A DNA stretch of 61,789 bases from Mycobacterium sp. UM_CSW (GTDB lineage: Bacteria; Actinomycetota; Actinomycetes; Mycobacteriales; Mycobacteriaceae). A program made the translations under genes and the position numbers. Positions 1-61,789 of the stretch are shown here, piece by piece (position 1 is the stretch's first letter; every line of letters begins with the position of its first letter). A model generated the notes under the pieces. The model was not told the DNA's origin, made no database searches, and saw only the letters and a list, made by a program, of their open reading frames with translations. Where the stretch lies: contig NZ_AUWQ01000048.1 in assembly GCF_000455205.1 (NCBI RefSeq), forward strand, positions 1 through 61,789. Direction: 5' to 3'.

Positions 1-140
1 GTGCCGGCGGCAACGCCGTCGTCGTCGGCGATGGCGGCAACGGTGGCAATGGCGGGACGGGCCCCATCGCCGGCAACGCCGGCGCGGGTGGAAACGGCGG
101 CCGGCTGCTGGGGCTGAACGGCTTGGACGGGTTGCCGTAA
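1..140 (+). CDS. PE_PGRS family protein, C-terminal end (partial)
   Basis: The reading frame is open from the left edge and stops at TAA 138-140. It encodes Gly-Gly-Asn and Gly-Asn-Gly repeats and ends in a short Leu/Gly-rich tail (LLGLNGLDGLP). That repeat style and tail are typical of PE_PGRS proteins, surface or secreted proteins found in only part of the genus. The PE domain lies off the window, so the family call rests on the repeat alone. In M. tuberculosis PE_PGRS genes also sit close to the Rv3651-Rv3654c interval, which agrees with this position. Confidence 0.8.
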   Translation, partial: AGGNAVVVGDGGNGGNGGTGPIAGNAGAGGNGGRLLGLNGLDGLP

Positions 141-360
141 CGACGGCAGCGTACGAAGGTCGGGCGGCGGTTTACGCCAGGCAATACCGGGACGGCGACC
201 GACCCCTCAACGGTCGACCTCCACGAACATGCGTCGTGATGGGCGCCATTCCTCACTGCTGAGGAGACTTCAACGTACCACCGCGCGGGGCGACCAACGG
301 GCGAATACGCAATCCCGGCGTCGGCGGTCCAGCGCCGTGTAGACGGCCGTCGCACCGCCG

Positions 361-366
361 TAAAAT
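361..366 (+). promoter_or_regulatory. -10 element of a leaderless promoter for the Rv3651-like gene
   Basis: TAAAAT is followed by six bases and then the ATG at 373, so transcription should start at or within a base of the start codon. The upstream 141-360 segment shows only a small hairpin (CCTCA/TGAGG at 251-264) and no gene. Confidence 0.55.
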
Positions 367-372
367 GCGCCC

Positions 373-1410
373 ATGGCCCACGACTGGTTGCTCGTGGAGA
401 CGTTGGGCGGCGAACCCGCCGTCGTCGCGCAGGGTCGCCAACTCAAAAACCTCATCCCGATCACGACGTTCCTGCGCCGCAGCCCGCATCTCGCGGCCGT
501 CCGGACGGCGATCGCCGAGTCGGTGCAGACCGGCCAGAGCCTGACCAGCATCACCACCAAGCGCGACCGTGTCATCCGCACGGAGCCGGTGGTGATGTCC
601 GACGGCCAGATTCACGGGGTGCACGTGTGGACCGGGCCGGCCGACGCGGAACCGTCCGAACGGCCGATCCCTGGCCCGCTGAAGTGGGACCTCACCCTCG
701 GTGTGGCCACCGATACCCGGCAATCGCTGACCAACAGCGGCAAGAATCCCGATGTCGAGGTGACCTTCGGCCGTGCCTTCGCGGAGGACCTTCCCTCGCG
801 AGAGCTCAACCCGAACGAAACCAAGGTCCTCGCCATGGCGGTTCGGGCCAAGCCCGACCAAACAATCTGCAGCACTTGGGATGTCACCGATTGGCAGGGC
901 AAGCCCATTCGGATCGGCTTCGTCGCCCGCACCGCCGTGGAGCCTGGGCCGGACGGCCGCGACCACCTGATCGCCCGGGCGATGAACTGGCGCTCGGTAC
1001 TCAAGGGCCCGATGGTGTCCACGGACGATCTCGCGCAACGGATCCTCAACGGACTGGCCCAGGCCGGAGTCCACCGGGCGCTCGTCGACCTGGACAGCTG
1101 GGCGCTGCTCAAATGGCTCGACGAGCCGTGCCCGTTCTACGACTGGCGCGGGAGCAACACGGACCGGCCGAAGGTCCATCCAGACGACGAGCACCTAAAG
1201 TCCTCCATGACAAAGGAATTCGTCGAGGGTCCGACCAGCCGGGTGCTGCGCATGCGGGGCCACGACGACGACTGGGTGCCCGTGCACGTCACGGTCAACA
1301 GGGTGGAACTCGAACCCGACACGTTCGCCGGGCTGGTCGCGCTGCGGTTGCCAACCGACGAGGAAGTCTCCGCCGCTGGGCTCACGACAACGCCGGACGA
1401 GACGGCCTAG
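373..1410 (+). CDS. Rv3651-like PAS/GAF sensor-domain protein
   Basis: 345 residues, no signal peptide and no membrane segment. By position and sequence it is the counterpart of M. tuberculosis Rv3651, a soluble protein reported as three stacked sensor-type (PAS/GAF/PAS) domains with no output domain. Ligand and partner are unknown. The ATG at 373 is supported by a -10 element placed for a leaderless transcript. Its stop codon overlaps that of the convergent Tad-operon gene: the palindrome CTAG at 1407-1410 gives TAG on both strands, so the two genes share a terminus. Confidence 0.8.
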   Translation: MAHDWLLVETLGGEPAVVAQGRQLKNLIPITTFLRRSPHLAAVRTAIAESVQTGQSLTSITTKRDRVIRTEPVVMSDGQIHGVHVWTGPADAEPSERPIPGPLKWDLTLGVATDTRQSLTNSGKNPDVEVTFGRAFAEDLPSRELNPNETKVLAMAVRAKPDQTICSTWDVTDWQGKPIRIGFVARTAVEPGPDGRDHLIARAMNWRSVLKGPMVSTDDLAQRILNGLAQAGVHRALVDLDSWALLKWLDEPCPFYDWRGSNTDRPKVHPDDEHLKSSMTKEFVEGPTSRVLRMRGHDDDWVPVHVTVNRVELEPDTFAGLVALRLPTDEEVSAAGLTTTPDETA

Positions 1411-1775
1411 CCGGTGCCGGCGGGGCCTGCCCGCGCGGCGGCCCGCGCCGTGCCGGCGAAGGCGACCCGCACCTCGACGGTCACGACGACGTCGAGATCG
1501 TCGACCGCACACCGCGCGTCGTCGACGCGCATCTCGCGCGCCACCACCGTCGCGCGGGCGCACGCCGCCGCAGCCCCGGCGGGAAGCCCGGCCGCCGCGG
1601 CCAAGGCGGCCAGGTCCGCCGCGGCCTGCGCCCGGTGACGCGCCACCACCACAGAGCCGACACAGGCGCCCGCCAAGGCGACCGAGAGCAGCACCCCCAC
1701 CATCGCGGCGGCGAGTACCGTCGCTGAGCCGCGATCATCGGCCGGGCTCGGCCGCCGAGACCGCCTTGGCGGCAA
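1407..1775 (-). CDS. TadE/TadG-like membrane protein (Rv3654c-like)
   Basis: The last gene of the leftward Tad operon. It has one N-terminal hydrophobic helix (about VLAAAMVGVLLSVALAGACV) followed by a short extracytoplasmic region with paired cysteines, the layout of TadG/Rv3654c pseudopilin-like proteins. The start is unsure: no ATG or GTG lies in a sensible place, so a TTG at 1775 that overlaps the preceding gene is used here. The conserved part begins near 1740. M. tuberculosis Rv3654c is about 84 residues. Confidence 0.6.
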   Translation of the reverse strand: MPPRRSRRPSPADDRGSATVLAAAMVGVLLSVALAGACVGSVVVARHRAQAAADLAALAAAAGLPAGAAAACARATVVAREMRVDDARCAVDDLDVVVTVEVRVAFAGTARAAARAGPAGTG

Positions 1776-2064
1776 TGTCCAACGAGGGCAACAGGTTCGA
1801 GCGCGCCACCACGGTGGCCACCAGGAAATCGCCGTCGCGGCGGACCTGCACCCGCGACCCCACGGGCGCGATCCGCCGGGCGGCGTCGAGGGCCGAGCGC
1901 TCGTCGCCGCGCGCGGCCAGCCGGGCCGCCTCGCGGGCGGCGTCGACGCAGCGCACCTGCATCGACACCGCGGTGACCCCGGCCAGGCACAGCACCAGCA
2001 CCACGACCAGCGTGGCGATCGCCAACGCCGCCTCAACGGTGCTCGCGCCCGCACAGCCCGCTAG
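1735..2064 (-). CDS. TadE-like pseudopilin (Rv3655c-like), start codon unclear
   Basis: The conserved TadE-like product starts around GASTVEAALA, with one transmembrane helix after a Thr-Val-Glu (TVE) pilin-like motif, then a soluble domain of about 80 residues. It is the counterpart of Rv3655c. No ATG, GTG or TTG occurs in frame between the stop of the pilin gene (2061-2063) and the hydrophobic helix. The only canonical start upstream is a GTG at 2283, which would read through the whole pilin gene in another frame. The start at 2064 (CTA, overlapping the pilin TAG) is a placeholder based on the coupled layout of this operon. Confidence 0.6.
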   Translation of the reverse strand, partial: LAGCAGASTVEAALAIATLVVVLVLCLAGVTAVSMQVRCVDAAREAARLAARGDERSALDAARRIAPVGSRVQVRRDGDFLVATVVARSNLLPSLDIAAKAVSAAEPGR

Positions 2065-2261
2065 ACCTTGGTGTTGAGCGCGCGACCGATGATGTTCGTC
2101 AGCGCCGAGACGATCGAGTCGCCGGTGACCACGGTGTAGAGGATCGCGCCGAACGCCGCGGCGGCGATGGTGCCGATAGCGTATTCGACCGTCGACATGC
2201 CCGACTCGTCTGTCGCCAGCACGACCACCCGCGCCAGGAGCGCGCGAAACTTGTTGACCAT
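2061..2261 (-). CDS. Flp-type pilin-like protein (Rv3656c-like, DUF4244)
   Basis: 66 residues from ATG 2261 (a TTG sits one codon upstream), with a good purine-rich ribosome site (AAGGGAAGG). The motif GMSTVEYAIG followed by a hydrophobic helix is the class III prepilin signature: Gly before the cut, Glu at +5 and Tyr at +6 of the mature helix. It should be the major pilus subunit exported by the TadABC machine encoded just upstream. No prepilin peptidase gene is present in this window. Confidence 0.8.
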   Translation of the reverse strand: MVNKFRALLARVVVLATDESGMSTVEYAIGTIAAAAFGAILYTVVTGDSIVSALTNIIGRALNTKV

Positions 2262-2279
2262 CAATGCCTTCCCTTTCTT

Positions 2280-2858
2280 TCACAGCAGGCCCGATTGCAA
2301 GACGTCACCGGCCAGCCCCGCGACCACCGGGACGATGCCCAGGCAGACGAATGCCGGCAAGAAACAGAGCCCGAGCGGCCCGGCGATCAGCACCCCGGCC
2401 CGCTCGGCGGCCGCGGTCGCCGCGTGCGCGGCCTCGTGGCGGGATTGATCGGCCAACTCGGCGACGCCGCGGGCCAGCGCCGCGCCCGACGCGGCCGAAC
2501 GCCGCGCCAGCCGCAGCAGGGCATCGATTTGCGGGTCGACTGACCCGGTCGGCGGAACCGCCCATGCCACAGCGGGATCGGCGCCCAGCGCCAACATGTC
2601 CGCGGCGCGGCGCAACACCCCGGCCAGCCTCGGCGGTGCGGACGGGGCGGTCGCGGCCGCTGCCGTCGACACCGCCATGCCGGCTTCCAGGCATACCGCC
2701 AGCACGTCGAGGCTGGAGGCGACCGCCAGCGGGTCCGGGCCGCGGCGCGGCACCCTTCCCCGAAATTGGCCGCCGGCCTGGATTCCGGCGCGCGCCCGGA
2801 CCGCCGAGGGACCGGGGCCGATCAACAGCGCAGCGGCGAGCACCAGCGCGGTAGTCAT
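2280..2858 (-). CDS. TadC-like inner-membrane platform protein (Rv3657c-like)
   Basis: 192 residues from ATG 2858, which overlaps the stop of the previous gene as ATGA. Hydrophobic segments at the N terminus and the C terminus flank a helical T2SS-F domain, as in TadC. With TadB it forms the membrane platform on which the TadA ATPase works. It corresponds to Rv3657c. Longer in-frame extensions upstream fall inside tadB and are not used. Confidence 0.8.
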   Translation of the reverse strand: MTTALVLAAALLIGPGPSAVRARAGIQAGGQFRGRVPRRGPDPLAVASSLDVLAVCLEAGMAVSTAAAATAPSAPPRLAGVLRRAADMLALGADPAVAWAVPPTGSVDPQIDALLRLARRSAASGAALARGVAELADQSRHEAAHAATAAAERAGVLIAGPLGLCFLPAFVCLGIVPVVAGLAGDVLQSGLL

Positions 2859-3652
2859 GCGCCGACCCGATCCGTGATGCGGTCCGACCACAGCAGCCCC
2901 CCGCAGGACAGCATCGAACCGATCACGAGCAGCCAGCCCCCGGCGTGCCCGTCCAGCAGAAAGCTCAGCGGCCGTGCCCCGATCAACTGTCCCAACAGCA
3001 CACCGAGCACCGGCAGGGACGCCAGGATCGTCGCCGTGGCGCGCGCCCCGGCCATGCCCGAGGACACGCGAGCCGAAAAGCGTTGCCGCTCGGCGATATC
3101 GCGCTGCGCGGCGCGCATCAGGGTGGCGATCGCCAGCCCCTGGTCGTGGGCCAGCTGCCAGCACACCGCGAGCCGATCCCACTGCGCGGGCAGCGTCGAC
3201 GATCCTCCCGCGGCCCGCAGGCCGGCCGTGACGTCCGCGCCCAATCGGGCCCGCGCCGCAACCGCCCGCAGCGACGTGCCGACCGCCCCAAGGGTTTCCT
3301 CGGCGGCGACGTGGAATGCGTGCACCGGGTGCGCGCCCACCCGCAGCTCGCCGACCAGTACGTCGAGGGCGGTTTCCAGGGCTCGGCCCTCGTCCAGGGC
3401 CCGGCGGATCCGGCGGCGACGTCGGAGACGCACGACCACCGTCGCGCCGATCACCCCCGCGGCGAGGACCGCCGTCCAGGACAGCAGCACGACGGCGGCC
3501 GCGGCAAGCGCGCAGGCGACGCAGGCAACCGCGCCCCCGGCGGCCGGGCGCCGGCGAACCCGCGCCGGTCTCGGCAGCCGGCCCCGCGACGACGACGGAA
3601 GCACCAGCAGCGCAACGGATAACAGCAGCGCGCCGACCGCGAGGCCGGTCAC
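2855..3652 (-). CDS. TadB-like inner-membrane platform protein (Rv3658c-like)
   Basis: 265 residues from GTG 3652, chosen because it overlaps the tadA stop as GTGA and starts directly at the first hydrophobic helix. Two N-terminal membrane segments precede a basic stretch and a T2SS-F helical domain, with two more membrane segments near the C terminus, as expected for TadB. It is the second platform protein of the Tad/Flp pilus system. Confidence 0.8.
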   Translation of the reverse strand: MTGLAVGALLLSVALLVLPSSSRGRLPRPARVRRRPAAGGAVACVACALAAAAVVLLSWTAVLAAGVIGATVVVRLRRRRRIRRALDEGRALETALDVLVGELRVGAHPVHAFHVAAEETLGAVGTSLRAVAARARLGADVTAGLRAAGGSSTLPAQWDRLAVCWQLAHDQGLAIATLMRAAQRDIAERQRFSARVSSGMAGARATATILASLPVLGVLLGQLIGARPLSFLLDGHAGGWLLVIGSMLSCGGLLWSDRITDRVGA

Positions 3653-4812
3653 GCCGGCATCCGGCCGCGCAGCAGGCGATGCAGGTCCCCCGCGTCGTCG
3701 GTCATGCCCCGGTCTGCGTGCCACACGGTGACCGCCCGCACCTGCCCGTCGACCTGGCGCAGCACGGCGATCTCGCCGAGCCGACGGCGACCGGGCCGGT
3801 CCCGAGTGACGTGCAGCAGCACCTGCACCGCTGCGGCCAGCTGACTGTGCAGCGCCGCTCTGCCCAGGCCGCCGAGCGCGCCCAGCGCCTCCAGCCGAGC
3901 GGGGACCTCGCCCGGATTGTTGGCGTGCACCGTGCCCGCGCCGCCGTCGTGGCCGGTGTTCAGCGCCGCCAGCAAATCGACCACCTCGGCGCCCCTGACC
4001 TCGCCGACCACGATGCGGTCGGGCCGCATCCGCAACGCCTGCCGGACGAGTTCACGCACCGCGACCTCGCCGACGCCTTCGACGTTGGGGCAGCGCGCGA
4101 CCAGCTTGACCAGATGCGGGTGCCGGGGCGCCAGCTCGGCGGCGTCCTCGACGCAGACGATCCGTTCGGTGGCCGGCACGGCGCCCAACATCGCGGCGAG
4201 CAGGGTGGTCTTACCGGCGCCGGTGCCTCCGCTCACCAGGAACGCCAACCGTGCGGCGATGATGTCGCCGATCAGCGCACCGGCCCGCGGATCGATCGCG
4301 CCCGCCGCGGTCAGGGCCGCCAAATCCTGAGTGGCCGGGCGCAATACACGCAGCGACAGGCAGGTGCCGCCGGCCGCGACGGGCGGCAGCACAGCGTGCA
4401 AGCGCACCGCGAACCCGCCGGCGCCGATGCCGGTCAGCTGGCCGTCCACCCAGGGCTGGGCGTCGTCGAGGCGCCGGCCGGCGGCCAGCGCCAGCCGCTG
4501 CGCCAGGCGCCGCACCGCCGCCTCGTCGGTGAACCGAATGCCGCTGCGCCGCAACCCGTTCCCGTCGTCGACCCAGACCGCGTCGGGCGCGGTGACCAGG
4601 ACGTCGGTGGTGCCGTCCGCGCACAACAGCGGTTCGAGGATGCCGGCACCGGTCAGCTCGGTTTCCAGCAAGCGCAGGTTGGCCAGGACCTCGGTATCGC
4701 CGAGCATCCCGCCGGACTCGGCCCGGATCGCGGCGGCCACCACGCTCGGCCGCAGCGGTACCGATTCGGCCGCCAACCGCTCGCGCACCCGCTCAATCAG
4801 CGAACCGCTCAC
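3649..4812 (-). CDS. TadA/CpaF family secretion ATPase (Rv3659c-like)
   Basis: 387 residues from GTG 4812, which overlaps the ssd stop as GTGA. The Walker A motif is SGGTGAGKTT in mid-protein, followed by an Asp box (CVEDAAEL) and the Walker B/His-box region (MRPDRIVVGEVRG; TVHANN), all hallmarks of the GspE/TadA family. It should hexamerise on the cytoplasmic face and power assembly of the Flp-like pilus. The tight overlaps on both sides show that it is translated as part of one operon. Confidence 0.88.
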   Translation of the reverse strand: MSGSLIERVRERLAAESVPLRPSVVAAAIRAESGGMLGDTEVLANLRLLETELTGAGILEPLLCADGTTDVLVTAPDAVWVDDGNGLRRSGIRFTDEAAVRRLAQRLALAAGRRLDDAQPWVDGQLTGIGAGGFAVRLHAVLPPVAAGGTCLSLRVLRPATQDLAALTAAGAIDPRAGALIGDIIAARLAFLVSGGTGAGKTTLLAAMLGAVPATERIVCVEDAAELAPRHPHLVKLVARCPNVEGVGEVAVRELVRQALRMRPDRIVVGEVRGAEVVDLLAALNTGHDGGAGTVHANNPGEVPARLEALGALGGLGRAALHSQLAAAVQVLLHVTRDRPGRRRLGEIAVLRQVDGQVRAVTVWHADRGMTDDAGDLHRLLRGRMPA

Positions 4813-5900
4813 GCCGCCAGCCCCTTCCGCCCCGCGGGCAGCACCGCGAGCACCCGGCGGGCCGCCGCGGTGAGCGGACCGCGGCCGCCCAACCGCAGGC
4901 CGCCGCGCTCCAGCTGCCGGACCAGTTGCGGCTCGGCCCTGATCGACGCGAGCAGCGGCAGGCCGGTGACGTCGGCGATCTCGGCCGCCCGCAATCCGCC
5001 CGGCGAGGGGCCCCGCACGACCAACCCGAGATTGGGATTGATCGCGGCGAGCGTCGGGCCCATGGCCGCGGCCGCCGCGCAGGCGCGCACGTCGCAGCGG
5101 GTGACCACGACGACGAGGTCGGCGGCGTCCAGCGCGGCCTGCGTTGCGTCGGTGAGGCGGCGGGGAAGGTCGCAGACCACGGTGACGCCGCCGCGGCGCC
5201 CGGTGTCGACGACGGCGTCCACCGCCGCGCCGCCCACCTCGGACCCGCGCCGGGTGCCGGACAGCAGGCTGATTCCGCCGTGCCGCGGCAACGCCTCGCG
5301 CACGGCCAGCCAGTTGAGCCGGCCACCCTGCAGCGCCAGGTCGGGCCAGCGCACCCCGGGTGTGCTCTCGGCACCCACCAGCAAGTCGATGCCGCCGCCC
5401 CACGGGTCGAGGTCGATCAGCAGGGCGTCGCCGGCGGCCTGCGCGACCGCGACCGAGAGCACCGACGCGCCGGCTCCGCCGCAGCCCCCGATGACGGCGA
5501 CGACTCCGCCGCGCGGCGTGTCGTCGCGCGCGGCCTCGCCGGCCTCAGCGAGCTCGCCGATCAACTCGCGCTCTTGGTCGGGCAGCGTTAGAACGTGTTC
5601 AGCACCGACCGCGACGGCCGCCGCCCAGGTCGCTGCCGAGGGTTCGGCGATCGTCAGGACGCTGACATGGGCGCGCCTCGGCAGCGCCGCCCGCCCGCAC
5701 CGCTCCGCTGCCGACTCGTCCAACAACACCGCGGCGGCGGCCGACCATGCCTTCCGGCCCACCGCGGACCCGCCGGCGTGGACCACCCGAACGCCGACCG
5801 CGGCGGCCACCCGATCCAATTCGTCGCGCAACTCCGGGTCCGCCAGCACCGCCAGCACGCCCGATGAAGCCGCCGCTTTCGGGCGGATGTTGCTCGTCAC
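4809..5900 (-). CDS. ssd: Ssd/CpaE-like ATPase, first gene of the Tad operon (Rv3660c-like)
   Basis: 363 residues from GTG 5900, preceded by AAGGTGGG; a TTG one codon upstream is less likely. It has an N-terminal receiver-like domain and a MinD/ParA-type C-terminal half with a deviant Walker motif (GGCGGAGAS) and an Asp-rich strand (LLIDLDPWGG). The M. tuberculosis counterpart Rv3660c was named Ssd for effects on septation, but in Tad systems this protein (CpaE/TadZ) localises the pilus machine. The operon context favours the TadZ role, and both may hold. Confidence 0.82.
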   Translation of the reverse strand: MTSNIRPKAAASSGVLAVLADPELRDELDRVAAAVGVRVVHAGGSAVGRKAWSAAAAVLLDESAAERCGRAALPRRAHVSVLTIAEPSAATWAAAVAVGAEHVLTLPDQERELIGELAEAGEAARDDTPRGGVVAVIGGCGGAGASVLSVAVAQAAGDALLIDLDPWGGGIDLLVGAESTPGVRWPDLALQGGRLNWLAVREALPRHGGISLLSGTRRGSEVGGAAVDAVVDTGRRGGVTVVCDLPRRLTDATQAALDAADLVVVVTRCDVRACAAAAAMGPTLAAINPNLGLVVRGPSPGGLRAAEIADVTGLPLLASIRAEPQLVRQLERGGLRLGGRGPLTAAARRVLAVLPAGRKGLAA

Positions 5901-6080
5901 CAACCCACCTTGCGGGGCCGTGACCTTGGCACACCAGTCCCAAAGCCGGATTTGGGGATAGAGACGCGAGTGTGTACAAACGCGTCGCCCGGGAGCTCAG
6001 CCGGGGCGGGTGGGACGCTTTCCCGCAACGCCCGGCGGCCAATGCGTCACGCCCGATTGCGGCGGGAAAACTTACCCCAG

Positions 6081-6176
6081 AAAAGGGACGACCCCCGCCA
6101 GGGGGGGAGGAGGCGAGGGTCGTCGTGTATCAGCCCCGGGGGGTCGGGCTGATGCACCCTCGGCTCAGGCCGAGTA
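6081..6176 (-). ncRNA. 6C small RNA (B11 type)
   Basis: On the minus strand two stable hairpins present C-rich loops. One has stem arms at 6129-6137 and 6147-6155 with a loop containing CCCCCC. The other is a 13-bp stem (6087-6099 with 6112-6124, one mismatch) whose loop holds seven C in a row. The second hairpin is followed by TTTT, so it also works as the terminator. Two hairpins with runs of at least six C are the defining feature of the actinobacterial 6C RNA. In M. tuberculosis the 6C RNA (B11) lies between Rv3660c and Rv3661, the same place as here. Length is about 95 nt. Confidence 0.88.
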
Positions 6177-6182
6177 ATGCTT

Positions 6183-6213
6183 ACTATACACATGACAGTC
6201 CGCACTAACGCAA
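6183..6213 (-). promoter_or_regulatory. Promoter of the 6C RNA
   Basis: Reading leftward, TATAGT (6188-6183) is a good -10 and TTGCGT (6213-6208) a possible -35 with a long 19-bp spacer. A start near 6176 follows. The ssd/Tad operon would lie downstream of the RNA terminator and could be reached by read-through. Confidence 0.6.
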
Positions 6214-6328
6214 GTAGTTGTTCTTACGAAAGGTGCGTTGAGCCGCAAAAATACCGAGAGTATGTTCTTGGGCCCTCCGTGAGCGGCCGTTTTGGGCCTA
6301 ACTCGACGGCGCCGTCGGATCGCCGACC

Positions 6329-6334
6329 TATGCT
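6329..6334 (+). promoter_or_regulatory. -10 element of a leaderless promoter for the SerB-like gene
   Basis: TATGCT, then six bases, then GTG 6341. The spacing puts the transcription start on the first base of the start codon. Confidence 0.6.
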
Positions 6335-6340
6335 GGATCG

Positions 6341-7198
6341 GTGACCGTCTCCGACTCGGCCGCGCGGCAGCAAACCTCACCGGAAACACCTGCAACCACC
6401 GCTCCTCGCGCCCGCACAGCCGCCTTCTTCGACCTGGACAAAACCATCATCGCCAAGTCCAGCACGCTGGCTTTCAGCAAACCCTTCTTCAACCAGGGAC
6501 TGCTCAACCGCCGCGCCGTGCTCAAGTCCAGCTACGCCCAGTTCATCTATCTGCTCTCCGGTGCTGATCATGACCAGATGGACCGGATGCGCATCCACAT
6601 GATGAACATGGTCGCCGGTTGGGACGTGGAACAGGTCAAGTCGATCGTCAACGAGACGCTGCACGACATCGTCACCCCGCTGGTGTTCGCGGAAGCCGCG
6701 GACCTCATCGCAGCGCACAAACTCTGCGGCCGCGACGTCGTCGTCGTCTCGGCGTCCGGGGAGGAGATCGTGGCGCCCATCGCCCGGGCGCTCGGCGCGA
6801 CGCATGCGATGGCGACCCGGATGGTCGTCGACGACGGCAAGTACACCGGCGAGATCGCGTTCTACTGCTACGGCGAAGGCAAGGTGCAAGCGATCCGCGA
6901 GCTGGCCGCGCGCGAGGGCTATCCGCTGGAGCACTGCTACGCCTATTCCGACTCGATCACCGACCTGCCGATGCTCGAAACCGTCGGCCACCCCAGCGTG
7001 GTCAATCCGGACCGCGCCTTGCGCAAAGAAGCCGCCGAGCGCGGTTGGCCCGTGTTGATGTTTTCCCGCCCGGTGTCGCTGCGCGACCGGATCCCGGCAC
7101 CCTCGGGCGCCGCGATCGCGACTACCGCCGCAGTTGGCGTCACGGCGCTCGCCGCCGGCGCGGTCACCTACTCGTTGCTGCGCCGCTTCGCCTTTTAG
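6341..7198 (+). CDS. HAD-IB family hydrolase, SerB-like (Rv3661-like)
   Basis: 285 residues. The HAD nucleophile motif DLDKT lies at 31-35, with motif II in VVSASG and motif IV in the SDSITD region, as in phosphoserine-phosphatase-like HAD-IB enzymes. A C-terminal hydrophobic segment (about 260-280) suggests membrane attachment. The substrate is unknown; similar proteins in this family act on phospho-sugars, phosphoserine or lipid phosphates. The GTG start is backed by the leaderless -10 element. The gene sits between two small-RNA genes, an arrangement shared with M. tuberculosis Rv3661. Confidence 0.85.
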   Translation: MTVSDSAARQQTSPETPATTAPRARTAAFFDLDKTIIAKSSTLAFSKPFFNQGLLNRRAVLKSSYAQFIYLLSGADHDQMDRMRIHMMNMVAGWDVEQVKSIVNETLHDIVTPLVFAEAADLIAAHKLCGRDVVVVSASGEEIVAPIARALGATHAMATRMVVDDGKYTGEIAFYCYGEGKVQAIRELAAREGYPLEHCYAYSDSITDLPMLETVGHPSVVNPDRALRKEAAERGWPVLMFSRPVSLRDRIPAPSGAAIATTAAVGVTALAAGAVTYSLLRRFAF

Positions 7199-7251
7199 CC
7201 GGGCAGCAAACATGCAATTCGGGCAATAGATTTTTGCTTCGTATTTAGGCC

Positions 7252-7280
7252 TTGATGTGCTAGGGGACTAGTAGTACAAA
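7252..7280 (+). promoter_or_regulatory. SigA-type promoter of the Ms1-like RNA
   Basis: TTGATG at 7252-7257 and TACAAA at 7275-7280 are separated by exactly 17 bp, giving a predicted start at about 7287. Confidence 0.6.
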
Positions 7281-7286
7281 GGAACC

Positions 7287-7585
7287 ACGGAAGCCCGGTG
7301 AGGCCAAGGTCGATCCGGAAGAGAAGGATCGTTCTCCCGAACCTGGCGCCCAGCACGGAACCCGGCACCCACGCGGAGTCATAGCCGCGATAATGGCAGA
7401 AGTGTTGCGGGCCTGCGTAATTGCGAAAAGTGAAAGGCGTCGACGGCCCTTTGGGTGGGGTTGCAGCCGGAAGCATCGCAAGATCGCCGAGGCCAACCCA
7501 CGCAGCCCAGAAATGCACGCTTGGTAACCGAGTTCCGTGCTAGCGGGCGGCGGACCGAATAATTCGGGACGTCGCCCGCTTTACA
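7287..7585 (+). ncRNA. Ms1 / MTS2823-type small RNA
   Basis: The 429-bp gap between two convergent genes holds no credible reading frame. It does hold a complete transcription unit: promoter at 7252-7280, predicted start at 7287 and a strong hairpin terminator ending near 7585, giving about 300 nt. M. tuberculosis MTS2823 (ncRv13661A) and M. smegmatis Ms1 are abundant RNAs of about 300 nt at this same place, downstream of Rv3661. Ms1 binds core RNA polymerase in stationary phase. The identity rests on position, length and transcription signals; the sequence itself was not aligned. Confidence 0.75.
7542..7585 (+). terminator. Intrinsic terminator of the Ms1-like RNA
   Basis: AGCGGGCG (7542-7549) pairs with CGCCCGCT (7573-7580), with a smaller inner hairpin CCGAA/TTCGG between them, followed by TTTACATTT. 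Confidence 0.7.
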
Positions 7586-7627
7586 TTTGTGAAACAAATT
7601 CCGCGCCACCGATTTCGGTGCCATCGG

Positions 7628-8386
7628 CTATCGATTCGGCAGCGATTCGGCGATCGACAAAGCCTCCTGCGCGCCGGCCTGAAGCGCTCGGCAACACAGC
7701 ACCAGCCAGGCGCCGACGCCGTCCGGTGTGCCGTCGGCGAATCCGCGTGCGGCGTCGCGGTAGTCGGCCGGCTGCCGCATCCAACTGACCTCGGGCACGC
7801 CCAGCCCGTGCGGGTCCAGCCCGCTGGCGATCGTCACCAGCCGCGACACGGCTCGCGCCACCACGCCGTCGGCGCTGCCGAACGGCTTGAGCGTCATCAG
7901 CTCTCCGTGCGCGACGGCGGCCACCACCGGCGCCGGCGCGGACGTACGGCCCATCACCAATTCCGCCAGCAACTCCAGCCGCGGCCCAACCTCGGCGTCC
8001 GCGCGAGGACGCCCGAGCCGATCCTCGTCGACCTGATCGGCCGCGGCGAGCACGTGCAGGCGGGCCAGCGCCTGCAACGGCGCGCGCTGCCAGATCCCGA
8101 CCAGCGGCCCTCCCCCGCCCTCCAGCGCCTGGGCCACCCGCAGCGCCCCGCCGAACACCGGCTCGCTGACCTGCGCGGCGTCCGCCAGATCGTCCAGCCG
8201 CACCGGACCGCCATCGAGCACCGAGGACGCGCGCGCCGCGCGCAACGCCGCTTCGGCGGCCGTCACCGGCCAGCGCCGCAGGTTGGCCGGGTGGCGATGG
8301 GCGCGGCCCAGCGCGTCGCGGGCCCGGTCGCTGGCCTCGGCGACGCCGGGAAGTGCCAGCAGCGGGGCCAGGGGGTCAGCGGTCAC
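7628..8386 (-). CDS. Rv3662c-like protein, possibly a degenerate Fic-domain protein
   Basis: 252 residues from GTG 8386, after the dppD stop on the same strand. It is helical, with no membrane segment. Near the middle, LKPFGSADGVVAR resembles the Fic signature HPFxxGNGR but with Lys in place of the catalytic His and Val-Val in place of Asn-Gly. Near the N terminus ARASSVLDGG resembles the SSxIEG motif of Fic N-terminal regions. If the fold is right, it is an inactive or altered Fic protein rather than an AMP transferase. No oxidoreductase motif was seen. The Fic reading is an inference from motifs only. Confidence 0.65.
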   Translation of the reverse strand: MTADPLAPLLALPGVAEASDRARDALGRAHRHPANLRRWPVTAAEAALRAARASSVLDGGPVRLDDLADAAQVSEPVFGGALRVAQALEGGGGPLVGIWQRAPLQALARLHVLAAADQVDEDRLGRPRADAEVGPRLELLAELVMGRTSAPAPVVAAVAHGELMTLKPFGSADGVVARAVSRLVTIASGLDPHGLGVPEVSWMRQPADYRDAARGFADGTPDGVGAWLVLCCRALQAGAQEALSIAESLPNR

Positions 8387-8397
8387 AGGTTGCCAAC

Positions 8398-9999
8398 CTA
8401 TCGGGGACGGGGAATGGCCTCCAACAACCGGCGGGTGTACTCGTGGGCGGGCCGGGTGAACAGCTCCTCGGTGGGCGCCTGCTCCACCACCCGGCCGGCC
8501 CGCATCACCAGGACGTCGTCGGCGATCTGCCGGATGACCGCCAGGTCGTGGCTGATGAACAGGTAGGTCAGGCCCATCTCGGCCTGCAGCTGGGCCAGCA
8601 GGTCGAGGATCTGCGCCTGCACGAGCACGTCGAGCGCCGAAACGGCCTCGTCGCACACCAGCACCTCCGGCCGCAGCGCCAGCGCCCGCGCGATCGCCAC
8701 CCGCTGCCGTTGGCCGCCCGACAGTTCGCGGGGCAACCGGCGCAACACCGACGACGGCAGCGCGACGCGGTCGACGAGCTCGAGCACCGCCCGCTCGCGC
8801 TGCCTGCGGTCACCGACGCGGTGGATCCGCAGCGGCTCCTCGATCGCGCGAAACACCGAATACATGGGATCCAAACTGCTGTAAGGGTTTTGGAACACCG
8901 GCTGCACGCGCCGGCGAAACGCCAGCGCCGCTTCGCGGTCCAACCCGTCGTCGATCAGGGTGCCGTCGAAAACCACGGAGCCCGAGGTGGGTCGCAACAG
9001 ACCCAGCACCATCCGCGCCAGCGTCGACTTCCCCGACCCCGACTCGCCCGCGATCGCCAGGGTGCTCGCGCGGCGCAGCCTAAACGACACCGCGTCGACG
9101 GCGCGAAACTCCGACCGCCGCCAGGGCGCCCCGCCCGCCTCCCGGTAGACCTTGGTCAGTTCCGAGGCGACGAGGATGTCCTCGGCGGGCTCCGCCCGGG
9201 TGCGGGACGGGCCCGGTGTCAGCGACGGGGCGGCGGCCACCAGCCGTCGGGTGTATTCGTGTCGGGGCTCCCGCAGGATGGCTTGCGCCGCACCGGATTC
9301 CACCACCACGCCGCGATGGACGACGATCACCGACTCGGCCCGTTCGGCGGCGAGCGCGAGGTCGTGGGTGATCAGCAGCAGCGCGGTGCCGAGTTGGTCG
9401 GTGAGCCCCTGCAAGTGGTCGAGCACCTGCCGTTGCACGGTGACGTCCAGCGCAGACGTCGGCTCGTCGGCGATGAGCAGCTTGGGCCGTCCGGCCAGCC
9501 CGATCGCGATCAGCGCGCGCTGGCACATGCCGCCGGACAGCTGATGGGGATACCGGCCGGCCTGTTTGGCGGGATCCGGCATGCCCGCCTCGGCCAGCAA
9601 CTCAATTGCCCGGCGCCGCGTCTCGCCGGTATCGGTGTTCGCCCGCAACGCTTCCCGGATTTGGAAACCCACCTTCCACACGGGGTTGAGGTTGGTCATC
9701 GGATCTTGTGGCACGTAGCCGATGGCCCGGCCCCTGATCGAGCGCAACAGCCGGCGGTCGGCGCCGGTGATGTCCCGGCCGTCGAACACGATGCGGCCGG
9801 CCGAGATTCGGCCGCCGGGCGGAAGCAGGCCAAGGATCGCGGCGGCCGTCGTGGATTTCCCGGATCCGGATTCGCCGACCACCGCGACGGTCTGACCGCG
9901 CAGCACGGTCAGGTCCACGCCACACACGACGGGCGCATTCCCTCCGAACCGGACCTCCAGGCCCTCGACCGACAGCAGCGGCGCTCCTTGCGCGTTCAT
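8398..9999 (-). CDS. dppD: Dipeptide ABC transporter, fused two-cassette ATPase DppD
   Basis: 533 residues holding two complete ABC cassettes in tandem. Each has GESGSGKST as Walker A, an LSGG signature (LSGGMCQRA in the first, LSGGQRQRV in the second) and a Walker B with the catalytic Glu (LIADEPTSALD, LVCDEAVSALD). It is therefore a DppD-DppF fusion that needs no separate partner ATPase. It powers uptake of peptides captured by DppA. It overlaps dppC by 4 bp as ATGA. Confidence 0.92.
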   Translation of the reverse strand: MNAQGAPLLSVEGLEVRFGGNAPVVCGVDLTVLRGQTVAVVGESGSGKSTTAAAILGLLPPGGRISAGRIVFDGRDITGADRRLLRSIRGRAIGYVPQDPMTNLNPVWKVGFQIREALRANTDTGETRRRAIELLAEAGMPDPAKQAGRYPHQLSGGMCQRALIAIGLAGRPKLLIADEPTSALDVTVQRQVLDHLQGLTDQLGTALLLITHDLALAAERAESVIVVHRGVVVESGAAQAILREPRHEYTRRLVAAAPSLTPGPSRTRAEPAEDILVASELTKVYREAGGAPWRRSEFRAVDAVSFRLRRASTLAIAGESGSGKSTLARMVLGLLRPTSGSVVFDGTLIDDGLDREAALAFRRRVQPVFQNPYSSLDPMYSVFRAIEEPLRIHRVGDRRQRERAVLELVDRVALPSSVLRRLPRELSGGQRQRVAIARALALRPEVLVCDEAVSALDVLVQAQILDLLAQLQAEMGLTYLFISHDLAVIRQIADDVLVMRAGRVVEQAPTEELFTRPAHEYTRRLLEAIPRPR

Positions 10000-10859
10000 G
10001 CGCGCAGCGCCCGCGACGCCGGGTCGAGGGCGTCGCGCAGGGCGTCACCCATCATCATGAACGCCAGCACCGTCATCGCCAGCGCGCCGGCCGGATAGAA
10101 CAGTATCGGCGAACCGGCCCGCAGCCGGGTTTGCGCGACGTTGATGTCGCCACCCCACGACACCACCGTCGTCGGCAGCCCGACCCCGAGGTAGGACAGC
10201 GTCGCCTCGGTGACGATGAAGATGCCCAGGGCGATGGTCGCCACCGCGATCACCGGGCCCAGCGCGTTGGGCACCGCGTGGCGCAACAAGATCTGAAACC
10301 TGTTCAACCCCAGAGCCTTCGCGGCCAGCACATAATCACTGGCGCGGACCTCGAGCACCGCGCCGCGGGCGATCCTGGCGACCTGCGGCCAGCCGAACAG
10401 GGCCAGGATGGCGATCACCGTCCACACCGTGCGGTGGTGCAAAACCTGCATCAGCACGATGGCGGCCAACAGCAGCGGCAATCCGAAGAACACGTCGGTG
10501 ACGCGAGAGACCACCGCGTCGACCCAGCTGCCGTAGAAGCCGGCCAACGCGCCCAGCACCCCGCCGACGACGAACACCACCAGCGTGGCGCCCAGCCCGA
10601 CGGAGACCGACGCGCGCGCTCCGTAGACGGTGCGCGCGTAGATGTCGTGGCCCTGCAGATCGGTGCCGAACCAGTGCGTCGACGACGGCCCGAGCAGGCT
10701 CTGGGCGGGATCGGCATAGCTGGGGTCGACCCCGGTGAACAACGACGGAAACGCCGCCACCGCAACGACGAACAGGATCAGGGCGCCGGCGGCGAAGAAC
10801 TTTGGCCGCCGGCGCAGCTTGCGCCAGGTCTCGCCCCAGAAGCCGGAGTGCTCATCCAT
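9996..10859 (-). CDS. dppC: Dipeptide ABC transporter permease DppC
   Basis: 287 residues with about six membrane helices and the BPD_transp_1 EAA-type loop (around AAKALGLNRFQILLRHAVPN). The N-terminal cytoplasmic stretch with Trp and Arg residues is typical of the DppC/OppC N-domain. It forms the channel with DppB and overlaps both neighbours, so it is translationally coupled. Confidence 0.92.
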   Translation of the reverse strand: MDEHSGFWGETWRKLRRRPKFFAAGALILFVVAVAAFPSLFTGVDPSYADPAQSLLGPSSTHWFGTDLQGHDIYARTVYGARASVSVGLGATLVVFVVGGVLGALAGFYGSWVDAVVSRVTDVFFGLPLLLAAIVLMQVLHHRTVWTVIAILALFGWPQVARIARGAVLEVRASDYVLAAKALGLNRFQILLRHAVPNALGPVIAVATIALGIFIVTEATLSYLGVGLPTTVVSWGGDINVAQTRLRAGSPILFYPAGALAMTVLAFMMMGDALRDALDPASRALRA

Positions 10860-11778
10860 AGCGGATCCTTGGGTCCAGGGCCGCGTACAGCAGGTCCACC
10901 AGCAGGTTGGTGACCAGATAGATCAGCACCAGCACCGTCACGATGGACACCACCGTCGGCGCCTCCTGCCGGGTGACCGCCTGATACAGCACGCCGCCGA
11001 CGCCGTGGATGTTGAAGATGCCCTCGGTCACAATGGCCCCGCCCATCAACGCGCCCAGATCCGCGCCCAGGAAGGTCACCACCGGGATCAGCGAGTTTCG
11101 CAAGATGTGCACCGTCACCACCCGGGGCCGCGACAACCCCTTGGCGGTGGCGGTGCGGACGTAGTCCGCGTGCGCGTTCGCGGCCACCGAGGAACGGGTC
11201 AACCGCACCACGTAGGCGAATGACACGGCGCCCAGCACTATCCCGGGCAACAGCAGGCGCCCGAATGTCGCCCGTTCGCCGACGGTGACGGGCGCGATCC
11301 CCAACCGGACGCCGAACACGAACTGCGCCAGGAAGCCGAGCACGAAAATCGGAATCGCGATGATGATCAGCCCGGTGATGAGCACCGTGGCGTCGAAGAT
11401 GCCGCCCTGGCGCAAGCCTGCGATCACACCGAAGCCGATCCCGAGCACCGCCTCCACCACCAGGGCGATCAGCGCCAGCCGGATGGTCACCGGAAAGGCG
11501 TGTGCCAGAACCGAACTGACCGGCAGCCCGGAGTAGGCGCGGCCCAGGTCGCCGCGGAAGATGCCGCCCAGGTAGCGCAGGTACTGGACCAGGAAGGGAT
11601 CGTCGAGGTGGTAACGGGCGCGCAGCGCGGCGGCCACAGCGGGAGTCAGCGGCCGATCTCCGGCGATCGCGGCCACCGGGTCGCCCGGTAGCAGGAAGAC
11701 CATGCCGTAGATCAGCAGCGTGGCGCCGAGGAAAACCGGCACCATGACGGCGATCCGGCGCGCGATGTACCAACCCAT
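10852..11778 (-). CDS. dppB: Dipeptide ABC transporter permease DppB
   Basis: 308 residues with six predicted membrane helices. It begins MGWYIARRI and has the LLPGDP motif after the first helix that marks the DppB/OppB family. The EAA loop lies around YVRTATAKGLSRPRVVTVHI. It pairs with DppC and sits one base from the dppA stop. Confidence 0.92.
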   Translation of the reverse strand: MGWYIARRIAVMVPVFLGATLLIYGMVFLLPGDPVAAIAGDRPLTPAVAAALRARYHLDDPFLVQYLRYLGGIFRGDLGRAYSGLPVSSVLAHAFPVTIRLALIALVVEAVLGIGFGVIAGLRQGGIFDATVLITGLIIIAIPIFVLGFLAQFVFGVRLGIAPVTVGERATFGRLLLPGIVLGAVSFAYVVRLTRSSVAANAHADYVRTATAKGLSRPRVVTVHILRNSLIPVVTFLGADLGALMGGAIVTEGIFNIHGVGGVLYQAVTRQEAPTVVSIVTVLVLIYLVTNLLVDLLYAALDPRIRYG

Positions 11779-11779
11779 T

Positions 11780-13396
11780 TCAGGCCTTGACGATGTTCTC
11801 GTAGTCGGGCATGCCGTTCCATGTCACCGTGACGCCCCGCACCGCGGACGACCAGCCCAGCACGGCGATGTAATACCAGAGCGGCACGGCGGGCATGTCG
11901 TGCAGCAGGATTCGCTGTGCGGCGTTGGTCAGCGTGTCCGCCTCCGGCAGGCTGGGCGCGGCCTCGGCGGCGGCCAGCGCGGCGTCGAATTCGCGGCTCG
12001 AGTATCCGACGTCGTTGGATCCCGCGCCCGTCGCGTACAGCGGCGCGAGGAACTCGATCATCGACGGGTAGTCCCCGATCCAGCCGGCGCGGAACGCGGT
12101 GTCGATCGTGTGGTTGGTGATCAGGGTGCGGTATCCCGCGAAGGTGGGGTGCGGCGCGCCGGCGGCATCGATGCCCAGCACGTTCTTGATGCTGTTGGCG
12201 ACCGCGTCCACCCACTCCTGATGGCCGCTGTCGGCGTTGTAGGCGATCAGGTAGCGGCCGCTCCACGGCGAGATCGCATTGGCCTGCGCCCAGAGCTGGC
12301 GGGCCCGTTCGGGGTTGAAGTCCAACGCGTCGTTGCCCGGGATGTTCGGATCGAACCCGGGTAGGGAGCGGGCGGTGAAATCGCGTGCCGGGCTGCGGGT
12401 TCCGTTGAAGATCTGCTGGCAAATCTGCGGGCGGTTGATGGCCGCCGACAACGCCAGCCGGCGCAGCCGGCCCTCCTCGCCGCCGAAGTGCGGCAGCCGC
12501 AGCGGCGTGTCGAGCGACTGGCTCACCGCGACCGGACCGCTGGCGAAGTTACCGCCCAGGTCTCGCTTGTAGATCGTCAGCGCGCTCGACGGAATCGTGT
12601 CCAGGACATCCAGGTTGCCGGACAGCAGGTCTGCGTAGGCGGTGTCCAGGTTGCCGTAGAACTCGAACCTCAGGCCCTTGTTGTGCGGCTTGCGGTTGCC
12701 GTGGTAGCCGGGGTTGGGCCTCAGGTCGATTTTCACGTTGTGCTCCCACGCCGGCCCGTCGGGCCCGTCGGAAAGCTGGTATGGGCCGTCGCCCACCGGG
12801 TTGCGTCCGAACGCCGCCATGTCCCGAAATGCCTTGTCCGGCAACGGATAGAACGCGCTATGGCCCAGCCGCAGCACGAAGTCGACGGTCGGCGCCTTGA
12901 GCCGCACGCTGAACTCGAGATCGTTGACCACCCGCAGCCCGGACATGGTGGTCCGCTTTGCATCGGCACCGGCGACCTCGTCGAACCCGTCGATCGGGCT
13001 GAAGAAGTCTTGCTGCAGTTGGGCGTTGGTGCTCAGCGCCCCGTAGTTCCACGCGTCGACGAACGAGTGGGCCGTCACCGGCGAGCCGTCGGTGAACTTC
13101 CAATCCGGTTTGAGCAGGATCCGATAGTTGATGTTGTCGGTGGTCTCGATAGACTGCGCCACTTCTGGCGAAGGTTTGCCGGCGGCATCGTAGGACACCA
13201 GGCCGGCGAACAGCCGATCGAGGATCCGACCGCCCAGGCTGTCGGTGGTACCGGTCGGAATCAACGCGTTCGGTGGCTCCCCACTGTTGACCACCACCAG
13301 ATCGGGGCTGAGCATGCCGCCGCCGCAGCCGGCCAGCGTCCCGGCCACCAGCATCCCGGCGGCAAGGACGGCCAGCGCGGCCCGCATCCGACGCAT
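11780..13396 (-). CDS. dppA: Peptide-binding lipoprotein DppA
   Basis: 538 residues. A lipoprotein signal peptide ends in LAGC with the acylated Cys at 24, followed by an SBP_bac_5 fold recognised by its PDWKFTDGSPVTA region. It anchors outside the membrane and delivers peptides to DppBC; in M. tuberculosis the equivalent system has also been linked to heme uptake. Upstream TAGTGT (13409-13404) lies seven bases before the ATG, so the operon dppA-B-C-D may start with a leaderless transcript. A second ATG three codons in is possible. Confidence 0.92.
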   Translation of the reverse strand: MRRMRAALAVLAAGMLVAGTLAGCGGGMLSPDLVVVNSGEPPNALIPTGTTDSLGGRILDRLFAGLVSYDAAGKPSPEVAQSIETTDNINYRILLKPDWKFTDGSPVTAHSFVDAWNYGALSTNAQLQQDFFSPIDGFDEVAGADAKRTTMSGLRVVNDLEFSVRLKAPTVDFVLRLGHSAFYPLPDKAFRDMAAFGRNPVGDGPYQLSDGPDGPAWEHNVKIDLRPNPGYHGNRKPHNKGLRFEFYGNLDTAYADLLSGNLDVLDTIPSSALTIYKRDLGGNFASGPVAVSQSLDTPLRLPHFGGEEGRLRRLALSAAINRPQICQQIFNGTRSPARDFTARSLPGFDPNIPGNDALDFNPERARQLWAQANAISPWSGRYLIAYNADSGHQEWVDAVANSIKNVLGIDAAGAPHPTFAGYRTLITNHTIDTAFRAGWIGDYPSMIEFLAPLYATGAGSNDVGYSSREFDAALAAAEAAPSLPEADTLTNAAQRILLHDMPAVPLWYYIAVLGWSSAVRGVTVTWNGMPDYENIVKA

Positions 13397-13481
13397 GCCA
13401 GCGACACTAAGGCCTGCGGCGCCCCCGAACCGAACGGGCGCGCCTGGTCGGCGATGGCGAACCGGCGCACCGCGTCGCCGC

Positions 13482-13487
13482 TAGGAT
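13482..13487 (+). promoter_or_regulatory. -10 element of a leaderless promoter
   Basis: TAGGAT followed by six bases and GTG 13494; transcription is predicted to start on the start codon. Confidence 0.55.
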
Positions 13488-13493
13488 GACGCT

Positions 13494-14183
13494 GTGACCT
13501 CGCACGAAGTCGGCGTTCAGGTCGGATATCTGGCGGTGGTGTTGGGCGTTCCGGCTATCGGTGTGGTCTGTCTGATAATCGGGTTACGCGCGCGCAGCGC
13601 GCGGGCCGTCACCGCCGGCCCCCCGGATTCGCCGGAGTCCCGACCCGCGAAGTGGGCCACCACGCTGATCGTCGTCGGCGCCGTGCTGCTCACCCTGGGT
13701 GCGCTCGGAATCGCGGGAAACCTCGTGCGACTGAACAAGCGGAGCCTGTTCGACGCCGACAAGTCCATGCCGGTGGGCCAGTGCATCGACCAAAACGATT
13801 TTCTCGCAAGGACTTTCAGTTCCAGCCCGACCAACGACTGCGCGAACCCGGTGAACACCTATCAACTCGCCTACAAGGGCAGCCCCACGGCGAACTGCCC
13901 GGACGGCAAACGCGATAACTCCGTCTACAGCCGATACACCGACGACTCCGCCATCCTGTGCTTCGCGCTCAACCTCCAGCAGGGCCGCTGCTACCAGCTG
14001 ACCAACGGCGCCGAAAACCTGACGATGAGGCCGGACGACTGCGCCGAGCCCCAGCCGTCGCTGGACCGAGTCGTTCAGCGCTTCGACGGCAGCACGGACA
14101 CCGCACGGTGCGCGACCGGCGACAAGGCCATCGCCTATCCGGTGCCGCCGCGCGTCTACTGCCTGGCACGGGCCGGCGCCTGA
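13494..14183 (+). CDS. Membrane protein of unknown function with Cys-rich extracytoplasmic domain
   Basis: 229 residues. Two hydrophobic helices (about 10-30 and 57-80) flank a short loop; a soluble domain of about 150 residues follows with at least seven cysteines (C98, C115, C134, C155, C166 and others), probably disulfide-bonded outside the cell. I do not recognise the family. The gene stands alone between dppA and the convergent DUF4232-like gene. It has no counterpart that I recall in the M. tuberculosis Rv3666c-Rv3667 interval, so it may be an insertion. Confidence 0.75.
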   Translation: MTSHEVGVQVGYLAVVLGVPAIGVVCLIIGLRARSARAVTAGPPDSPESRPAKWATTLIVVGAVLLTLGALGIAGNLVRLNKRSLFDADKSMPVGQCIDQNDFLARTFSSSPTNDCANPVNTYQLAYKGSPTANCPDGKRDNSVYSRYTDDSAILCFALNLQQGRCYQLTNGAENLTMRPDDCAEPQPSLDRVVQRFDGSTDTARCATGDKAIAYPVPPRVYCLARAGA

Positions 14184-14189
14184 CCGCTG

Positions 14190-14726
14190 TCAACCCGCGG
14201 TGACGGGATGGACCTCCAGTCGGCACGCGTCGATGGCGGCCGGCACGGTGAACACCTGCAGGATGGCCGGAGGGCTGACGGTCAGGTCGGTGTAGCCGGG
14301 GCACGGCTTGCCGTCGGCGTCGACGGCGACGCCCTCCACGACCGCCTGGCCCTGCGTCGACAACGACAGCGTGACCGTCGGCGGGTCGTCGGCGCCGGCG
14401 GGCAACCCGCCCAGGTAGCCGCGCGGCGTCGGCTGGGCGTGGATGGGCGGACCGCCGCTGCCCGAGTCGACGCTCGGGTAACCGGTGAGCGTGCAGGGGT
14501 CCGCCCCACCGGCGAGGGCGAACAGCAGCGTCACACCGCGGTGGCCGACGGCGGCCTGCGTCGGGGAAGCGCTGACGGCGACCTGCTCCGACCAGCACGG
14601 CGTCGGCTGGTCGATGGCGTCGGACGGCTCGGCCCACGCGGGTGACCCCGACATCGTCGCCGCCGCGTAAGCCGTTGCGGCCGCGGCGAAGCTGAGGGCT
14701 CGTCGCCGCGCGTGCAGTCCCGGCAC
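14190..14726 (-). CDS. Secreted DUF4232-like protein
   Basis: 178 residues from GTG 14726. It has a signal peptide (basic start, hydrophobic core and an SPAWA-E cleavage region). The mature part has the pattern of DUF4232 proteins: GHRGVTLLFAL, then CTLTGYPSV, then a Leu-Ser-rich strand and a C-terminal CRLEVHPV. DUF4232 proteins are small secreted or lipidated mycobacterial proteins of unknown function. CATAAT lies seven bases before the GTG, which suggests a leaderless transcript. It is convergent with the preceding membrane-protein gene. Confidence 0.78.
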   Translation of the reverse strand: MPGLHARRRALSFAAAATAYAAATMSGSPAWAEPSDAIDQPTPCWSEQVAVSASPTQAAVGHRGVTLLFALAGGADPCTLTGYPSVDSGSGGPPIHAQPTPRGYLGGLPAGADDPPTVTLSLSTQGQAVVEGVAVDADGKPCPGYTDLTVSPPAILQVFTVPAAIDACRLEVHPVTAG

Positions 14727-14840
14727 ATCGGTGATTATGCGGCACGCGGGCGTGTTTGACCCCGGATCGGGCGGCGGCTTTTCATCTGGAAGGTCTAGGC
14801 TCACTGACGGTTGACGAGCCTCGACGCTAGGAGGAATCCT

Positions 14841-16790
14841 GTGACCGCCACCCACACCGAGGGACCGACGTCGTATCCGCCGTCGGCGCAGTTCGCCGAG
14901 CAGGCCAACGCGGGTGAGGAGCTGTACCGCGAGGCCGAGCAGGACCGGCTGGCGTTTTGGGCCAAGCAGGCCAACCGGCTCTCGTGGTCGACACCGTTCA
15001 CCGAAATCCTGGACTGGTCGGAGGCGCCCTTCGCCAAATGGTTCGCCGACGGCAAGCTCAACGTCGCCTACAACTGCGTGGACCGCCACGTGGAGGCCGG
15101 ACACGGGGATCGCGTCGCCATCCACTGGGAGGGTGAGCCCGGCGACAGCCGCAGCCTGACCTATGCCGATCTGCAGAAACAGGTGTGCAAGGCGGCCAAC
15201 GCGCTGACCGACCTCGGTCTGGTCGCCGGCGACCGCGTCGCCATCTACATGCCCTTGATTCCCGAGGCCGTCGTCGCGATGCTGGCCTGCGCGCGTTTGG
15301 GCGTCATGCACAGCGTTGTGTTCGCCGGTTTCACCGCCAAAGCGCTGCGGGCCCGCATCGCCGACGCCCAGGCCAAGTTGGTGATCACCACCGACGGCCA
15401 GTTCCGCCGCGGCAAGCCGGCGCCGCTGAAGGAGGCGGCCGACGAGGCGGTCTCGGATCCGGATAGCTCGGTCGAGCGCGTTCTGGTGGTGCGGCGCACC
15501 GGAATTGACGTGTCCTGGAACGACGACCGCGACCTGTGGTGGCACGAGGTCGTCGACGCCGCCTCGGACGAACATACCCCCGAGGCTTTCGACGCCGAAC
15601 AGCCGCTGTTCCTGCTCTACACCTCGGGCACCACCGGCAAGCCCAAGGGCATCGTGCACACCAGCGGCGGCTACCTGACCCAAGCCTCCTACACGCATTA
15701 CTACGTCTTCGACGTCAAACCCGAGAGCGACGTGTATTGGTGCACCGCCGACATCGGCTGGGTCACCGGACACACCTACGGTGTCTACGGCCCGCTGTCC
15801 AACGGGGTCACCGAGGTTCTGTACGAGGGAACGCCCGACTCGCCGACCCAACACCGGCATTTCGAGATCATCGAAAAGTACGGGGTGACAATTTATTACA
15901 CGGCGCCCACGCTCATCCGGACGTTCATGAAGTGGGGGCGCGAGATCCCCGACGTGCACGACCTGTCCAGCCTGCGAGTGCTGGGCACGGTGGGCGAACC
16001 AATCAACCCCGAGGCGTGGCGCTGGTACCGCACGGTGATCGGCGCCGACAGCCTGCCCATCGTCGACACCTGGTGGCAGACCGAAACGGGCGCCGCGATG
16101 ATCTCCCCGCTGCCCGGGGTCACCGCGGCCAAACCGGGTTCGGCGATGAGGGCATTGCCGGGCATCTCCGCGAGCATCGTCGACGACCATGGCGATCGCC
16201 TGACGCCAGCCGTCCATCACGGCGAACACATCACCGGTTACTTGGTTTTGGACCAGCCGTGGCCCTCGATGCTGCGCGGCATCTGGGGCGATCCGGAGCG
16301 CTACGTCGAGACCTACTGGTCCAGGTTCGCCGAGCAGGGCTGGTACTTCGCCGGCGACAGCGCCTATTACGACCGCGACGGCGCCATCTGGGTGGTGGGC
16401 CGCATCGACGACGTGATGAACGTGTCGGGGCACCGGCTCTCGAGCGCCGAATTGGAGTCGGCGCTCGTCGGCCACCACGGAGTGGCCGAGGCGGCGGTGG
16501 TCGCGAAGACCGACGAGACCACGGGCCAAGCCGTCTGCGCGTTCGTCGTCTTGTGCGCCGAGTACCAGGTGCACGACGGGATCGTCGACGAGCTGCGCGC
16601 CGAGGTGGCCCGGGAGATCTCCCCCATCGCCAAGCCGCGCGAGATCCACGTGGTGCCCGAACTGCCCAAGACCCGCAGCGGCAAGATCATGCGCCGGCTG
16701 TTGCGCGACGTCGCCGAAAAACGCGAGTTGGGTGACACGTCGACGCTGCTCGATCCCGGCGTGTTCGACGCGATCAGGAGCGCGAAGTAG
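14841..16790 (+). CDS. acs: Acetyl-CoA synthetase
   Basis: 649 residues from GTG 14841, with a strong AGGAGG at 14829-14834. It activates acetate to acetyl-CoA through acetyl-AMP. The P-loop-like AMP motif YTSGTTGKPKG, the aromatic WWQTE motif, the YFAGDSAYYD hinge region and the C-terminal PKTRSGKIMRR loop with the acylatable Lys are all present. Length matches Rv3667 (651). In mycobacteria Lys acetylation of Acs is controlled by a cAMP-dependent acetyltransferase; the cAMP receptor gene crp lies 6.5 kb downstream. Confidence 0.97.
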   Translation: MTATHTEGPTSYPPSAQFAEQANAGEELYREAEQDRLAFWAKQANRLSWSTPFTEILDWSEAPFAKWFADGKLNVAYNCVDRHVEAGHGDRVAIHWEGEPGDSRSLTYADLQKQVCKAANALTDLGLVAGDRVAIYMPLIPEAVVAMLACARLGVMHSVVFAGFTAKALRARIADAQAKLVITTDGQFRRGKPAPLKEAADEAVSDPDSSVERVLVVRRTGIDVSWNDDRDLWWHEVVDAASDEHTPEAFDAEQPLFLLYTSGTTGKPKGIVHTSGGYLTQASYTHYYVFDVKPESDVYWCTADIGWVTGHTYGVYGPLSNGVTEVLYEGTPDSPTQHRHFEIIEKYGVTIYYTAPTLIRTFMKWGREIPDVHDLSSLRVLGTVGEPINPEAWRWYRTVIGADSLPIVDTWWQTETGAAMISPLPGVTAAKPGSAMRALPGISASIVDDHGDRLTPAVHHGEHITGYLVLDQPWPSMLRGIWGDPERYVETYWSRFAEQGWYFAGDSAYYDRDGAIWVVGRIDDVMNVSGHRLSSAELESALVGHHGVAEAAVVAKTDETTGQAVCAFVVLCAEYQVHDGIVDELRAEVAREISPIAKPREIHVVPELPKTRSGKIMRRLLRDVAEKRELGDTSTLLDPGVFDAIRSAK

Positions 16791-16820
16791 CCCGCACCGG
16801 GGCCGGCGCCCAACCGCGCG

Positions 16821-16876
16821 CGAGCGTCACGCCAGCGCGACACTCGACGGTGAGCGCCACTCTGGCGTGACGCTCG
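16821..16876. terminator. Bidirectional terminator-like inverted repeat
   Basis: Perfect 15-bp arms at 16821-16835 and 16862-16876 around a 26-base loop, placed between the convergent acs and protease genes. There is no T-run on either side, so it may also be a dispersed mycobacterial repeat. Confidence 0.5.
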
Positions 16877-16885
16877 GCCAATGCG

Positions 16886-17581
16886 TCAGCCCGGCAACGG
16901 CACGAATCCCGCGCCGGCGCGGTGCTTGGCGTTGATGTCGGCGAGGTCGGCGTTGAACGACTGCACCACCGCCGGGGTGTGCAGTGGGATGTATTTGATG
17001 ATGCACGTCGGCAGGTTGTCGCTGAACGCACCGTGAATCATGCCGACCAGCAGGTTGTTGACGGTGACGGGGGCCCCGGAGTCACCGGGCTGACCGCATA
17101 CCTGCATGACGATGGTGCCCGGGTCCTGGCCCGGCCCCCAGGTGACGCCGCAGGAGTTCCCCGTCGTGCGGCCCTGCTTGCAGGCCACCTGCCCGAACGT
17201 CGGATCCGGGCCGATGCCGCTGATCACAAAGCCGTTGTAGTTGGCCACCGGCGCCACCTTGGCCGGATCGAACTTGATCACCGCGTAGTCCAAATTGTCG
17301 TTGCCCGCGACCATCACGCCCAGCGGTCCGCGATCCTGGGCGGCCTCGGCCGCGACCAGCGCGCCGGGACCCCCGCAGTGCGCCGAGGTGAAGCCGATCA
17401 GCTCCCCGGCCGCGTCGGTGCCGATCGTCGTCAGGGTGCACATCGTGTCCCCATTGATGACGATGCCGGCGCCGCCGCCCATCGGGACCCGGTCGTCGCC
17501 GGCCGCCGTGGCCGGGACGCTGATCAGGGCCACCAGCACGGCCACCATCGCCGCCTTGTAGCAACGGTAGGCCGTCTGCAA
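16886..17581 (-). CDS. Secreted chymotrypsin-fold serine protease (Rv3668c-like)
   Basis: 231 residues with a signal peptide (hydrophobic to about residue 27, ATAAG cleavage). The catalytic triad is visible as H68 (TSAHC), D98 (LDYAV) and S168 (GDSGAP), with Cys pairs near each. It should be exported and cleave extracellular or envelope proteins; the substrate is unknown. It corresponds to Rv3668c. Confidence 0.88.
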   Translation of the reverse strand: MQTAYRCYKAAMVAVLVALISVPATAAGDDRVPMGGGAGIVINGDTMCTLTTIGTDAAGELIGFTSAHCGGPGALVAAEAAQDRGPLGVMVAGNDNLDYAVIKFDPAKVAPVANYNGFVISGIGPDPTFGQVACKQGRTTGNSCGVTWGPGQDPGTIVMQVCGQPGDSGAPVTVNNLLVGMIHGAFSDNLPTCIIKYIPLHTPAVVQSFNADLADINAKHRAGAGFVPLPG

Positions 17582-17850
17582 AGCAACACCCCCATCGAGC
17601 GGTCGGACATCCTGAGCGGCCTGGTCAGTGTAGTCGGCCAGGGTGGCGGATTCGCCAGCGGCGACGACGCAACCTGGTGCCCCGCCATATTCCTTTCCCG
17701 CTCAAGGGGATCGACCCGCCCGTCGCCGCGGCGGCCGTTTCGCTGTCCGGACGCCGAACTCCGCGGTCCCGCGGCGCCTTCAGCTGGCCTCGTCTGGCAT
17801 CGCACCGCATGGCAACATGAACCGCGACGAGAGAACCGAGAGGACGGTCC

Positions 17851-18381
17851 GTGAGCAAAGACGATCGCAACAACGGTGTGCCCAGCACGCTGACCACGAT
17901 CCCGTTGGCCGACCCGCACGCCAAGCCGGCCGAGCCGTCGATCGGTGACCTGATCAAAGACGCCACAGCGCAGATGTCCACCCTGGTCCGCGCCGAGGTC
18001 GAACTGGCCCGATCCGAGATCACCCGGGACGTCAAGAAGGGCCTGACCGGCAGCGTCTATTTCATCGCCGCGCTGGTGGTGCTGTTCTACTCCACGTTCT
18101 TCTTCTTTTTCTTCCTCGCCGAGCTGCTCGACGAATGGCTGTGGCGCTGGGTGGCGTTCCTGATCGTGTTCGGGATCATGGTGGTCGTCGGCGCTGTGCT
18201 CGGCCTGTTGGGCTTCCTGAAGGTCCGTCGCATCCGCGGCCCGCGCCAGACCATCGAATCGGTCAAGGAGACGCGCACCGCGCTCACCCCCGGCCACGAG
18301 AAGGCCGCCACGGGCCCGAAGGAGCTCACCGAGTCCGGCGGCGGCAGGCACGAAAAGCCCGCGGACCCCTCGGGTTGGTAG
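17851..18381 (+). CDS. Phage-holin-superfamily membrane protein (Rv3669-like)
   Basis: 176 residues from GTG 17851 with AGAGGA upstream. The acidic N-terminal helix (LIKDATAQMSTLVRAEVELA) and two long hydrophobic helices around 68-125 match the actinobacterial Holin-X / Phage_holin_3_6 group of cellular proteins. The Phe-rich first helix contains six Phe in a row. Function is unknown; these proteins often sit in envelope-stress clusters. It adjoins ephE with no gap. Confidence 0.8.
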   Translation: MSKDDRNNGVPSTLTTIPLADPHAKPAEPSIGDLIKDATAQMSTLVRAEVELARSEITRDVKKGLTGSVYFIAALVVLFYSTFFFFFFLAELLDEWLWRWVAFLIVFGIMVVVGAVLGLLGFLKVRRIRGPRQTIESVKETRTALTPGHEKAATGPKELTESGGGRHEKPADPSGW

Positions 18382-19359
18382 ATGCCGGCACCAGATCCGT
18401 CGGTCACCCGCATCGACGGGCCATGGCGGCACCTCGACGTGCACGCCAACGGCATCCGATTCCACGTCGTCGAAGCCCTGCCCGAGGGGCAAGGTGACGG
18501 CGTTCCGCCCGCGCAGCCGGCTACCGCGCGGCCGCTGGTGATGCTGCTGCACGGTTTCGGATCGTTCTGGTGGTCCTGGCGGCATCAGCTGCGCGGGCTG
18601 ACCGGGGCGCGCGTGGTCGCGGTGGACCTGCGCGGCTACGGCGGCAGCGACAAACCGCCCCGCGGCTACGACGGCTGGACGCTGGCCGGCGACACCGCCG
18701 GGCTCATCCGCGCGCTGGGGCACTCGTCGGCGACGCTGGTCGGCCACGCCGACGGCGGGCTGGCCTGCTGGGCCACCGCGCTGCTGCATTCGCGACTGGT
18801 GCGCGCCATCGCGCTGATCAGCTCGCCGCACCCGGCGGCGCTGCGGCGCTCCACCCTGACCCGGCGCGACCAGGGCTATGCCCTGCTGCCGACGTTGCTG
18901 CAATACCAGCTGCCCGTCTGGCCGGAGCGGCTGCTGACCCGGCACGACGCCGCGGAGATCGAGCGCCTCGTCCGGAGCCGGAGCTGCCCTAAATGGGTTG
19001 CGTCCGAAGATTTTTCACAGACCGTCCGGCACATGCGGACGGCCATTCGGATTCCGGCGGCCGCGCACTCCGCGCTGGAATACCAGCGCTGGGCGGTGCG
19101 CAGCCAGCTGCGCGGCGAGGGCCGGCGGTTCATGAAGTCGATGAGCCGGCAGCTGGGCCTGCCACTGCTGCATCTGCGCGGTGACGCCGACCCGTACGTG
19201 CTCGCCGACCCGGTGGACCGCACCCAGCGCTACGCCCCCCAGGGCCGCTACGTATCTATCGCCGGCGCAGGACATTTCAGCCACGAAGAGGCGCCCGAGG
19301 AAATCAACCGGCACCTGACGAAGTTCCTCGAGCTGGTGTACGGGCGTCCCGTCAGCTGA
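18382..19359 (+). CDS. ephE: Alpha/beta-hydrolase, epoxide-hydrolase-like EphE
   Basis: 325 residues. The oxyanion motif HGFGSFWWSW, nucleophile elbow GHADGG with Asp124 instead of Ser, and a C-terminal catalytic His (GAGHFSHEE) mark an epoxide hydrolase or dehalogenase-type alpha/beta-hydrolase. The substrate is probably a lipid epoxide. It starts on the base after the holin-like gene stop and its last 8 bases overlap the convergent marP. Confidence 0.87.
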   Translation: MPAPDPSVTRIDGPWRHLDVHANGIRFHVVEALPEGQGDGVPPAQPATARPLVMLLHGFGSFWWSWRHQLRGLTGARVVAVDLRGYGGSDKPPRGYDGWTLAGDTAGLIRALGHSSATLVGHADGGLACWATALLHSRLVRAIALISSPHPAALRRSTLTRRDQGYALLPTLLQYQLPVWPERLLTRHDAAEIERLVRSRSCPKWVASEDFSQTVRHMRTAIRIPAAAHSALEYQRWAVRSQLRGEGRRFMKSMSRQLGLPLLHLRGDADPYVLADPVDRTQRYAPQGRYVSIAGAGHFSHEEAPEEINRHLTKFLELVYGRPVS

Positions 19360-20545
19360 CGCAGGAGCCGGTGGCGACCTGCTGGGTGTCGCCGATCTTG
19401 GAGAGCTGGCTGGACACCTCGTCGGCGGTCAGCACGAAGCCGGTGTCGGGGTCGTCGACGGCGGCGCCGAACACGACGCCGAGCACGCGGCCGTTGAGGT
19501 CGATCAACGGACCGCCCGAATTGCCTTGCTCCACACTGGCTCTGATGGTGTATACGTCGCGGGTGACCGGCGCCGGATCCCGGTAGATGTCGGGTCCGCT
19601 GAGCCTGATGGCTTCACGGATCCGGGCCGGGGTGGCGGTGAAGTTGCCGCCGCCCGGATAGCCCAGCACCACAACGCTTTCGCCGCTTTTCGCCTCGCCC
19701 TGGGCGAACGCCAACGGCGGCGGCGGCAGGTTCGGGACGGCCAGGATCGCGATGTCGACTGACGGGTCGTAGGAGACCACGGTCGCGTCGAGGGGGCTGC
19801 CGCTGGCGTAGATCTGGACGCTGTTGGACCCAGCCACCACGTGCGCGTTGGTCATCACCCGATCGGGCGCGACCACGAATCCGCTGCCCTCCAACACCTT
19901 TTGGCAGCTCGGCGCCAGGCTGCGCACCTTGACCACGCTCGGCGCCGCGTTCGTCACCACCGGGTTGGTGGCCAGCGCCGGATCGGGCGACGCGACCGGA
20001 ATCACCGGGGTGCGGCTGAATGGCTCGAGCACCGCGGGCAGCCCGGAGGTGTTCAACAGCGCCGAGAGGCGCTTGGGCACCGTCTTGAGCCAGGGCGGCG
20101 CGACCTCGTTGACCTGCGCGAGCACCCGCGAACCCCGGACCGCGGCGGCCAATTCGGGCTGGTCCTTGGACTGGGTCAGCGGGGTGGCCAGCAGCCACGC
20201 CGCGGTCAACACCACCACCAGCTGGACGCCCACGCCGATGACCGAGTCGACGGTTCGGATCGCGCGGCTGTGGATCGCGCCGCGGACGGCCCGCCCCAGC
20301 ACCACGCCCGCCACCTCACCGACGACCACCAGCGCGAGGATCAGGAACAGCGCGGTGAACAGCTTGGCGCGGGGCGCGGCGATGTGGCTGACGATGTGGG
20401 GCGCCAGCAGCACGCCCGCGATGGCGCCGAGCAGCACGCCGACGAACGACAACAGCGAGCCCAGCGCCCCCGAACGCCAGCCCGAGATGGCCGCGATGAA
20501 AGCGACTGCCAGCACGGCGATGTCGAGCCACTGCGACGGTGTCAT
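19352..20545 (-). CDS. marP: Periplasmic serine protease MarP (acid resistance)
   Basis: 397 residues from ATG 20545. Four N-terminal membrane helices carry a periplasmic chymotrypsin-like domain with H235, D264 and S343, the numbering of M. tuberculosis MarP, and C214/C395 for its regulatory disulfide. MarP keeps cytoplasmic pH in acid, in part by activating the peptidoglycan hydrolase RipA. The residue before the catalytic Ser is Asn (GNSGGP), where I recall Asp. An ATG at 20560 overlaps the upstream stop as ATGA and would add five residues. Confidence 0.93.
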   Translation of the reverse strand: MTPSQWLDIAVLAVAFIAAISGWRSGALGSLLSFVGVLLGAIAGVLLAPHIVSHIAAPRAKLFTALFLILALVVVGEVAGVVLGRAVRGAIHSRAIRTVDSVIGVGVQLVVVLTAAWLLATPLTQSKDQPELAAAVRGSRVLAQVNEVAPPWLKTVPKRLSALLNTSGLPAVLEPFSRTPVIPVASPDPALATNPVVTNAAPSVVKVRSLAPSCQKVLEGSGFVVAPDRVMTNAHVVAGSNSVQIYASGSPLDATVVSYDPSVDIAILAVPNLPPPPLAFAQGEAKSGESVVVLGYPGGGNFTATPARIREAIRLSGPDIYRDPAPVTRDVYTIRASVEQGNSGGPLIDLNGRVLGVVFGAAVDDPDTGFVLTADEVSSQLSKIGDTQQVATGSCVS

Positions 20546-20556
20546 CGAATTCATGT

Positions 20557-21333
20557 TCATCGACGGGGGCCGCCCTTGTCGCCGACCAACATCATCGCCT
20601 CGTCCAGCTCCAGGATCTTGGTGGTGTCCCAGGGCCGGGCCCAGCCGGCGACATCCAGCACCGCGGAAATCACCTGGCCGGTGAATCCCCATACCAGCAT
20701 CTGATTCAACAGAAACGCCGGCCCGGCCCAGCGGCGGCCGAGATTGCCCCGGTACACCATCAGCCGGTTCTCCGGATTGATGAAGGCGCGCACCGGAACC
20801 CGCGACACGATCGCCGTTTCGGTCTCGTCGACGACGGCCACCGGCCCCGGGTCCGGCGAGTACGCCAGCACGGGGACGACGTGGAACCGCGACGGCGCGA
20901 TGAACGTCCGTTCCATCGTGGCGAGTGGACGCAGCCGGCTGACGTCGATCCCGGTCTCCTCCTGCGCCTCGCGCAGCGCGGTGGCCACCGGACCGTCGTC
21001 GCCGGGATCGGAGGCGCCGCCGGGAAAGGCCGCCTGGCCCGCGTGGTGGCGCAATGTCGAGGCCCGCACGGTCAGCAACAGGTCGGCATCGTCGGGCACA
21101 CCGCCGTCGGCCGGACCGGACTCGGGACCCGAGAACAACACCAGCACCGCCGCCTCGCGGTCGTCACCGAGCAATGACGCCATCGATGCCGCCGCCTTGG
21201 ACGCGGTCACCATCGCCAGCACCCCGGCCGGCAGCCGATGCCGGTACGCCTCGGGGATCTGACCGACGTTGTCCACCAGCGGACGCAACCAAGGCGGAGA
21301 CACGTCGGGCATCAGCGGGATGACTGAACTCAC
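20557..21333 (-). CDS. NUDIX hydrolase, CoA-pyrophosphatase-like (Rv3672c-like)
   Basis: 258 residues from GTG 21333, which has GGGAGG five bases upstream; a TTG at 21357 is less likely. The NUDIX box is seen as GGASDPGDD...REAQEETGI, preceded by the UPF0035-type HAGQAAFPGG signature of CoA diphosphatases (NudL family). It probably splits CoA or oxidised CoA to 4'-phosphopantetheine. It is translationally linked to marP. Confidence 0.87.
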   Translation of the reverse strand: MSSVIPLMPDVSPPWLRPLVDNVGQIPEAYRHRLPAGVLAMVTASKAAASMASLLGDDREAAVLVLFSGPESGPADGGVPDDADLLLTVRASTLRHHAGQAAFPGGASDPGDDGPVATALREAQEETGIDVSRLRPLATMERTFIAPSRFHVVPVLAYSPDPGPVAVVDETETAIVSRVPVRAFINPENRLMVYRGNLGRRWAGPAFLLNQMLVWGFTGQVISAVLDVAGWARPWDTTKILELDEAMMLVGDKGGPRR

Positions 21334-21362
21334 CGGCGCCTCCCTCGGTCCAGTCAATCTGC

Positions 21363-22001
21363 CTATCCCGCGTCATTTCCGACCGCAGCTGCGATCTCGT
21401 CGGCACTGGCGAAAGGCCGCGGCAGCATCTGCGCAACGCTACCGTCCGACCGGAGGACGACCGTCGCAGGCATCACATTTACCACACGCAGCGCGGCAGC
21501 GACCCGACGACGGCCGTCCTGCAGCGTCGGCAACCGAACACCCAACTCCGCCAACCGCAGTAACCCGGCCGTCTCGTTCTCGTCCTGGTGGACCGTCACC
21601 ACCATCACGTCCGCCCCGACCCGCCGCTGATACTCGGCCATCGCGGGAAGTTCGGCCGCGCACGGCGCGCACCAATAGGCCCAGAGGTTGAGGACCACCC
21701 GGTGCCCGGCCAGCGCGCGGGCGACGTCGACGGCAGAACCGTCGGCGGCGCATTCCACCGTGACGCCGCGCAGCGCCGCCGGGCCGGGGCCGCCGCCCGC
21801 GGCGGGACACGGCGGCAGGTTGGCGCGCTCGCGCGGACCCACCAGCGCGGCGGGTGTGTCGGCGTCGCGGTGCTCGCGGGGGGCGGGCGCCTGGGTCGTC
21901 GCGCTCGGCGCCGAGTCGTCGTGCAGCGAAGCCACCAGCGCCGCGATTAACGCCGCCACCACCGCCAGGATCGCGATGGTCCACCGGGTTGTCCGGGTCA
22001 A
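21363..22001 (-). CDS. Membrane-anchored thioredoxin-like protein (Rv3673c-like)
   Basis: 212 residues. One N-terminal membrane anchor (about 7-26) is followed by a TlpA/ResA-type domain with the active site WCAPC. It should reduce or shuffle disulfides outside the membrane. Its place directly upstream of marP, a disulfide-regulated protease, makes MarP or other secreted Cys proteins possible partners; that is an inference. Confidence 0.87.
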   Translation of the reverse strand: MTRTTRWTIAILAVVAALIAALVASLHDDSAPSATTQAPAPREHRDADTPAALVGPRERANLPPCPAAGGGPGPAALRGVTVECAADGSAVDVARALAGHRVVLNLWAYWCAPCAAELPAMAEYQRRVGADVMVVTVHQDENETAGLLRLAELGVRLPTLQDGRRRVAAALRVVNVMPATVVLRSDGSVAQMLPRPFASADEIAAAVGNDAG

Positions 22002-22018
22002 CGTCGCGCGCCCCGGTA

Positions 22019-22816
22019 TTAGAGCCCCACCAGGGCCAGCAGGTGCTCGGTTTCCGGGCCCTGGACCAGCGGCGCGGCGAGCAGCGGTTCAGTGGGGCCC
22101 AATCCGAAGGACGGGCAGTCCTTGGCGAGGATGCAGGCGCCGCACGCCGGTTTGCGGGCGTGGCAGACGCGGCGGCCGTGAAAGATGACGCGGTGGCTGA
22201 GCATGGTCCACTCCCGCTGTTCGATCAGCTCGCCGGCAGCGTGCTCGATCTTGACCGGATCCTTCTCGATGGTCCATCGCCATCTGTGCATCAAGCGCGA
22301 GAAATGGGTGTCGACGGTGATTCCCGGGATGCCGAAGGCGTTGCCCAGGATGACGTTGGCGGTCTTGCGGCCTACTCCGGGCAGGGTGACCAGCTCGGCC
22401 ATCGTCGAGGGCACCTCGCCGTCGAACCGCTCGATGAGGGCCTGCCCCAGGCCGATCAGCGACGACGCCTTGTTGCGGAAGAAACCGGTGGGACGGATGA
22501 GGTTTTCCAGCTCGTCGCGGTCGGCTTGCGCATAATCCAGCGCGGAGCGGTACCGCTTGAACAACGCCGGCGTGGTCAGGTTGACCCGCTTGTCGGTGCT
22601 CTGCGCCGAGAGGATGGTGGCCACCGTCAGCTCCAGCGGCGTCGTGAAGTCCAGCTCGCAGTGGGCGTCCGGAAACGCTTGCGCCAGTGCGCGATTCATT
22701 CGCCGCGCCCGTCGCACCAACCCCACTCGCGTCTCTTTGGACCAGCGATCGGCGACGACACCGTCGGGCGCGGAAGGCGTCGACTTCGAACGTCCGGATG
22801 CCTTTGCCGCTGTCAC
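22019..22816 (-). CDS. nth: Endonuclease III
   Basis: 265 residues from GTG 22816. The helix-hairpin-helix ([14 protein letters not shown]) carries the catalytic Lys, the catalytic Asp follows in TVDTHFSRL, and a C-terminal [4Fe-4S] site is C-x6-C-x2-C-x5-C ([18 protein letters not shown]). It removes oxidised pyrimidines and nicks the abasic site. A -10 (TACTCT) lies just upstream, so the transcript has almost no leader. First gene of the nth-thioredoxin-nudix-marP run. Confidence 0.95.
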
Positions 22817-22860
22817 CTACGACAGAGTACTGATTTCGTGATCTGGCTGAGACCTAAGCC

Positions 22861-23256
22861 ATGTTTACTTTCCCTGTGTCATGGTTGCTGGTGGCGTGCG
22901 TTCCCGGGCTGTTGATGCTCGTGACGTTCGGTCTGGGGCGGCTGGAATCCGACCTGTCCAATGACACCGTCTCGGTGACCGATGTCGACGAATTCCTCGA
23001 GTACGCCGAGGCCGTCGACGTGCACACGCTGGCCCGCGAAGGCATGCCGGAGGCGCTGGAATACCTGCACCGGCGCCAGGCCCTGCGGCCCGCGGATGCA
23101 CCGCCGGCGCAACCGGCGATCGGACCGCGGCACGCCAAGCCGGTGTTTGCCACCACCTTGGGTGACCGCGATGAGGCCGGTCTACCGACGCCGGTACGGG
23201 CCCGTTCGCGTGTTAATCCGCAATTTAGGGGGACTAGACACGTCAATCGTGTGTAG
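22861..23256 (+). CDS. Small membrane protein (Rv3675-like)
   Basis: 131 residues. One N-terminal helix (about 4-24) is followed by an acidic then Pro/Ala-rich cytoplasmic tail. It corresponds to Rv3675 by place. Function is unknown. It is divergent from nth and lies 96 bp before crp, with which it may be co-transcribed. Confidence 0.75.
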   Translation: MFTFPVSWLLVACVPGLLMLVTFGLGRLESDLSNDTVSVTDVDEFLEYAEAVDVHTLAREGMPEALEYLHRRQALRPADAPPAQPAIGPRHAKPVFATTLGDRDEAGLPTPVRARSRVNPQFRGTRHVNRV

Positions 23257-23352
23257 CGTGGCACGTTGGACACAATTGGCCTACCTCTAGACTTACGTCA
23301 CACGGGCAGGGTTGGCCTGCCCGTATCACAAATGGAAGCTGAAGAGGCAACG

Positions 23353-24027
23353 GTGGACGAGATCCTGGCAAGGGCAGGAATCTTCCAAGGGGTTGAGCCC
23401 GGCGCGGTCACCGCGCTGACCAAGCAATTGCAACCCGTCGACTTCCCCCGCGGGCACACGGTTTTCGCCGAGGGGGAACCGGGCGACCGGCTGTACATCA
23501 TCGTTTCGGGGAAGGTCAAAATCGGCCGGCGGTCGCCGGACGGCCGCGAGAATCTGCTGACAATCATGGGCCCGTCGGACATGTTCGGCGAGTTGTCGAT
23601 CTTCGACCCGGGCCCGCGGACTTCCAGCGCGACCACCATCACCGAAGTTCGGGCCGTGTCGATGGACCGCGACGCGCTGCGGGCGTGGATCGCGGATCGC
23701 CCGGAAATCGCCGAGCAACTGCTGCGGGTCCTTGCCCGACGACTGCGGCGGACCAACAACAACCTGGCCGACCTCATCTTCACCGACGTGCCCGGCCGGG
23801 TGGCCAAGCAGCTGCTGCAGCTGGCCCAGCGGTTCGGCACCCAGGAGGGTGGCGCGATGCGGGTCACCCACGACCTCACCCAAGAGGAGATCGCCCAACT
23901 GGTGGGCGCTTCGCGCGAAACGGTCAACAAGGCCCTGGCCGACTTCGCCCACCGCGGCTGGATCCGCCTGGAGGGCAAGAGCGTGCTGATCTCAGACTCC
24001 GAGAGGCTCGCGAGGCGCGCCCGCTGA
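23353..24027 (+). CDS. crp: cAMP receptor protein, CRP family regulator
   Basis: 224 residues from GTG 23353, chosen to give the DEILARAG N terminus and the same length as M. tuberculosis Crp (Rv3676). A cyclic-nucleotide domain with the phosphate-binding cassette around [17 protein letters not shown] is followed by a winged HTH ([21 protein letters not shown]). It binds cAMP and controls starvation, respiration and persistence genes. No clear CRP palindrome (TGTGA-N6-TCACA) was noted directly upstream. Confidence 0.96.
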
Positions 24028-24037
24028 ATTCCCCCGC

Positions 24038-24095
24038 CGAGCAGACACAAAAGCCCCCGACACGCCGAGCGACAAGGGGCTTTTGCGTCTGCTCG
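24038..24095. terminator. Strong bidirectional terminator between crp and the MBL-fold gene
   Basis: Arms 24038-24057 and 24076-24095 pair over 20 bp with one mismatch; the core is CAAAAGCCCC/GGGGCTTTTG, so each strand ends in GGGGCTTTTG. It serves both convergent genes. Confidence 0.88.
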
Positions 24096-24097
24096 CG

Positions 24098-24892
24098 CTA
24101 CCGAGTACGCAGGTAGTCCAGCTGCGCCTGCACCGACCATTCGGCCGCGTCCCAGAGCTTCTCGTCGACGTCGACATAGACGTACTCGACGATCTCGCGC
24201 GTGGTGGCCTCGTTACCGAGATCCCACAGCGCGGCGCGCACCTGCTCCAGGCGTTCGTGCCGGTGCGTCAGGTAGCCCGACGCGACGGATTCCAGGTCGG
24301 CCAGCTGCGGGCCGTGCCCGGGCAGCACCGTGCGTCGGCCCAAACCGCGTAGCCGCCGCAGCGATTCCAGGTAGTCGGCCAGGCTGCCGTCCTCCTTGTC
24401 GATGACGGTGGTGCCGCGGCCCAGCACGGTGTCCGCGGTCAGCACGGCATCGTCGAGCAAGAACGACAGCGAGTCGGCGGTGTGGCCGGGCGTCGCCATC
24501 ACCTTGATCTTGAGGCCGGCCGCATCGATCACTTCGCCATCGGTCAGGTGACCGCCGAGGCCGCGCAGGAATCCGCTGCCGGCGGACCGGACCGTCGCCC
24601 CGGTCAGCTCGACCAGCTTGTCGATGCCGTCGGTGTGGTCGCCGTGCCGGTGGCTGATCAGGACCAGCGCGACGCGGCCGAGCGCGGCGATCCGGGCGAT
24701 GTGCTCGTCGTCGTCGGGGCCGGGATCCACGATCACCAGCTCGTCGCTGCCCGGGCCGCGCAGCACCCAGGTGTTGGTGCCCTCCAGCGTCATCAGGCCC
24801 GGGTTGTCGGCCAACAGCACCGAGGCAGTGTCGGTGACCGCCCGCAGCCTGCCGTATGCGGGATGGGTCAGCGACTCGGCGGTCTCGGTCAC
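24098..24892 (-). CDS. Metallo-beta-lactamase-fold hydrolase (Rv3677c-like)
   Basis: 264 residues from GTG 24892. The zinc motif is HRHGDH, further ligands are in TPGHT and PGHG, and a C-terminal winged-helix-like region is present as in LACTB2-type proteins. LACTB2 relatives are RNA endonucleases, so an RNA or thioester substrate is as likely as any. It starts 5 bp after the ridA-like gene. Confidence 0.88.
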   Translation of the reverse strand: MTETAESLTHPAYGRLRAVTDTASVLLADNPGLMTLEGTNTWVLRGPGSDELVIVDPGPDDDEHIARIAALGRVALVLISHRHGDHTDGIDKLVELTGATVRSAGSGFLRGLGGHLTDGEVIDAAGLKIKVMATPGHTADSLSFLLDDAVLTADTVLGRGTTVIDKEDGSLADYLESLRRLRGLGRRTVLPGHGPQLADLESVASGYLTHRHERLEQVRAALWDLGNEATTREIVEYVYVDVDEKLWDAAEWSVQAQLDYLRTR

Positions 24893-24897
24893 GGCCG

Positions 24898-25353
24898 TCA
24901 GCCGACCTCCACGATCAGCTCCACTTCCACCGGCGCGTCCAGCGGCAGCTCCGACACCCCGACCGCCGAGCGCGCGTGGGCGCCCTGGTCACCGAACACC
25001 TCGCCGAGCAGGTCGGAGGCCCCGTTGATGACGCTGGGCTGCCCGTTGAAACCCGGAGCCGAGGCGACGAACCCGACGACCTTGACCACCCGGGCGACGG
25101 CGTCGATGCCCACCAGCGAATGCACGGCCGCCAACGCGTTGAGCGCACAGATCCGCGCCAGCGACTTGGCGTCCTCGGGGCTGACCTCGGCGCCGACCTT
25201 GCCGGTCCGCGGGAGCTTCCCGCCCTGCACCGGCAGCTGACCCGAGGTGTAGACCAGGTTGCCGGTCCGCACCGCGGGAACGTACGAGGCCAACGGCGCA
25301 ACGACCTCGGGAAGCGTGAGGCCGAGCTGCCCGAGCCGGGCCGATGCGCTCAT
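24898..25353 (-). CDS. RidA family protein (Rv3678c-like)
   Basis: 151 residues from ATG 25353. It has the YjgF/RidA core (VYTSGQLPV; ALNALAAVHSLVG; SAVGVSELPLDAPVEVE). The usual catalytic Arg of RidA (C-R near the centre) is not obvious, so it belongs to one of the RidA subgroups without proven imine deaminase activity. It follows the DUF4177 gene by 2 bp. Confidence 0.85.
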   Translation of the reverse strand: MSASARLGQLGLTLPEVVAPLASYVPAVRTGNLVYTSGQLPVQGGKLPRTGKVGAEVSPEDAKSLARICALNALAAVHSLVGIDAVARVVKVVGFVASAPGFNGQPSVINGASDLLGEVFGDQGAHARSAVGVSELPLDAPVEVELIVEVG

Positions 25354-25355
25354 CT

Positions 25356-25517
25356 CTACTTGGGGCGCTTCAAATACGCGACGTGCTGCTCGCCGGTGGG
25401 CCCTGGCAGCACGGACACCAACTCCCAGCCGTCGGCGCCCCACTGGTCCAGGATCTGTTTGGTGGCGTGCGTCAGCAGCGGGACCGTGACGTATTCCCAT
25501 GCGATGGGTTGGCTCAT
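25356..25517 (-). CDS. DUF4177 small protein (Rv3678A-like)
   Basis: 53 residues from ATG 25517 to TAG 25356-25358. The WEYVTVPL start and DGWELVSV motif are those of DUF4177 proteins. Unknown function; first gene of the leftward unit DUF4177-ridA-MBL. TAAGCT (25529-25524) six bases before the ATG indicates a leaderless transcript. Confidence 0.85.
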   Translation of the reverse strand: MSQPIAWEYVTVPLLTHATKQILDQWGADGWELVSVLPGPTGEQHVAYLKRPK

Positions 25518-25523
25518 GACGCG

Positions 25524-25588
25524 AGCTTATCGGTCAGCTTTCCAGGGCTCTGGCCAGCCCAAGGGCGGTGCGGCGGCCGGGCTAGCAT
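25524..25588. promoter_or_regulatory. Divergent pair of leaderless promoters
   Basis: Leftward TAAGCT (25529-25524) is six bases from ATG 25517. Rightward TAGCAT (25583-25588) is six bases from GTG 25595. The 77 bp between the start codons thus holds both promoters. Confidence 0.6.
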
Positions 25589-25594
25589 GCGAAG

Positions 25595-26617
25595 GTGGCA
25601 TCCACTGGAAACGGCGGCAGTTCCGTCGGCTGGCCCGCCCGCTTGTCGAGGGCGCGCTTACATTTCGTAACCGGCAAGGGCGGGACGGGTAAGTCGACGG
25701 TCGCGGCCGCGCTCGCCCTCACGCTGGCGGCGGGCGGCCGCAAGGTCCTGCTCGTCGAAGTCGAAGGCCGCCAAGGGATTGCGCAACTGTTCGACGTCCC
25801 GCCGCTGCCCTACGAGGAGGTCAAGATCGCCACCGCCGAGCGCGGCGGGCAGGTCAACGCGCTGGCGATCGACATCGAGGCCGCGTTCCTGGAATACCTG
25901 GACATGTTCTACAACCTGGGCATCGCGGGCCGGGCGATGCGACGCATCGGCGCCATCGAGTTCGCGACGACGATCGCGCCCGGCCTGCGCGACGTGCTGC
26001 TCACCGGCAAGATCAAGGAGTCGGTGGTCCGCCTCGAAAAGGGGGCCAAGAACCCGGTCTATGACGCGGTGGTCGTCGACGCGCCGCCGACCGGCCGCAT
26101 CGCGCGCTTCCTCGACGTCACCAAGGCGGTGTCCGACCTGGCCAAGGGTGGGCCGGTGCACTCGCAATCCGAGGGTGTGGTGAAGCTGTTGCACTCCGAT
26201 CAGACCGCCATCCATCTCGTCACGCTGCTGGAGGCGCTGCCGGTGCAGGAAACGCTCGAGGCCATCGAGGAGCTCGCCGAGATGGAGCTGCCGATCGGCA
26301 GCGTGATCGTGAACCGCAACATCCCGTCGTTCCTGGAGCCGCGCGATCTGGCGAAGGCCGCCGAAGGGGACGTGGACGCGGACTCCGTGCGGGCCGGCCT
26401 TGAAATGGCGGGAATCAAGCTCGGCGACACCGACTTTGCGGGCCTGCTGACCGAGACCATTCAGCACGCGACCCGGATCACCGCACGCGCCGAGACGGCG
26501 CAGCAACTCGACGCGTTGAAGGTCCCGCGGCTGGAGCTGCCGGCGATTTCCGATGGCATCGACCTCGGAAGCCTGTATGAGCTGTCGGAAACACTTGCGC
26601 AGCAGGGGGTCCGATGA
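25595..26617 (+). CDS. Get3/ArsA-type anion-transporting ATPase, subunit 1 (Rv3679-like)
   Basis: 340 residues. P-loop GKGGTGKST at 27-35 has the signature Lys of the MinD/Get3 class; switch II is [10 protein letters not shown]. tuberculosis Rv3679 and Rv3680 form a complex reported to protect against glycerol- and nitric-oxide-linked stress. No arsenite-binding Cys cluster is apparent. It overlaps the next gene by ATGA, in keeping with an obligate pair. The GTG start fits the -10 element upstream. Confidence 0.9.
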
Positions 26618-27768
26618 GCGTCACGACGAAAACCCTTGATATGGCCGCGATCCTGGCCGACCGATCCAATCGGGTGGTGGTGTGCTGCGGCGCCGGCGGG
26701 GTGGGAAAGACGACCACCGCAGCCGCGATGGCGCTGCGCGCCGCCGAATACGGCCGCACGGTATGCGTTTTGACGATCGACCCGGCCAAGCGGCTGGCGC
26801 AGGCGCTCGGAGTCAACGACCTCGGCAACACCCCGCAGCGGGTGCCGTTGGCGCCCGAAGTACCCGGCGAGCTGCACGCGATGATGCTCGACATGCGCCG
26901 CACCTTCGACGAGATGGTGATGCAGTACTCCGGCCCTGAGCGGGCAGAGGCGTTGCTGAACAACCAGTTCTACCAGACGGTCGCCACGTCGCTTGCCGGC
27001 ACGCAGGAGTACATGGCGATGGAGAAGCTCGGCCAGTTGCTGAGCCAGGACCGCTGGGACCTCATCGTCGTGGACACCCCGCCGTCGCGCAACGCGCTGG
27101 ACTTCCTGGATGCGCCGAAACGGTTGGGCAGCTTCATGGATAGCCGGCTCTGGCGGCTGCTGCTCGCACCCGGTCGCGGCATCGGCCGATTGGTCACCGG
27201 CGCAATGGGTTTGGCAATGAAGGGCATGTCCACGATCATGGGCTCCCAATTGCTCAGCGACATCGGTTCATTCGTGCAGTCACTGGAATCGACCTTCGGC
27301 GGTTGGCGGGAAAAGGCCGACCGCACCTACTCGCTGCTGAAGAGACGCGGCACGCAGTTTGTAGTGGTGTCGGCCGCCGAACCCGACGCGCTGCGCGAGG
27401 CGGCCTTCTTCGTCGACCGGCTGTCGCAGGAGGGCATGCCGCTCGCGGGGCTGGTCCTCAACCGCACCCACCCGACACTGTGCTCGCTGCCGGTCGAACG
27501 GGCCATCGACGGAAGCGAGACGCTCGACGCCTCCGATTCCGAGGCCGCCGCGCTGGCTTCCGCCGTGCTGAAGATCCACGCCGACCGGGCGCAAACCGCC
27601 AAACGCGAGATCAGGCTGCTCTCCCGGTTCACCGGCGCCCACCCGCATGTGCCGGTCATCGGGGTTCCGTCGCTGCCGTTCGACGTTTCCGATCTCGACG
27701 CGCTGCGGGCGCTCGCCGATCAGATCACCGCCCCCGGCGACGAGGCGGCCCGCGCGGCGAGCGGCTGA
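26614..27768 (+). CDS. Get3/ArsA-type anion-transporting ATPase, subunit 2 (Rv3680-like)
   Basis: 384 residues. P-loop [10 protein letters not shown] at about 25-34, switch [14 protein letters not shown] and switch [16 protein letters not shown] are all present. It has a longer helical insert (about 165-235) with hydrophobic, Met-rich character that could bind a membrane helix or lipid, as in Get3. It acts with the product of the preceding gene. Confidence 0.9.
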
Positions 27769-27830
27769 AACACGCGCTCGGTGAGCGAATCATTCTGTTG
27801 GGCACACGCCGGTCAGACGCTTGCGGAAGC

Positions 27831-27939
27831 TATTTGACACGAGCCATGACCGGTCGGCGCCGTGCGATTCGTTGCTATCGAATTCCTATTGGACACAAGC
27901 GAGCTCGTATTAGACACGGGCCAGTTGTATATTGAACAC
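27831..27939. repeat. Four short direct repeats in an AT-rich convergent gap
   Basis: TATTnGACAC occurs at 27831-27840, 27887-27896 and 27908-27917, with a variant TATTGAACAC at 27930-27939. The last three are spaced 21 and 22 bp, two helical turns. The gap (27769-28059, 291 bp) lies between two gene ends and is AT-richer than its surroundings, with a 10-bp palindrome ACATTAATGT near 27970. No gene is seen in it. Confidence 0.6.
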
Positions 27940-28059
27940 ATTCCAATTAAGAGTGCCGCTTAGGCTGTAACATTAATGTAATCACGAAAACAGTTATTTT
28001 CAGAACCGTTAGTTCGGGGCCGCCCGCGATAGCCGGGCGCGTGCTTGAATAACCCCGGG

Positions 28060-28410
28060 TCAGCCGACGCTGCGGCCGCGGCGCTTGTCGAAGAAGTCCT
28101 GCCAGGACACGACCTCGGGATGCTGCTTGAGCAGGGCTCGGCGCTGGCGCTCGGTCATGCCGCCCCACACGCCGAACTCGACCTTGTTGTCCAACGCGTC
28201 CGCCCCGCACTCCTGCATCACCGGGCAGTGGCGGCAGATCACCGCCGCCTTGCGCTGGGCGGCCCCCCGAACGAACAGTTCATCGGGGTCAGTGGTCCGA
28301 CACAGCGCCTTCGAAACCCATGCGATCCGTTCCTCGGCGTCGACACTGCGCAATACGCCCTGAGCAGCCGCGATGTTCGTTCGACGTGCGGCCGGCCGTG
28401 AACCTGACAC
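28060..28410 (-). CDS. whiB4: Iron-sulfur redox regulator WhiB4
   Basis: 116 residues from GTG 28410 with an upstream GGAAGG. The four cluster Cys are C37, C59, C62 and C68 (C-x21-C-x2-C-x5-C), with the G[V/I]WGG turn at 80-84 and a basic C terminus for DNA binding. M. tuberculosis WhiB4 senses oxygen and redox state, condenses DNA when oxidised and represses antioxidant genes. A longer 143-residue frame is possible, but the homologous sequence begins at this GTG. Confidence 0.95.
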   Translation of the reverse strand: MSGSRPAARRTNIAAAQGVLRSVDAEERIAWVSKALCRTTDPDELFVRGAAQRKAAVICRHCPVMQECGADALDNKVEFGVWGGMTERQRRALLKQHPEVVSWQDFFDKRRGRSVG

Positions 28411-28771
28411 GAGCTGTTCCCTTCCTTCCGACCGCTTGTCGCGGCCGCCCTCCTCGGGTGCAGACCCTTGCTGCGATCTACGCCACACCATGCAAATCGG
28501 TGTTATCTGAATCTCACCGTGTGTCTAAGTTAGGTGGTCAGGTGGCAATTGCGCAACAGTCTGATAACGCTTTTTTTGGGACGGCCGTGCAGCCTTAGCG
28601 AAAAGGATAATGCCGAGCGGCGCCCCGCGCACTTCACCTCGGTGGCTGACCCGTGACGGAACCGAAAATTTTTTGCCGGGCCCCATCGTAAGTTCGCTGG
28701 TCACGGTGCGCGAGGGCATTGGGCCAACTCGTGGCGTGGCCAGGTGAGCGTGGGCGGCTACCCTAGAACGC
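28411..28771. promoter_or_regulatory. Divergent whiB4-ponA2 control region
   Basis: 361 bp with no gene. On the right, TACCCT (28759-28764) is seven bases before the ponA2 ATG and gives a leaderless start. On the left the whiB4 leader begins with its ribosome site at 28416-28430; a -10 for whiB4 is not certain. A T7 run lies at 28570-28576. Confidence 0.5.
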
Positions 28772-31198
28772 ATGTCAGACCGCCCCCCGGCCGCGCTCAC
28801 GGTTCTCAAGCTCGCGGGGTGCTGTTTGTTGGCCAGCGTCGTCGCCACGGCCCTGATGTTTCCGCTCGCGGGCGGGATCGGGCTGATGTCCAATCGGGCC
28901 TCTGAAGTCGTCGCCAACGGGTCCGCCCAACTGACGCAGGGCGAGGTGCCCGCGGTGTCGACGATGGTCGACAAGAAGGGCAACGTCATCGCGTGGCTTT
29001 ACTCTCAGCGCCGCTTCGAGGTGCCCACCGACAAGATCGCCAACACCATGAAACTGGCGATCGTCTCGATCGAGGACAAGCGCTTCGCCGACCACAACGG
29101 GGTGGACTGGAAGGGCACGCTGACGGGCCTGGCCGGCTATGCGTCCGGCGACGTCGACACCCGCGGCGGGTCGACCATCGAACAGCAGTACATCAAGAAC
29201 TACCAACTGCTGGTGACCGCCCAGACCGACGCCGAGAAGCGCGCCGCGGTCGAAACCACCCCGGCGCGCAAGCTGCGCGAGATCCGGATGGCGCTCACGC
29301 TGGACAAGACCTTCACCAAGCCCGAGATCCTGACGCGCTATCTGAACCTGGTGTCGTTCGGGAACGGCTCGTTCGGTGTGCAGGACGCGGCCCAGACCTA
29401 CTTCGGCATCAACGCCTCGGACCTGAACTGGCAGCAGGCGGCCCTGCTCGCGGGCATGGTGCAGTCGACCAGCGCGCTCAACCCGTACACCAACCCCGAC
29501 GGCGCCCTGGCCCGACGGAACCTGGTCCTCGACACCATGATCGAGAACCTGCCCCAGGAGGCCGACGCCCTGCGCGCCGCGAAGGCCACGCCGCTGGGCG
29601 TGCTGCCCCAACCCAACGAGCTGCCCCGCGGCTGCATCGCGGCCGGCGACCGCGCCTTCTTCTGCGACTACGTCCAGGAGTACCTGTCGCGCGCGGGGAT
29701 CAGTAAGGAACAGGTGGCCCGGGGCGGCTATCTGATCCGCACCACGTTGGACCCGGACGTGCAGATCCCGGTCAAGGCGGCCATCGACAAGTTCGCGAGC
29801 CCGACCCTGCCGGGCATCTCGAGCGTCATGAGCGTCATCGAGCCGGGCAAGACCTCCCACCACGTGATGGCGATGGCCAGCAACCGCACCTACGGCTTGA
29901 ACCTCGACGCCGGCGAGACGATGCGACCGCAACCGTTCTCCCTCGTCGGCGACGGCGCCGGCTCGGTCTTCAAGATCTTCACCACCGCCGCGGCGCTGGA
30001 CATGGGCATGGGCATCAACGCCACGCTCGAGGTGCCGGGCCGGTTCCAGGCCAAGGGCATGGGCAGCGGCGGGGCCAAGGGCTGCCCGAAAGACACCTGG
30101 TGCGTCGTCAACGCGGGTAACTACCGCGGCTCGATGAACGTGACCGACGCGCTGGCCACCTCGCCGAACACCGCGTTCGCCAAGCTGATCCAGCAGGTCG
30201 GCGTGACCCGGACGGTGGACATGGCGATCAAGCTCGGGCTGCGTTCCTACGCCGATCCCGGCACCGCGCGCGACTACAACCGCGACAGCAACGAGAGCCT
30301 GGCCGACTTCGTCAAGCGGCAAAACATCGGCTCGTTCACCCTCGGCCCGATCGAGTTGAACGCGCTGGAGTTGTCCAACGTCGCGGCCACCCTGGCCTCC
30401 GGCGGCGTGTGGTGCCCGCCGAACCCGATCGACAAGCTGATCGACCGCAACGGTAACGAGGTCTCTGTGACGACCGAGACCTGCGATCAGGTGGTGCCCG
30501 AGGGCCTGGCCAACACGATGGCCAACGCGATGAGCAAGGACGCCGTGGGCAGCGGCACGGCGGCCGGCTCGGCCGGCGCGGCGGGCTGGGACCTGCCGGT
30601 GTCCGCTAAGACCGGCACCACCGAGGCGCACAGATCCTCCGCTTTCGTCGGTTTCACCAGCCACTACGCGGCGGCCAACTACATCTACGACGACTCACCC
30701 AACCCGACGGATTTGTGCTCCGCCCCGCTGCGTCACTGCGGCGAGGGCGACCTCTACGGCGGAAACGAGCCGGCGCGCACCTGGTTCACCGCGATGAAAC
30801 CGATCGCGAACAACTTCGGCGAGGTGAAGCTGCCCCCGACCGATCCCCGCTACGTCGAGGGGTCCCCGGCGTCCCGGGTGCCGGCCGTCACCGGCCTGGA
30901 CGTCGACGCGGCCCGCCAGCGCATCAAGGAGGCCGGCTTCCCGGTCGCTGACCAGACCAACTCGGTGAACAGCAGCGCAAAGGCGGGCGAGGTGGTCGGG
31001 ACGTCGCCGTCCGGCCAGACGATCCCGGGCTCGATCATCACGATCCAGGTCAGCAACGGCATCCCGCCGGCGCCACCGCCACCGCCCGAGGGCGCGCCAC
31101 CGGTGGTGGGGTCGCAGGTGGTCGAGATTCCCGGCCTGCCGCCGATCACGATTCCGCTGCTGGCGCCCCCGCCGCCGCCCGGGGCGCCCCCTCCATAG
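28772..31198 (+). CDS. ponA2: Class A penicillin-binding protein PonA2
   Basis: 808 residues, one N-terminal membrane helix (about 10-32). The glycosyltransferase domain has the catalytic Glu in SIEDKRF and the RGGSTIEQQ motif. The transpeptidase domain has SVFK, SPN and KTGTTE as the SxxK, SxN and KTG motifs. A PASTA domain (VPAVTGLDVDAARQRI) and a Pro-rich tail follow. It builds and cross-links peptidoglycan and is linked to stress tolerance in mycobacteria. Confidence 0.96.
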   Translation: MSDRPPAALTVLKLAGCCLLASVVATALMFPLAGGIGLMSNRASEVVANGSAQLTQGEVPAVSTMVDKKGNVIAWLYSQRRFEVPTDKIANTMKLAIVSIEDKRFADHNGVDWKGTLTGLAGYASGDVDTRGGSTIEQQYIKNYQLLVTAQTDAEKRAAVETTPARKLREIRMALTLDKTFTKPEILTRYLNLVSFGNGSFGVQDAAQTYFGINASDLNWQQAALLAGMVQSTSALNPYTNPDGALARRNLVLDTMIENLPQEADALRAAKATPLGVLPQPNELPRGCIAAGDRAFFCDYVQEYLSRAGISKEQVARGGYLIRTTLDPDVQIPVKAAIDKFASPTLPGISSVMSVIEPGKTSHHVMAMASNRTYGLNLDAGETMRPQPFSLVGDGAGSVFKIFTTAAALDMGMGINATLEVPGRFQAKGMGSGGAKGCPKDTWCVVNAGNYRGSMNVTDALATSPNTAFAKLIQQVGVTRTVDMAIKLGLRSYADPGTARDYNRDSNESLADFVKRQNIGSFTLGPIELNALELSNVAATLASGGVWCPPNPIDKLIDRNGNEVSVTTETCDQVVPEGLANTMANAMSKDAVGSGTAAGSAGAAGWDLPVSAKTGTTEAHRSSAFVGFTSHYAAANYIYDDSPNPTDLCSAPLRHCGEGDLYGGNEPARTWFTAMKPIANNFGEVKLPPTDPRYVEGSPASRVPAVTGLDVDAARQRIKEAGFPVADQTNSVNSSAKAGEVVGTSPSGQTIPGSIITIQVSNGIPPAPPPPPEGAPPVVGSQVVEIPGLPPITIPLLAPPPPPGAPPP

Positions 31199-31255
31199 CG
31201 GCCCGCAACACGGACTTGTGGCGCAAGCTATACGCGCCCAGACCGCAACCGGCAG

Positions 31256-31261
31256 TAGGCT
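31256..31261 (+). promoter_or_regulatory. -10 element of a leaderless promoter
   Basis: TAGGCT, six bases, then ATG 31268. Confidence 0.55.
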
Positions 31262-31267
31262 TCCTGC

Positions 31268-32236
31268 ATGGCTGACGTTCGCCCGATTGCCCCCGTCCTG
31301 ATGCGCACCGGCGCCATCGCGCTCGGCTCGACCCTGGCCGGCATCGGTTACGCCTCGCTCGTCGAGCGCAACGCGTTCGTCCTGCGCGAGATAACCATGC
31401 CCGTCCTTTCACCGGGCTCCACGCCGCTACGGGTGCTGCACATCAGCGACCTGCACATGACGCCCAACCAGCGCCGCAAGCAGGCCTGGCTGCGCGAGCT
31501 GGCCGCCTGGGAGCCCGACCTCGTCGTCAACACCGGCGACAACCTGGCGCACCCCAAGGCGGTGCCCGCGGTGGTGCAGACGCTGGGCGACCTGCTGTCG
31601 CGGCCGGGCGTCTTCGTCTTCGGCAGCAACGACTACTTCGGGCCCCGCCTGAAGAACCCGCTGAACTACCTGACCAACCCGTCACACCGGGTCCGCGGCG
31701 AGCCGCTGCCCTGGCAGGACCTGCGGGCGGCGTTCACCGAGCGCGGCTGGCTCGACCTGACGCACACCCGCCGCGAGTTCGAGGTGGCCGGGCTGCACAT
31801 CGCCGCCGCGGGCGTGGACGACCCGCACATCGACCGGGACCGCTACGACGCGATCGCGGGGCCGGCCAGCCCGGCCGCGAACCTGCGGCTCGGTTTGACG
31901 CACTCGCCGGAGCCGCGGGTGCTGGATCGCTTCGCCGCCGACGGATACCAGCTGGTGATGGCCGGGCACACGCACGGCGGGCAGCTGTGTCTGCCGTTCT
32001 ACGGCGCCCTGGTGACCAACTGCGGTCTGGACCGCTCGCGGGCCAAGGGACCATCGCGCTGGGGCGCGAACATGGCGCTGCACGTCTCCGCCGGGATAGG
32101 CACCTCGCCGTTCGCGCCCGTGCGATTCTGCTGCAGGCCCGAGGCGACCCTGCTGACGCTGATCGCCAGCCCGATGGGCGACCGCGATTCCACCAGCGAC
32201 CTGAGCCGTTCACAGCCGACCGCTTCGGTGCGTTGA
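31268..32236 (+). CDS. Membrane-associated metallophosphoesterase (Rv3683-like)
   Basis: 322 residues. One N-terminal hydrophobic helix is followed by a calcineurin-like domain with metal-binding motifs HISDLHM, NTGDN, GSND and GHTHGG. YkuE/LpxH-like relatives cleave phosphoester or lipid pyrophosphate bonds. The active site is predicted to face outward. The next gene starts by overlapping its stop (TTGA). Confidence 0.88.
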
Positions 32237-33345
32237 GCGACCGGACCCGGATCGCGGTCCGCACCCTGCCCCGAAGCTGGACGGACGACGCGATCCGGCT
32301 GATCCAGGCCGACGCGCGGCGCAGCGCCGACACCCACCTGCTGCGTTATCCCCTGCCGTCGGCGTGGGCCGGCGACGCGGACGTCGCGCTGTACCTCAAG
32401 GACGAGAGCACGCACATCACCGGCAGCCTCAAGCACCGGCTGGCGCGCTCGTTGTTTTTGTATGCGCTGTGCAACGGCTGGATCGGCGAGGGCACCACCG
32501 TCGTCGAGGCGTCCTCGGGTTCGACGGCGGTGTCGGAGGCCTACTTCGCCGCCCTGCTGGGGCTGCCGTTCGTCGCGGTGATGCCCGCGTCGACCAGCGC
32601 CGCCAAGGTCGCGCTGATCGAATCACAGGGCGGCCGTTGCCATTTCGTGACGGACTCGAGCCAGGTGTACGCCGAGGCCGAGCGTGTCGCCAAGGACACC
32701 GGCGGGCACTACCTGGACCAGTTCACCAACGCCGAGCGCGCCACCGACTGGCGCGGCAACAACAACATCGCCGAGTCGATCTACGAGCAGATGCGCGACG
32801 AGAAGCACCCCGTCCCGGAGTGGATCGTGGTCGGCGCGGGCACCGGCGGCACCAGCGCGACCATCGGCCGCTACATCCGCTACCGGCGGCACGCGACCCG
32901 GCTGTGCGTCGTCGACCCGGAGAACTCCGCGTTCTTTCCCGCCTACGCCGAGGACCGCTTCGGCATCGTGATGTCCACCTCTTCGCGGATCGAGGGCATC
33001 GGCCGGCCGCGGGTCGAGCCGTCGTTTCTGCCCGGCGTGGTCGACCGCATGGTCGCGGTGCCCGACGCGGCGTCCATCGCCGCCGCCCGCCACGTCAGCG
33101 CCGTCCTGGGGCGCCGGGTGGGCCCGTCGACGGGCACCAACCTGTGGGGCTGTTTCGGGCTGCTCGCCGAGATGGTCTCCGAGGGCCGCAGCGGGTCGGT
33201 GGTCACCCTGCTGGCCGACAGCGGCGACCGCTACGCCGACACCTATTTCAACGACGAGTGGGTCAGCGCGCAGGGGCTCGATCCCGCCGGCCCCGCCGAG
33301 GCGCTGGTTGAATTCGAGCACAGCTGCGCTTGGTCTAGCCCATAG
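32233..33345 (+). CDS. PLP-dependent cysteine-synthase-like enzyme (Rv3684-like)
   Basis: 370 residues from TTG 32233, chosen for the TTGA overlap with the phosphoesterase stop. Fold-type II signatures are present: GSLKHRLAR with the Schiff-base Lys, [10 protein letters not shown] for the substrate carboxylate and a Gly-rich phosphate loop [12 protein letters not shown]. Length and sequence differ from CysK/CysM; the reaction is probably a beta-elimination or beta-replacement such as L-cysteine desulfhydration. Ends before tRNA-Pro. Confidence 0.85.
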
Positions 33346-33398
33346 CCAGCGGTTTGGCCAGCCGACCGGCTGGTGCGATAGGCTGTCGAGGCTTCAAG

Positions 33399-33472
<74 letters not shown>

Positions 33473-33565
33473 CTGTCAGTGGCCGTCCGGCATCGCGCCG
33501 GGACCACCAGGTGATTCGCCAACGCGCCATGCGATCTAAAGTCGATGCGGTGCTAGCGTGCGCCC

Positions 33566-34249
33566 ATGGGAATCCCGTTTTGGGTTTGGGCGACCACCTT
33601 CGTCGTTTTCCTTGCCGGCGTGGGCTTCTCGATCTCTGTGTTGGTGTTCATGCGCAGAGCGAGTGTTCCGAAATTTAGCGGTCCGGCGCTGACGGGAACC
33701 GGGCGCGTTTTGGCGATTCCATCGCTGGGCCTCATGAGCGGCGGCGGGGCAGTCGTGGGGAACATCCAGTTGTTCCTTCACGACATGGGGCAAAGTGGCA
33801 GTCGCCTGTGCAGTATCGCGTTGCGCGTGGAAGTTCCAGGCCGTGAACCGTACGACGCGACGGTCTGGAAGGTTGTCGACCGCACCCAGGTCGCCGCCGT
33901 GGAGAGCGGCGCCGCCTTTCCGGTAGAGGTCGACTCCGCCGATCCGCACAAGGTTCGGATCGACTTGAACCGGCCGGTACCACATAGCGCTCCCCCGGCG
34001 GCGGACAATCGAGCAACGGGCGGCGTCACGTCGAGTCCGGCGACCAACACGCTGGCCATTGCGTCCCTCGTAACGGCGTTCCTCTTCCCCGTGATCGCGA
34101 TCCCAATGAGCCTTAGCGCCCGTTCTCAAATCCGCAAGACCGGGGAACGGGGCGCGGGAATCGCGTTGGCCAGCTTGCTAATTAGCTGCCTCTACCTGGT
34201 CGGGATCGTGGTTGCGGTGGTTGTCGTTCCCCAACTGACAAAGCATTAG
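33566..34249 (+). CDS. Membrane protein with C-terminal DUF4190-like helices
   Basis: 227 residues. One helix at the N terminus (about 8-28), a beta-rich middle of about 110 residues, then two helices (about 163-183 and 198-222) with the NTLAIASLV...RTGERGAGIALA pattern of DUF4190 proteins. Function unknown. It is the first gene after tRNA-Pro and has no counterpart between Rv3684 and Rv3685c that I recall, so it appears to belong to an inserted segment. The ATG at 33566 has a weak ribosome site. Confidence 0.75.
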   Translation: MGIPFWVWATTFVVFLAGVGFSISVLVFMRRASVPKFSGPALTGTGRVLAIPSLGLMSGGGAVVGNIQLFLHDMGQSGSRLCSIALRVEVPGREPYDATVWKVVDRTQVAAVESGAAFPVEVDSADPHKVRIDLNRPVPHSAPPAADNRATGGVTSSPATNTLAIASLVTAFLFPVIAIPMSLSARSQIRKTGERGAGIALASLLISCLYLVGIVVAVVVVPQLTKH

Positions 34250-34459
34250 CGGTCGCGACGGCGCGTACGAACCACGGGGTCGCGCTCATTCGCCGTGAAT
34301 CCGAGTAGCCGGCTACTCTATCCGCCGCGCATATCTGGGTGAAGTATCAGCGAGGTCGGCGACTGCTGGAACCGTCACGGAATTGGCTGGCCCGCTAGTG
34401 CCTACGAAATGACCGCGCGGCGACTGTGGGCAGCCATCTGCGCGCGAAGGGATGGCGTC

Positions 34460-35524
34460 ATGGATTTTGACGAGCATTGCCGGGGTGACAACGTCCTGGT
34501 GAGTTTCATTGCCGCCGCTCCGGCCGACGCGGGTTTTGCGGCTCTGCTGACCGGCTTCATGATCTCCGCGATCGCCTTCTTGCTGGGCAGAGAACGGAGA
34601 GAGGACAAAATCCTGCACGCGGTCGCGCTATTTGCGCCAGGGTTGCTGGTTCTGGCGCTGGCTTGCAATCAGTTTGTCGGTATCACGGCGCAAGCCCCGG
34701 CTAAATCCGGTGACCACGTCATACAAGGCTCGGCAAAAGTCGCTTGCAGCATCGGCTGGACCCAGGGAACGACCGCGAACGGCATGTTGGGCGTGGGCTT
34801 CGTCGTCGCGGTAGCCGGACTGGTCTGGATGATGGCTCACGCGGTGGACGGAAACATTGGCCGGAACGCCCAGGAAAACGGCGCTCAGGACCGCAGAACC
34901 CTGATACATCTTGGCAACTTCCTTGTGTTCGTCGCCATTGCCACGGTGTCGCTGCTGTTGACGCGGGGTTCGCTCGGTTATTACGACCTGATGGGCAGCC
35001 TCGGCGTCCATGCGCCGAGTTCTTTGAAGGCCGTAGCTTGGTGGACATTTGGGTTGAGCATGGCTGTTGACGCCCGGATAATCTACGTCCGGACCGCAGG
35101 GTATTACCGTGTTCGACGCAAAAGAATTGATGGCGAGTGGGACGAGCGCAAAGAGTCCACGGCAGCGCGACTTTTGCGACGAGGACCCGTCATCTGCGTA
35201 GTGGTGTTGACGGCCGGCATGGCCTTGGTGGCGCCTTTGCACGCCAGTCTCATTTCAAACAATTCTGTGCCCGGCGGCGTCGCGGCATTCTTTGCGGTTG
35301 TCTTGGGCATGTTCTTTCCGCTCGTAATTTTCTTGTTTATTTCCGCTTCGGTGCCCGGACCAGACTTCTGGTATTGGGACGCCGTCTCCGATACGAAGGA
35401 GGACACGACACGACCGCCCGCGCAAGCAGAAGTCGACGGCCGGGGCGGCCTGGCGGCCGATCCTCGCGAGGTCATCGATACCCAATCCACCGCCACGGTC
35501 AACGGCCGTATCGCGCCCAAGTAA
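34460..35524 (+). CDS. Multi-pass membrane protein of unknown function
   Basis: 354 residues from ATG 34460, which has GAAGGGA upstream; an in-frame ATG at 34409 would add 17 residues. About eight hydrophobic helices in three groups (25-75, 110-165, 245-310), a basic loop (around RVRRKRIDGEWDERKE) and a polar tail of about 50 residues. I do not recognise the family. Codon use is less GC-biased than in the flanking core genes, in keeping with transfer. Confidence 0.7.
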   Translation: MDFDEHCRGDNVLVSFIAAAPADAGFAALLTGFMISAIAFLLGRERREDKILHAVALFAPGLLVLALACNQFVGITAQAPAKSGDHVIQGSAKVACSIGWTQGTTANGMLGVGFVVAVAGLVWMMAHAVDGNIGRNAQENGAQDRRTLIHLGNFLVFVAIATVSLLLTRGSLGYYDLMGSLGVHAPSSLKAVAWWTFGLSMAVDARIIYVRTAGYYRVRRKRIDGEWDERKESTAARLLRRGPVICVVVLTAGMALVAPLHASLISNNSVPGGVAAFFAVVLGMFFPLVIFLFISASVPGPDFWYWDAVSDTKEDTTRPPAQAEVDGRGGLAADPREVIDTQSTATVNGRIAPK

Positions 35525-35563
35525 CCGATAACAAGCGGCGCAGATCACGGCGCGCGGCGGCGG

Positions 35564-36154
35564 CTAGCCCAGTTCGGGTTGGACCCGCCTACGGTCGGCC
35601 CCGGCCCAGATCTGCACCTGTTCCCGACCGACGAGACGGCAGCGGTGCGTCATCGCCAACTGGCGGGCCGCCTTCGTGAACCCCTGATTGGTCACCACGA
35701 CCGTCTGGTTGCACCGGTGGTGTAGGGCGCCGGCCACCACTTGCTGGACGGCGGCCACCCCGACGGCCTTCGCCTGCCTTTTGCATTGGACCGCCATGCA
35801 CGCGCCGTCCCGCTTGGCGATCAGATCCACACCGTAGTCACCCGTGCTGGCGGTGTGCGCGACGCTCCATCCCACCGTCCGAAGCTGTGCCGCAACGAAT
35901 TCCTCGAACTCGACGCCCGACATCTGGTCGATGGCCGCCAGGTCCGACGCCGCGTATCGCAGGTCACGCCGTCGCTGCCGCCCGACGCTGTAGCGGTCGC
36001 GTCGACCACCGAGCAACAGCAGGGCGACGACGGTCAGGGCGAGGCCGGCCAGACCGGCCGAAAATCCCGCCGGGACGCTGCCAGTGGCGTGCTGGGCGAA
36101 ATACCAAGGGACGGCGAACCCCAACAGCAGCAAGGACCCGGCGATTATCTCCAT
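35564..36154 (-). CDS. Membrane-tethered Mrr-type restriction endonuclease
   Basis: 196 residues. Two hydrophobic helices (about 3-20 and 30-50) are followed by an Mrr-catalytic PD-(D/E)xK domain: MSGVEFEEFVA helix, G-x-D110 (DYGVDLI) and Q123-x-K125 (VQCKR). Related proteins cut modified or foreign DNA. No methyltransferase or specificity gene is nearby, so it may act on modified incoming DNA or under stress. The membrane anchor would place it where DNA enters. It is convergent with the preceding membrane gene. Confidence 0.8.
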   Translation of the reverse strand: MEIIAGSLLLLGFAVPWYFAQHATGSVPAGFSAGLAGLALTVVALLLLGGRRDRYSVGRQRRRDLRYAASDLAAIDQMSGVEFEEFVAAQLRTVGWSVAHTASTGDYGVDLIAKRDGACMAVQCKRQAKAVGVAAVQQVVAGALHHRCNQTVVVTNQGFTKAARQLAMTHRCRLVGREQVQIWAGADRRRVQPELG

Positions 36155-36230
36155 TGCTCCTCGAATTGGCTGCGTGGACTCGTGCGACGAAAGTATCGGA
36201 TCGCTATGACAATTCGGCGCAGGCCACCTA

Positions 36231-36953
36231 CTAGGAGGTGATGTCGGCCCTCGCGGGGTCGACGGCCGCGCCTATCGTCTGCTCGAGATCCTCCAGCCTG
36301 ACCTTCAATGGCAGGAATTCATCCATGCCGAGCTCCGCGCGGACCGCGTTGATAAATCGGTTCATTACGGCGCTGACATCGCTCGGCTGGATCCGGTTCG
36401 CCATCGGAAGGGCCGCGTAGAGCTGTTGGGTGAAGTTCACGGAAGCGGCCAATCCTGCCAGCCTGACGATGTGATTCGGTAGCAGCAAACGCATCTCGGC
36501 GACGATGACGCCCGCTTCCGATAACGTCGATTCCGCCGCCCCGATCGCCTGGAGAACGTCGTTCAACAGCTCCAGCTGCGACGCGGCGTCGGCAGCCCGC
36601 GAACGATCCGGATCGAATCCCCGCTTCTTGAAAGCCGCCAACGCCGCAGCTGGGTCCTCGCCATTCGAGAGTCGACTCATCAGCTCCTTGAGTTCCTCGG
36701 CGCTCTCCTGAATCTTGGCGTTGTCGAGTCGTTGTTTGGATACGGCCTGTATGAACCTGACAGAAACATCGCGCATCTGATCGCGTCTTTGGCGTTCGCG
36801 CTCTGCCTTTTCTTCGCGGCGGTGGGCGGACGTCGACGTTAAGAATGTGATCAGGCCGCCCAGCAGAGTACCCACGAGTCCCGCCCCGGCCGTGAACAGT
36901 GGAAGCCACCACGGTGTAGCGGATGCGGCACCTTGCACGGCTGCCAACGTCAT
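36231..36953 (-). CDS. Membrane-anchored coiled-coil protein of unknown function
   Basis: 240 residues from ATG 36953. One helix near the N terminus (about 13-35), then a highly charged coiled coil (REEKAERERQRRDQMRD region) and a helical C-terminal domain of about 170 residues. I do not recognise the family. It lies 76 bp upstream of the Mrr-type nuclease gene on the same strand and may be its partner. An upstream ATG at 37049 would add 32 polar residues. Confidence 0.65.
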   Translation of the reverse strand: MTLAAVQGAASATPWWLPLFTAGAGLVGTLLGGLITFLTSTSAHRREEKAERERQRRDQMRDVSVRFIQAVSKQRLDNAKIQESAEELKELMSRLSNGEDPAAALAAFKKRGFDPDRSRAADAASQLELLNDVLQAIGAAESTLSEAGVIVAEMRLLLPNHIVRLAGLAASVNFTQQLYAALPMANRIQPSDVSAVMNRFINAVRAELGMDEFLPLKVRLEDLEQTIGAAVDPARADITS

Positions 36954-37091
36954 CTCATCGTCCCCCGCCCCAAAAGAATTGGAGAAAACCGCCCCGATCC
37001 TTCCGGAGGCAAGTGTATGAGTCCCGGACCTTGGAGAGGGCGTCGACAAGCCAAAATCCCGAGGCAGCTTTGAGCGGCCGGTTGCGGCAAC

Positions 37092-38441
37092 CTAGGCGTC
37101 GGGGCACGCACGACCCGGCCCGAGAGGACGGAACCGAACCCTGGTGCCGTTGCGGGGTGCGAGCATGATGGAGCGCCGCACGATCCGCTCCGACTCCTCG
37201 TCGACGGCGCTGAACTCCCCCTCACGCAGCAGCGTGTGCAGCACGGTGATGAGCTCGCGCATCGAGAACGCGGCGCCCAGACACCGTTTGACGCCACCGC
37301 CGAACGGCACCCATGCGTAGGTCTCGGGTCGGGCGCCGAGGAATCTCTCCGGGCGGAACTCGTTGGGGTGCTCGTAGGTGTGCGGGTTGCGGTTGATCGC
37401 GATGATGTGGACCACGATCCGGGTGCCGCCCTTCACGACATAGCCACCGATCGGAAACGGCTGTGCCGCAACGCGTGCCGTGAGGGGCGCTGGCGGCCGG
37501 ACCCGCAGCGTCTCGTGAATCACCGCGGTCGTAAAGGCTTCCTCACCGCTCAGGGCTTCGGCCTGTACCCGTCGTAGCGCGTCGGGGTGGTGCAGCAGCA
37601 GGTCGAAGACCCAGGCCAGTGTCGTCGCGGTGGTCTCGTGACCCGCCAGCATCAGGGTGATCAGGTCGTCGCGAATCTCGCTGTCGGACATCGGTTCCCC
37701 GTCGTCGCCGCGGGCGCACATCAGCAGCGAGAGGATGTCGAGCTGCTCGCCCAGGCGGGGGTCTTCGCGCCGTCGCGCGATGAGCGGCATGACGACGCCG
37801 TCGATCTCGTCGTTGGCCCGCGCCCGCTGCGGCCACACCCTCAACGCGCCGAGGTGACGGAGCGCGTAGCGGACGGTCAATTGCTCTGAGACACCGAGGT
37901 TTAGCAGGCGCTCAAAGGGCTTGCCCAGCCGGCGGACCTCTTCGGGATCATCGACGCCGAAGGTGACCCTGACGATCACGTCCAGTGTCAGCGCGCGCGC
38001 CGCCTTCAGCATTTCGAACGGGCGGTCAACGGGCCAGCTGTGCATCGCCGCGCGGGCGCAGTTCTGCATGATCGGCACGTAACTGCTCAGCGCGGCGCCG
38101 TGCAGCGGGGGCGTCAAGAGCTTGCGCCGGCGCAGATGCTCCGGTTCCTCCTGCACGAACATCGACCCTGAGCCGTAGATGGCCGCCGCCGGTCCGACGC
38201 CCTCGCCGCCGAGCAGCACGTCCGGCGGGGCGGTGAAGACCTGCTTGACGAGTTCGGGGTCGGACACGATCGCCACGTCGCCCAGGCTGAGCACGGGCAT
38301 GGTCATGATCGGCCCGTAGCGGCGGATCAACCGCAGCATCCGCCGCTCGCCGCCGACAAGATAGGCGGCGGCATACGCCGCGGCGAACAGCGGCCGAAGT
38401 ATGCGCGGAGCCGGCAGGCCGGGCGGACGGCTCAAGGCCAC
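37092..38441 (-). CDS. Cytochrome P450, CYP137-like
   Basis: 449 residues. The heme thiolate loop is FGGGVKRCLG with Cys387; the I-helix oxygen motif is AGHETT and the K-helix ExxR is ETLR. In M. tuberculosis cyp137 (Rv3685c) follows Rv3684, so this is the likely counterpart now separated from it by the inserted segment. Substrate unknown; no ferredoxin gene is beside it. Confidence 0.9.
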   Translation of the reverse strand: MALSRPPGLPAPRILRPLFAAAYAAAYLVGGERRMLRLIRRYGPIMTMPVLSLGDVAIVSDPELVKQVFTAPPDVLLGGEGVGPAAAIYGSGSMFVQEEPEHLRRRKLLTPPLHGAALSSYVPIMQNCARAAMHSWPVDRPFEMLKAARALTLDVIVRVTFGVDDPEEVRRLGKPFERLLNLGVSEQLTVRYALRHLGALRVWPQRARANDEIDGVVMPLIARRREDPRLGEQLDILSLLMCARGDDGEPMSDSEIRDDLITLMLAGHETTATTLAWVFDLLLHHPDALRRVQAEALSGEEAFTTAVIHETLRVRPPAPLTARVAAQPFPIGGYVVKGGTRIVVHIIAINRNPHTYEHPNEFRPERFLGARPETYAWVPFGGGVKRCLGAAFSMRELITVLHTLLREGEFSAVDEESERIVRRSIMLAPRNGTRVRFRPLGPGRACPDA

Positions 38442-38495
38442 GCTGACGACCGAAACACGGGGGGGCCTAGATGGTCAAGGCCGCCCGCGACGGCG

Positions 38496-38792
38496 TTACG
38501 CGCAGTCTGCGCAGACCGGAAGACCCGAGCTCGAGGGGCGTAACCGGCTGCGGTGCTGCACTAGAAAGCAGCTCGAGCAGGTGAACTCGTCGGAGCGCTG
38601 GGGTATCACCGTCACCGACAGTTCCTCGCCGGAAAGGTCCGCGCCGGGCAGCTCGAAGAAGACCACGTCGTTGGGGTCCTCGTCGACCACCGCGGTGGGT
38701 GTACCGGCGGCTGCGAGTTCGCGTAGCGCGGACGCGTCCTGGGTCTCGGCGTCGGGTATGCGGCGTGCGTCGTAATCGCTGGTGGTCGTCAT
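38496..38792 (-). CDS. DUF4193 small zinc-ribbon-like protein
   Basis: 98 residues from ATG 38792, with GGAGG upstream. The ELPGADLSGEELSV motif followed by CSSC and CADC pairs is that of DUF4193 proteins, such as M. tuberculosis Rv2699c; the Cys pairs probably bind zinc. A DUF4193 copy with its own SigF-type promoter suggests a stress-induced paralogue. Function unknown. Confidence 0.82.
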   Translation of the reverse strand: MTTTSDYDARRIPDAETQDASALRELAAAGTPTAVVDEDPNDVVFFELPGADLSGEELSVTVIPQRSDEFTCSSCFLVQHRSRLRPSSSGLPVCADCA

Positions 38793-38856
38793 GGCTGTTC
38801 CTCCCTGCTGGACGACGGGCTGACGCACTTGCCTGTACTCACCCGTGGCTGAGTCG

Positions 38857-38882
38857 GTACCCCGATCACGTGTCGATAACAC
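38857..38882 (-). promoter_or_regulatory. SigF-type promoter upstream of the DUF4193 gene
   Basis: GTGTT (38882-38878), 15 bp, GGGTAC (38862-38857), about 65 bases before the start codon. The -35 departs from the usual GTTT. Confidence 0.5.
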
Positions 38883-38946
38883 CTAATCGGCTCAAAAAAT
38901 TGCGCGGACGACAATTGGGCGCCTCCCATGGCCGCGGAGGGCCGAC

Positions 38947-39219
38947 TCAGCAGGCGATCGGCGTCTTGGCGTGCGCCGCGGAGCCGCCGGCTCTCGTGCC
39001 GTGCAGAAACAATGCGACGTTGAAGGCCCGGCGCTGGCTCCGGGAAACGAAAGCCAGGCCGATCCAGGGCGCCACAACGGCGAGGAGCAGCGCCACGATC
39101 GCCGCCCCCGCATGCCCGGTGAACAGCGCAAGAACGCCAACCACCAGACCGACCGCCCAGATGGCGGCAGCCACGCGGCCTGCGATGCTTGGACGCAACG
39201 GGCCGGACGTGTCGAGCAT
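38947..39219 (-). CDS. Small two-helix membrane protein
   Basis: 90 residues with two hydrophobic helices (about 16-34 and 38-57) and a polar Ala/Gly-rich tail. Not recognised. A SigF-type promoter places its transcript start a few bases before the ATG, so it is probably leaderless and stress-induced. Confidence 0.68.
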   Translation of the reverse strand: MLDTSGPLRPSIAGRVAAAIWAVGLVVGVLALFTGHAGAAIVALLLAVVAPWIGLAFVSRSQRRAFNVALFLHGTRAGGSAAHAKTPIAC

Positions 39220-39228
39220 GCGCCCCTT

Positions 39229-39254
39229 ATGCCCGGTCAGACCGAAAATTAAAC
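39229..39254 (-). promoter_or_regulatory. SigF-type promoter of the two-helix membrane protein
   Basis: GTTT (39254-39251), 16 bp, GGGCAT (39234-39229), ten bases from the ATG at 39219. Confidence 0.6.
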
Positions 39255-39283
39255 ATTTCGGCGGCGGCTCGGCCGGGCGACGG

Positions 39284-39595
39284 TCAACTGCTGGGCGGCG
39301 GTGCGGGCTTGTCGGAATTCATTGCCTGCCAGCGCACTTCGGCCGCGCGCACCTTGCGGTGCGTCTGCAACAGCCAGGCCACGCCCCCGGCACCCGACAC
39401 GGCGGCCAGCAGCACGACCATCGAACCGACCAGGAGGTGCCCGGTCGCGAACGCGTAAAGCCCGATCACCAGGGCGACCACGGCGACGGCCGCCGACGCG
39501 AGGCCGGGGGCATTGGCGGCGTGCGTCAACGATTCGCCGGCATGCTGGCGAGAAGTACGGTGGTGGTCAAGCGGGTCGCTTTTCGGGGTTCGCAA
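39284..39595 (-). CDS. UsfY-like membrane protein
   Basis: 103 residues from TTG 39595, chosen because ACGAGGAG stands just before it. The N-terminal DPLDHHRTSRQHAGES stretch and two helices (about 33-75) match UsfY, the protein encoded upstream of usfX-sigF in M. tuberculosis. Function is unknown, but UsfY belongs to the SigF regulon, and the promoter here has the SigF form. Confidence 0.72.
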   Translation of the reverse strand: MRTPKSDPLDHHRTSRQHAGESLTHAANAPGLASAAVAVVALVIGLYAFATGHLLVGSMVVLLAAVSGAGGVAWLLQTHRKVRAAEVRWQAMNSDKPAPPPSS

Positions 39596-39668
39596 ATTCT
39601 CTCCTCGTGAAAACGCTTTTGTAGCAGTGCTGTTCGCATGGCGGATCGTGCAGAAGCCTCGTCGAGGT

Positions 39669-39694
39669 CTACCCGTCGCCCCGATGGGCCAAAC
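39669..39694 (-). promoter_or_regulatory. SigF-type promoter of the UsfY-like gene
   Basis: GTTT (39694-39691), 16 bp, GGGTAG (39674-39669). The leader to the TTG would be about 67 nt. Confidence 0.6.
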
Positions 39695-39737
39695 GACGGC
39701 TCGTGTCAGCCGGCCCCGCCGCGGGTATGCCCCGCGA

Positions 39738-40439
39738 ATGCGCAAACCCCCCGCCGTCCTGTTCGACGTGGACGGAACCCTCGTCGACTCCAACTATCTG
39801 CACGTCTACGCATGGCAGCGCGCCTTCGACGCCGAAGGCATGCCCGTCGCGGCCTGGCAGATCCACCGCTGCATCGGCATGGACGGCGACACGCTGGTGC
39901 AGTCGCTGTGCGACAGCCAGGGCGGGGCACCCGACGACGTGCAGGATCGGCTCAGCGACGCCCACAGCCGCTACTACCGCGAGGTCACCCCGCTGCTGGC
40001 CCCCTTGCCCGGCGCCCGGGAGCTGCTGCAGCGCGTCGCCGCCCTCGGACTGCAAGTTGTGCTGGCCAGTTCGGCACCCGAGGACGAACTCAAAACCCTG
40101 CTCAAGACGCTCGACTGTGACGACGTCATCACCGCGAAGACATCGTCGCGCGACGTCGACACCGCCAAACCCGACCCCGGCATTGTGCAGGTGGCGCTCG
40201 ACCGGGCCGGGGTGGACGCGGACCACGCGGTGTTCGTCGGCGACGCGGTGTGGGATGCCCACGCCGCCGGGGCTGCGGGACTGCCGTGCATCGGGCTTTT
40301 GAGCGGCGGCATCTCCCGCGCCGAGTTGGAGTCGGCCGGCGCGTCACCGATTTTCACGGATCCGCAGGATCTCCTCGAGCATCTGGACTCCACCCGGATC
40401 GGGGCGCTACATACCGCGCGTGCGGAGCAACAGCGGTAA
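39738..40439 (+). CDS. HAD-superfamily phosphatase
   Basis: 233 residues. Motif I is FDVDGTLVDS near the N terminus, motif II is LASSAP, and motifs III and IV are AKPDPG and GDAVWD. A helical cap follows motif I, as in the beta-phosphoglucomutase/Gph group. Substrate unknown. GGGTAT ends ten bases before the ATG and could be the -10 of a further SigF-type promoter, but the -35 is poor. Its 3' end overlaps the convergent DUF6328-like gene by 33 bp. Confidence 0.85.
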   Translation: MRKPPAVLFDVDGTLVDSNYLHVYAWQRAFDAEGMPVAAWQIHRCIGMDGDTLVQSLCDSQGGAPDDVQDRLSDAHSRYYREVTPLLAPLPGARELLQRVAALGLQVVLASSAPEDELKTLLKTLDCDDVITAKTSSRDVDTAKPDPGIVQVALDRAGVDADHAVFVGDAVWDAHAAGAAGLPCIGLLSGGISRAELESAGASPIFTDPQDLLEHLDSTRIGALHTARAEQQR

Positions 40440-40913
40440 GAGCCACCAAAAGAATGCAAACAGCGCCAACGCACAAGCTCCCGCGATGAGCCCGGCGCTG
40501 CGCCCGGCAACCGAGTCGAAAACGATGACCGTCACCCCGGTCAGGGCGGTTCCCAGCAGCCCGAGCCCGGCGTAGGCGCATCGGTGCGCTGCCGAGACCA
40601 GGACCTGGAGGCGGTGCCGCCGGAACAGCAGCCGATGAATGCCGACCGGGGCGACGAGCAGCACCGTCGCGCCCACCGAACAGCCGACGGTCACCAGGTA
40701 CACGATCCGCATGGGTTCGGCGAGAATGTCGAAGCGCTGCTGGAACGGCAGCGTCAACAGGAAGCCGGTGAGCAGCTGAACGCCCGTTTGCACGACGCGC
40801 AGCTCCTGCAGCAGGCTGTTCCAATTGCGGTCCAGCCGTTCGATTTCGGTCTCGCCGCGCTGGCTGCGATCCCACTGCTGGTCATCTTCCGGATGATCGA
40901 CGTCGTCACCCAT
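40407..40913 (-). CDS. DUF6328-like four-helix membrane protein
   Basis: 168 residues from ATG 40913 (another ATG lies four codons upstream). A charged N-terminal region (ETEIERLDRNWNSLLQELRV) leads into four hydrophobic helices, the layout of DUF6328 proteins sometimes labelled as sodium/proton antiporter-like without proof. Divergent from the DyP operon across about 105 bp. Confidence 0.72.
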   Translation of the reverse strand: MGDDVDHPEDDQQWDRSQRGETEIERLDRNWNSLLQELRVVQTGVQLLTGFLLTLPFQQRFDILAEPMRIVYLVTVGCSVGATVLLVAPVGIHRLLFRRHRLQVLVSAAHRCAYAGLGLLGTALTGVTVIVFDSVAGRSAGLIAGACALALFAFFWWLLPLLLRTRGM

Positions 40914-41018
40914 AACACCGATCATCCCACCGGAAGTGATTTGCGGGCCAACGACCTTCCGAAGGGCCGGGCCGCGGTGAAGAATCGACCCAACAGGTCC
41001 GACCACGGGGAGAACACG

Positions 41019-41579
41019 ATGCCGACCATCGACCACGAATGGAGTAAACCCGCCGCGATGGCCATCCCCGCGGAGGGGTATTTCGAACTGCAGCGCGGCC
41101 GGTACGGCCCCGTCTTTCCGCGGACGCCCGCCTGTTACGGCTTCTCCATCATCGCCAAGGTCAAGCCCGGACGCGAGGACGTGATCCGCGAATACGGCAA
41201 GACGATCCAGGCGGCGATAGAGTCCCAGCCCGACCTGTTGGCCCCGCTGCGCCTGCACTACCTGCGCTGGGTCCTTTTCGACGTCGGCTTCGGACTGCAC
41301 TTCCAATACCAAGGGATCTTCGACACCGATTTCGACAAGTACACCGAGGACGCGATAAAACTGTTCTCGCAGTCGGGCGTCACCACCGTCTTCACCAACC
41401 TCGAGGGCTTCCCGGAGGATTGGCAGACCAACCCGGACGCGTTCATCAAGTTCGTACGTGAGCACCAGTTCCCCAGCTTCCTGGAGTACGGCGAGTACCC
41501 CTACGTCACCGCCGACGAGATCAAAAAGGCGCTGCGCCTCAAGGCCGCCTTCTCCGACATGCTCGACCAGATGCAGTAA
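41019..41579 (+). CDS. Unknown protein encoded first in the DyP operon
   Basis: 186 residues from ATG 41019. The central part (FSIIAKVKPGREDVIREYGKTI, then a strand-rich stretch ending FTNLEGFPEDW) has the look of a ferredoxin-like alpha/beta barrel half, the fold also used by DyP peroxidases and chlorite dismutases, but no heme ligand could be assigned. The C terminus is helical and charged. I do not recognise the family. The next ATG follows its stop directly, so it is coupled to the peroxidase. Confidence 0.72.
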   Translation: MPTIDHEWSKPAAMAIPAEGYFELQRGRYGPVFPRTPACYGFSIIAKVKPGREDVIREYGKTIQAAIESQPDLLAPLRLHYLRWVLFDVGFGLHFQYQGIFDTDFDKYTEDAIKLFSQSGVTTVFTNLEGFPEDWQTNPDAFIKFVREHQFPSFLEYGEYPYVTADEIKKALRLKAAFSDMLDQMQ

Positions 41580-42896
41580 ATGCTTGAGTTAGACAACATC
41601 CAGCACATCCTGGTGACCCGCACACCGGCGATGACGGGGCGCTACGAATTCTTGTCGTTCGACAGTCCGGCGGGCGGACGAGCGTGGCTGGGCGAGCTGG
41701 TGGACAAGGCCCAGTCGGCGTCGGACGTTCGGCGGACGATGGACAGCAGTGACCGGTGGGTTACTCTCGCCTTCACCTGGAATGGGCTGCGGGCGTTGGG
41801 AGTTCCCGACGAGTCGCTGGCCACCTTCCCGGACGAGTTTCGCGAGGGCATGGCGGCGCGCGCCGACATCTTGGGCGACACCGGATCCAACCACCCGCGC
41901 AACTGGGTGGGCGGTTTGGCCGGTGACGACCTGCACGCGATCGCGATCCTGTTCGCGCGCAACGACGTCGAGCACCGGCGTTGCACCGCGGTGCACGCCG
42001 ACCTCGTCGCGCGGTGTCCGGGGGTGCGCGTGCTGTCCTTCCTGGACTTGAATGCGACGCCACCCTTCGACTACGCCCACGACCACTTCGGGTTCCGGGA
42101 CCGGTTGTCGCAGCCGGTGATCGAAGGAAGCGGCGAGGAGCCGACGCCCGGATCCGGGGGCCCATTGAAGCCGGGCGAGTTCATCCTCGGCTACCCCGAC
42201 GAGGAGGGCGTCGTCCCGAAACTGCCGCAGCCCGAGGAACTCTCGCGCAACGGCAGCTACATGGCGTACCGGCGCCTGCGCGAGCATGTCGGCCTCTTCC
42301 GCGATTACCTGGCGTCGCAGGCGCATACACCGGAGGGGCAAGAGCTCCTCGCCGCCAAGTTGATGGGACGGTGGCGCAGCGGCGCCCCGCTCGTCCTGTC
42401 GCCCGAGCGCGACGACCCCGAACTCGGCGCGGACCCCATGCGCAACAACGACTTCAACTACAAGGAGATGGACCCGTTCGGGTACGCGGTGCCGTTGGGT
42501 TCCCATGCGCGACGGCTGAATCCGCGCGACACGACGGTCAACATGAACCGGCGCCGCATGATCCGCCGCGGCGCCACCTACGGCGAGGCGCTTCCCGAGG
42601 GCGCCGACGACGACGGCGCGGACCGGGGCATCGCCGCGTTCATCATCTGCGCCAGCCTGGTCCGCCAGTTCGAGTTCGCGCAGAACGTGTGGATCAATGA
42701 TCGCAACTTTCACGAGCTGGGCAACGAACGCGACCCGATCTGCGGAACACAGGACGGCACACTGGAATACAAGATTCCGAAGCGTCCGATCCGGAAAGTT
42801 CTCAAGGGGTTGCCGGCCTTCACCACGCTCACGGGCGGCGCCTACTTCTTCCTTCCCGGCATCAACGGCCTGAAGTACCTTGCGAGGACACCGTGA
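41580..42896 (+). CDS. DyP-type heme peroxidase family protein
   Basis: 438 residues. C-terminal DyP features are clear: proximal His309 in GSHARRLNPRD, distal Arg in NRRRMIRRGATYGE, and the RGIAAFI...RQFEFAQNVW segment. The normally strict GxxDG motif is GFRDR at 171-175, keeping the catalytic Asp174 but replacing the last Gly by Arg. There is no TAT signal, so it is cytoplasmic unless exported by a partner or an encapsulin. DyP enzymes use hydrogen peroxide to oxidise dyes, lignin or porphyrins. The gene overlaps its downstream neighbour by GTGA. Confidence 0.85.
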   Translation: MLELDNIQHILVTRTPAMTGRYEFLSFDSPAGGRAWLGELVDKAQSASDVRRTMDSSDRWVTLAFTWNGLRALGVPDESLATFPDEFREGMAARADILGDTGSNHPRNWVGGLAGDDLHAIAILFARNDVEHRRCTAVHADLVARCPGVRVLSFLDLNATPPFDYAHDHFGFRDRLSQPVIEGSGEEPTPGSGGPLKPGEFILGYPDEEGVVPKLPQPEELSRNGSYMAYRRLREHVGLFRDYLASQAHTPEGQELLAAKLMGRWRSGAPLVLSPERDDPELGADPMRNNDFNYKEMDPFGYAVPLGSHARRLNPRDTTVNMNRRRMIRRGATYGEALPEGADDDGADRGIAAFIICASLVRQFEFAQNVWINDRNFHELGNERDPICGTQDGTLEYKIPKRPIRKVLKGLPAFTTLTGGAYFFLPGINGLKYLARTP

Positions 42897-43897
42897 GCGC
42901 ACCTGCACGCACCTACAACCAGAACCACGTATCCCGAGCGCACACCCCGGGTCGTCGCCGCATCAGCATCTATTGGACCTGGAGTTACCCCTGGGAGGCA
43001 CAACGCGATCCCGCCGCGCTGGACAATCGGTTCTCCACCATGACCGAGGTCCGCCGGGTGGCCTGGCCGAACTACGAGACGCCGGAATGGGACGACGCGC
43101 ACTTCCTGCAGGGCATCGCCGGGACGCTCGAGCTGTTCCACCGCTCGACACTGCACTTCCAGCAACTGGCCGGCGAGGCGACCGGTCACCCCGTCGCGGT
43201 CTTCCAGCGCATCGACCAGGCCGGCTATCACCTACCGATCGACGAGCGGGTGCTGGCCGACACCGACACCCTCATGGTCTTCGGGCTCGACCACGTGCTC
43301 GGGCAGGAAGAGGCGAGGCCCGAGGAGGTGGAGGCGATTCGCGCCTGGCTGCAGCGCGAGGGCACCTGCCTGCTGTTGGCGCCGCACCACGACGTCGGCT
43401 TCACCGACGACGCGAAACAGCGCCAGACCGAGTTCCTGCACCACGGCGACCCGCTGGTCCCCCGCCAACAGCGGTTCAGCCAATACACCCGCTCCCTGAT
43501 GAAGGCCCTCGACGTACCCGTCTACAACAAGTGGGGCCTGCGGCCGGCGGCCACCGACGGCCAGATCGCGCCGCTGACGGGCTTCCGCGACCTCGACGCG
43601 CCCGGGCTGCTGGACCAAGTCACCACCTTCAACTTCCATCCCCACCTGCCGCACTACGAATTGACGGCGCCCGAAAGTGCCGCCCTGCGCGTGCTGGGGC
43701 GCCAACGAATCGACCCCACGCGGCCACATCCCTTCACCGAGGCCGGCAAGACCGAATTCAACGCCCTGATCTGGATGCCGCCCGACGGGGGCCGGGCCGG
43801 CGACATCGTGTTGGTCGACTCCACCAACTTCACGACGCTCTTCGGCGGCACCGAAAGCCTGGCGAACTTCTGGCGAAACTTCTCGCTGATGCGATAG
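42893..43897 (+). CDS. Unknown protein encoded last in the DyP operon
   Basis: 334 residues from GTG 42893 (GTGA overlap with the DyP stop). Strands and turns (ISIYWTWSYPW; LMVFGLDHVL; EGTCLLLAPHHDVG) suggest a class I amidotransferase-like or ThuA-like alpha/beta domain, with His pairs at PHH and HPHLPHYEL that could bind metal. No nucleophile Cys was found at an elbow, so catalysis of the amidotransferase type is not supported. I do not recognise the family. It may act on the product of the peroxidase. Confidence 0.72.
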   Translation: MSAPARTYNQNHVSRAHTPGRRRISIYWTWSYPWEAQRDPAALDNRFSTMTEVRRVAWPNYETPEWDDAHFLQGIAGTLELFHRSTLHFQQLAGEATGHPVAVFQRIDQAGYHLPIDERVLADTDTLMVFGLDHVLGQEEARPEEVEAIRAWLQREGTCLLLAPHHDVGFTDDAKQRQTEFLHHGDPLVPRQQRFSQYTRSLMKALDVPVYNKWGLRPAATDGQIAPLTGFRDLDAPGLLDQVTTFNFHPHLPHYELTAPESAALRVLGRQRIDPTRPHPFTEAGKTEFNALIWMPPDGGRAGDIVLVDSTNFTTLFGGTESLANFWRNFSLMR

Positions 43898-43912
43898 GGC
43901 CGCGAAGGCGCG

Positions 43913-44281
43913 TCAGCGGGTGCTGTTGCCGTCCCGGACCGCGGTCAACGCGTCGTCCAGCGTCGGGTACAGCGGGAAGGTCTTGTCCAGACCCGTGAGG
44001 TGGATCGGCCGCCTGGTCGCCGGGCCGCGCGCGACGACACCGAACTCGATGGATTTGCCTAGTCTTTCGTACGTCGCGGCCAGGATCTTCAAACCGACCG
44101 AGCCGAGGAACTCCACCGCCGAAAGGTCGATGACCAGTGCCGTCGGACCGTCCGCGATCACGGAGCTGATGGCCTGTTCGAGCGCCGGGGCGGTGACCAG
44201 ATCGATTTCGCCGCTGACGCTGACCACGGACACGCCATCGTGGTCGGTAACCAGCGTGGTGATCGAATCAGGAGCTGACAA
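43913..44281 (-). CDS. rsfB: Anti-anti-sigma factor RsfB
   Basis: 122 residues, one STAS domain. The phosphorylatable Ser61 lies in FLGSVGLKIL. Length and sequence match M. tuberculosis RsfB (Rv3687c), which frees SigF by binding its anti-sigma factor UsfX/RsbW when unphosphorylated. It faces away from the stressosome genes across 156 bp; that gap holds no clear SigF-type promoter. Confidence 0.9.
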   Translation of the reverse strand: MSAPDSITTLVTDHDGVSVVSVSGEIDLVTAPALEQAISSVIADGPTALVIDLSAVEFLGSVGLKILAATYERLGKSIEFGVVARGPATRRPIHLTGLDKTFPLYPTLDDALTAVRDGNSTR

Positions 44282-44437
44282 TGGCGATCCTTTGTCCCGG
44301 GCCTTGAGTGTGGTGCAAGCCTAGCCTGCCATGCGAACTGCGAGAAGAATATGCCCTCGACAGTTGGGGCGCGATTATCCAGGCTAGTCTCCCCCATAGG
44401 CATACTGCGGAGCGCGCTGCGGCACATGGGAGGCCAG

Positions 44438-45331
44438 ATGTCAGATTCGCTGTCGGATTTAGGCACCACCAGCACCGCCGCGCAGACGGTCAGCGAGGGC
44501 CTGCTGCCTCAGCTGGTCCAGCACCTGCGCCAGAACCGCACCGTCCTGCGCGAGGAGTGGGCGCGCAGGATCACCGAGGCCGAGCTGCTCACCGCCATGA
44601 CCCCGGAGGAGATCTTCTCCGAAGCGACGACGGTGTACGACAGCTACGTCGAGGTGCTCGAGACCGGTAGCGTCGAGGCGCTGCAGGATTACGCGCGCGA
44701 CCTGTCGGAACGCATCATCCCCCGAGGCGTGGAAACCGACGAGGTCGTCGGCATCGTGCTGCTGCTCCGCGACGTGCTGGCGCGGTCGCTGTTCGAGAAG
44801 TATCAGACCGACTTCGAGATGCTCAACCGCGTCCTCGACGCGTACGAGCCGGCGGCCAACCGCATCGCCAACACGGTGGCCGTGTCGTTCGTGCAGGAAC
44901 GCGAGCGCATCATCCGCCAGCAGCAGGAGGCCATCCGCGAGCTGTCGACGCCGGTGCTGCAGGTGCGCGAGCAGCTGCTGATTCTGCCGATCATCGGCGT
45001 GCTGGACAGCCAGCGAGCCCGCCAGGTCACCGAACAGCTGCTGCGGGCGATCCGCGCGAACCGCGCGAAAGTCGTCGTCATCGACATCACCGGTGTGCCC
45101 ACCATCGACTCCACGGTGGCGAACCACCTCGTGCAGACGGTCGACGCGTCGGGGTTGATGGGCGCCAGCGTGATCATCACGGGCCTGTCGTCGGAAATCG
45201 CTCTGACGCTGGTCACCATCGGGCTGGACCTGTCCAAGATGAACGCCGTCGGCGACCTGCAGGGCGGCATCGAAGAAGCCGAACGGCTGCTCGGTTACGA
45301 AGTCACGCGTACCGGTGAGCAGACCGGATAG
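44438..45331 (+). CDS. Stressosome sensor RsbR-like protein
   Basis: 297 residues from ATG 44438, with GGGAGG upstream. An RsbRD-type helical N-terminal domain (about 20-160) and a C-terminal STAS domain joined by the linker helix QQEAIRELSTPVLQV. Thr171 in that linker and Ser225 in VPTIDST align with the two RsbT phosphorylation sites of Bacillus RsbRA (T171, T205). It should co-assemble with RsbS into the stressosome scaffold and hold RsbT until stress is sensed. Confidence 0.88.
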   Translation: MSDSLSDLGTTSTAAQTVSEGLLPQLVQHLRQNRTVLREEWARRITEAELLTAMTPEEIFSEATTVYDSYVEVLETGSVEALQDYARDLSERIIPRGVETDEVVGIVLLLRDVLARSLFEKYQTDFEMLNRVLDAYEPAANRIANTVAVSFVQERERIIRQQQEAIRELSTPVLQVREQLLILPIIGVLDSQRARQVTEQLLRAIRANRAKVVVIDITGVPTIDSTVANHLVQTVDASGLMGASVIITGLSSEIALTLVTIGLDLSKMNAVGDLQGGIEEAERLLGYEVTRTGEQTG

Positions 45332-45353
45332 CCACCATTAGCACGAGCCCCCC

Positions 45354-45743
45354 ATGCCAGTACCGATCCTGAAACAGGGCGCGATTCTGATCGCTTCGGT
45401 GCAGTCGGCGCTCACCGACTCCGACGCCGAACGCCTTCGCTTCGACCTGATGGAAAGGGTCAGCCGGTTTCGCGCGCAGGGAATCATCGTCGACGTCACC
45501 GCCATCGACGTGATGGACTCGTTCGCCGCGCGCTCGCTGCGAACCATCGCCCACATGACCCGGCTGCGCGGCGCGGACACCGTGATCGTGGGTCTACAAC
45601 CGGAAGTGGCCTTCGCGATGGTGCAACTGGGCCTGCAGTTCGACGACATGAACACCGCACTGGATCTCGAAGAGGGCCTCGCGCTGCTGAATCGCCAAGG
45701 CGGAGTGGGGAAATCGACGATCGGGCGCGATGGTGGCGGGTGA
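45354..45743 (+). CDS. Stressosome scaffold protein RsbS-like
   Basis: 129 residues, a single STAS domain with Ser56 in VMDSFAAR at the place of the RsbS phosphoserine (S59 in Bacillus). It begins PVPILKQGAILIASVQ, as RsbS does. It lies 22 bp after rsbR and overlaps rsbT by 14 bp. Confidence 0.9.
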   Translation: MPVPILKQGAILIASVQSALTDSDAERLRFDLMERVSRFRAQGIIVDVTAIDVMDSFAARSLRTIAHMTRLRGADTVIVGLQPEVAFAMVQLGLQFDDMNTALDLEEGLALLNRQGGVGKSTIGRDGGG

Positions 45744-46143
45744 CATCGTCGTCGACATCCGAAACTCCGACGACATCGTCGCCGCCCGCAAGGCCGGACA
45801 CCAGCTCGCTCTCGATCTCGGCTTCTCGCTGACCGACGTGACCATGATCGCCACGGCGATCTCCGAAATAGCCCGCAACATCACCAGCTACGCGGGGCGC
45901 GGGGCCGTCCGGATCGCCGTGGCCGAACGGGACGGGCGCACGGCCCTGGTGGTGCGCGCGGAGGACGACGGGCCCGGCATCGCCGACATCGAGCGCGCGC
46001 TGGAGGACGGCTACTCCACCGGTCGCGGGCTGGGGATGGGCCTGCCCGGCGCCCGCCGCCTGATGGACCGCTTGGTAGTGGATTCGAAACTTGGTCACGG
46101 AACGGTCATCGAGATGTGGAAGTGGGTCCCCTCCCGTGCATGA
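45730..46143 (+). CDS. Stressosome switch kinase RsbT-like
   Basis: 137 residues, GHKL ATPase/kinase. N-box SEIARNI with E46 and N50, G1 box DDGPGI and G2 box GLGMGLPG are intact. It phosphorylates RsbR and RsbS, is released, and then activates a PP2C phosphatase, expected to be the RsbU/P-like protein encoded two genes on. Confidence 0.92.
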   Translation: MVAGDIVVDIRNSDDIVAARKAGHQLALDLGFSLTDVTMIATAISEIARNITSYAGRGAVRIAVAERDGRTALVVRAEDDGPGIADIERALEDGYSTGRGLGMGLPGARRLMDRLVVDSKLGHGTVIEMWKWVPSRA

Positions 46144-46762
46144 GCATGGCCGGCTCGGGCCGATCGAGTGGGCAAGGGCGGGTCGCCCTATGCCCAGTGA
46201 GTTCACGTCCGGCGACCGAGGGGTCGCCGTCGACATCGACGGTCACGCCGCCCTGTTCGGCGTGGTGGATGGCCTCGGCCACGGTCCGGAGGCCGCGGAT
46301 GCGGCGCTGCGCGCCGTCGACGCGGTCAAGCGCGCGAGCTCGGAGCGGCTCGAGGTGTTGGTCCAGCTCTGCCACCGCATGCTGGAGGGCACCAGGGGGG
46401 TCGCCATGACGCTGGCCAGGGTGGACTTTGCGGCCCGCACCCTGACGTGGACGGGGGTCGGCAATGTCACCGCCCAGCTGGTGGCCAAGGCGCCGACCGG
46501 TGTCCAGATCCGATCGACCGCGCGCCTCACCGGCGGCATCGTCGGCTACCGCATGCCCGAAATCAGGCCCGCCCAGGTGGTTCCGATCCGCCCGGGCGAC
46601 CTCCTAGTGATGAGCACCGACGGAATCGCCGAGGACTACCTGGATCACATCGACTTCGCTGCCACCGCCCTGGACATCGCCGAAGAACTCCTGGGAAAGC
46701 ACGCCAAGGAGATCGACGATGCCATGGTGCTTGCCGCGCGTCACCGGGGAGCATCGAGATGA
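46136..46762 (+). CDS. Stressosome reset phosphatase RsbX-like (PP2C)
   Basis: 208 residues from GTG 46136, which overlaps the rsbT stop; a later ATG at 46190 would lose the typical EWARAGRP start. PP2C/SpoIIE-type metal motifs: SGDRG near the N terminus, VVDGLGHG, and STDGIAE, DDAM at the C terminus. It should strip phosphate from RsbR and RsbS to reset the complex. Confidence 0.88.
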   Translation: MHEHGRLGPIEWARAGRPMPSEFTSGDRGVAVDIDGHAALFGVVDGLGHGPEAADAALRAVDAVKRASSERLEVLVQLCHRMLEGTRGVAMTLARVDFAARTLTWTGVGNVTAQLVAKAPTGVQIRSTARLTGGIVGYRMPEIRPAQVVPIRPGDLLVMSTDGIAEDYLDHIDFAATALDIAEELLGKHAKEIDDAMVLAARHRGASR

Positions 46763-48975
46763 ACGGCAACGACGACTTCCACGCCCAGTACGGCGCCGCA
46801 CTGCGCAGCTACTTGGACACCCGCGACGAGGACGTCCTGACCGTCGGCCACGAGCTCGGCCGCCGCGCTCTCGAGGAAGACATCAGCGTGCTCGAAATCA
46901 TCGAGCACCACGTTCGGCTGGTTCTCGACACCTGTCAGGACTACCAAGTCGACGCCCCCATCGCCCTGGAATTCCTGTTGCAGACCCTGGCCCCCTTGGA
47001 CGTCGCGACCCGCGGATTCCTCGACGGCACCAGGCGCTTCGCGCAAGAGCGGGCCCGGGCCGAGGGGCTTGCCGATCGCGACAAATTCCGTACGGCGCTG
47101 GTGAATTCGCTGCAGGAGGGCTTTTTCGTCGCCGACCACGAGGGCTCGGTGGTGGAAGTGAACAACGCCTTCATCGAGATCCTCGGCTATCCCGCCGAGG
47201 GGCTGCCGTACCGGTGGCCGCACCCGTGGCTGGTCGACAGGAAGACCGCGCGTGAGCAGCAATCGCTGGTCCGAAGCAACGGCAGCGCCGCGTACGAAAC
47301 CCCGATTCGGCATCGGGACGGACATCTCGCGTGGGTGATGGTCAGCATCAACGCGGTCAAGGAGGTGGGCAGCGACCGGGACGTCTACGTCGGCACAATC
47401 CGGGACGTCACCGCGGAGCGCGCGTTCGCCGCCCGCGAGAGCGCGGTGCTGCGGCTCGCGACAGCGGTGGCCGTGGCCAAGAGCGTGGCCGAGCTGCTGT
47501 CGATCACCCTCGAAGAATGCCGGACGGCGATCGACGTCAAGCGGGTGATCGCCGTCTCGTGGCCCGCCGGCGGGGGCGAACCGACCGTTCAGGTGGCGGG
47601 CGAACCCGCCGAATCCTCCTGGCGCGAACTGGATCCCTGGCTGCGCGACACGTTCCAGGACGCACGCCACCAGCTGCCGCTGACGGCCAAGACGGTGGAC
47701 AGGCCCGAGAATCCCGGCAAGGCACAGGGATTGGTGGCGGTGCTGTCCAACACGGGAGACCTCGCGCTCTGGCTGGAGCTGCTGACACCCCGTTGGATCA
47801 GCGCCGAAGACCGGCTGCTGGTCACGGTGCTCGTCGGCCACCTGAGCCTGGCCATGCAGCACGTGCGCCAGTTCGAGAGCGCGCGCGAAACCTCGCTGAC
47901 CCTGCAGCGCGCCATGCTACCCACGGTGCAGCCGCCCGCCGGCTTCGCCGTGTGCTACGAGCCGGCCGTCCTGCCCTTGGAAATCGGGGGCGACTGGTAT
48001 GACGTGCTGCCGATCGGCGGCAACCGCATCGGCATCGTCGTCGGCGACTGCGTTGGCCGCGGCCTGCCGGCGGCTGCGGTGATGGGCCAGCTACGCAGTT
48101 CGGCGCGCGCGCTGTTGATCAACGGCGCCCAGCCGGCCCTCGTGCTCGAACAGCTCGACCTGGCGGCGTCGCTCATCCCGAATGCCTACTGCACCACCGT
48201 CTTTCTCGCGATCCTGGACACCGACACCGGCGTCCTGGAATACAGCAACGCCGGCCACATGCCCGCGATGGTCGCGGGTCCGCGGCCCGCGACCACGACG
48301 GTGGTGACCGACGCCGCCTCGGTGCCCCTCGCGGTGCGCCGCGCGGAACCGCGGCCGCAGGCATCCCGGGTGCTGCCGGCGGGCTCGACGCTGATGCTGT
48401 ACACGGACGGCCTGGTCGAGCGCAAACACGAGTCGATCGACATCGGAATCGCCCGCGCCGCAGATGTTTTGCTTGAGACGACGAAGCTGCCGCTGGCGGA
48501 CGTCCCACAGACCATCGTCCGTGCGCTGGCCCCCGCATCGGGGTATGACGACGACGTCGCCATGGTGATATACCGGCATCGGCCGACGCGGCTGCGCATC
48601 GAAAGCGATGCCGTCGCCGACCAATTGGTCGACATCCGGCACCGGTTGGCCACATGGCTGCGCGCCGCCGAGGTTCCGAACGCGCTGGCCGCCGACATCG
48701 TGCTGGTCGTCAACGAAGCCTGCACCAACTGCGTCGAGCACGCCTACCGCGGACACCGGGTCGGGACGATGCTGCTCGACGCGGAATTGACCGATGGCCG
48801 AATCCGGACGCGGGTGACCGACGACGGCTCGTGGAAGACGCCGGCCGCCGACCCGGGCAACAGCGGGCGCGGCCTGGTGTTGATGCAAGCGATCAGCGAC
48901 ACAATGGAAGTGCGCAACAGCCCGGAGGGCACGACCATCGAGAACACCTTCCGAATTTCGGAACCCCCGGGCTGA
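46759..48975 (+). CDS. RsbU/RsbP-like multidomain phosphatase with sensor and kinase domains
   Basis: 738 residues from ATG 46759 (ATGA overlap). Domains: an RsbU-type N-terminal four-helix region (1-85) of the kind that binds RsbT; PAS (about 110-225); GAF (about 235-375); SpoIIE/PP2C (about 395-605, with GGDWYD, VVGDCVGRG and YTDGLVE); and a GHKL domain (about 615-735, N-box NEACTNCVEHAY, G1 DDGSWK). It can thus receive RsbT and sense ligands, dephosphorylate an antagonist such as RsfB, and possibly phosphorylate or bind one as well. It joins upstream and downstream parts of the switch in one chain. Confidence 0.9.
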   Translation: MNGNDDFHAQYGAALRSYLDTRDEDVLTVGHELGRRALEEDISVLEIIEHHVRLVLDTCQDYQVDAPIALEFLLQTLAPLDVATRGFLDGTRRFAQERARAEGLADRDKFRTALVNSLQEGFFVADHEGSVVEVNNAFIEILGYPAEGLPYRWPHPWLVDRKTAREQQSLVRSNGSAAYETPIRHRDGHLAWVMVSINAVKEVGSDRDVYVGTIRDVTAERAFAARESAVLRLATAVAVAKSVAELLSITLEECRTAIDVKRVIAVSWPAGGGEPTVQVAGEPAESSWRELDPWLRDTFQDARHQLPLTAKTVDRPENPGKAQGLVAVLSNTGDLALWLELLTPRWISAEDRLLVTVLVGHLSLAMQHVRQFESARETSLTLQRAMLPTVQPPAGFAVCYEPAVLPLEIGGDWYDVLPIGGNRIGIVVGDCVGRGLPAAAVMGQLRSSARALLINGAQPALVLEQLDLAASLIPNAYCTTVFLAILDTDTGVLEYSNAGHMPAMVAGPRPATTTVVTDAASVPLAVRRAEPRPQASRVLPAGSTLMLYTDGLVERKHESIDIGIARAADVLLETTKLPLADVPQTIVRALAPASGYDDDVAMVIYRHRPTRLRIESDAVADQLVDIRHRLATWLRAAEVPNALAADIVLVVNEACTNCVEHAYRGHRVGTMLLDAELTDGRIRTRVTDDGSWKTPAADPGNSGRGLVLMQAISDTMEVRNSPEGTTIENTFRISEPPG

Positions 48976-48984
48976 CGGGCCTTC

Positions 48985-49010
48985 GTTTGCCTGGCCCGAT
49001 TCTCGGGTAG
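48985..49010 (+). promoter_or_regulatory. SigF-type promoter of the diiron-protein gene
   Basis: GTTT (48985-48988), 16 bp, GGGTAG (49005-49010), eight bases before the GTG at 49019, so the transcript is near-leaderless. Confidence 0.65.
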
Positions 49011-49018
49011 TCATCGGC

Positions 49019-50038
49019 GTGACTCGCGCATCAATCACTGTCGAGCCTGCCCTGCCGGCGGCGCACGGACCGCTGTCGACGGCCGTCCACCGCGCGCTGG
49101 CCGGCCCCCCCGCACACGACAACCTCACCCGCATCGGCGCGTCCGTGCGGGACTCCGACCCCTTCGGCCTGGATCTTCAGCTCGCCCTGTGCATGTGCTA
49201 CGAGCTGCACTACCGCGGCTTCGCGGGCGTCGACCCCACCTGGGAGTGGAATCCCGCGCTGCTGCGGTTGCGCGCGGAACTGGAACGCGTGTTCCTGGCG
49301 GGGGTGCGCCGCGATGTCGGTCCCATCGACCCCGGCCAAACGGCGCAGGCCGAGATGGAGGCGATTTCCATCGAGCCCGCCGACGGTGACGGGCCGTCAT
49401 ATTTCCTGCGCGACTCGGGAACCTGGCAGCAGATGCGCGAGTACTTCGTGCACCGGTCGCTGTATCACCTCAAAGAGGGCGACCCGCACGCGTGGGCGAT
49501 CCCGCGGCTGATGGGCACCGCGAAGGCCGCGTTCGTCGCCGTCGAATTCGACGAGTACGGCGCAGGCCAGGGCCCGCGCCTGCACCAGCAACTCTTCGCG
49601 GACCTGTTGACGGCGGCCGGTCTGGACGAGACCTATCTGGGCTACCTCGACGCCGTCCCCGCCGAGGCACTGGCCGTGGTGAATCTCATGTCGCTGTTCG
49701 GGTTGCACCGTCGGCTGCGGGGCGCCGCGATCGGGCATTTCGCCTCGACGGAGATCACGTCGCCGCCGGGATCGCGGCGAATGGTGCAGGCCTTGCAGAG
49801 GATGGATGCGCCGCCGGCCTGCGTCGGCTTCTACAGCGAGCACGTCGAGGCCGACGCGGTACACGAACAGGTGGTGCGCATCGACGTCGTCGGCGACCTC
49901 GTGGCGCGGGAACCGCACCTCGACTCCGATGTCGTCTTCGGGATCCGCGCGCACGCGGCGGTGGAAAACCGCTTGGCGGACAAGCTCATCGGGGCGTGGA
50001 AGCAGGGCCAGACGTCGTTGCGCAGGAACCTGGACTAG
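49019..50038 (+). CDS. Heme-oxygenase-like diiron redox protein
   Basis: 339 residues from GTG 49019. It has the pattern of iron-containing redox proteins with a heme-oxygenase-like fold: E62-x-H64 in CYELHYRGF, then AVEFDEYGAG...LHQQLF (about 175-193), then FYSEHVEADAVHEQ (271-284) with His/Glu/His ligands for two irons. Characterised members oxidise or cleave fatty acids, amino acids or amines with O2. Substrate unknown here. Its stop shares a CTAG palindrome with the convergent CDGSH gene. Confidence 0.82.
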   Translation: MTRASITVEPALPAAHGPLSTAVHRALAGPPAHDNLTRIGASVRDSDPFGLDLQLALCMCYELHYRGFAGVDPTWEWNPALLRLRAELERVFLAGVRRDVGPIDPGQTAQAEMEAISIEPADGDGPSYFLRDSGTWQQMREYFVHRSLYHLKEGDPHAWAIPRLMGTAKAAFVAVEFDEYGAGQGPRLHQQLFADLLTAAGLDETYLGYLDAVPAEALAVVNLMSLFGLHRRLRGAAIGHFASTEITSPPGSRRMVQALQRMDAPPACVGFYSEHVEADAVHEQVVRIDVVGDLVAREPHLDSDVVFGIRAHAAVENRLADKLIGAWKQGQTSLRRNLD

Positions 50039-50235
50039 TTCGTCTGCTTCTTGACGCCGCGGCAGCGGCGATGGCTGGTGTCGCACAACGGATAATCGTC
50101 GCTGCGCCGGCAGGTGCAGATCGCCACCATGAAGCGGTCGGACTCGACGACATCGCCACCGGGGGTCTCCACCCGCACCGGTCCGGATACCAGCACGGGT
50201 CCTCCGGCCACCACCTGTACCCGCGTGGTGGTCAT
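50035..50235 (-). CDS. CDGSH-type iron-sulfur protein
   Basis: 66 residues. The cluster motif C-x-C-x(7)-P-x-C-D-x-S-H (CTCRRSDDYPLCDTSH) gives the three-Cys, one-His ligation of a [2Fe-2S] CDGSH domain. Such proteins pass electrons or clusters. It is translated with the methyltransferase (ATGA overlap) and faces the diiron gene, to which it could supply electrons. Confidence 0.88.
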   Translation of the reverse strand: MTTTRVQVVAGGPVLVSGPVRVETPGGDVVESDRFMVAICTCRRSDDYPLCDTSHRRCRGVKKQTN

Positions 50236-50966
50236 GGCTTGTCCGCCCGGATCACCACGAGCTCCTCTTCCCGGCGCCCGCGCGGGATCCGCCCCGTCTC
50301 CTCCAGCCAATTGGCCCGAGCCGACATGACGGGACCGAACGGAATCCACTTGGACGCCATGACTTCGGCCCTCAGGCCGGCCCATTTCAGGCGATCCAGG
50401 GATTGTTGGACGCCGGCGAGCGCCGAGTGCACGAGCAAAAGGGATCCGCCGTCGCACAACAACTTTGGCGCCGCCTCGCACAGCGGATCCAGAACCAGGC
50501 GCCCGTCGGGACCCGCGTCCCAGGCCCACGACGGTCCGGCAATCGCGCGGCCTGGCTCGGCAACGCCGGCGGGCGGGGCCGGGACATAAGGAGGATTGGC
50601 CACCACCACGTCGAACGGCGCCCAGTCGACGGCTTCGGTCCACGATCCCAGCCGGACGTCCACCTCCACGCCGGCCAGGGCGGCGTTACCGCGCGAACAA
50701 CGCACCGCGTGGTGGCAGGTGTCGCAGGCGGTCACGCTGGCACAGCCCATCTCGGCCGCGGCGATCGCGACGAATCCGCTACCCGTACAAAGGTCGAGGA
50801 CCCGTCGTCCCGGAATGAGGGCGGTGTGGTGCATTGCGTCGACCAGCAATCGGGAATCCTCTTGGGGCTGGTACACATTATGCGCAACCGAGATCGCAGG
50901 CTCGGGATAGGTTGTTGTCAACGTGGGCCTTTCGCTCAGCCTGGCAGAGATCGCCGTGGCGATCAC
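50232..50966 (-). CDS. HemK-like class I methyltransferase
   Basis: 244 residues from GTG 50966. The SAM motif is VLDLCTGSGFVAIAAA, and NPPYVP is the catalytic motif of N-methyltransferases that act on Gln, Asn or adenine. It is shorter than PrmC/HemK and lacks their N-terminal helical domain, so it is closer to the HemK2/Mtq2 type. The substrate may be protein Gln or Lys, or a small molecule. It starts ten or so bases after a predicted SigF start. Confidence 0.82.
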   Translation of the reverse strand: MIATAISARLSERPTLTTTYPEPAISVAHNVYQPQEDSRLLVDAMHHTALIPGRRVLDLCTGSGFVAIAAAEMGCASVTACDTCHHAVRCSRGNAALAGVEVDVRLGSWTEAVDWAPFDVVVANPPYVPAPPAGVAEPGRAIAGPSWAWDAGPDGRLVLDPLCEAAPKLLCDGGSLLLVHSALAGVQQSLDRLKWAGLRAEVMASKWIPFGPVMSARANWLEETGRIPRGRREEELVVIRADKP

Positions 50967-50981
50967 GGCCTGGCCTGTGTA

Positions 50982-51007
50982 ATGCCCGCAAACTTGCGGG
51001 TTAAAAC
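50982..51007 (-). promoter_or_regulatory. SigF-type promoter of the methyltransferase-CDGSH unit
   Basis: GTTT (51007-51004), 16 bp, GGGCAT (50987-50982), sixteen bases from GTG 50966. A short inverted repeat CCCGCA/TGCGGG lies inside the spacer and -10. Confidence 0.65.
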
Positions 51008-51020
51008 GGTCCGGCGGCGG

Positions 51021-51575
51021 CTATCCCGCACTGCCGTGGGCGAATTGCTTGACGATGGTCTCGCAGAACGCGGGCAGGTCCGACGGTGAGCGGCTGGTGA
51101 TCAGGTTGCCGTCAACCACCACCTCTTCGTCCACCACATGGGCGCCGGCGTTACGCAGGTCCGTACGGATGCTGGGATAGGAGGTCAGCGTTCGCCCCAC
51201 CGCCACGCCCGCCTCCACCAACGTCCACGGTCCGTGGCAGATTGCGGCGACCGGCTTGCCGGAGACGACGAAGTCGCGGACGAACTTGACCGCGGCCTCG
51301 TCCAGACGCAACTTGTCCGGGTTCACCGTGCCGCCCGGGAGTACCAGGCCGCCGAAGTCGCCCACCGACGCGTCCGACACGGGGCGGTCGACGGGGAAGG
51401 TGCCCGCGGGCTCGAGATCGTGGTCACGAGCCTGGATTTCGCCCGGCTTCAACGACAGCACCTCGACCTCGGCGCCGGCTTCTTCCAGGGCCGCACGTGG
51501 CTGCTCCAGTTCCACCTTCTCCACGCCGTCCGCCGCCAGGATGGCAATCTTTGTCCCTTGCAACTCATTTGACAT
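51021..51575 (-). CDS. DJ-1/PfpI family protein
   Basis: 184 residues. Nucleophile Cys113 lies in AICHGPW with His114 next to it, and the conserved Glu is near residue 20 (EKVELEQP). PfpI-type proteins act as glyoxalases, deglycases or stress chaperones. Third gene of the SRPBCC-ADH-PfpI unit, 13 bp after the ADH gene; a role with aldehyde stress would fit. Confidence 0.87.
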   Translation of the reverse strand: MSNELQGTKIAILAADGVEKVELEQPRAALEEAGAEVEVLSLKPGEIQARDHDLEPAGTFPVDRPVSDASVGDFGGLVLPGGTVNPDKLRLDEAAVKFVRDFVVSGKPVAAICHGPWTLVEAGVAVGRTLTSYPSIRTDLRNAGAHVVDEEVVVDGNLITSRSPSDLPAFCETIVKQFAHGSAG

Positions 51576-51588
51576 CGCGATACCTCCT

Positions 51589-52758
51589 TCACGGATGGAG
51601 GACGACTTTGGTGCAGCCGTCCTGCTTGTGTTTGAAGATCTCGTAGCCGTGCGGCGCCTGATCGAGCCCGAGATGGTGGGTGATGATGACGGTCGGGTCG
51701 ATGTCGCCGCTGCGGATCCGCTCCAGTAGGGGCCGCATGTAGCGCTGCACGTGGCATTGGCCCGTCTTGATGGTCAGCGACCGGTTCATGATCGCGCCGA
51801 TGGGAAACTTGTCCATCAGGCCGCCGTAGACCCCGACGATCGAGATGGTGCCGCCGTTGCGGCAACTCATCGCTGCTTCCCGAAGTGCATGCGGGCGTTC
51901 GGTTTCCAGCCGCATCGCCTGCTTCACCCGATCGTAGGCGTCCACCGGGGTGGACCCATTGCGCGCCTCCATCCCGACCGCATCGATGCAGTGATCCGGC
52001 CCCCGCCCGGCGGTGATGTCCTGAAGCCCCTCGAGGACCGGCGTTTCGTCGAAGTTGACGGTTGTCGCGCCGATCTTTTCGGCCAGCTCGAGCCGATAGG
52101 GCACCCGGTCGATGGCGATGACCTTCGATGCGCCCAGCAGGAACGCGCTCATGATCGCGAACAGCCCGACCGGACCGGCGCCCCACACCGCCACGACCTG
52201 GCCGGGTTGGATATCGCACATCTCGGCGCCCATGTAGCCCGTCGGCAAGATGTCCGACAAGAACAACACTTGATCGTCTGTGAGATCGTCTTCGACCCGA
52301 AGCGGTCCCACGTCGGCGAACGGCACCCGGGCGTATTCCGCTTGGCCACCGGCGAATCCACCGAGCATGTGCGAATACCCGAAGAGCCCCGCCGGGGAAT
52401 GACCCATGAACTTCTCGGCGATGCCCGCGTTCGGGTTCGAGTTCTCGCACAGCGAATACAGGTCACGTTCGCAGGCCGAGCAGGCCCCGCACGCGATCGG
52501 GAACGGCACCACCACCCGGTCGCCGACGGCGAGGTTGGGCACCGCCTTCCCGACCTCGACGACCTCGCCCATGAACTCGTGGCCCAGCACGTCCCCGTGC
52601 TTGACGGTCGGGATGTAGCCGTCGTAGAGGTGCAGGTCCGAACCGCAGATCGCCGTCGAGGTGACGCGCACGATGGCGTCGCGCTCGTTGAGAATCGTCG
52701 GGTCCGGAACCGATTTCACCTCAACGCTGTTGCGTCCCGCCCAGATCGTGGCCTTCAT
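51589..52758 (-). CDS. Zinc-dependent alcohol/formaldehyde dehydrogenase
   Basis: 389 residues. Catalytic zinc ligands are C38 (AICGSD) and H60-E61 (LGHEFMG). Structural zinc is held by C90, C93, C96 and C104. The nucleotide-binding region is [10 protein letters not shown]. Overall it resembles the glutathione-independent formaldehyde dehydrogenase branch of MDR proteins. The ATG overlaps the SRPBCC stop as ATGA. Confidence 0.9.
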
Positions 52759-53699
52759 GCGGTCGCTCCTTTTCCGTTGTTACCGTTCGGCTGGGCGGGC
52801 TGCTGATGCAGCTGCCGGGCCGCGGCGGTGCCTTCCGGCGAGCCGTCCGAGCGCAGCACCTGACCCGTCTCCAAGATTTGCTTGAACCGCCGAAGGTCGT
52901 CGTTGACCTGTTGGTCGGGCGATTCGCCGAGCAGGGTCGCGGCGGCCTTGCCGACGGCGCCCCCCGGCATCTGGTAGCCGATGCGGACCCGAACCTCGGT
53001 TCCGTCGCCAGTGGTGGCGGGCGTGAACTCGACGCTGCCGCCGTTTTGGATCGACGAGCCGGGCAGCGATTGCCACGCGATCCGCTCGCCGGGTCGGTCC
53101 TCGGTTATCTGCGCATCCCATTGGACCGGCTGCCCCACCGGCGCGCTGGCCACCCAGTGCGAGCGCCCGTCGGAGCCGGTGGTGACCGATTGCAGGTGGT
53201 GCATGAAGCTGGGCAGGTTCTCCAGGTCCCGCCAGAAGCGGTATACGTCCTCGGGTGGGCGCCGGACCGTGACCGCGGCGCGCACGGTTCGGTTGCGCGC
53301 GCCGTTGGCGTGGCGGCCGCCGCCGTCGCGGGTGGCACGCAGCGCGGCGTAGAGGTCGACCGCCCCGATGCCGCCGAGGACGGCCGCCGAAATCGCGCCC
53401 CGGCGCCGGCGACCACGGTCCCGGGCGGCCACGCCGGCCAGCAGCAACGCCACATCCAGGACGTCGCCGGCCACCCGCGTCCAGACCAGCCGGTCCGAGC
53501 CGACCGACAACGCGGCCCCATGGCCGCATTCGCGGGCGCCGAGCGCGCGGATGACCCGGCGGGACAGGCGCGTGTCTTCCACGCCCGCGATCGCAGCAAC
53601 CTTCTGGGGCGCCACCAGCTCGGCCAGACCGAGCCCGAAGCTGGCGCCGGCGAGCGCCTTCACCAGCGGCGCCGTGGTGTTGCCGGATCGATCGTTCAT
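52755..53699 (-). CDS. SRPBCC/polyketide-cyclase-like membrane protein
   Basis: 314 residues from ATG 53699, with AAGGGAG upstream. The first half has hydrophobic helices (DUF4267-like region, about 12-125); the second half is a START/SRPBCC domain ([25 protein letters not shown]). Such proteins bind hydrophobic ligands. First gene of the unit with the zinc ADH and PfpI. Confidence 0.8.
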
Positions 53700-53846
53700 T
53701 GTCGACTCCCTTGCCGGGCCGGGCGCAAGCGGGCACAAAACGGCTGCTGCACAGCAGATTTGCTGGCCTTACGCCCGCGCCGGCCCTAAGCCCCTGTTGA
53801 TACGTCAAACTGCCGGTGGTAGCCCGAAGCCCACGTTGGCTGTCGG

Positions 53847-53871
53847 ATACCCGGGCAGAAACGGCCCAAAC
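53847..53871 (-). promoter_or_regulatory. SigF-type promoter of the SRPBCC-ADH-PfpI operon
   Basis: GTTT (53871-53868), 15 bp, GGGTAT (53852-53847). The leader to the ATG would be about 140 nt. Confidence 0.55.
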
Positions 53872-53877
53872 TTGTGA

Positions 53878-54864
53878 TCAACCGGCCGCGTCGCGCAGCG
53901 CGTCGAGCAAAGGCTGGGCGGCCTCTTTGAGGAAGAGGTCCTGCGTCTCGCCGCCGATCTGGACCAGCGCGATGTCGGTAAACCCGGCCTCCCAGTAGGG
54001 TCGGACCGCCTCGACGATCGCATCCAGGTCGGGGCCGCACGGAATCGACTCGGCAACGTCTTCGGGCCGCACGAACTGGGTCGCGCCGGCGAAACCGGCC
54101 GGCGTCGGCAGGTCGGCGTTGACCTTCCAGCCGCCGCCGAACCAGCGGAACTGGTCGTGCGCGCGCTGGATGGCGGCATCCCGGTCGGGGTCCCACGACA
54201 CCGGGATCTGGCCGACCACCCGCCCGCCGCCGGCGAGGTTGGCGGCCTGGCGCGCGGCGTGCCACTCGCGGACGAGTTCCGCGTCGGGCTCCACGGCTAT
54301 CAGGTGTTCGGCCAGCCTGGCGAACTTCTCAACGCCCTTCGCCCCGGACATCGCGACCCCGATGCCGATCGGAACGTCCGGCACGTCCCACAGCCGCGCC
54401 GAGTCCACCTGGAAGTACTCGCCGCGCCAGCTCACCAGCTCGCCGCCGAACAGCTCCCGGATGATCTTGATGGCTTCGCGCAGCATGTCCTGCCGACGCT
54501 CGACGGTGGGCCAGCCCCTACCGACGACATGTTCGTTGAGGTTCTCGCCGCTGCCCAGGCCGAGGGTGAACCGGCCGTCGGACAGGATCTGCACGGTGGC
54601 GGCCTGCTGCGCGACGATCGCGGGGTGATACCGCATCGTCGGGCACGTCACGTAGGTGTACAGGTCCACCCGTTCGGTGGCGTGCGCCACCGCACCCAGC
54701 ACCGCCCAGGCGTTCGGCGCGTGCCCCTGCGACGTCAGCCAGGGCGAGAAGTGGTCACTGCACACCTCGAAGTCGAACCCGCGATCTTCGGCTGAAACTG
54801 CGTGCCGCACAAGGTCTTTGGGTCCACTCTGCTCGGTCATCAAAGTGTAGCCAAAATTCGTCAT
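53878..54864 (-). CDS. F420-dependent LLM-class oxidoreductase
   Basis: 328 residues from ATG 54864, which gives the usual FGYTLMTEQ start; the longer frame to 54978 is not needed. The (beta/alpha)8 luciferase-like fold is indicated by DHFSPW, TCPTMRYHPAIVAQ and LGLGSGENLNEHVVG, close to the F420-dependent glucose-6-phosphate dehydrogenase-like group. It would reduce or oxidise a substrate with the deazaflavin F420. GGGTAT lies just upstream but its -35 (GCGTT) is weak. Confidence 0.87.
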   Translation of the reverse strand: MTNFGYTLMTEQSGPKDLVRHAVSAEDRGFDFEVCSDHFSPWLTSQGHAPNAWAVLGAVAHATERVDLYTYVTCPTMRYHPAIVAQQAATVQILSDGRFTLGLGSGENLNEHVVGRGWPTVERRQDMLREAIKIIRELFGGELVSWRGEYFQVDSARLWDVPDVPIGIGVAMSGAKGVEKFARLAEHLIAVEPDAELVREWHAARQAANLAGGGRVVGQIPVSWDPDRDAAIQRAHDQFRWFGGGWKVNADLPTPAGFAGATQFVRPEDVAESIPCGPDLDAIVEAVRPYWEAGFTDIALVQIGGETQDLFLKEAAQPLLDALRDAAG

Positions 54865-54990
54865 AGCCAACTGGATACCCACGCGTTCGCGGACGTAACG
54901 CCTTGCGCACGCGAGCCCAACCACACTGCGACAAACGGTGCCGAAACTCGCAGCCTCGTTCGGTTCGCGGGCGCTCACGAGCGCAAACGG

Positions 54991-56076
54991 CTAATCCGCG
55001 GTGGTGATGGAGTCTCCCGTGACGCCCGCCGCCCGGCGCGCCGCCAGCCTGCGCTTCTGCGGCTCGATCGTGTATCGGGGGTCGCGGGTCGACTCCAGCC
55101 CCGCCTCGAAGAACCCGAACCGCAGCATTGCCGAGGCCGTCAGCAGCGCGATCCCGGACAGGGCGGCGACGCCGCGGTGTTTCCCGCCGAGCAATGCGCC
55201 CAAACCGCCTGCGGCCGCGAGGCGTTCGCTCCACGCCAGCAGCCGGCCCGGCCTGCCGTGGTGCAGCGGTTCCCTGGTCACCGGGTCCATCCGGTGTTCG
55301 GTGAACCTGGCGGAGACCAGATCGCTCGCCGCACCGATGATGGCCAGGGTGCGGGCGGGCCCGGCCTCGGCCACCGGGGTGGTGATCATCGCCAATCCCG
55401 ACGCGGCCAGGGTCGCCGAGCTCGCGAACACGAACGGCAGGTCTTTGTAGGCGGCGTTCCACGTCGGGGTTGCGGTGTCGCTGAGCAGCACCGCGGTGTA
55501 GACGGCAAGCGGCGGCGCGAGGACCGCGGCTTCCAATCCCGCCGGGCCCTCGAGCGCGCGCAGCGGGGCCCGCAGCGGGCCCAGCGGGATGCGCTCGCCG
55601 GTCATCCGGTCGATCTCGGAGACCGTGGCCAACCCGATCCCGGCGCTGAAGGAGCTCAGGATCCACGATCCGACGCTCATCGGCGAGGTCAGCTTGATGG
55701 TCCGCAGCATGTTCACGAAACGCTCGGGCCGGCCTAGGTCCTTCACCAGCGCGACCGCGCCCAGCATCACCGCGATCAGCGCGGACAGCCTGGTGTTGCG
55801 GCGCAGCTTGTCCCGGCCGGTGAGCTGCGCGCCGGCCGCCAGCAGACCCGACCCACCGGCGACGCCGCCCAGGAACAGGTATGCCGCCACTTCATGTCCC
55901 CACGGCGCGGGCTTGACCACCGGGCGTCCGTAGTACGAGCTGAACTCCGCCTCGGGCACCATCGGCATCTCACGCGAGCCGTCGGCACCGCCCTTGCGCC
56001 CCTTGCCCTTTCCGTTGCGCCGCCGGCCGCCCGTCGGCTCGGGCGGGCGCACGCTGTCGAATTCCGAGGTGGTCAC
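54991..56076 (-). CDS. NrfD-like membrane subunit of the formate dehydrogenase
   Basis: 361 residues from GTG 56076 (GTGA overlap with the iron-sulfur gene). A basic Gly/Lys-rich N terminus of about 50 residues precedes eight or so hydrophobic helices with the NrfD/PsrC features WGHEVAAYLFLGGVAGG and KDLGRPERF. It should carry electrons from the iron-sulfur subunit to menaquinone. The heme-binding FdnI type is absent. Confidence 0.87.
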   Translation of the reverse strand: MTTSEFDSVRPPEPTGGRRRNGKGKGRKGGADGSREMPMVPEAEFSSYYGRPVVKPAPWGHEVAAYLFLGGVAGGSGLLAAGAQLTGRDKLRRNTRLSALIAVMLGAVALVKDLGRPERFVNMLRTIKLTSPMSVGSWILSSFSAGIGLATVSEIDRMTGERIPLGPLRAPLRALEGPAGLEAAVLAPPLAVYTAVLLSDTATPTWNAAYKDLPFVFASSATLAASGLAMITTPVAEAGPARTLAIIGAASDLVSARFTEHRMDPVTREPLHHGRPGRLLAWSERLAAAGGLGALLGGKHRGVAALSGIALLTASAMLRFGFFEAGLESTRDPRYTIEPQKRRLAARRAAGVTGDSITTAD

Positions 56077-57035
56077 CTGCTCCTCCAGAACGCCAGCACC
56101 GCCGCGCCGAACATGCCGGCCGCGGCCAGGCCGGCCCGCTTGAACATTTCGGGCAGGTCGGCCGTGCACACCCGCGGGTCGGGCGGCAGCCCGTAGACCT
56201 CCGGCTCGTCGAGCAACAGGAAGATCGAGCCGGTGCCGCCCACCCCGTCGTACTCGTTGGCGCCGTAGAGGCGGGCCTCCGTCAGCCCCTGGGCGTGCAA
56301 CGCGGCGACCCGCTCCCGCGCCTTGACCACCAGGTCGTCGTGGTCGCCGAACTTGATCGAGGTGGTCGGGCAGGTCTGGGCGCACGCCGGTGTCTGGTCC
56401 TCGACCAGGCGGTCGTAGCACAGGGTGCACTTCTGGGCCACCCCGGAAACCGGTTTCTCGCTTGGGGAACCCGGTCGCTGCGCCGGCGTCGTAAAGGTGC
56501 CGTCGCTGCGCCGCTCGACCACCCCGAACGGGCACCCCGCGACGCACGTGCCGCACCCGTTGCAGACGTCGGCCTGCACGACGACCGTGCCGAATTCGGT
56601 GCGGAACAACGCACCGGTCGGGCAGACGTCGAGGCATCCGGCGTGGGTGCAGTGCTTGCACACATCCGACGACATCAGCCAGCGGAACTCCGGCGTGTCC
56701 GGCGGGCTGGTGTCCGGAGGTGCCGGCACGGCGGGCATCCCCAAATCGATTAGCGCCCGGCCGGATTCGCGCGCCTGATCGATGCGGTCGCGGCCCTGCT
56801 CGATGAACGCGACGTGCCGCCACGTGCTCGCGCCCAGCGCGCCGGTGTTGTCGTAGGACGAACCCAGCAGCTCCAGCTCCCCGTCGCGCGGGTTGCGGTT
56901 CCATTCCTTGCAGGCGACCTCGCAGGCCTTGCAGCCGATGCAGATCGAGGTGTCGGTGAAGAATCCCTTGCGCGGCTTGGGAACTGCCCAACCTGCTTCG
57001 GCGGCCGGGTCAGTCGGTCCGCTCAGCTGGCCCAT
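56073..57035 (-). CDS. Iron-sulfur subunit of the formate dehydrogenase
   Basis: 320 residues. Ferredoxin-type Cys groups for four [4Fe-4S] clusters: CIGCKACEVAC, CKHCTHAGCLDVCPTG, CNGCGTCVAGC and CTLCYDR...CAQTCPTT. One helix near the C terminus (about 300-318) anchors it. No TAT signal. It relays electrons from FdhA to the NrfD subunit. It overlaps fdhA by 26 bp. Confidence 0.92.
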   Translation of the reverse strand: MGQLSGPTDPAAEAGWAVPKPRKGFFTDTSICIGCKACEVACKEWNRNPRDGELELLGSSYDNTGALGASTWRHVAFIEQGRDRIDQARESGRALIDLGMPAVPAPPDTSPPDTPEFRWLMSSDVCKHCTHAGCLDVCPTGALFRTEFGTVVVQADVCNGCGTCVAGCPFGVVERRSDGTFTTPAQRPGSPSEKPVSGVAQKCTLCYDRLVEDQTPACAQTCPTTSIKFGDHDDLVVKARERVAALHAQGLTEARLYGANEYDGVGGTGSIFLLLDEPEVYGLPPDPRVCTADLPEMFKRAGLAAAGMFGAAVLAFWRSR

Positions 57036-60000
57036 CGGCTCCCCCTTCCCCGACGGCGTCGCTCAGTCGTACATTTCCCGTCTCGGCAGTGGCGCCCGAG
57101 CGAGATTGGTATTCGGCGATCAGGCGGAGCAGCTCTTCGCCCTGCGGCCGGCGGCCGGGCCGAATGTCGCACGACCCGGCCTTCGACTCCTGGATCTGCA
57201 CGTTGGGATCCAGTGTGACGCCCAGCAAGTCGTTGGCCGCGTCCCCGCTGACCACCGCGTCGCCGCCGACGCCCCAGTGGTAGGGCAAGCCGATCTGGTG
57301 CACCGTGTGGCCGTTGATCACCAGCGGCGCGACGCGTTCGGTGACCAGCACCCTCGCCTCGATCGCCGAGCGGGGCGAGACGATGGTGGCCCACCCGTAG
57401 GGCTCCAGGCCGCGCTCGGCGGCCAGCTCAGGGGACACCTCGCAGAACATCTCCGGCTGCAGCTCCGACAGGTAGGGCAGCCACCGGCTCATGCCGCCGG
57501 CAGTGTGGTGCTCGGTGAGCCGGTAGGTGGTGAACACGTACGGATACACGTCGGCCCCGGGCTCGCCGGCGCTGGGCGCGCTGAGGTTGTCCTTACGCGG
57601 GAACGTGATTCGCGACGGGTTTCGTTGCTGGGGATACAGCGCGTTGGCGACCGGGGACTCCTGCGGTTCGTAATGCGTGGGCAGTGGCCCGTCGACCATC
57701 CCCTTCGGGGCGAACAGCCAGGCTTTGCCGTCGGCCTGCATGATGAACGGGTCATCGCCGGCCAGTGCATCCGGGCCGCCGATGTCCGGATCCGGCCGGA
57801 CGTGTGGGGCGCGGTCGACCGGGAAATCGGGCACGTCGTCGCCGACCCAACGGGCGCGCTGCTCATCCCACCAGATGTAGCGCTTGCGCTCACTCCACGG
57901 TTTGCCATCCGGGTCGGCCGATGCGCGGTTGTACAGGATGCGGCGGTCGGCCGGCCAGGCCCAGCCCCACTCGGACTGGCTGGGACTCGGCCCCCCCAGC
58001 GGCGACCGTCGGGCGGCCTGGTTGACCCCTTCGGCATACACCCCCGAGTAGATCCAGCAGCCGCACGACGTCGACCCGTCGGCCCCCAGCTCGGTGTACC
58101 CCGGCACGGGCTGGCCGGCCTTGGGCCCGGTCAGGTAGCAGCCGCTGATCTCGGCCAGCACCGCGGTGGGGTCGGGCTCGCCATGCTCGTCGGTGGGGTA
58201 GTCCCAGGTCAGGTCCAGCAGCGGCCGGTCGCGTGCGTCGGTAGAGCCGGCCAGCCGCTGCCGGATTCGCTTGCCCAGCTCGACGAAGAATTGCAGCTCG
58301 CTCTGGCAGTCGCCGGGCGGGTCGACGGCCTTGTGGCGCCACTGCACAAGCCGTTGGGTCTGGGTGAACGAACCGGCCTTCTCGACGTGCGTGGCCGCCG
58401 GGAAGAAGAACACCTCGGTCTCGATTTCCTCGGTTTTCAGCTCGCCGGAGGCGATTTCGGGGCCGTCCTTCCAGAAGGTGGCCGACTCGATCAGGTTGAG
58501 ATCGCGCACCACCAACCACTTCAGGCGCGACATCCCCATGCGCTGCAACCGGCCGTGCGCCGAGCCGACGGCCGGATTCTGGCCGAGCAGGAAGTACCCG
58601 TCGACCTCGTCGTCGAGCATCGACATGACCGTCTGGTACGTGCCGTGCGGGCCGGACAGCCGCGGCAGGTAGTCGTAGGCCCAGTCGTTGTCCGCCCGGG
58701 CGGCGTCTCCCCACCACGCCTTGAGCAGGCTGACGAAGTAGGTGTCCGCGTCGGCCCAGAAACCCTTCTGATTCTTTGGCCCGACCGCTTCGATGTACTC
58801 ACGGAACGTGTCGTGCACGCCGGCCTTCGGCATCGACAAGTAGCCGGGGAGCAGGTTGAACAACGTCGGAATATCGGTCGACCCCTGGATGGTGGCGTGA
58901 CCGCGCAGCGCCATGATCCCGCCGCCCGGGCGACCGACGTTGCCGAGCAACAACTGCAGAATCGTTGCGGTGCGGATGAATTGGGCTCCCAGCGTGTGCT
59001 GAGTCCAGCCGACGGCGTAGGCGAAACACGTGGTGCGCTCACGCCCGGAGTTCTCGACGATCGAGCGGGCCAGGTAGTCGAAGTCTTCGGCGCTGATACC
59101 GCAGACGTCGCGCACCATCTCCGGCGTGTACCGCGCGTAATGTCGTTTGACGATCTGAAACACCGTGCGGGGATGCTGCAGGGTCTCGTCGCGCAGCACG
59201 CGAGCGTGCGGCAAGGGCGGACCGCCGCTGCCGTGCACGTCGCCGGCCGCTCGGGCGGATGCGCTGGAGCCGTGCTCTTGACGGTGTTGGTCCTCTTCCT
59301 GTCCGGCATAGGCCCAGGTCGACTGGTCGTACTGCCCGGTCTCGGGATCGTAACCGGAGAACAGACCGCCCAGATCCTCTGTGTCACGGTAATTTTCGTT
59401 GATCAGCGTGGCCGCATTGGTGTACGCGACGACGTACTCCTTGAACCACAGTTCGGCAGAGATGATGTGGTTGATCAGCGCCCCTAGCAGCACCACGTCA
59501 GAGCCCGCCCGGATCGGGATGTGCTTGTCCGACACCGCCGACGTGCGAGTAAACCGCGGATCGACGTGAATCACCTTGGCGCCGCGCGATTTCGCCTCCT
59601 CGACCCACTGGAAGCCGACGGGATGACACTCGGCCATGTTCGAGCCCTGGATGACGATGCAGTCCGCGTTGGCCATGTCTTGCAGTGTTTGGGTGGCGCC
59701 ACCGCGCCCGAAGGAGGTCCCCAGACCGGGAACCGTGGAGCTGTGTCAAATACGAGCTTGATTCTCGATCTGAATCGCGCCGGCGGCGGTGAAGAGCTTC
59801 TTGATGACGTAGTTCTCTTCGTTATCCAGGGTGGCACCGCCGAGTGCGGCGATCTTCATGGTGCGCCGCAGCGGATGTCCCTTCTTGTCGATGTCCTGCC
59901 AGGAATGGCGGCGCGCCTCGACGAAGCGGTCGGCCACCATGTCGATCGCGGTGTCCAGCTCGAGTGGCTGCCACTCGGTCGCTCGCGGAGCGCGGTAGAG

Positions 60001-60327
60001 CACCTTCAGCTGCCGGCCTGGCGAGTTCACCAGCTGTTCACTGGCAGCACCCTTGGGACACAAGCGGCCTCGCGAGATCGGCGAGTCCGGGTCGCCCTCG
60101 ATCTGGACCACCCGTTCGTCCTTGACGTACACCTTCTGCCCGCAGCCGACGGCGCAGTAGGGACAGATGCTTTGGACCACGCGGTCGGCCGTCGTCGTGC
60201 GCGGCGCGACGGCGCGGGTCTGTTTCGAGGTGACGGCCGACCCGCGGCCGAGCTTGTCCCCCGAGCGCAGCTGACGCACGACGGGCCACTCCAGGAAAAG
60301 CTTGCGCATCGTCTTTTTTGGGGCCAT
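57010..60327 (-). CDS. fdhA: Selenocysteine-containing formate dehydrogenase, catalytic subunit
   Basis: 1105 residues when the in-frame TGA at 59748-59746 is read as selenocysteine (residue 194); otherwise two separate frames result (57010-59676 and 59746-60327). The [4Fe-4S] ligands are C55, C58, C62 and C90, and the bis-MGD fold continues with GRGGATQT, IVIQGSNMAE and VVRDLNLIE. The Sec context NQARI-U-HSS matches the E. coli FdnG site (Sec196). It oxidises formate to CO2. No twin-arginine signal is present, so the active site should face the cytoplasm. A mis-annotation as a pseudogene is likely elsewhere. Confidence 0.95.
59716..59734 (-). promoter_or_regulatory. Bacterial SECIS element of fdhA
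   Basis: Minus-strand RNA: 7-bp stem (59734-59728 with 59722-59716) closed by the loop GGUCU (59727-59723). The loop begins 18 nt after the UGA, the same distance as in E. coli fdhF, and has the G and U bases read by SelB. Confidence 0.93.
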
Positions 60328-60366
60328 GCCCCTAAGCCTAGTGCGCCCGGCCGAAACCCCGCCCGC

Positions 60367-61380
60367 TCAGCGCACCACGATCGGGTGCTCGGCGCGGGGC
60401 ACCAGCTCCCCGATGACGGGCGCACCCGGGATCTCGCCGGCGATCAGCAAACCGCCGGAGGTTTGCGCGTCGGCGAGCAGCAGGGCCTCGTCCTCGCCGA
60501 CCGCGGACAGGTCCGCGTGCGGCGCCACCCAGTCGAGGTTGCGCCGGGTGCCGCCGCTGACGTAGCCGGCCGCCAGCGCCTCGCGCGCGCCATCCAGATA
60601 CGGCACCGCCGCCGAGTCGATCACCGCCGTGACCCCGCTGGCTCGCGCCAACTTGTAAAGGTGGCCCAACAGGCCGAAACCCGTTATGTCCGTTGCACAA
60701 TCGGCGCCCGCTGCCAGCGCCGCGGCCGCCGCGTCGGCGTTGAGGGTGGTCATCACGTCGATCGCCTGCTCGAAGCGCTCCCCGGTGGCCTTGTGCCTGC
60801 TGTTCAGGACGCCGATGCCGAGCGGCTTGGTCAGCGACAGCGGGGTGCCGGGTTTGCCGGAGTCGTTGCGCAGCAACCGGTTCGGGTCCGCGACCCCGGT
60901 GACGGCCAGCCCGTATTTGGGCTCCGGGTCGTCGACGCTGTGCCCGCCGGCGAGGTGGCAGCCGGCCAGGCCGCAGACGTCCAGCCCGCCGCGCAGCGTC
61001 TCGGCCGCCAGCTCGAACGGCAGCACGTCGCGCGGCCAACCCAGCAGGTTCACCGCGACCACCGGGCGCCCGCCCATCGCGTACACGTCGGACAGCGCGT
61101 TGGTGGCCGCGATCCGGCCCCAGTCGTAGGCGTCGTCCACCACCGGGGTGAAGAAGTCCGTCGTCGCGATCAGCGCCGTGCCGCCTTCGATCCGGACCGC
61201 CGCGGCGTCGTCGCCGTGGTCGAGCCCGACCAGCAACTCGCCGAGCGGGTCGCGCGGCGCGGCCGGCCCGAGTCCGCGCACGATGTCCTCCAGTTCACCG
61301 GGCGGGATCTTGCACGCGCAGCCGCCGCCGTGGGCGTACTGGGTCAGTCGGTAAGTCACGAAGTCCATAATTGTCGCCAT
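60367..61380 (-). CDS. selD: Selenophosphate synthetase
   Basis: 337 residues from ATG 61380; an ATG at 61368 is the alternative. Active-site Cys21 and Lys24 in GGGCACKIPP, where some species carry Sec in place of Cys; here it is Cys. ATP and Mg sites are in DDAAAV, TTDFFTPVVDD and NALSDVYAMGG. It makes selenophosphate from selenide and ATP for SelA. It lies 39 bp before fdhA on the same strand, so donor synthesis and the selenoenzyme are probably one operon. Confidence 0.95.
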   Translation of the reverse strand: MATIMDFVTYRLTQYAHGGGCACKIPPGELEDIVRGLGPAAPRDPLGELLVGLDHGDDAAAVRIEGGTALIATTDFFTPVVDDAYDWGRIAATNALSDVYAMGGRPVVAVNLLGWPRDVLPFELAAETLRGGLDVCGLAGCHLAGGHSVDDPEPKYGLAVTGVADPNRLLRNDSGKPGTPLSLTKPLGIGVLNSRHKATGERFEQAIDVMTTLNADAAAAALAAGADCATDITGFGLLGHLYKLARASGVTAVIDSAAVPYLDGAREALAAGYVSGGTRRNLDWVAPHADLSAVGEDEALLLADAQTSGGLLIAGEIPGAPVIGELVPRAEHPIVVR

Positions 61381-61387
61381 GGTCCGA

Positions 61388-61482
61388 GGAGGCGTGTCCG
61401 GTCTGGTGACCGGCGCGGTCTTCAAAACCGTCGAACGGCAGACGCTGCCGCTGGCGGGTTCGATTCCCGTCCGCCTCCGCCA
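61388..61482 (+). tRNA. selC: tRNA-Sec (anticodon TCA)
   Basis: 95 nt with CCA encoded. The acceptor starts GGAGGCG and ends CGCCTCC; a 6-bp D stem with a 4-base loop, anticodon stem GCGGT/ACCGT around CTTCAAA, a long variable arm (CGGCAG/CTGCCG) and an extended acceptor-T stack of about 13 bp are all features of selenocysteine tRNA. It starts seven bases from the selD start codon on the other strand, so the promoters of the two genes lie inside each other's transcribed regions. Confidence 0.96.
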
Positions 61483-61500
61483 TACTCCCCCGAGCCTCAC

Positions 61501-61789
61501 ATGAGCGACCCGCGCCGACGGGTGCCCGGGACCGACGTCCTGCTCGCCGACCCGCGCCTGGTCGAGGCGCAGCGCGTGCTGGGCCGCGCACTGGTGAAGT
61601 CGGTGATCGTGGAGGCGCAGCGGCGGGCCCGTGCCGGGGAGATCGAGCCCGAGCGCGTCGCCGAGCACGCCGTCGCCGCCCTTCCGGCCACCGCGTCGAG
61701 CCTGCGGCCCGTCCTCAACGCCACCGGCGTCGTCGTGCACACCAACCTGGGCCGGGCGCCGCTGTCACGGGCCGCCGTCGACGCGGTGG
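61501..61789 (+). CDS. selA: L-seryl-tRNA(Sec) selenium transferase (partial, N-terminal 96 residues)
   Basis: ATG 61501, 18 bp after tRNA-Sec, open to the right edge. The N-terminal helix-rich region leads to NATGVVVHTNLGRAPLS, the conserved start of the SelA catalytic domain. The PLP Lys lies beyond the window. SelA turns seryl-tRNA(Sec) into selenocysteyl-tRNA using selenophosphate from SelD. The order selC-selA suggests selB follows. Confidence 0.95.
   Translation, partial: MSDPRRRVPGTDVLLADPRLVEAQRVLGRALVKSVIVEAQRRARAGEIEPERVAEHAVAALPATASSLRPVLNATGVVVHTNLGRAPLSRAAVDAV

Follow-up and report, generated by a model that had tools for sequence, protein, structure and literature searches.

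The locus raises the question of whether a formate dehydrogenase (FDH) gene with an in-frame TGA, fdhA, is read through with selenocysteine (Sec), and by which decoding genes. The window, meaning the whole stretch of DNA that was analysed, comprises 61,789 nucleotides of Mycobacterium sp. UM_CSW (contig NZ_AUWQ01000048.1). Judging from sequence comparison, fdhA is in all likelihood a Sec formate dehydrogenase gene read by means of a hairpin and adjoining sel genes, with the FDH operon and the decoding cassette probably being separable modules.

An in-frame TGA at the catalytic position of fdhA

57010..60327, minus strand: fdhA, formate dehydrogenase alpha subunit, 1105 residues including the predicted Sec194, assigned by family and domain matches
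59746..59748, minus strand: predicted Sec codon 194, an in-frame TGA, assigned by conservation in relatives and alignment with FdnG Sec196 and the Sec of 1h0h

The initial annotation had reported a frame of 1106 codons with a sole TGA at 59748-59746, at residue 194, and this was borne out, the 1106 including the final stop. The TGA is followed by 911 open codons, and fdhA may be mis-annotated as two pieces. The family to which fdhA belongs (NF041513) is already known, and selenocysteine formate dehydrogenase is a known actinobacterial trait. In profile searches FdhA scored 1940.2 bits against NF041513 over residues 11-1076 (curated cut-off 1400) and 932.9 bits against TIGR01553, the FDH-N type (cut-off 814), and it contains the Pfam Fe4S4, molybdopterin and dinucleotide-binding domains. 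A profile search of the strain's own genome gave no second NF041513 member above the cut-off.

That the UGA sits at the Sec position of FdnG was likewise upheld, as alignment puts fdhA codon 194 on Sec196 of E. coli FdnG; in the FDH structure 1h0h the same codon falls on the X (Sec). In NF041513 the catalytic residue is expected to be either Sec (UGA) or Cys; in fdhA it is the UGA of codon 194. TGA was found at this codon in 80 out of 80 named relatives, these being the best 80 of at least 588. Among 120 compared fdhA sequences, five of which are duplicates of others, TGA occurred in 113 and Cys in 7. Two of the 120 (L013 and L073) continue beyond a further stop, which is codon 1094 in the frame retrieved; their UGA region is unaffected.

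A hairpin conserved among TGA-bearing relatives

59716..59734, minus strand: SECIS hairpin GGUUCCC-GGUCU-GGGGACC, loop at 59727-59723, assigned by stem conservation in relatives

A 7-bp hairpin with the loop GGUCU had been placed 18 nt from the UGA; it is present, and more precisely the loop starts 18 nt and the stem 11 nt after the UGA. Comparison of the two elements confirmed that loop and spacing are those of E. coli fdhF. The description of the hairpin as a near-ideal SECIS stands for loop and distance but not for the bulged U of the fdhF element, which has no counterpart here: across 113 sequences the U lies opposite A 98 times and opposite G 15 times. The bulged U of the E. coli fdhF SECIS is important for SelB.

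The minimum free energy of the hairpin was no better than that of shuffled sequences (z = -0.19, 0.39 and -0.12) and was dropped as evidence, a single sequence proving little, so that it is the comparison of relatives that decides. Of the 791 stem cells in the 113 fdhA sequences that bear TGA, every one is paired, and the perfect 7-bp stem found at this site in 113/113 occurs on average at 0.18% of all positions in those genes. Pair 1 is switched from G-C to A-U in five of these sequences and other pairs show wobbles. Among 148 invariant fourfold-degenerate columns, the only codons free of variation were GTT and CCC, both in the 5′ arm of the hairpin, the fixed GTT being a codon that makes up 5.4% of Val codons in the compared fdhA genes. 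The seven Cys relatives keep three to six of the seven stem pairs, and none keeps all. The hairpin is the minimum-energy fold of 40 nt in 87 of the 113 TGA sequences and absent from that fold in 26.

If the TGA were a nonsense mutation or a sequencing error in a decaying fdhA, the unremarkable folding energy in a single genome and the damage apparent in some relatives (an extra TAG in G254) would be accounted for. Such decay is nevertheless close to inconceivable given the TGA at the same codon in every named relative, a TGA-bearing copy in 171 of the 177 genomes having the family, the long open frame that follows and the conserved stem; a pseudogene was ruled out by conservation. When the strain's own genome was searched with a degenerate UGA-hairpin pattern, fdhA was the sole site with zero mismatches and three more sites had two mismatches (one match in the reversed control), which gives no indication that this genome encodes another selenoprotein with the same hairpin type.

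Decoding genes beside fdhA and across the assembly gap

60367..61380, minus strand: selD, selenophosphate synthetase, TIGR00476 388 bits (cut-off 125), start read from the sequence
61388..61482, plus strand: tRNA-Sec, anticodon TCA, found by ARAGORN and by RF01852 at 78.9 bits (cut-off 47)
61501..61789, plus strand: selA, first 96 codons, truncated at the contig end, TIGR00474 positions 2-101, E = 7.1e-14

Profile matches and ARAGORN agreed with the initial annotation in placing selD, tRNA-Sec and selA next to fdhA, selA being represented by its first 96 codons. Both tRNA-Sec and SelD, expected of a Sec-decoding organism, are thus identified by RF01852 and TIGR00476. The selD product is presumably of the Cys type, by its HGGGCACK motif.

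A genome without selB would have told against the initial annotation, and this does not apply. A DNA search with the selB region of a relative showed that contig C75 opens with the final 139 codons of selB, whose product is 87.5% identical over 136 residues to SelB of Mycobacterium sp. E787; selB is accordingly interrupted by a contig gap. The NCBIfam SelB model gave 11 matches in the strain's own genome, all below the cut-off. Its best match was taken for an EF-Tu-like gene and a match on C53 for infB, from sequence or length.

Since selA and selB are both cut at contig ends and the stretch between them is unread, one could suppose that either gene is broken inside the gap and that translation stops at residue 193. 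This is very improbable: the start of selA and the end of selB are both open, and a near relative, Mycobacterium sp. E796 (L012; FdhA 98% identical), has selA in full and a selB open for 473 codons up to its contig end. The contigs of seven relatives (L012, L013, L027, L030, L040, L041 and L043) likewise stop in or near selA or selB, which suggests a stretch that is hard to assemble. We infer that selA and selB are intact across the gap between C48 and C75. The proposal of a Sec-decoding system serving the FDH of the window is strongly supported, among other things by selD, tRNA-Sec and selA adjoining fdhA and by the selB end on C75.

Partner subunits and proposed function

56073..57035, minus strand: fdhB, 4Fe-4S electron-transfer subunit, TIGR01582 155 bits (below the cut-off of 335), conserved neighbour
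54991..56076, minus strand: fdhC, NrfD-like membrane subunit, Pfam NrfD 8.9e-19, conserved neighbour, putative start GTG at 56076

FDH-N of the FdnGHI type has a twin-arginine signal on the alpha subunit and a cytochrome b gamma subunit. Inspection by eye of the first 50 FdhA residues revealed no twin-arginine signal, FdhB scored 154.9 bits against the FDH-N beta model TIGR01582 (cut-off 334.7), and the third gene belongs to the NrfD family rather than to the cytochrome b gamma subunits.

In the proposed scheme selenophosphate would be produced by SelD and used by SelA in converting Ser-tRNA-Sec to Sec-tRNA-Sec, which SelB, bound to the adjoining hairpin, would deliver at the UGA. By homology, residue 194 would be a Sec acting as metal ligand at the molybdopterin site, and FdhA with FdhB (4Fe-4S) and FdhC (NrfD-like) would probably oxidise formate at the cytoplasmic face and pass the electrons to the quinone pool. 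For this strain, incorporation of Sec is a prediction, as are the activity of the enzyme and its topology.

Distribution of the trait in the genus

In a survey of 396 genomes of the genus, SelB was present in 171, and fewer than half of the species sampled had the Sec trait. Of the 171 genomes with a TGA-bearing fdhA, selB was present in 169, and tRNA-Sec also in 169 among the matches listed, consistent with the search total of 172; genomes with only a Cys-type fdhA had neither selB (0/5) nor tRNA-Sec (0/5). To our knowledge M. tuberculosis is without the trait. The initial annotation had asked whether the Sec locus was gained once or lost many times. Given two deeply different cassettes in the genus, described below, 'gained once' is too simple an answer.

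A few relatives look damaged, such as G254 with its additional TAG in fdhA. G370 has an ambiguous tRNA-Sec-like match at 48.7 bits, just above the cut-off of 47.

Apparent mosaic pairing of FDH operons and decoding cassettes

~57890..59990, minus strand: fdhA tract closer to cassette-B species than to L023/L024, from sliding identity in 300-nt steps and trees
53878..54978, minus strand: F420-dependent LLM oxidoreductase, flank landmark, TIGR03557 515 bits, synteny

Two Sec-decoding cassettes (A and B), with SelB about 50% identical between them, and two Sec-FDH operons (F1 and F2) occur in the genus and are joined in differing combinations, the window coupling cassette A with F1. One chromosomal place with cassette A has F2 on the far side of selB in a single genome; other genomes have F1 there, on the far side of selD. 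The comparison of relatives suggests that enzyme genes and decoding genes were re-paired in evolution. The 40 regions were hand-picked from the survey and the 80 named loci represent the top of at least 588 relatives, and counts of FDH-cassette combinations are therefore not frequencies.

In the FdhA tree much of the window fdhA, including UGA and hairpin, groups with relatives having cassette B, in conflict with the cassette tree. It seems that much of this gene came from a cassette-B background, the direction being drawn from the nesting of the tree. The nearest relatives switch along the locus: they are L023/L024 in the F420 gene and in both fdhB and fdhC, and L013-L016 within fdhA.

Had the F1 operon and cassette A met only once, the apparent mixing would be due to tree error or uneven rates and not to exchange of fdhA. 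The groups for the clade tests were picked after the trees were seen and branch supports came from quick methods, and in the first fdhA bin (60289-59990) the cassette-B species (81-83%) are not closer than L023/L024 (85 and 83%), all of which favours a single meeting. The switch of nearest relatives and the conflict between the trees make it rather unlikely. Somewhat less unlikely, though still doubtful, is an exchange of whole FDH operons and not of parts of fdhA. This would fit G062, which differs from the window's kind by whole operons at two places flanking one cassette; it is without the window's FDH operon here, its F420 oxidoreductase homologue starting some 25 nt past the stop of selD. 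In the window, however, the switch occurs within the operon itself, where fdhB and fdhC remain closest to L023/L024.

We consider it probable that Sec-FDH operon and decoding cassette are interchangeable in mycobacteria, and that fdhA alleles carrying UGA and hairpin move by homologous recombination. If so, divergent SelB lineages must read the same hairpin, as fdhA is exchanged between genomes whose SelB are about half identical, and Sec decoding can pass from one decoder to another while the selenoprotein is kept. A literature search of titles and abstract openings found no description of FDH/decoder exchange in mycobacteria, and the mosaicism of cassettes and FDH operons looks new.

By way of fdhA, selenium supply is linked with formate oxidation in many mycobacteria. 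With two deeply different SelB/tRNA-Sec sets adjoining the same hairpin, a single enzyme family in both Sec and Cys forms, and a patchy trait, the genus is a natural experiment in which SelB-SECIS coevolution and the spread of the Sec trait become directly testable.

Comparison with known systems

The window shares the Sec position with E. coli FdnG, and with E. coli fdhF both the GGUCU loop and its spacing of 18 nt from the UGA. It differs in that FdhA is only 37% identical to FdnG, the hairpin is without the bulged U, and the third subunit is the NrfD-like FdhC, in whose position E. coli has a cytochrome b subunit.

Actinobacteria have been described as passing the Sec trait between them horizontally, for instance from Nakamurella to Arthrobacter, with sel genes transferred along with a nearby fdhA as they are linked here (PMC5029168); that account, in its available portion, concerns transfer of the whole trait, and mycobacteria and separate exchange of fdhA and decoder are not among its cases. 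Distribution of the trait within the genus is paralleled by tRNA-SeC predictions in 103 mycobacteria, shown with a heat map of 244 (PMC9569102, in the part available, which does not deal with selB, fdhA or types of cassette). In M. marinum, MMAR_5190 is given as selA and MMAR_5194-5195 as the Sec FDH, which the M. ulcerans ancestor is without (PMC3434033, in excerpt); this mycobacterial Sec FDH linked to selA is likened to the window by its description, in which hairpin and type of cassette do not figure. FdhA of M. avium paratuberculosis appears as a recoding candidate in a table of a 2005 recoding survey (PMC1242214, that table). Actinomycetospora chiangmaiensis, likewise an actinobacterium with Sec FDH, SelA, SelB and SelD and with selenium-dependent formate removal, has three FDH systems (FDH1-3) according to the accessible text (PMC7176365), versus one NF041513 match above the cut-off here.

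From the family NF041513 (formate_DH_Act), whose cut-off FdhA exceeds and whose operons in relatives also adjoin sel genes, the window differs in no essential point. Loci of Arthrobacter, Kocuria, Sinomonas and Skermania differ in pairing the NF041513 operon with another decoding cassette than that of the window.

The fdhA frame, its TGA codon and the adjoining genes

Selenocysteine would be encoded at a single internal TGA of fdhA, as laid out here:

60327-57010, minus strand: fdhA, a single frame of 1106 codons counting the final stop
59748-59746, minus strand: inner TGA, codon 194 of fdhA, the sole internal stop in frame

The initial annotation had described one 1106-codon frame broken by TGA alone, and both the frame and codon 194 were borne out. 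Its placing of the UGA at the Sec position of FdnG also held, since the codon aligns with Sec196 (37% identity, 1032 columns); it aligns likewise with the Sec of 1h0h, the top-scoring solved structure by sequence. The hairpin had been put 18 nt from the UGA, which is right for the start of the GGUCU loop and wrong for the 7-bp stem, which starts 11 nt past the TGA. Its folding energy did not stand out against shuffled sequence (z -0.19, 0.39 and -0.12 in three cuts), and the hairpin therefore needs comparative support.

The genes selD, tRNA-Sec and selA were said to adjoin fdhA and all are present, selA as its first 96 codons. The start of selD (minus) and the 5′ end of tRNA-Sec (plus) are 7 nt apart (61380-61388), which probably puts the promoter of each within the other. 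The window takes up contig C48 in full. A search for selB had been proposed as a check, and its last 139 codons open another contig of this genome, C75, though the SelB model gave no match over cut-off in the genome. Over 136 residues this fragment matches SelB of Mycobacterium sp. E787 at 87.5% identity, and it is followed by a 745-codon ORF and then by the genes that come after selB in relatives. In Mycobacterium sp. E796 (FdhA 98%) selA is complete and selB is open as far as the contig end. Judged from these neighbours and from the E796 genes, the missing selA/selB stretch is an assembly gap. The 745-codon ORF (L100:421-2658 on C75), between selB and the next gene, is absent from the related locus L014. 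The M. interjectum ATCC 51457T record (L028) has selA, selB and neighbours as scrambled pieces, possibly an assembly fault. Ms1 RNA (7287-7587, plus, 246.5 bits) and 6C RNA (6083-6158, minus, 89.1 bits), both over the Rfam cut-off, agree with a mycobacterial origin of the window.

Conservation of the codon and hairpin

TGA occupies the same fdhA codon in 80/80 named relatives, the best 80 of 588. With 39 sequences from other genomes and the window, 120 fdhA (115 different) were compared, and the catalytic codon is TGA in 113 and Cys (TGC or TGT) in 7. Standard pairs fill 791/791 stem cells of the 113 TGA-bearing genes, the outer pair being G-C in 106, A-U in 5 and G-U in 2, and loop positions 2, 3 and 5 are invariant; a perfect 7-bp hairpin with a 5-nt loop occurs at a mean 0.18% of positions in the same genes, and no p-value is attached because related sequences are not independent. 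Invariant fourfold-degenerate residues occupy 148 columns in the 113 genes, and there the commonest codon has a median share of 64%. A single codon is used throughout at only two of these columns, GTT and CCC, both within the 5′ arm. GTT makes up 5.4% of Val codons in these genes, yet it is fixed at one 5′-arm column, and both codons hold across proteins averaging 64% identity to the window FdhA (20 sequences of the second operon type, F2). All 7 Cys forms have Val-Val in place of the Val-Pro of TGA forms, keep 4, 3, 4, 4, 5, 3 and 6 of the 7 stem pairs, and lack the loop GU. Counting against the hairpin, it is the minimum-energy fold of 40 nt in only 87/113 TGA fdhA.

Distribution in the genus

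Across 396 genomes of the genus (FDH family E up to 1e-200, SelB E up to 1e-60), the FDH family was found in 177, SelB in 171 and tRNA-Sec over cut-off in 172. A TGA-bearing copy occurs in 171/177 FDH-family genomes and only a stop-free copy (TGC or TGT) in 5/177; G109 was left unclassed, its match beginning past the Sec/Cys site. SelB accompanies TGA-fdhA in 169/171 genomes (exceptions G097 and G118, both with tRNA-Sec), as does tRNA-Sec in 169/171 (exceptions G086 and G294), and the Cys-only genomes have neither (SelB 0/5, tRNA-Sec 0/5). Among the 219 genomes without the FDH family, SelB was found in 1 (G366) and tRNA-Sec over cut-off in 2 (G366, and G370 at 48.7 bits). A Cys FDH without nearby cassette occurs together with a Sec FDH in 2 genomes, G197 (L148, L149) and G138 (L151). 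Possible decay was seen in G254, whose FdhA has an extra TAG, and in G343 and G247, where FdhA came up as two separate matches.

The distribution was already known, since the available text of a tRNA-SeC survey predicts the gene in 103 mycobacteria, with a heat map spanning 244 (PMC9569102). Excerpts of other papers give a pair of clades without tRNA-Sec (PMC6582537), and a Sec FDH in M. marinum that is absent from the M. ulcerans ancestor (PMC3434033).

Two cassettes and two operons

The decoding genes form two cassettes, A (in the window) and B, with about 50% identity in SelB, 60% in SelA and 70% in SelD, and visibly different tRNA-Sec. Cassette B also occurs in Arthrobacter, Sinomonas, Kocuria, Skermania and Nakamurella. 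A survey of 298 genomes from the order, with members of the genus among them, found A-like SelB (70-81% identity) beyond the genus in 4 genomes, which all belong to one other genus (G510, G522, G625, G537). In the 120 sequences, a chosen and not random sample, the F1 operon of the window is paired with B in 59 sequences and with A in 27, and has no cassette in the read stretch in 7. F2 (about 64% FdhA identity) is paired with A in 20, and none of the 7 Cys operons has a cassette within the stretches read. In G073 (L143, L144) fdhA and cassette lie far apart on the same contig, and L060 has no cassette inside its 21 kb; FDH-cassette linkage is thus common, not necessary.

Re-pairing is suggested at one chromosomal place. 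In G062 a gene that we take to be MoxR-like, DUF4350 and a DUF7847/GPDPase-like gene precede the F2 operon, selB, selA and selD, followed by an F420 oxidoreductase, a polyketide-cyclase-like gene, ADH and DJ-1. The same flanks and cassette are seen in L014 and L016, two loci like the window's; there F2 is absent beside selB and F1 is placed between selD and the F420 gene, an order matched by the window with C75. The cassette-A tree has the F1 rows nested above basal F2 rows, G062 falls among the F1 rows, and one clade of the 19 F1+A rows was rejected (p 0.0009, 37 rows, post hoc). From this topology F2 looks like the ancestral partner of cassette A, which F1 would have joined at a later stage, possibly repeatedly or with reversal. 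Downstream of the window's FDH operon lies a zinc-dependent dehydrogenase (51589-52758, minus), whose best NCBIfam match, glutathione-independent formaldehyde dehydrogenase TIGR02819, scores 208 bits, below the cut-off of 637.

Probable exchange inside fdhA

Along the locus E796 (L012) is closest to the window, and the ranking given here starts with the next. L023/L024 come first, ahead of L013-L016, in the 3′ part of fdhB (56389-56090, 96-97% vs 86-88%), fdhC (56089-55790, 93-94% vs 82-83%) and the F420 gene (54889-54590, 95-96% vs 86-90%), and are slightly closest in selD. In fdhA L013-L016 are closest, with cassette-B species next from about 59990 to 57890: L054 and L140 reach 92% in the bin with UGA and hairpin (59989-59690) vs 85-87% for L023/L024, and L054, L140, L133 and L018 84-87% vs 76-77% at 58189-57890. 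The pattern is missing from the first fdhA bin (cassette-B species 81-83%, L023/L024 83-85%, L021/L028 92%). The FdhA tree places the window group of 6 among cassette-B rows, away from the other 21 A rows, and one clade of 27 F1+A rows was rejected (p 0.00017, 60 rows, post hoc). The cassette tree, in which L012 stood in for the window because selA and selB are cut, has L012, L014, L015 and L016 in three places, one clade being rejected (p about 2e-52, post hoc). All clade tests were picked once the trees had been seen. The simplest reading would be that recombination carried a B-background fdhA allele, including UGA and hairpin, into several A backgrounds.

Proposed mechanism and known systems

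SelD and SelA would make Sec-tRNA-Sec, which hairpin-bound SelB would bring to the fdhA UGA, and Sec194 would by homology be the metal ligand at the molybdopterin site. FdhB has 4Fe-4S clusters and FdhC is NrfD-like. No Tat signal was visible by eye on FdhA, which makes the cytoplasmic side the probable site of formate oxidation, with electrons probably passing to the quinone pool. In an actinobacterium with such FDHs, formate removal is selenium-dependent according to the consulted part of PMC7176365, and whole-trait Sec transfer among Actinobacteria is in print in that of PMC5029168. The window fdhA exactly matches the GGUCU loop and 18-nt distance of E. coli fdhF, as read from NC_000913. 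The Sec formate dehydrogenase finding itself is correct and belongs to a known kind; what deserves further attention is the re-pairing of FDH operon and decoder as modules.
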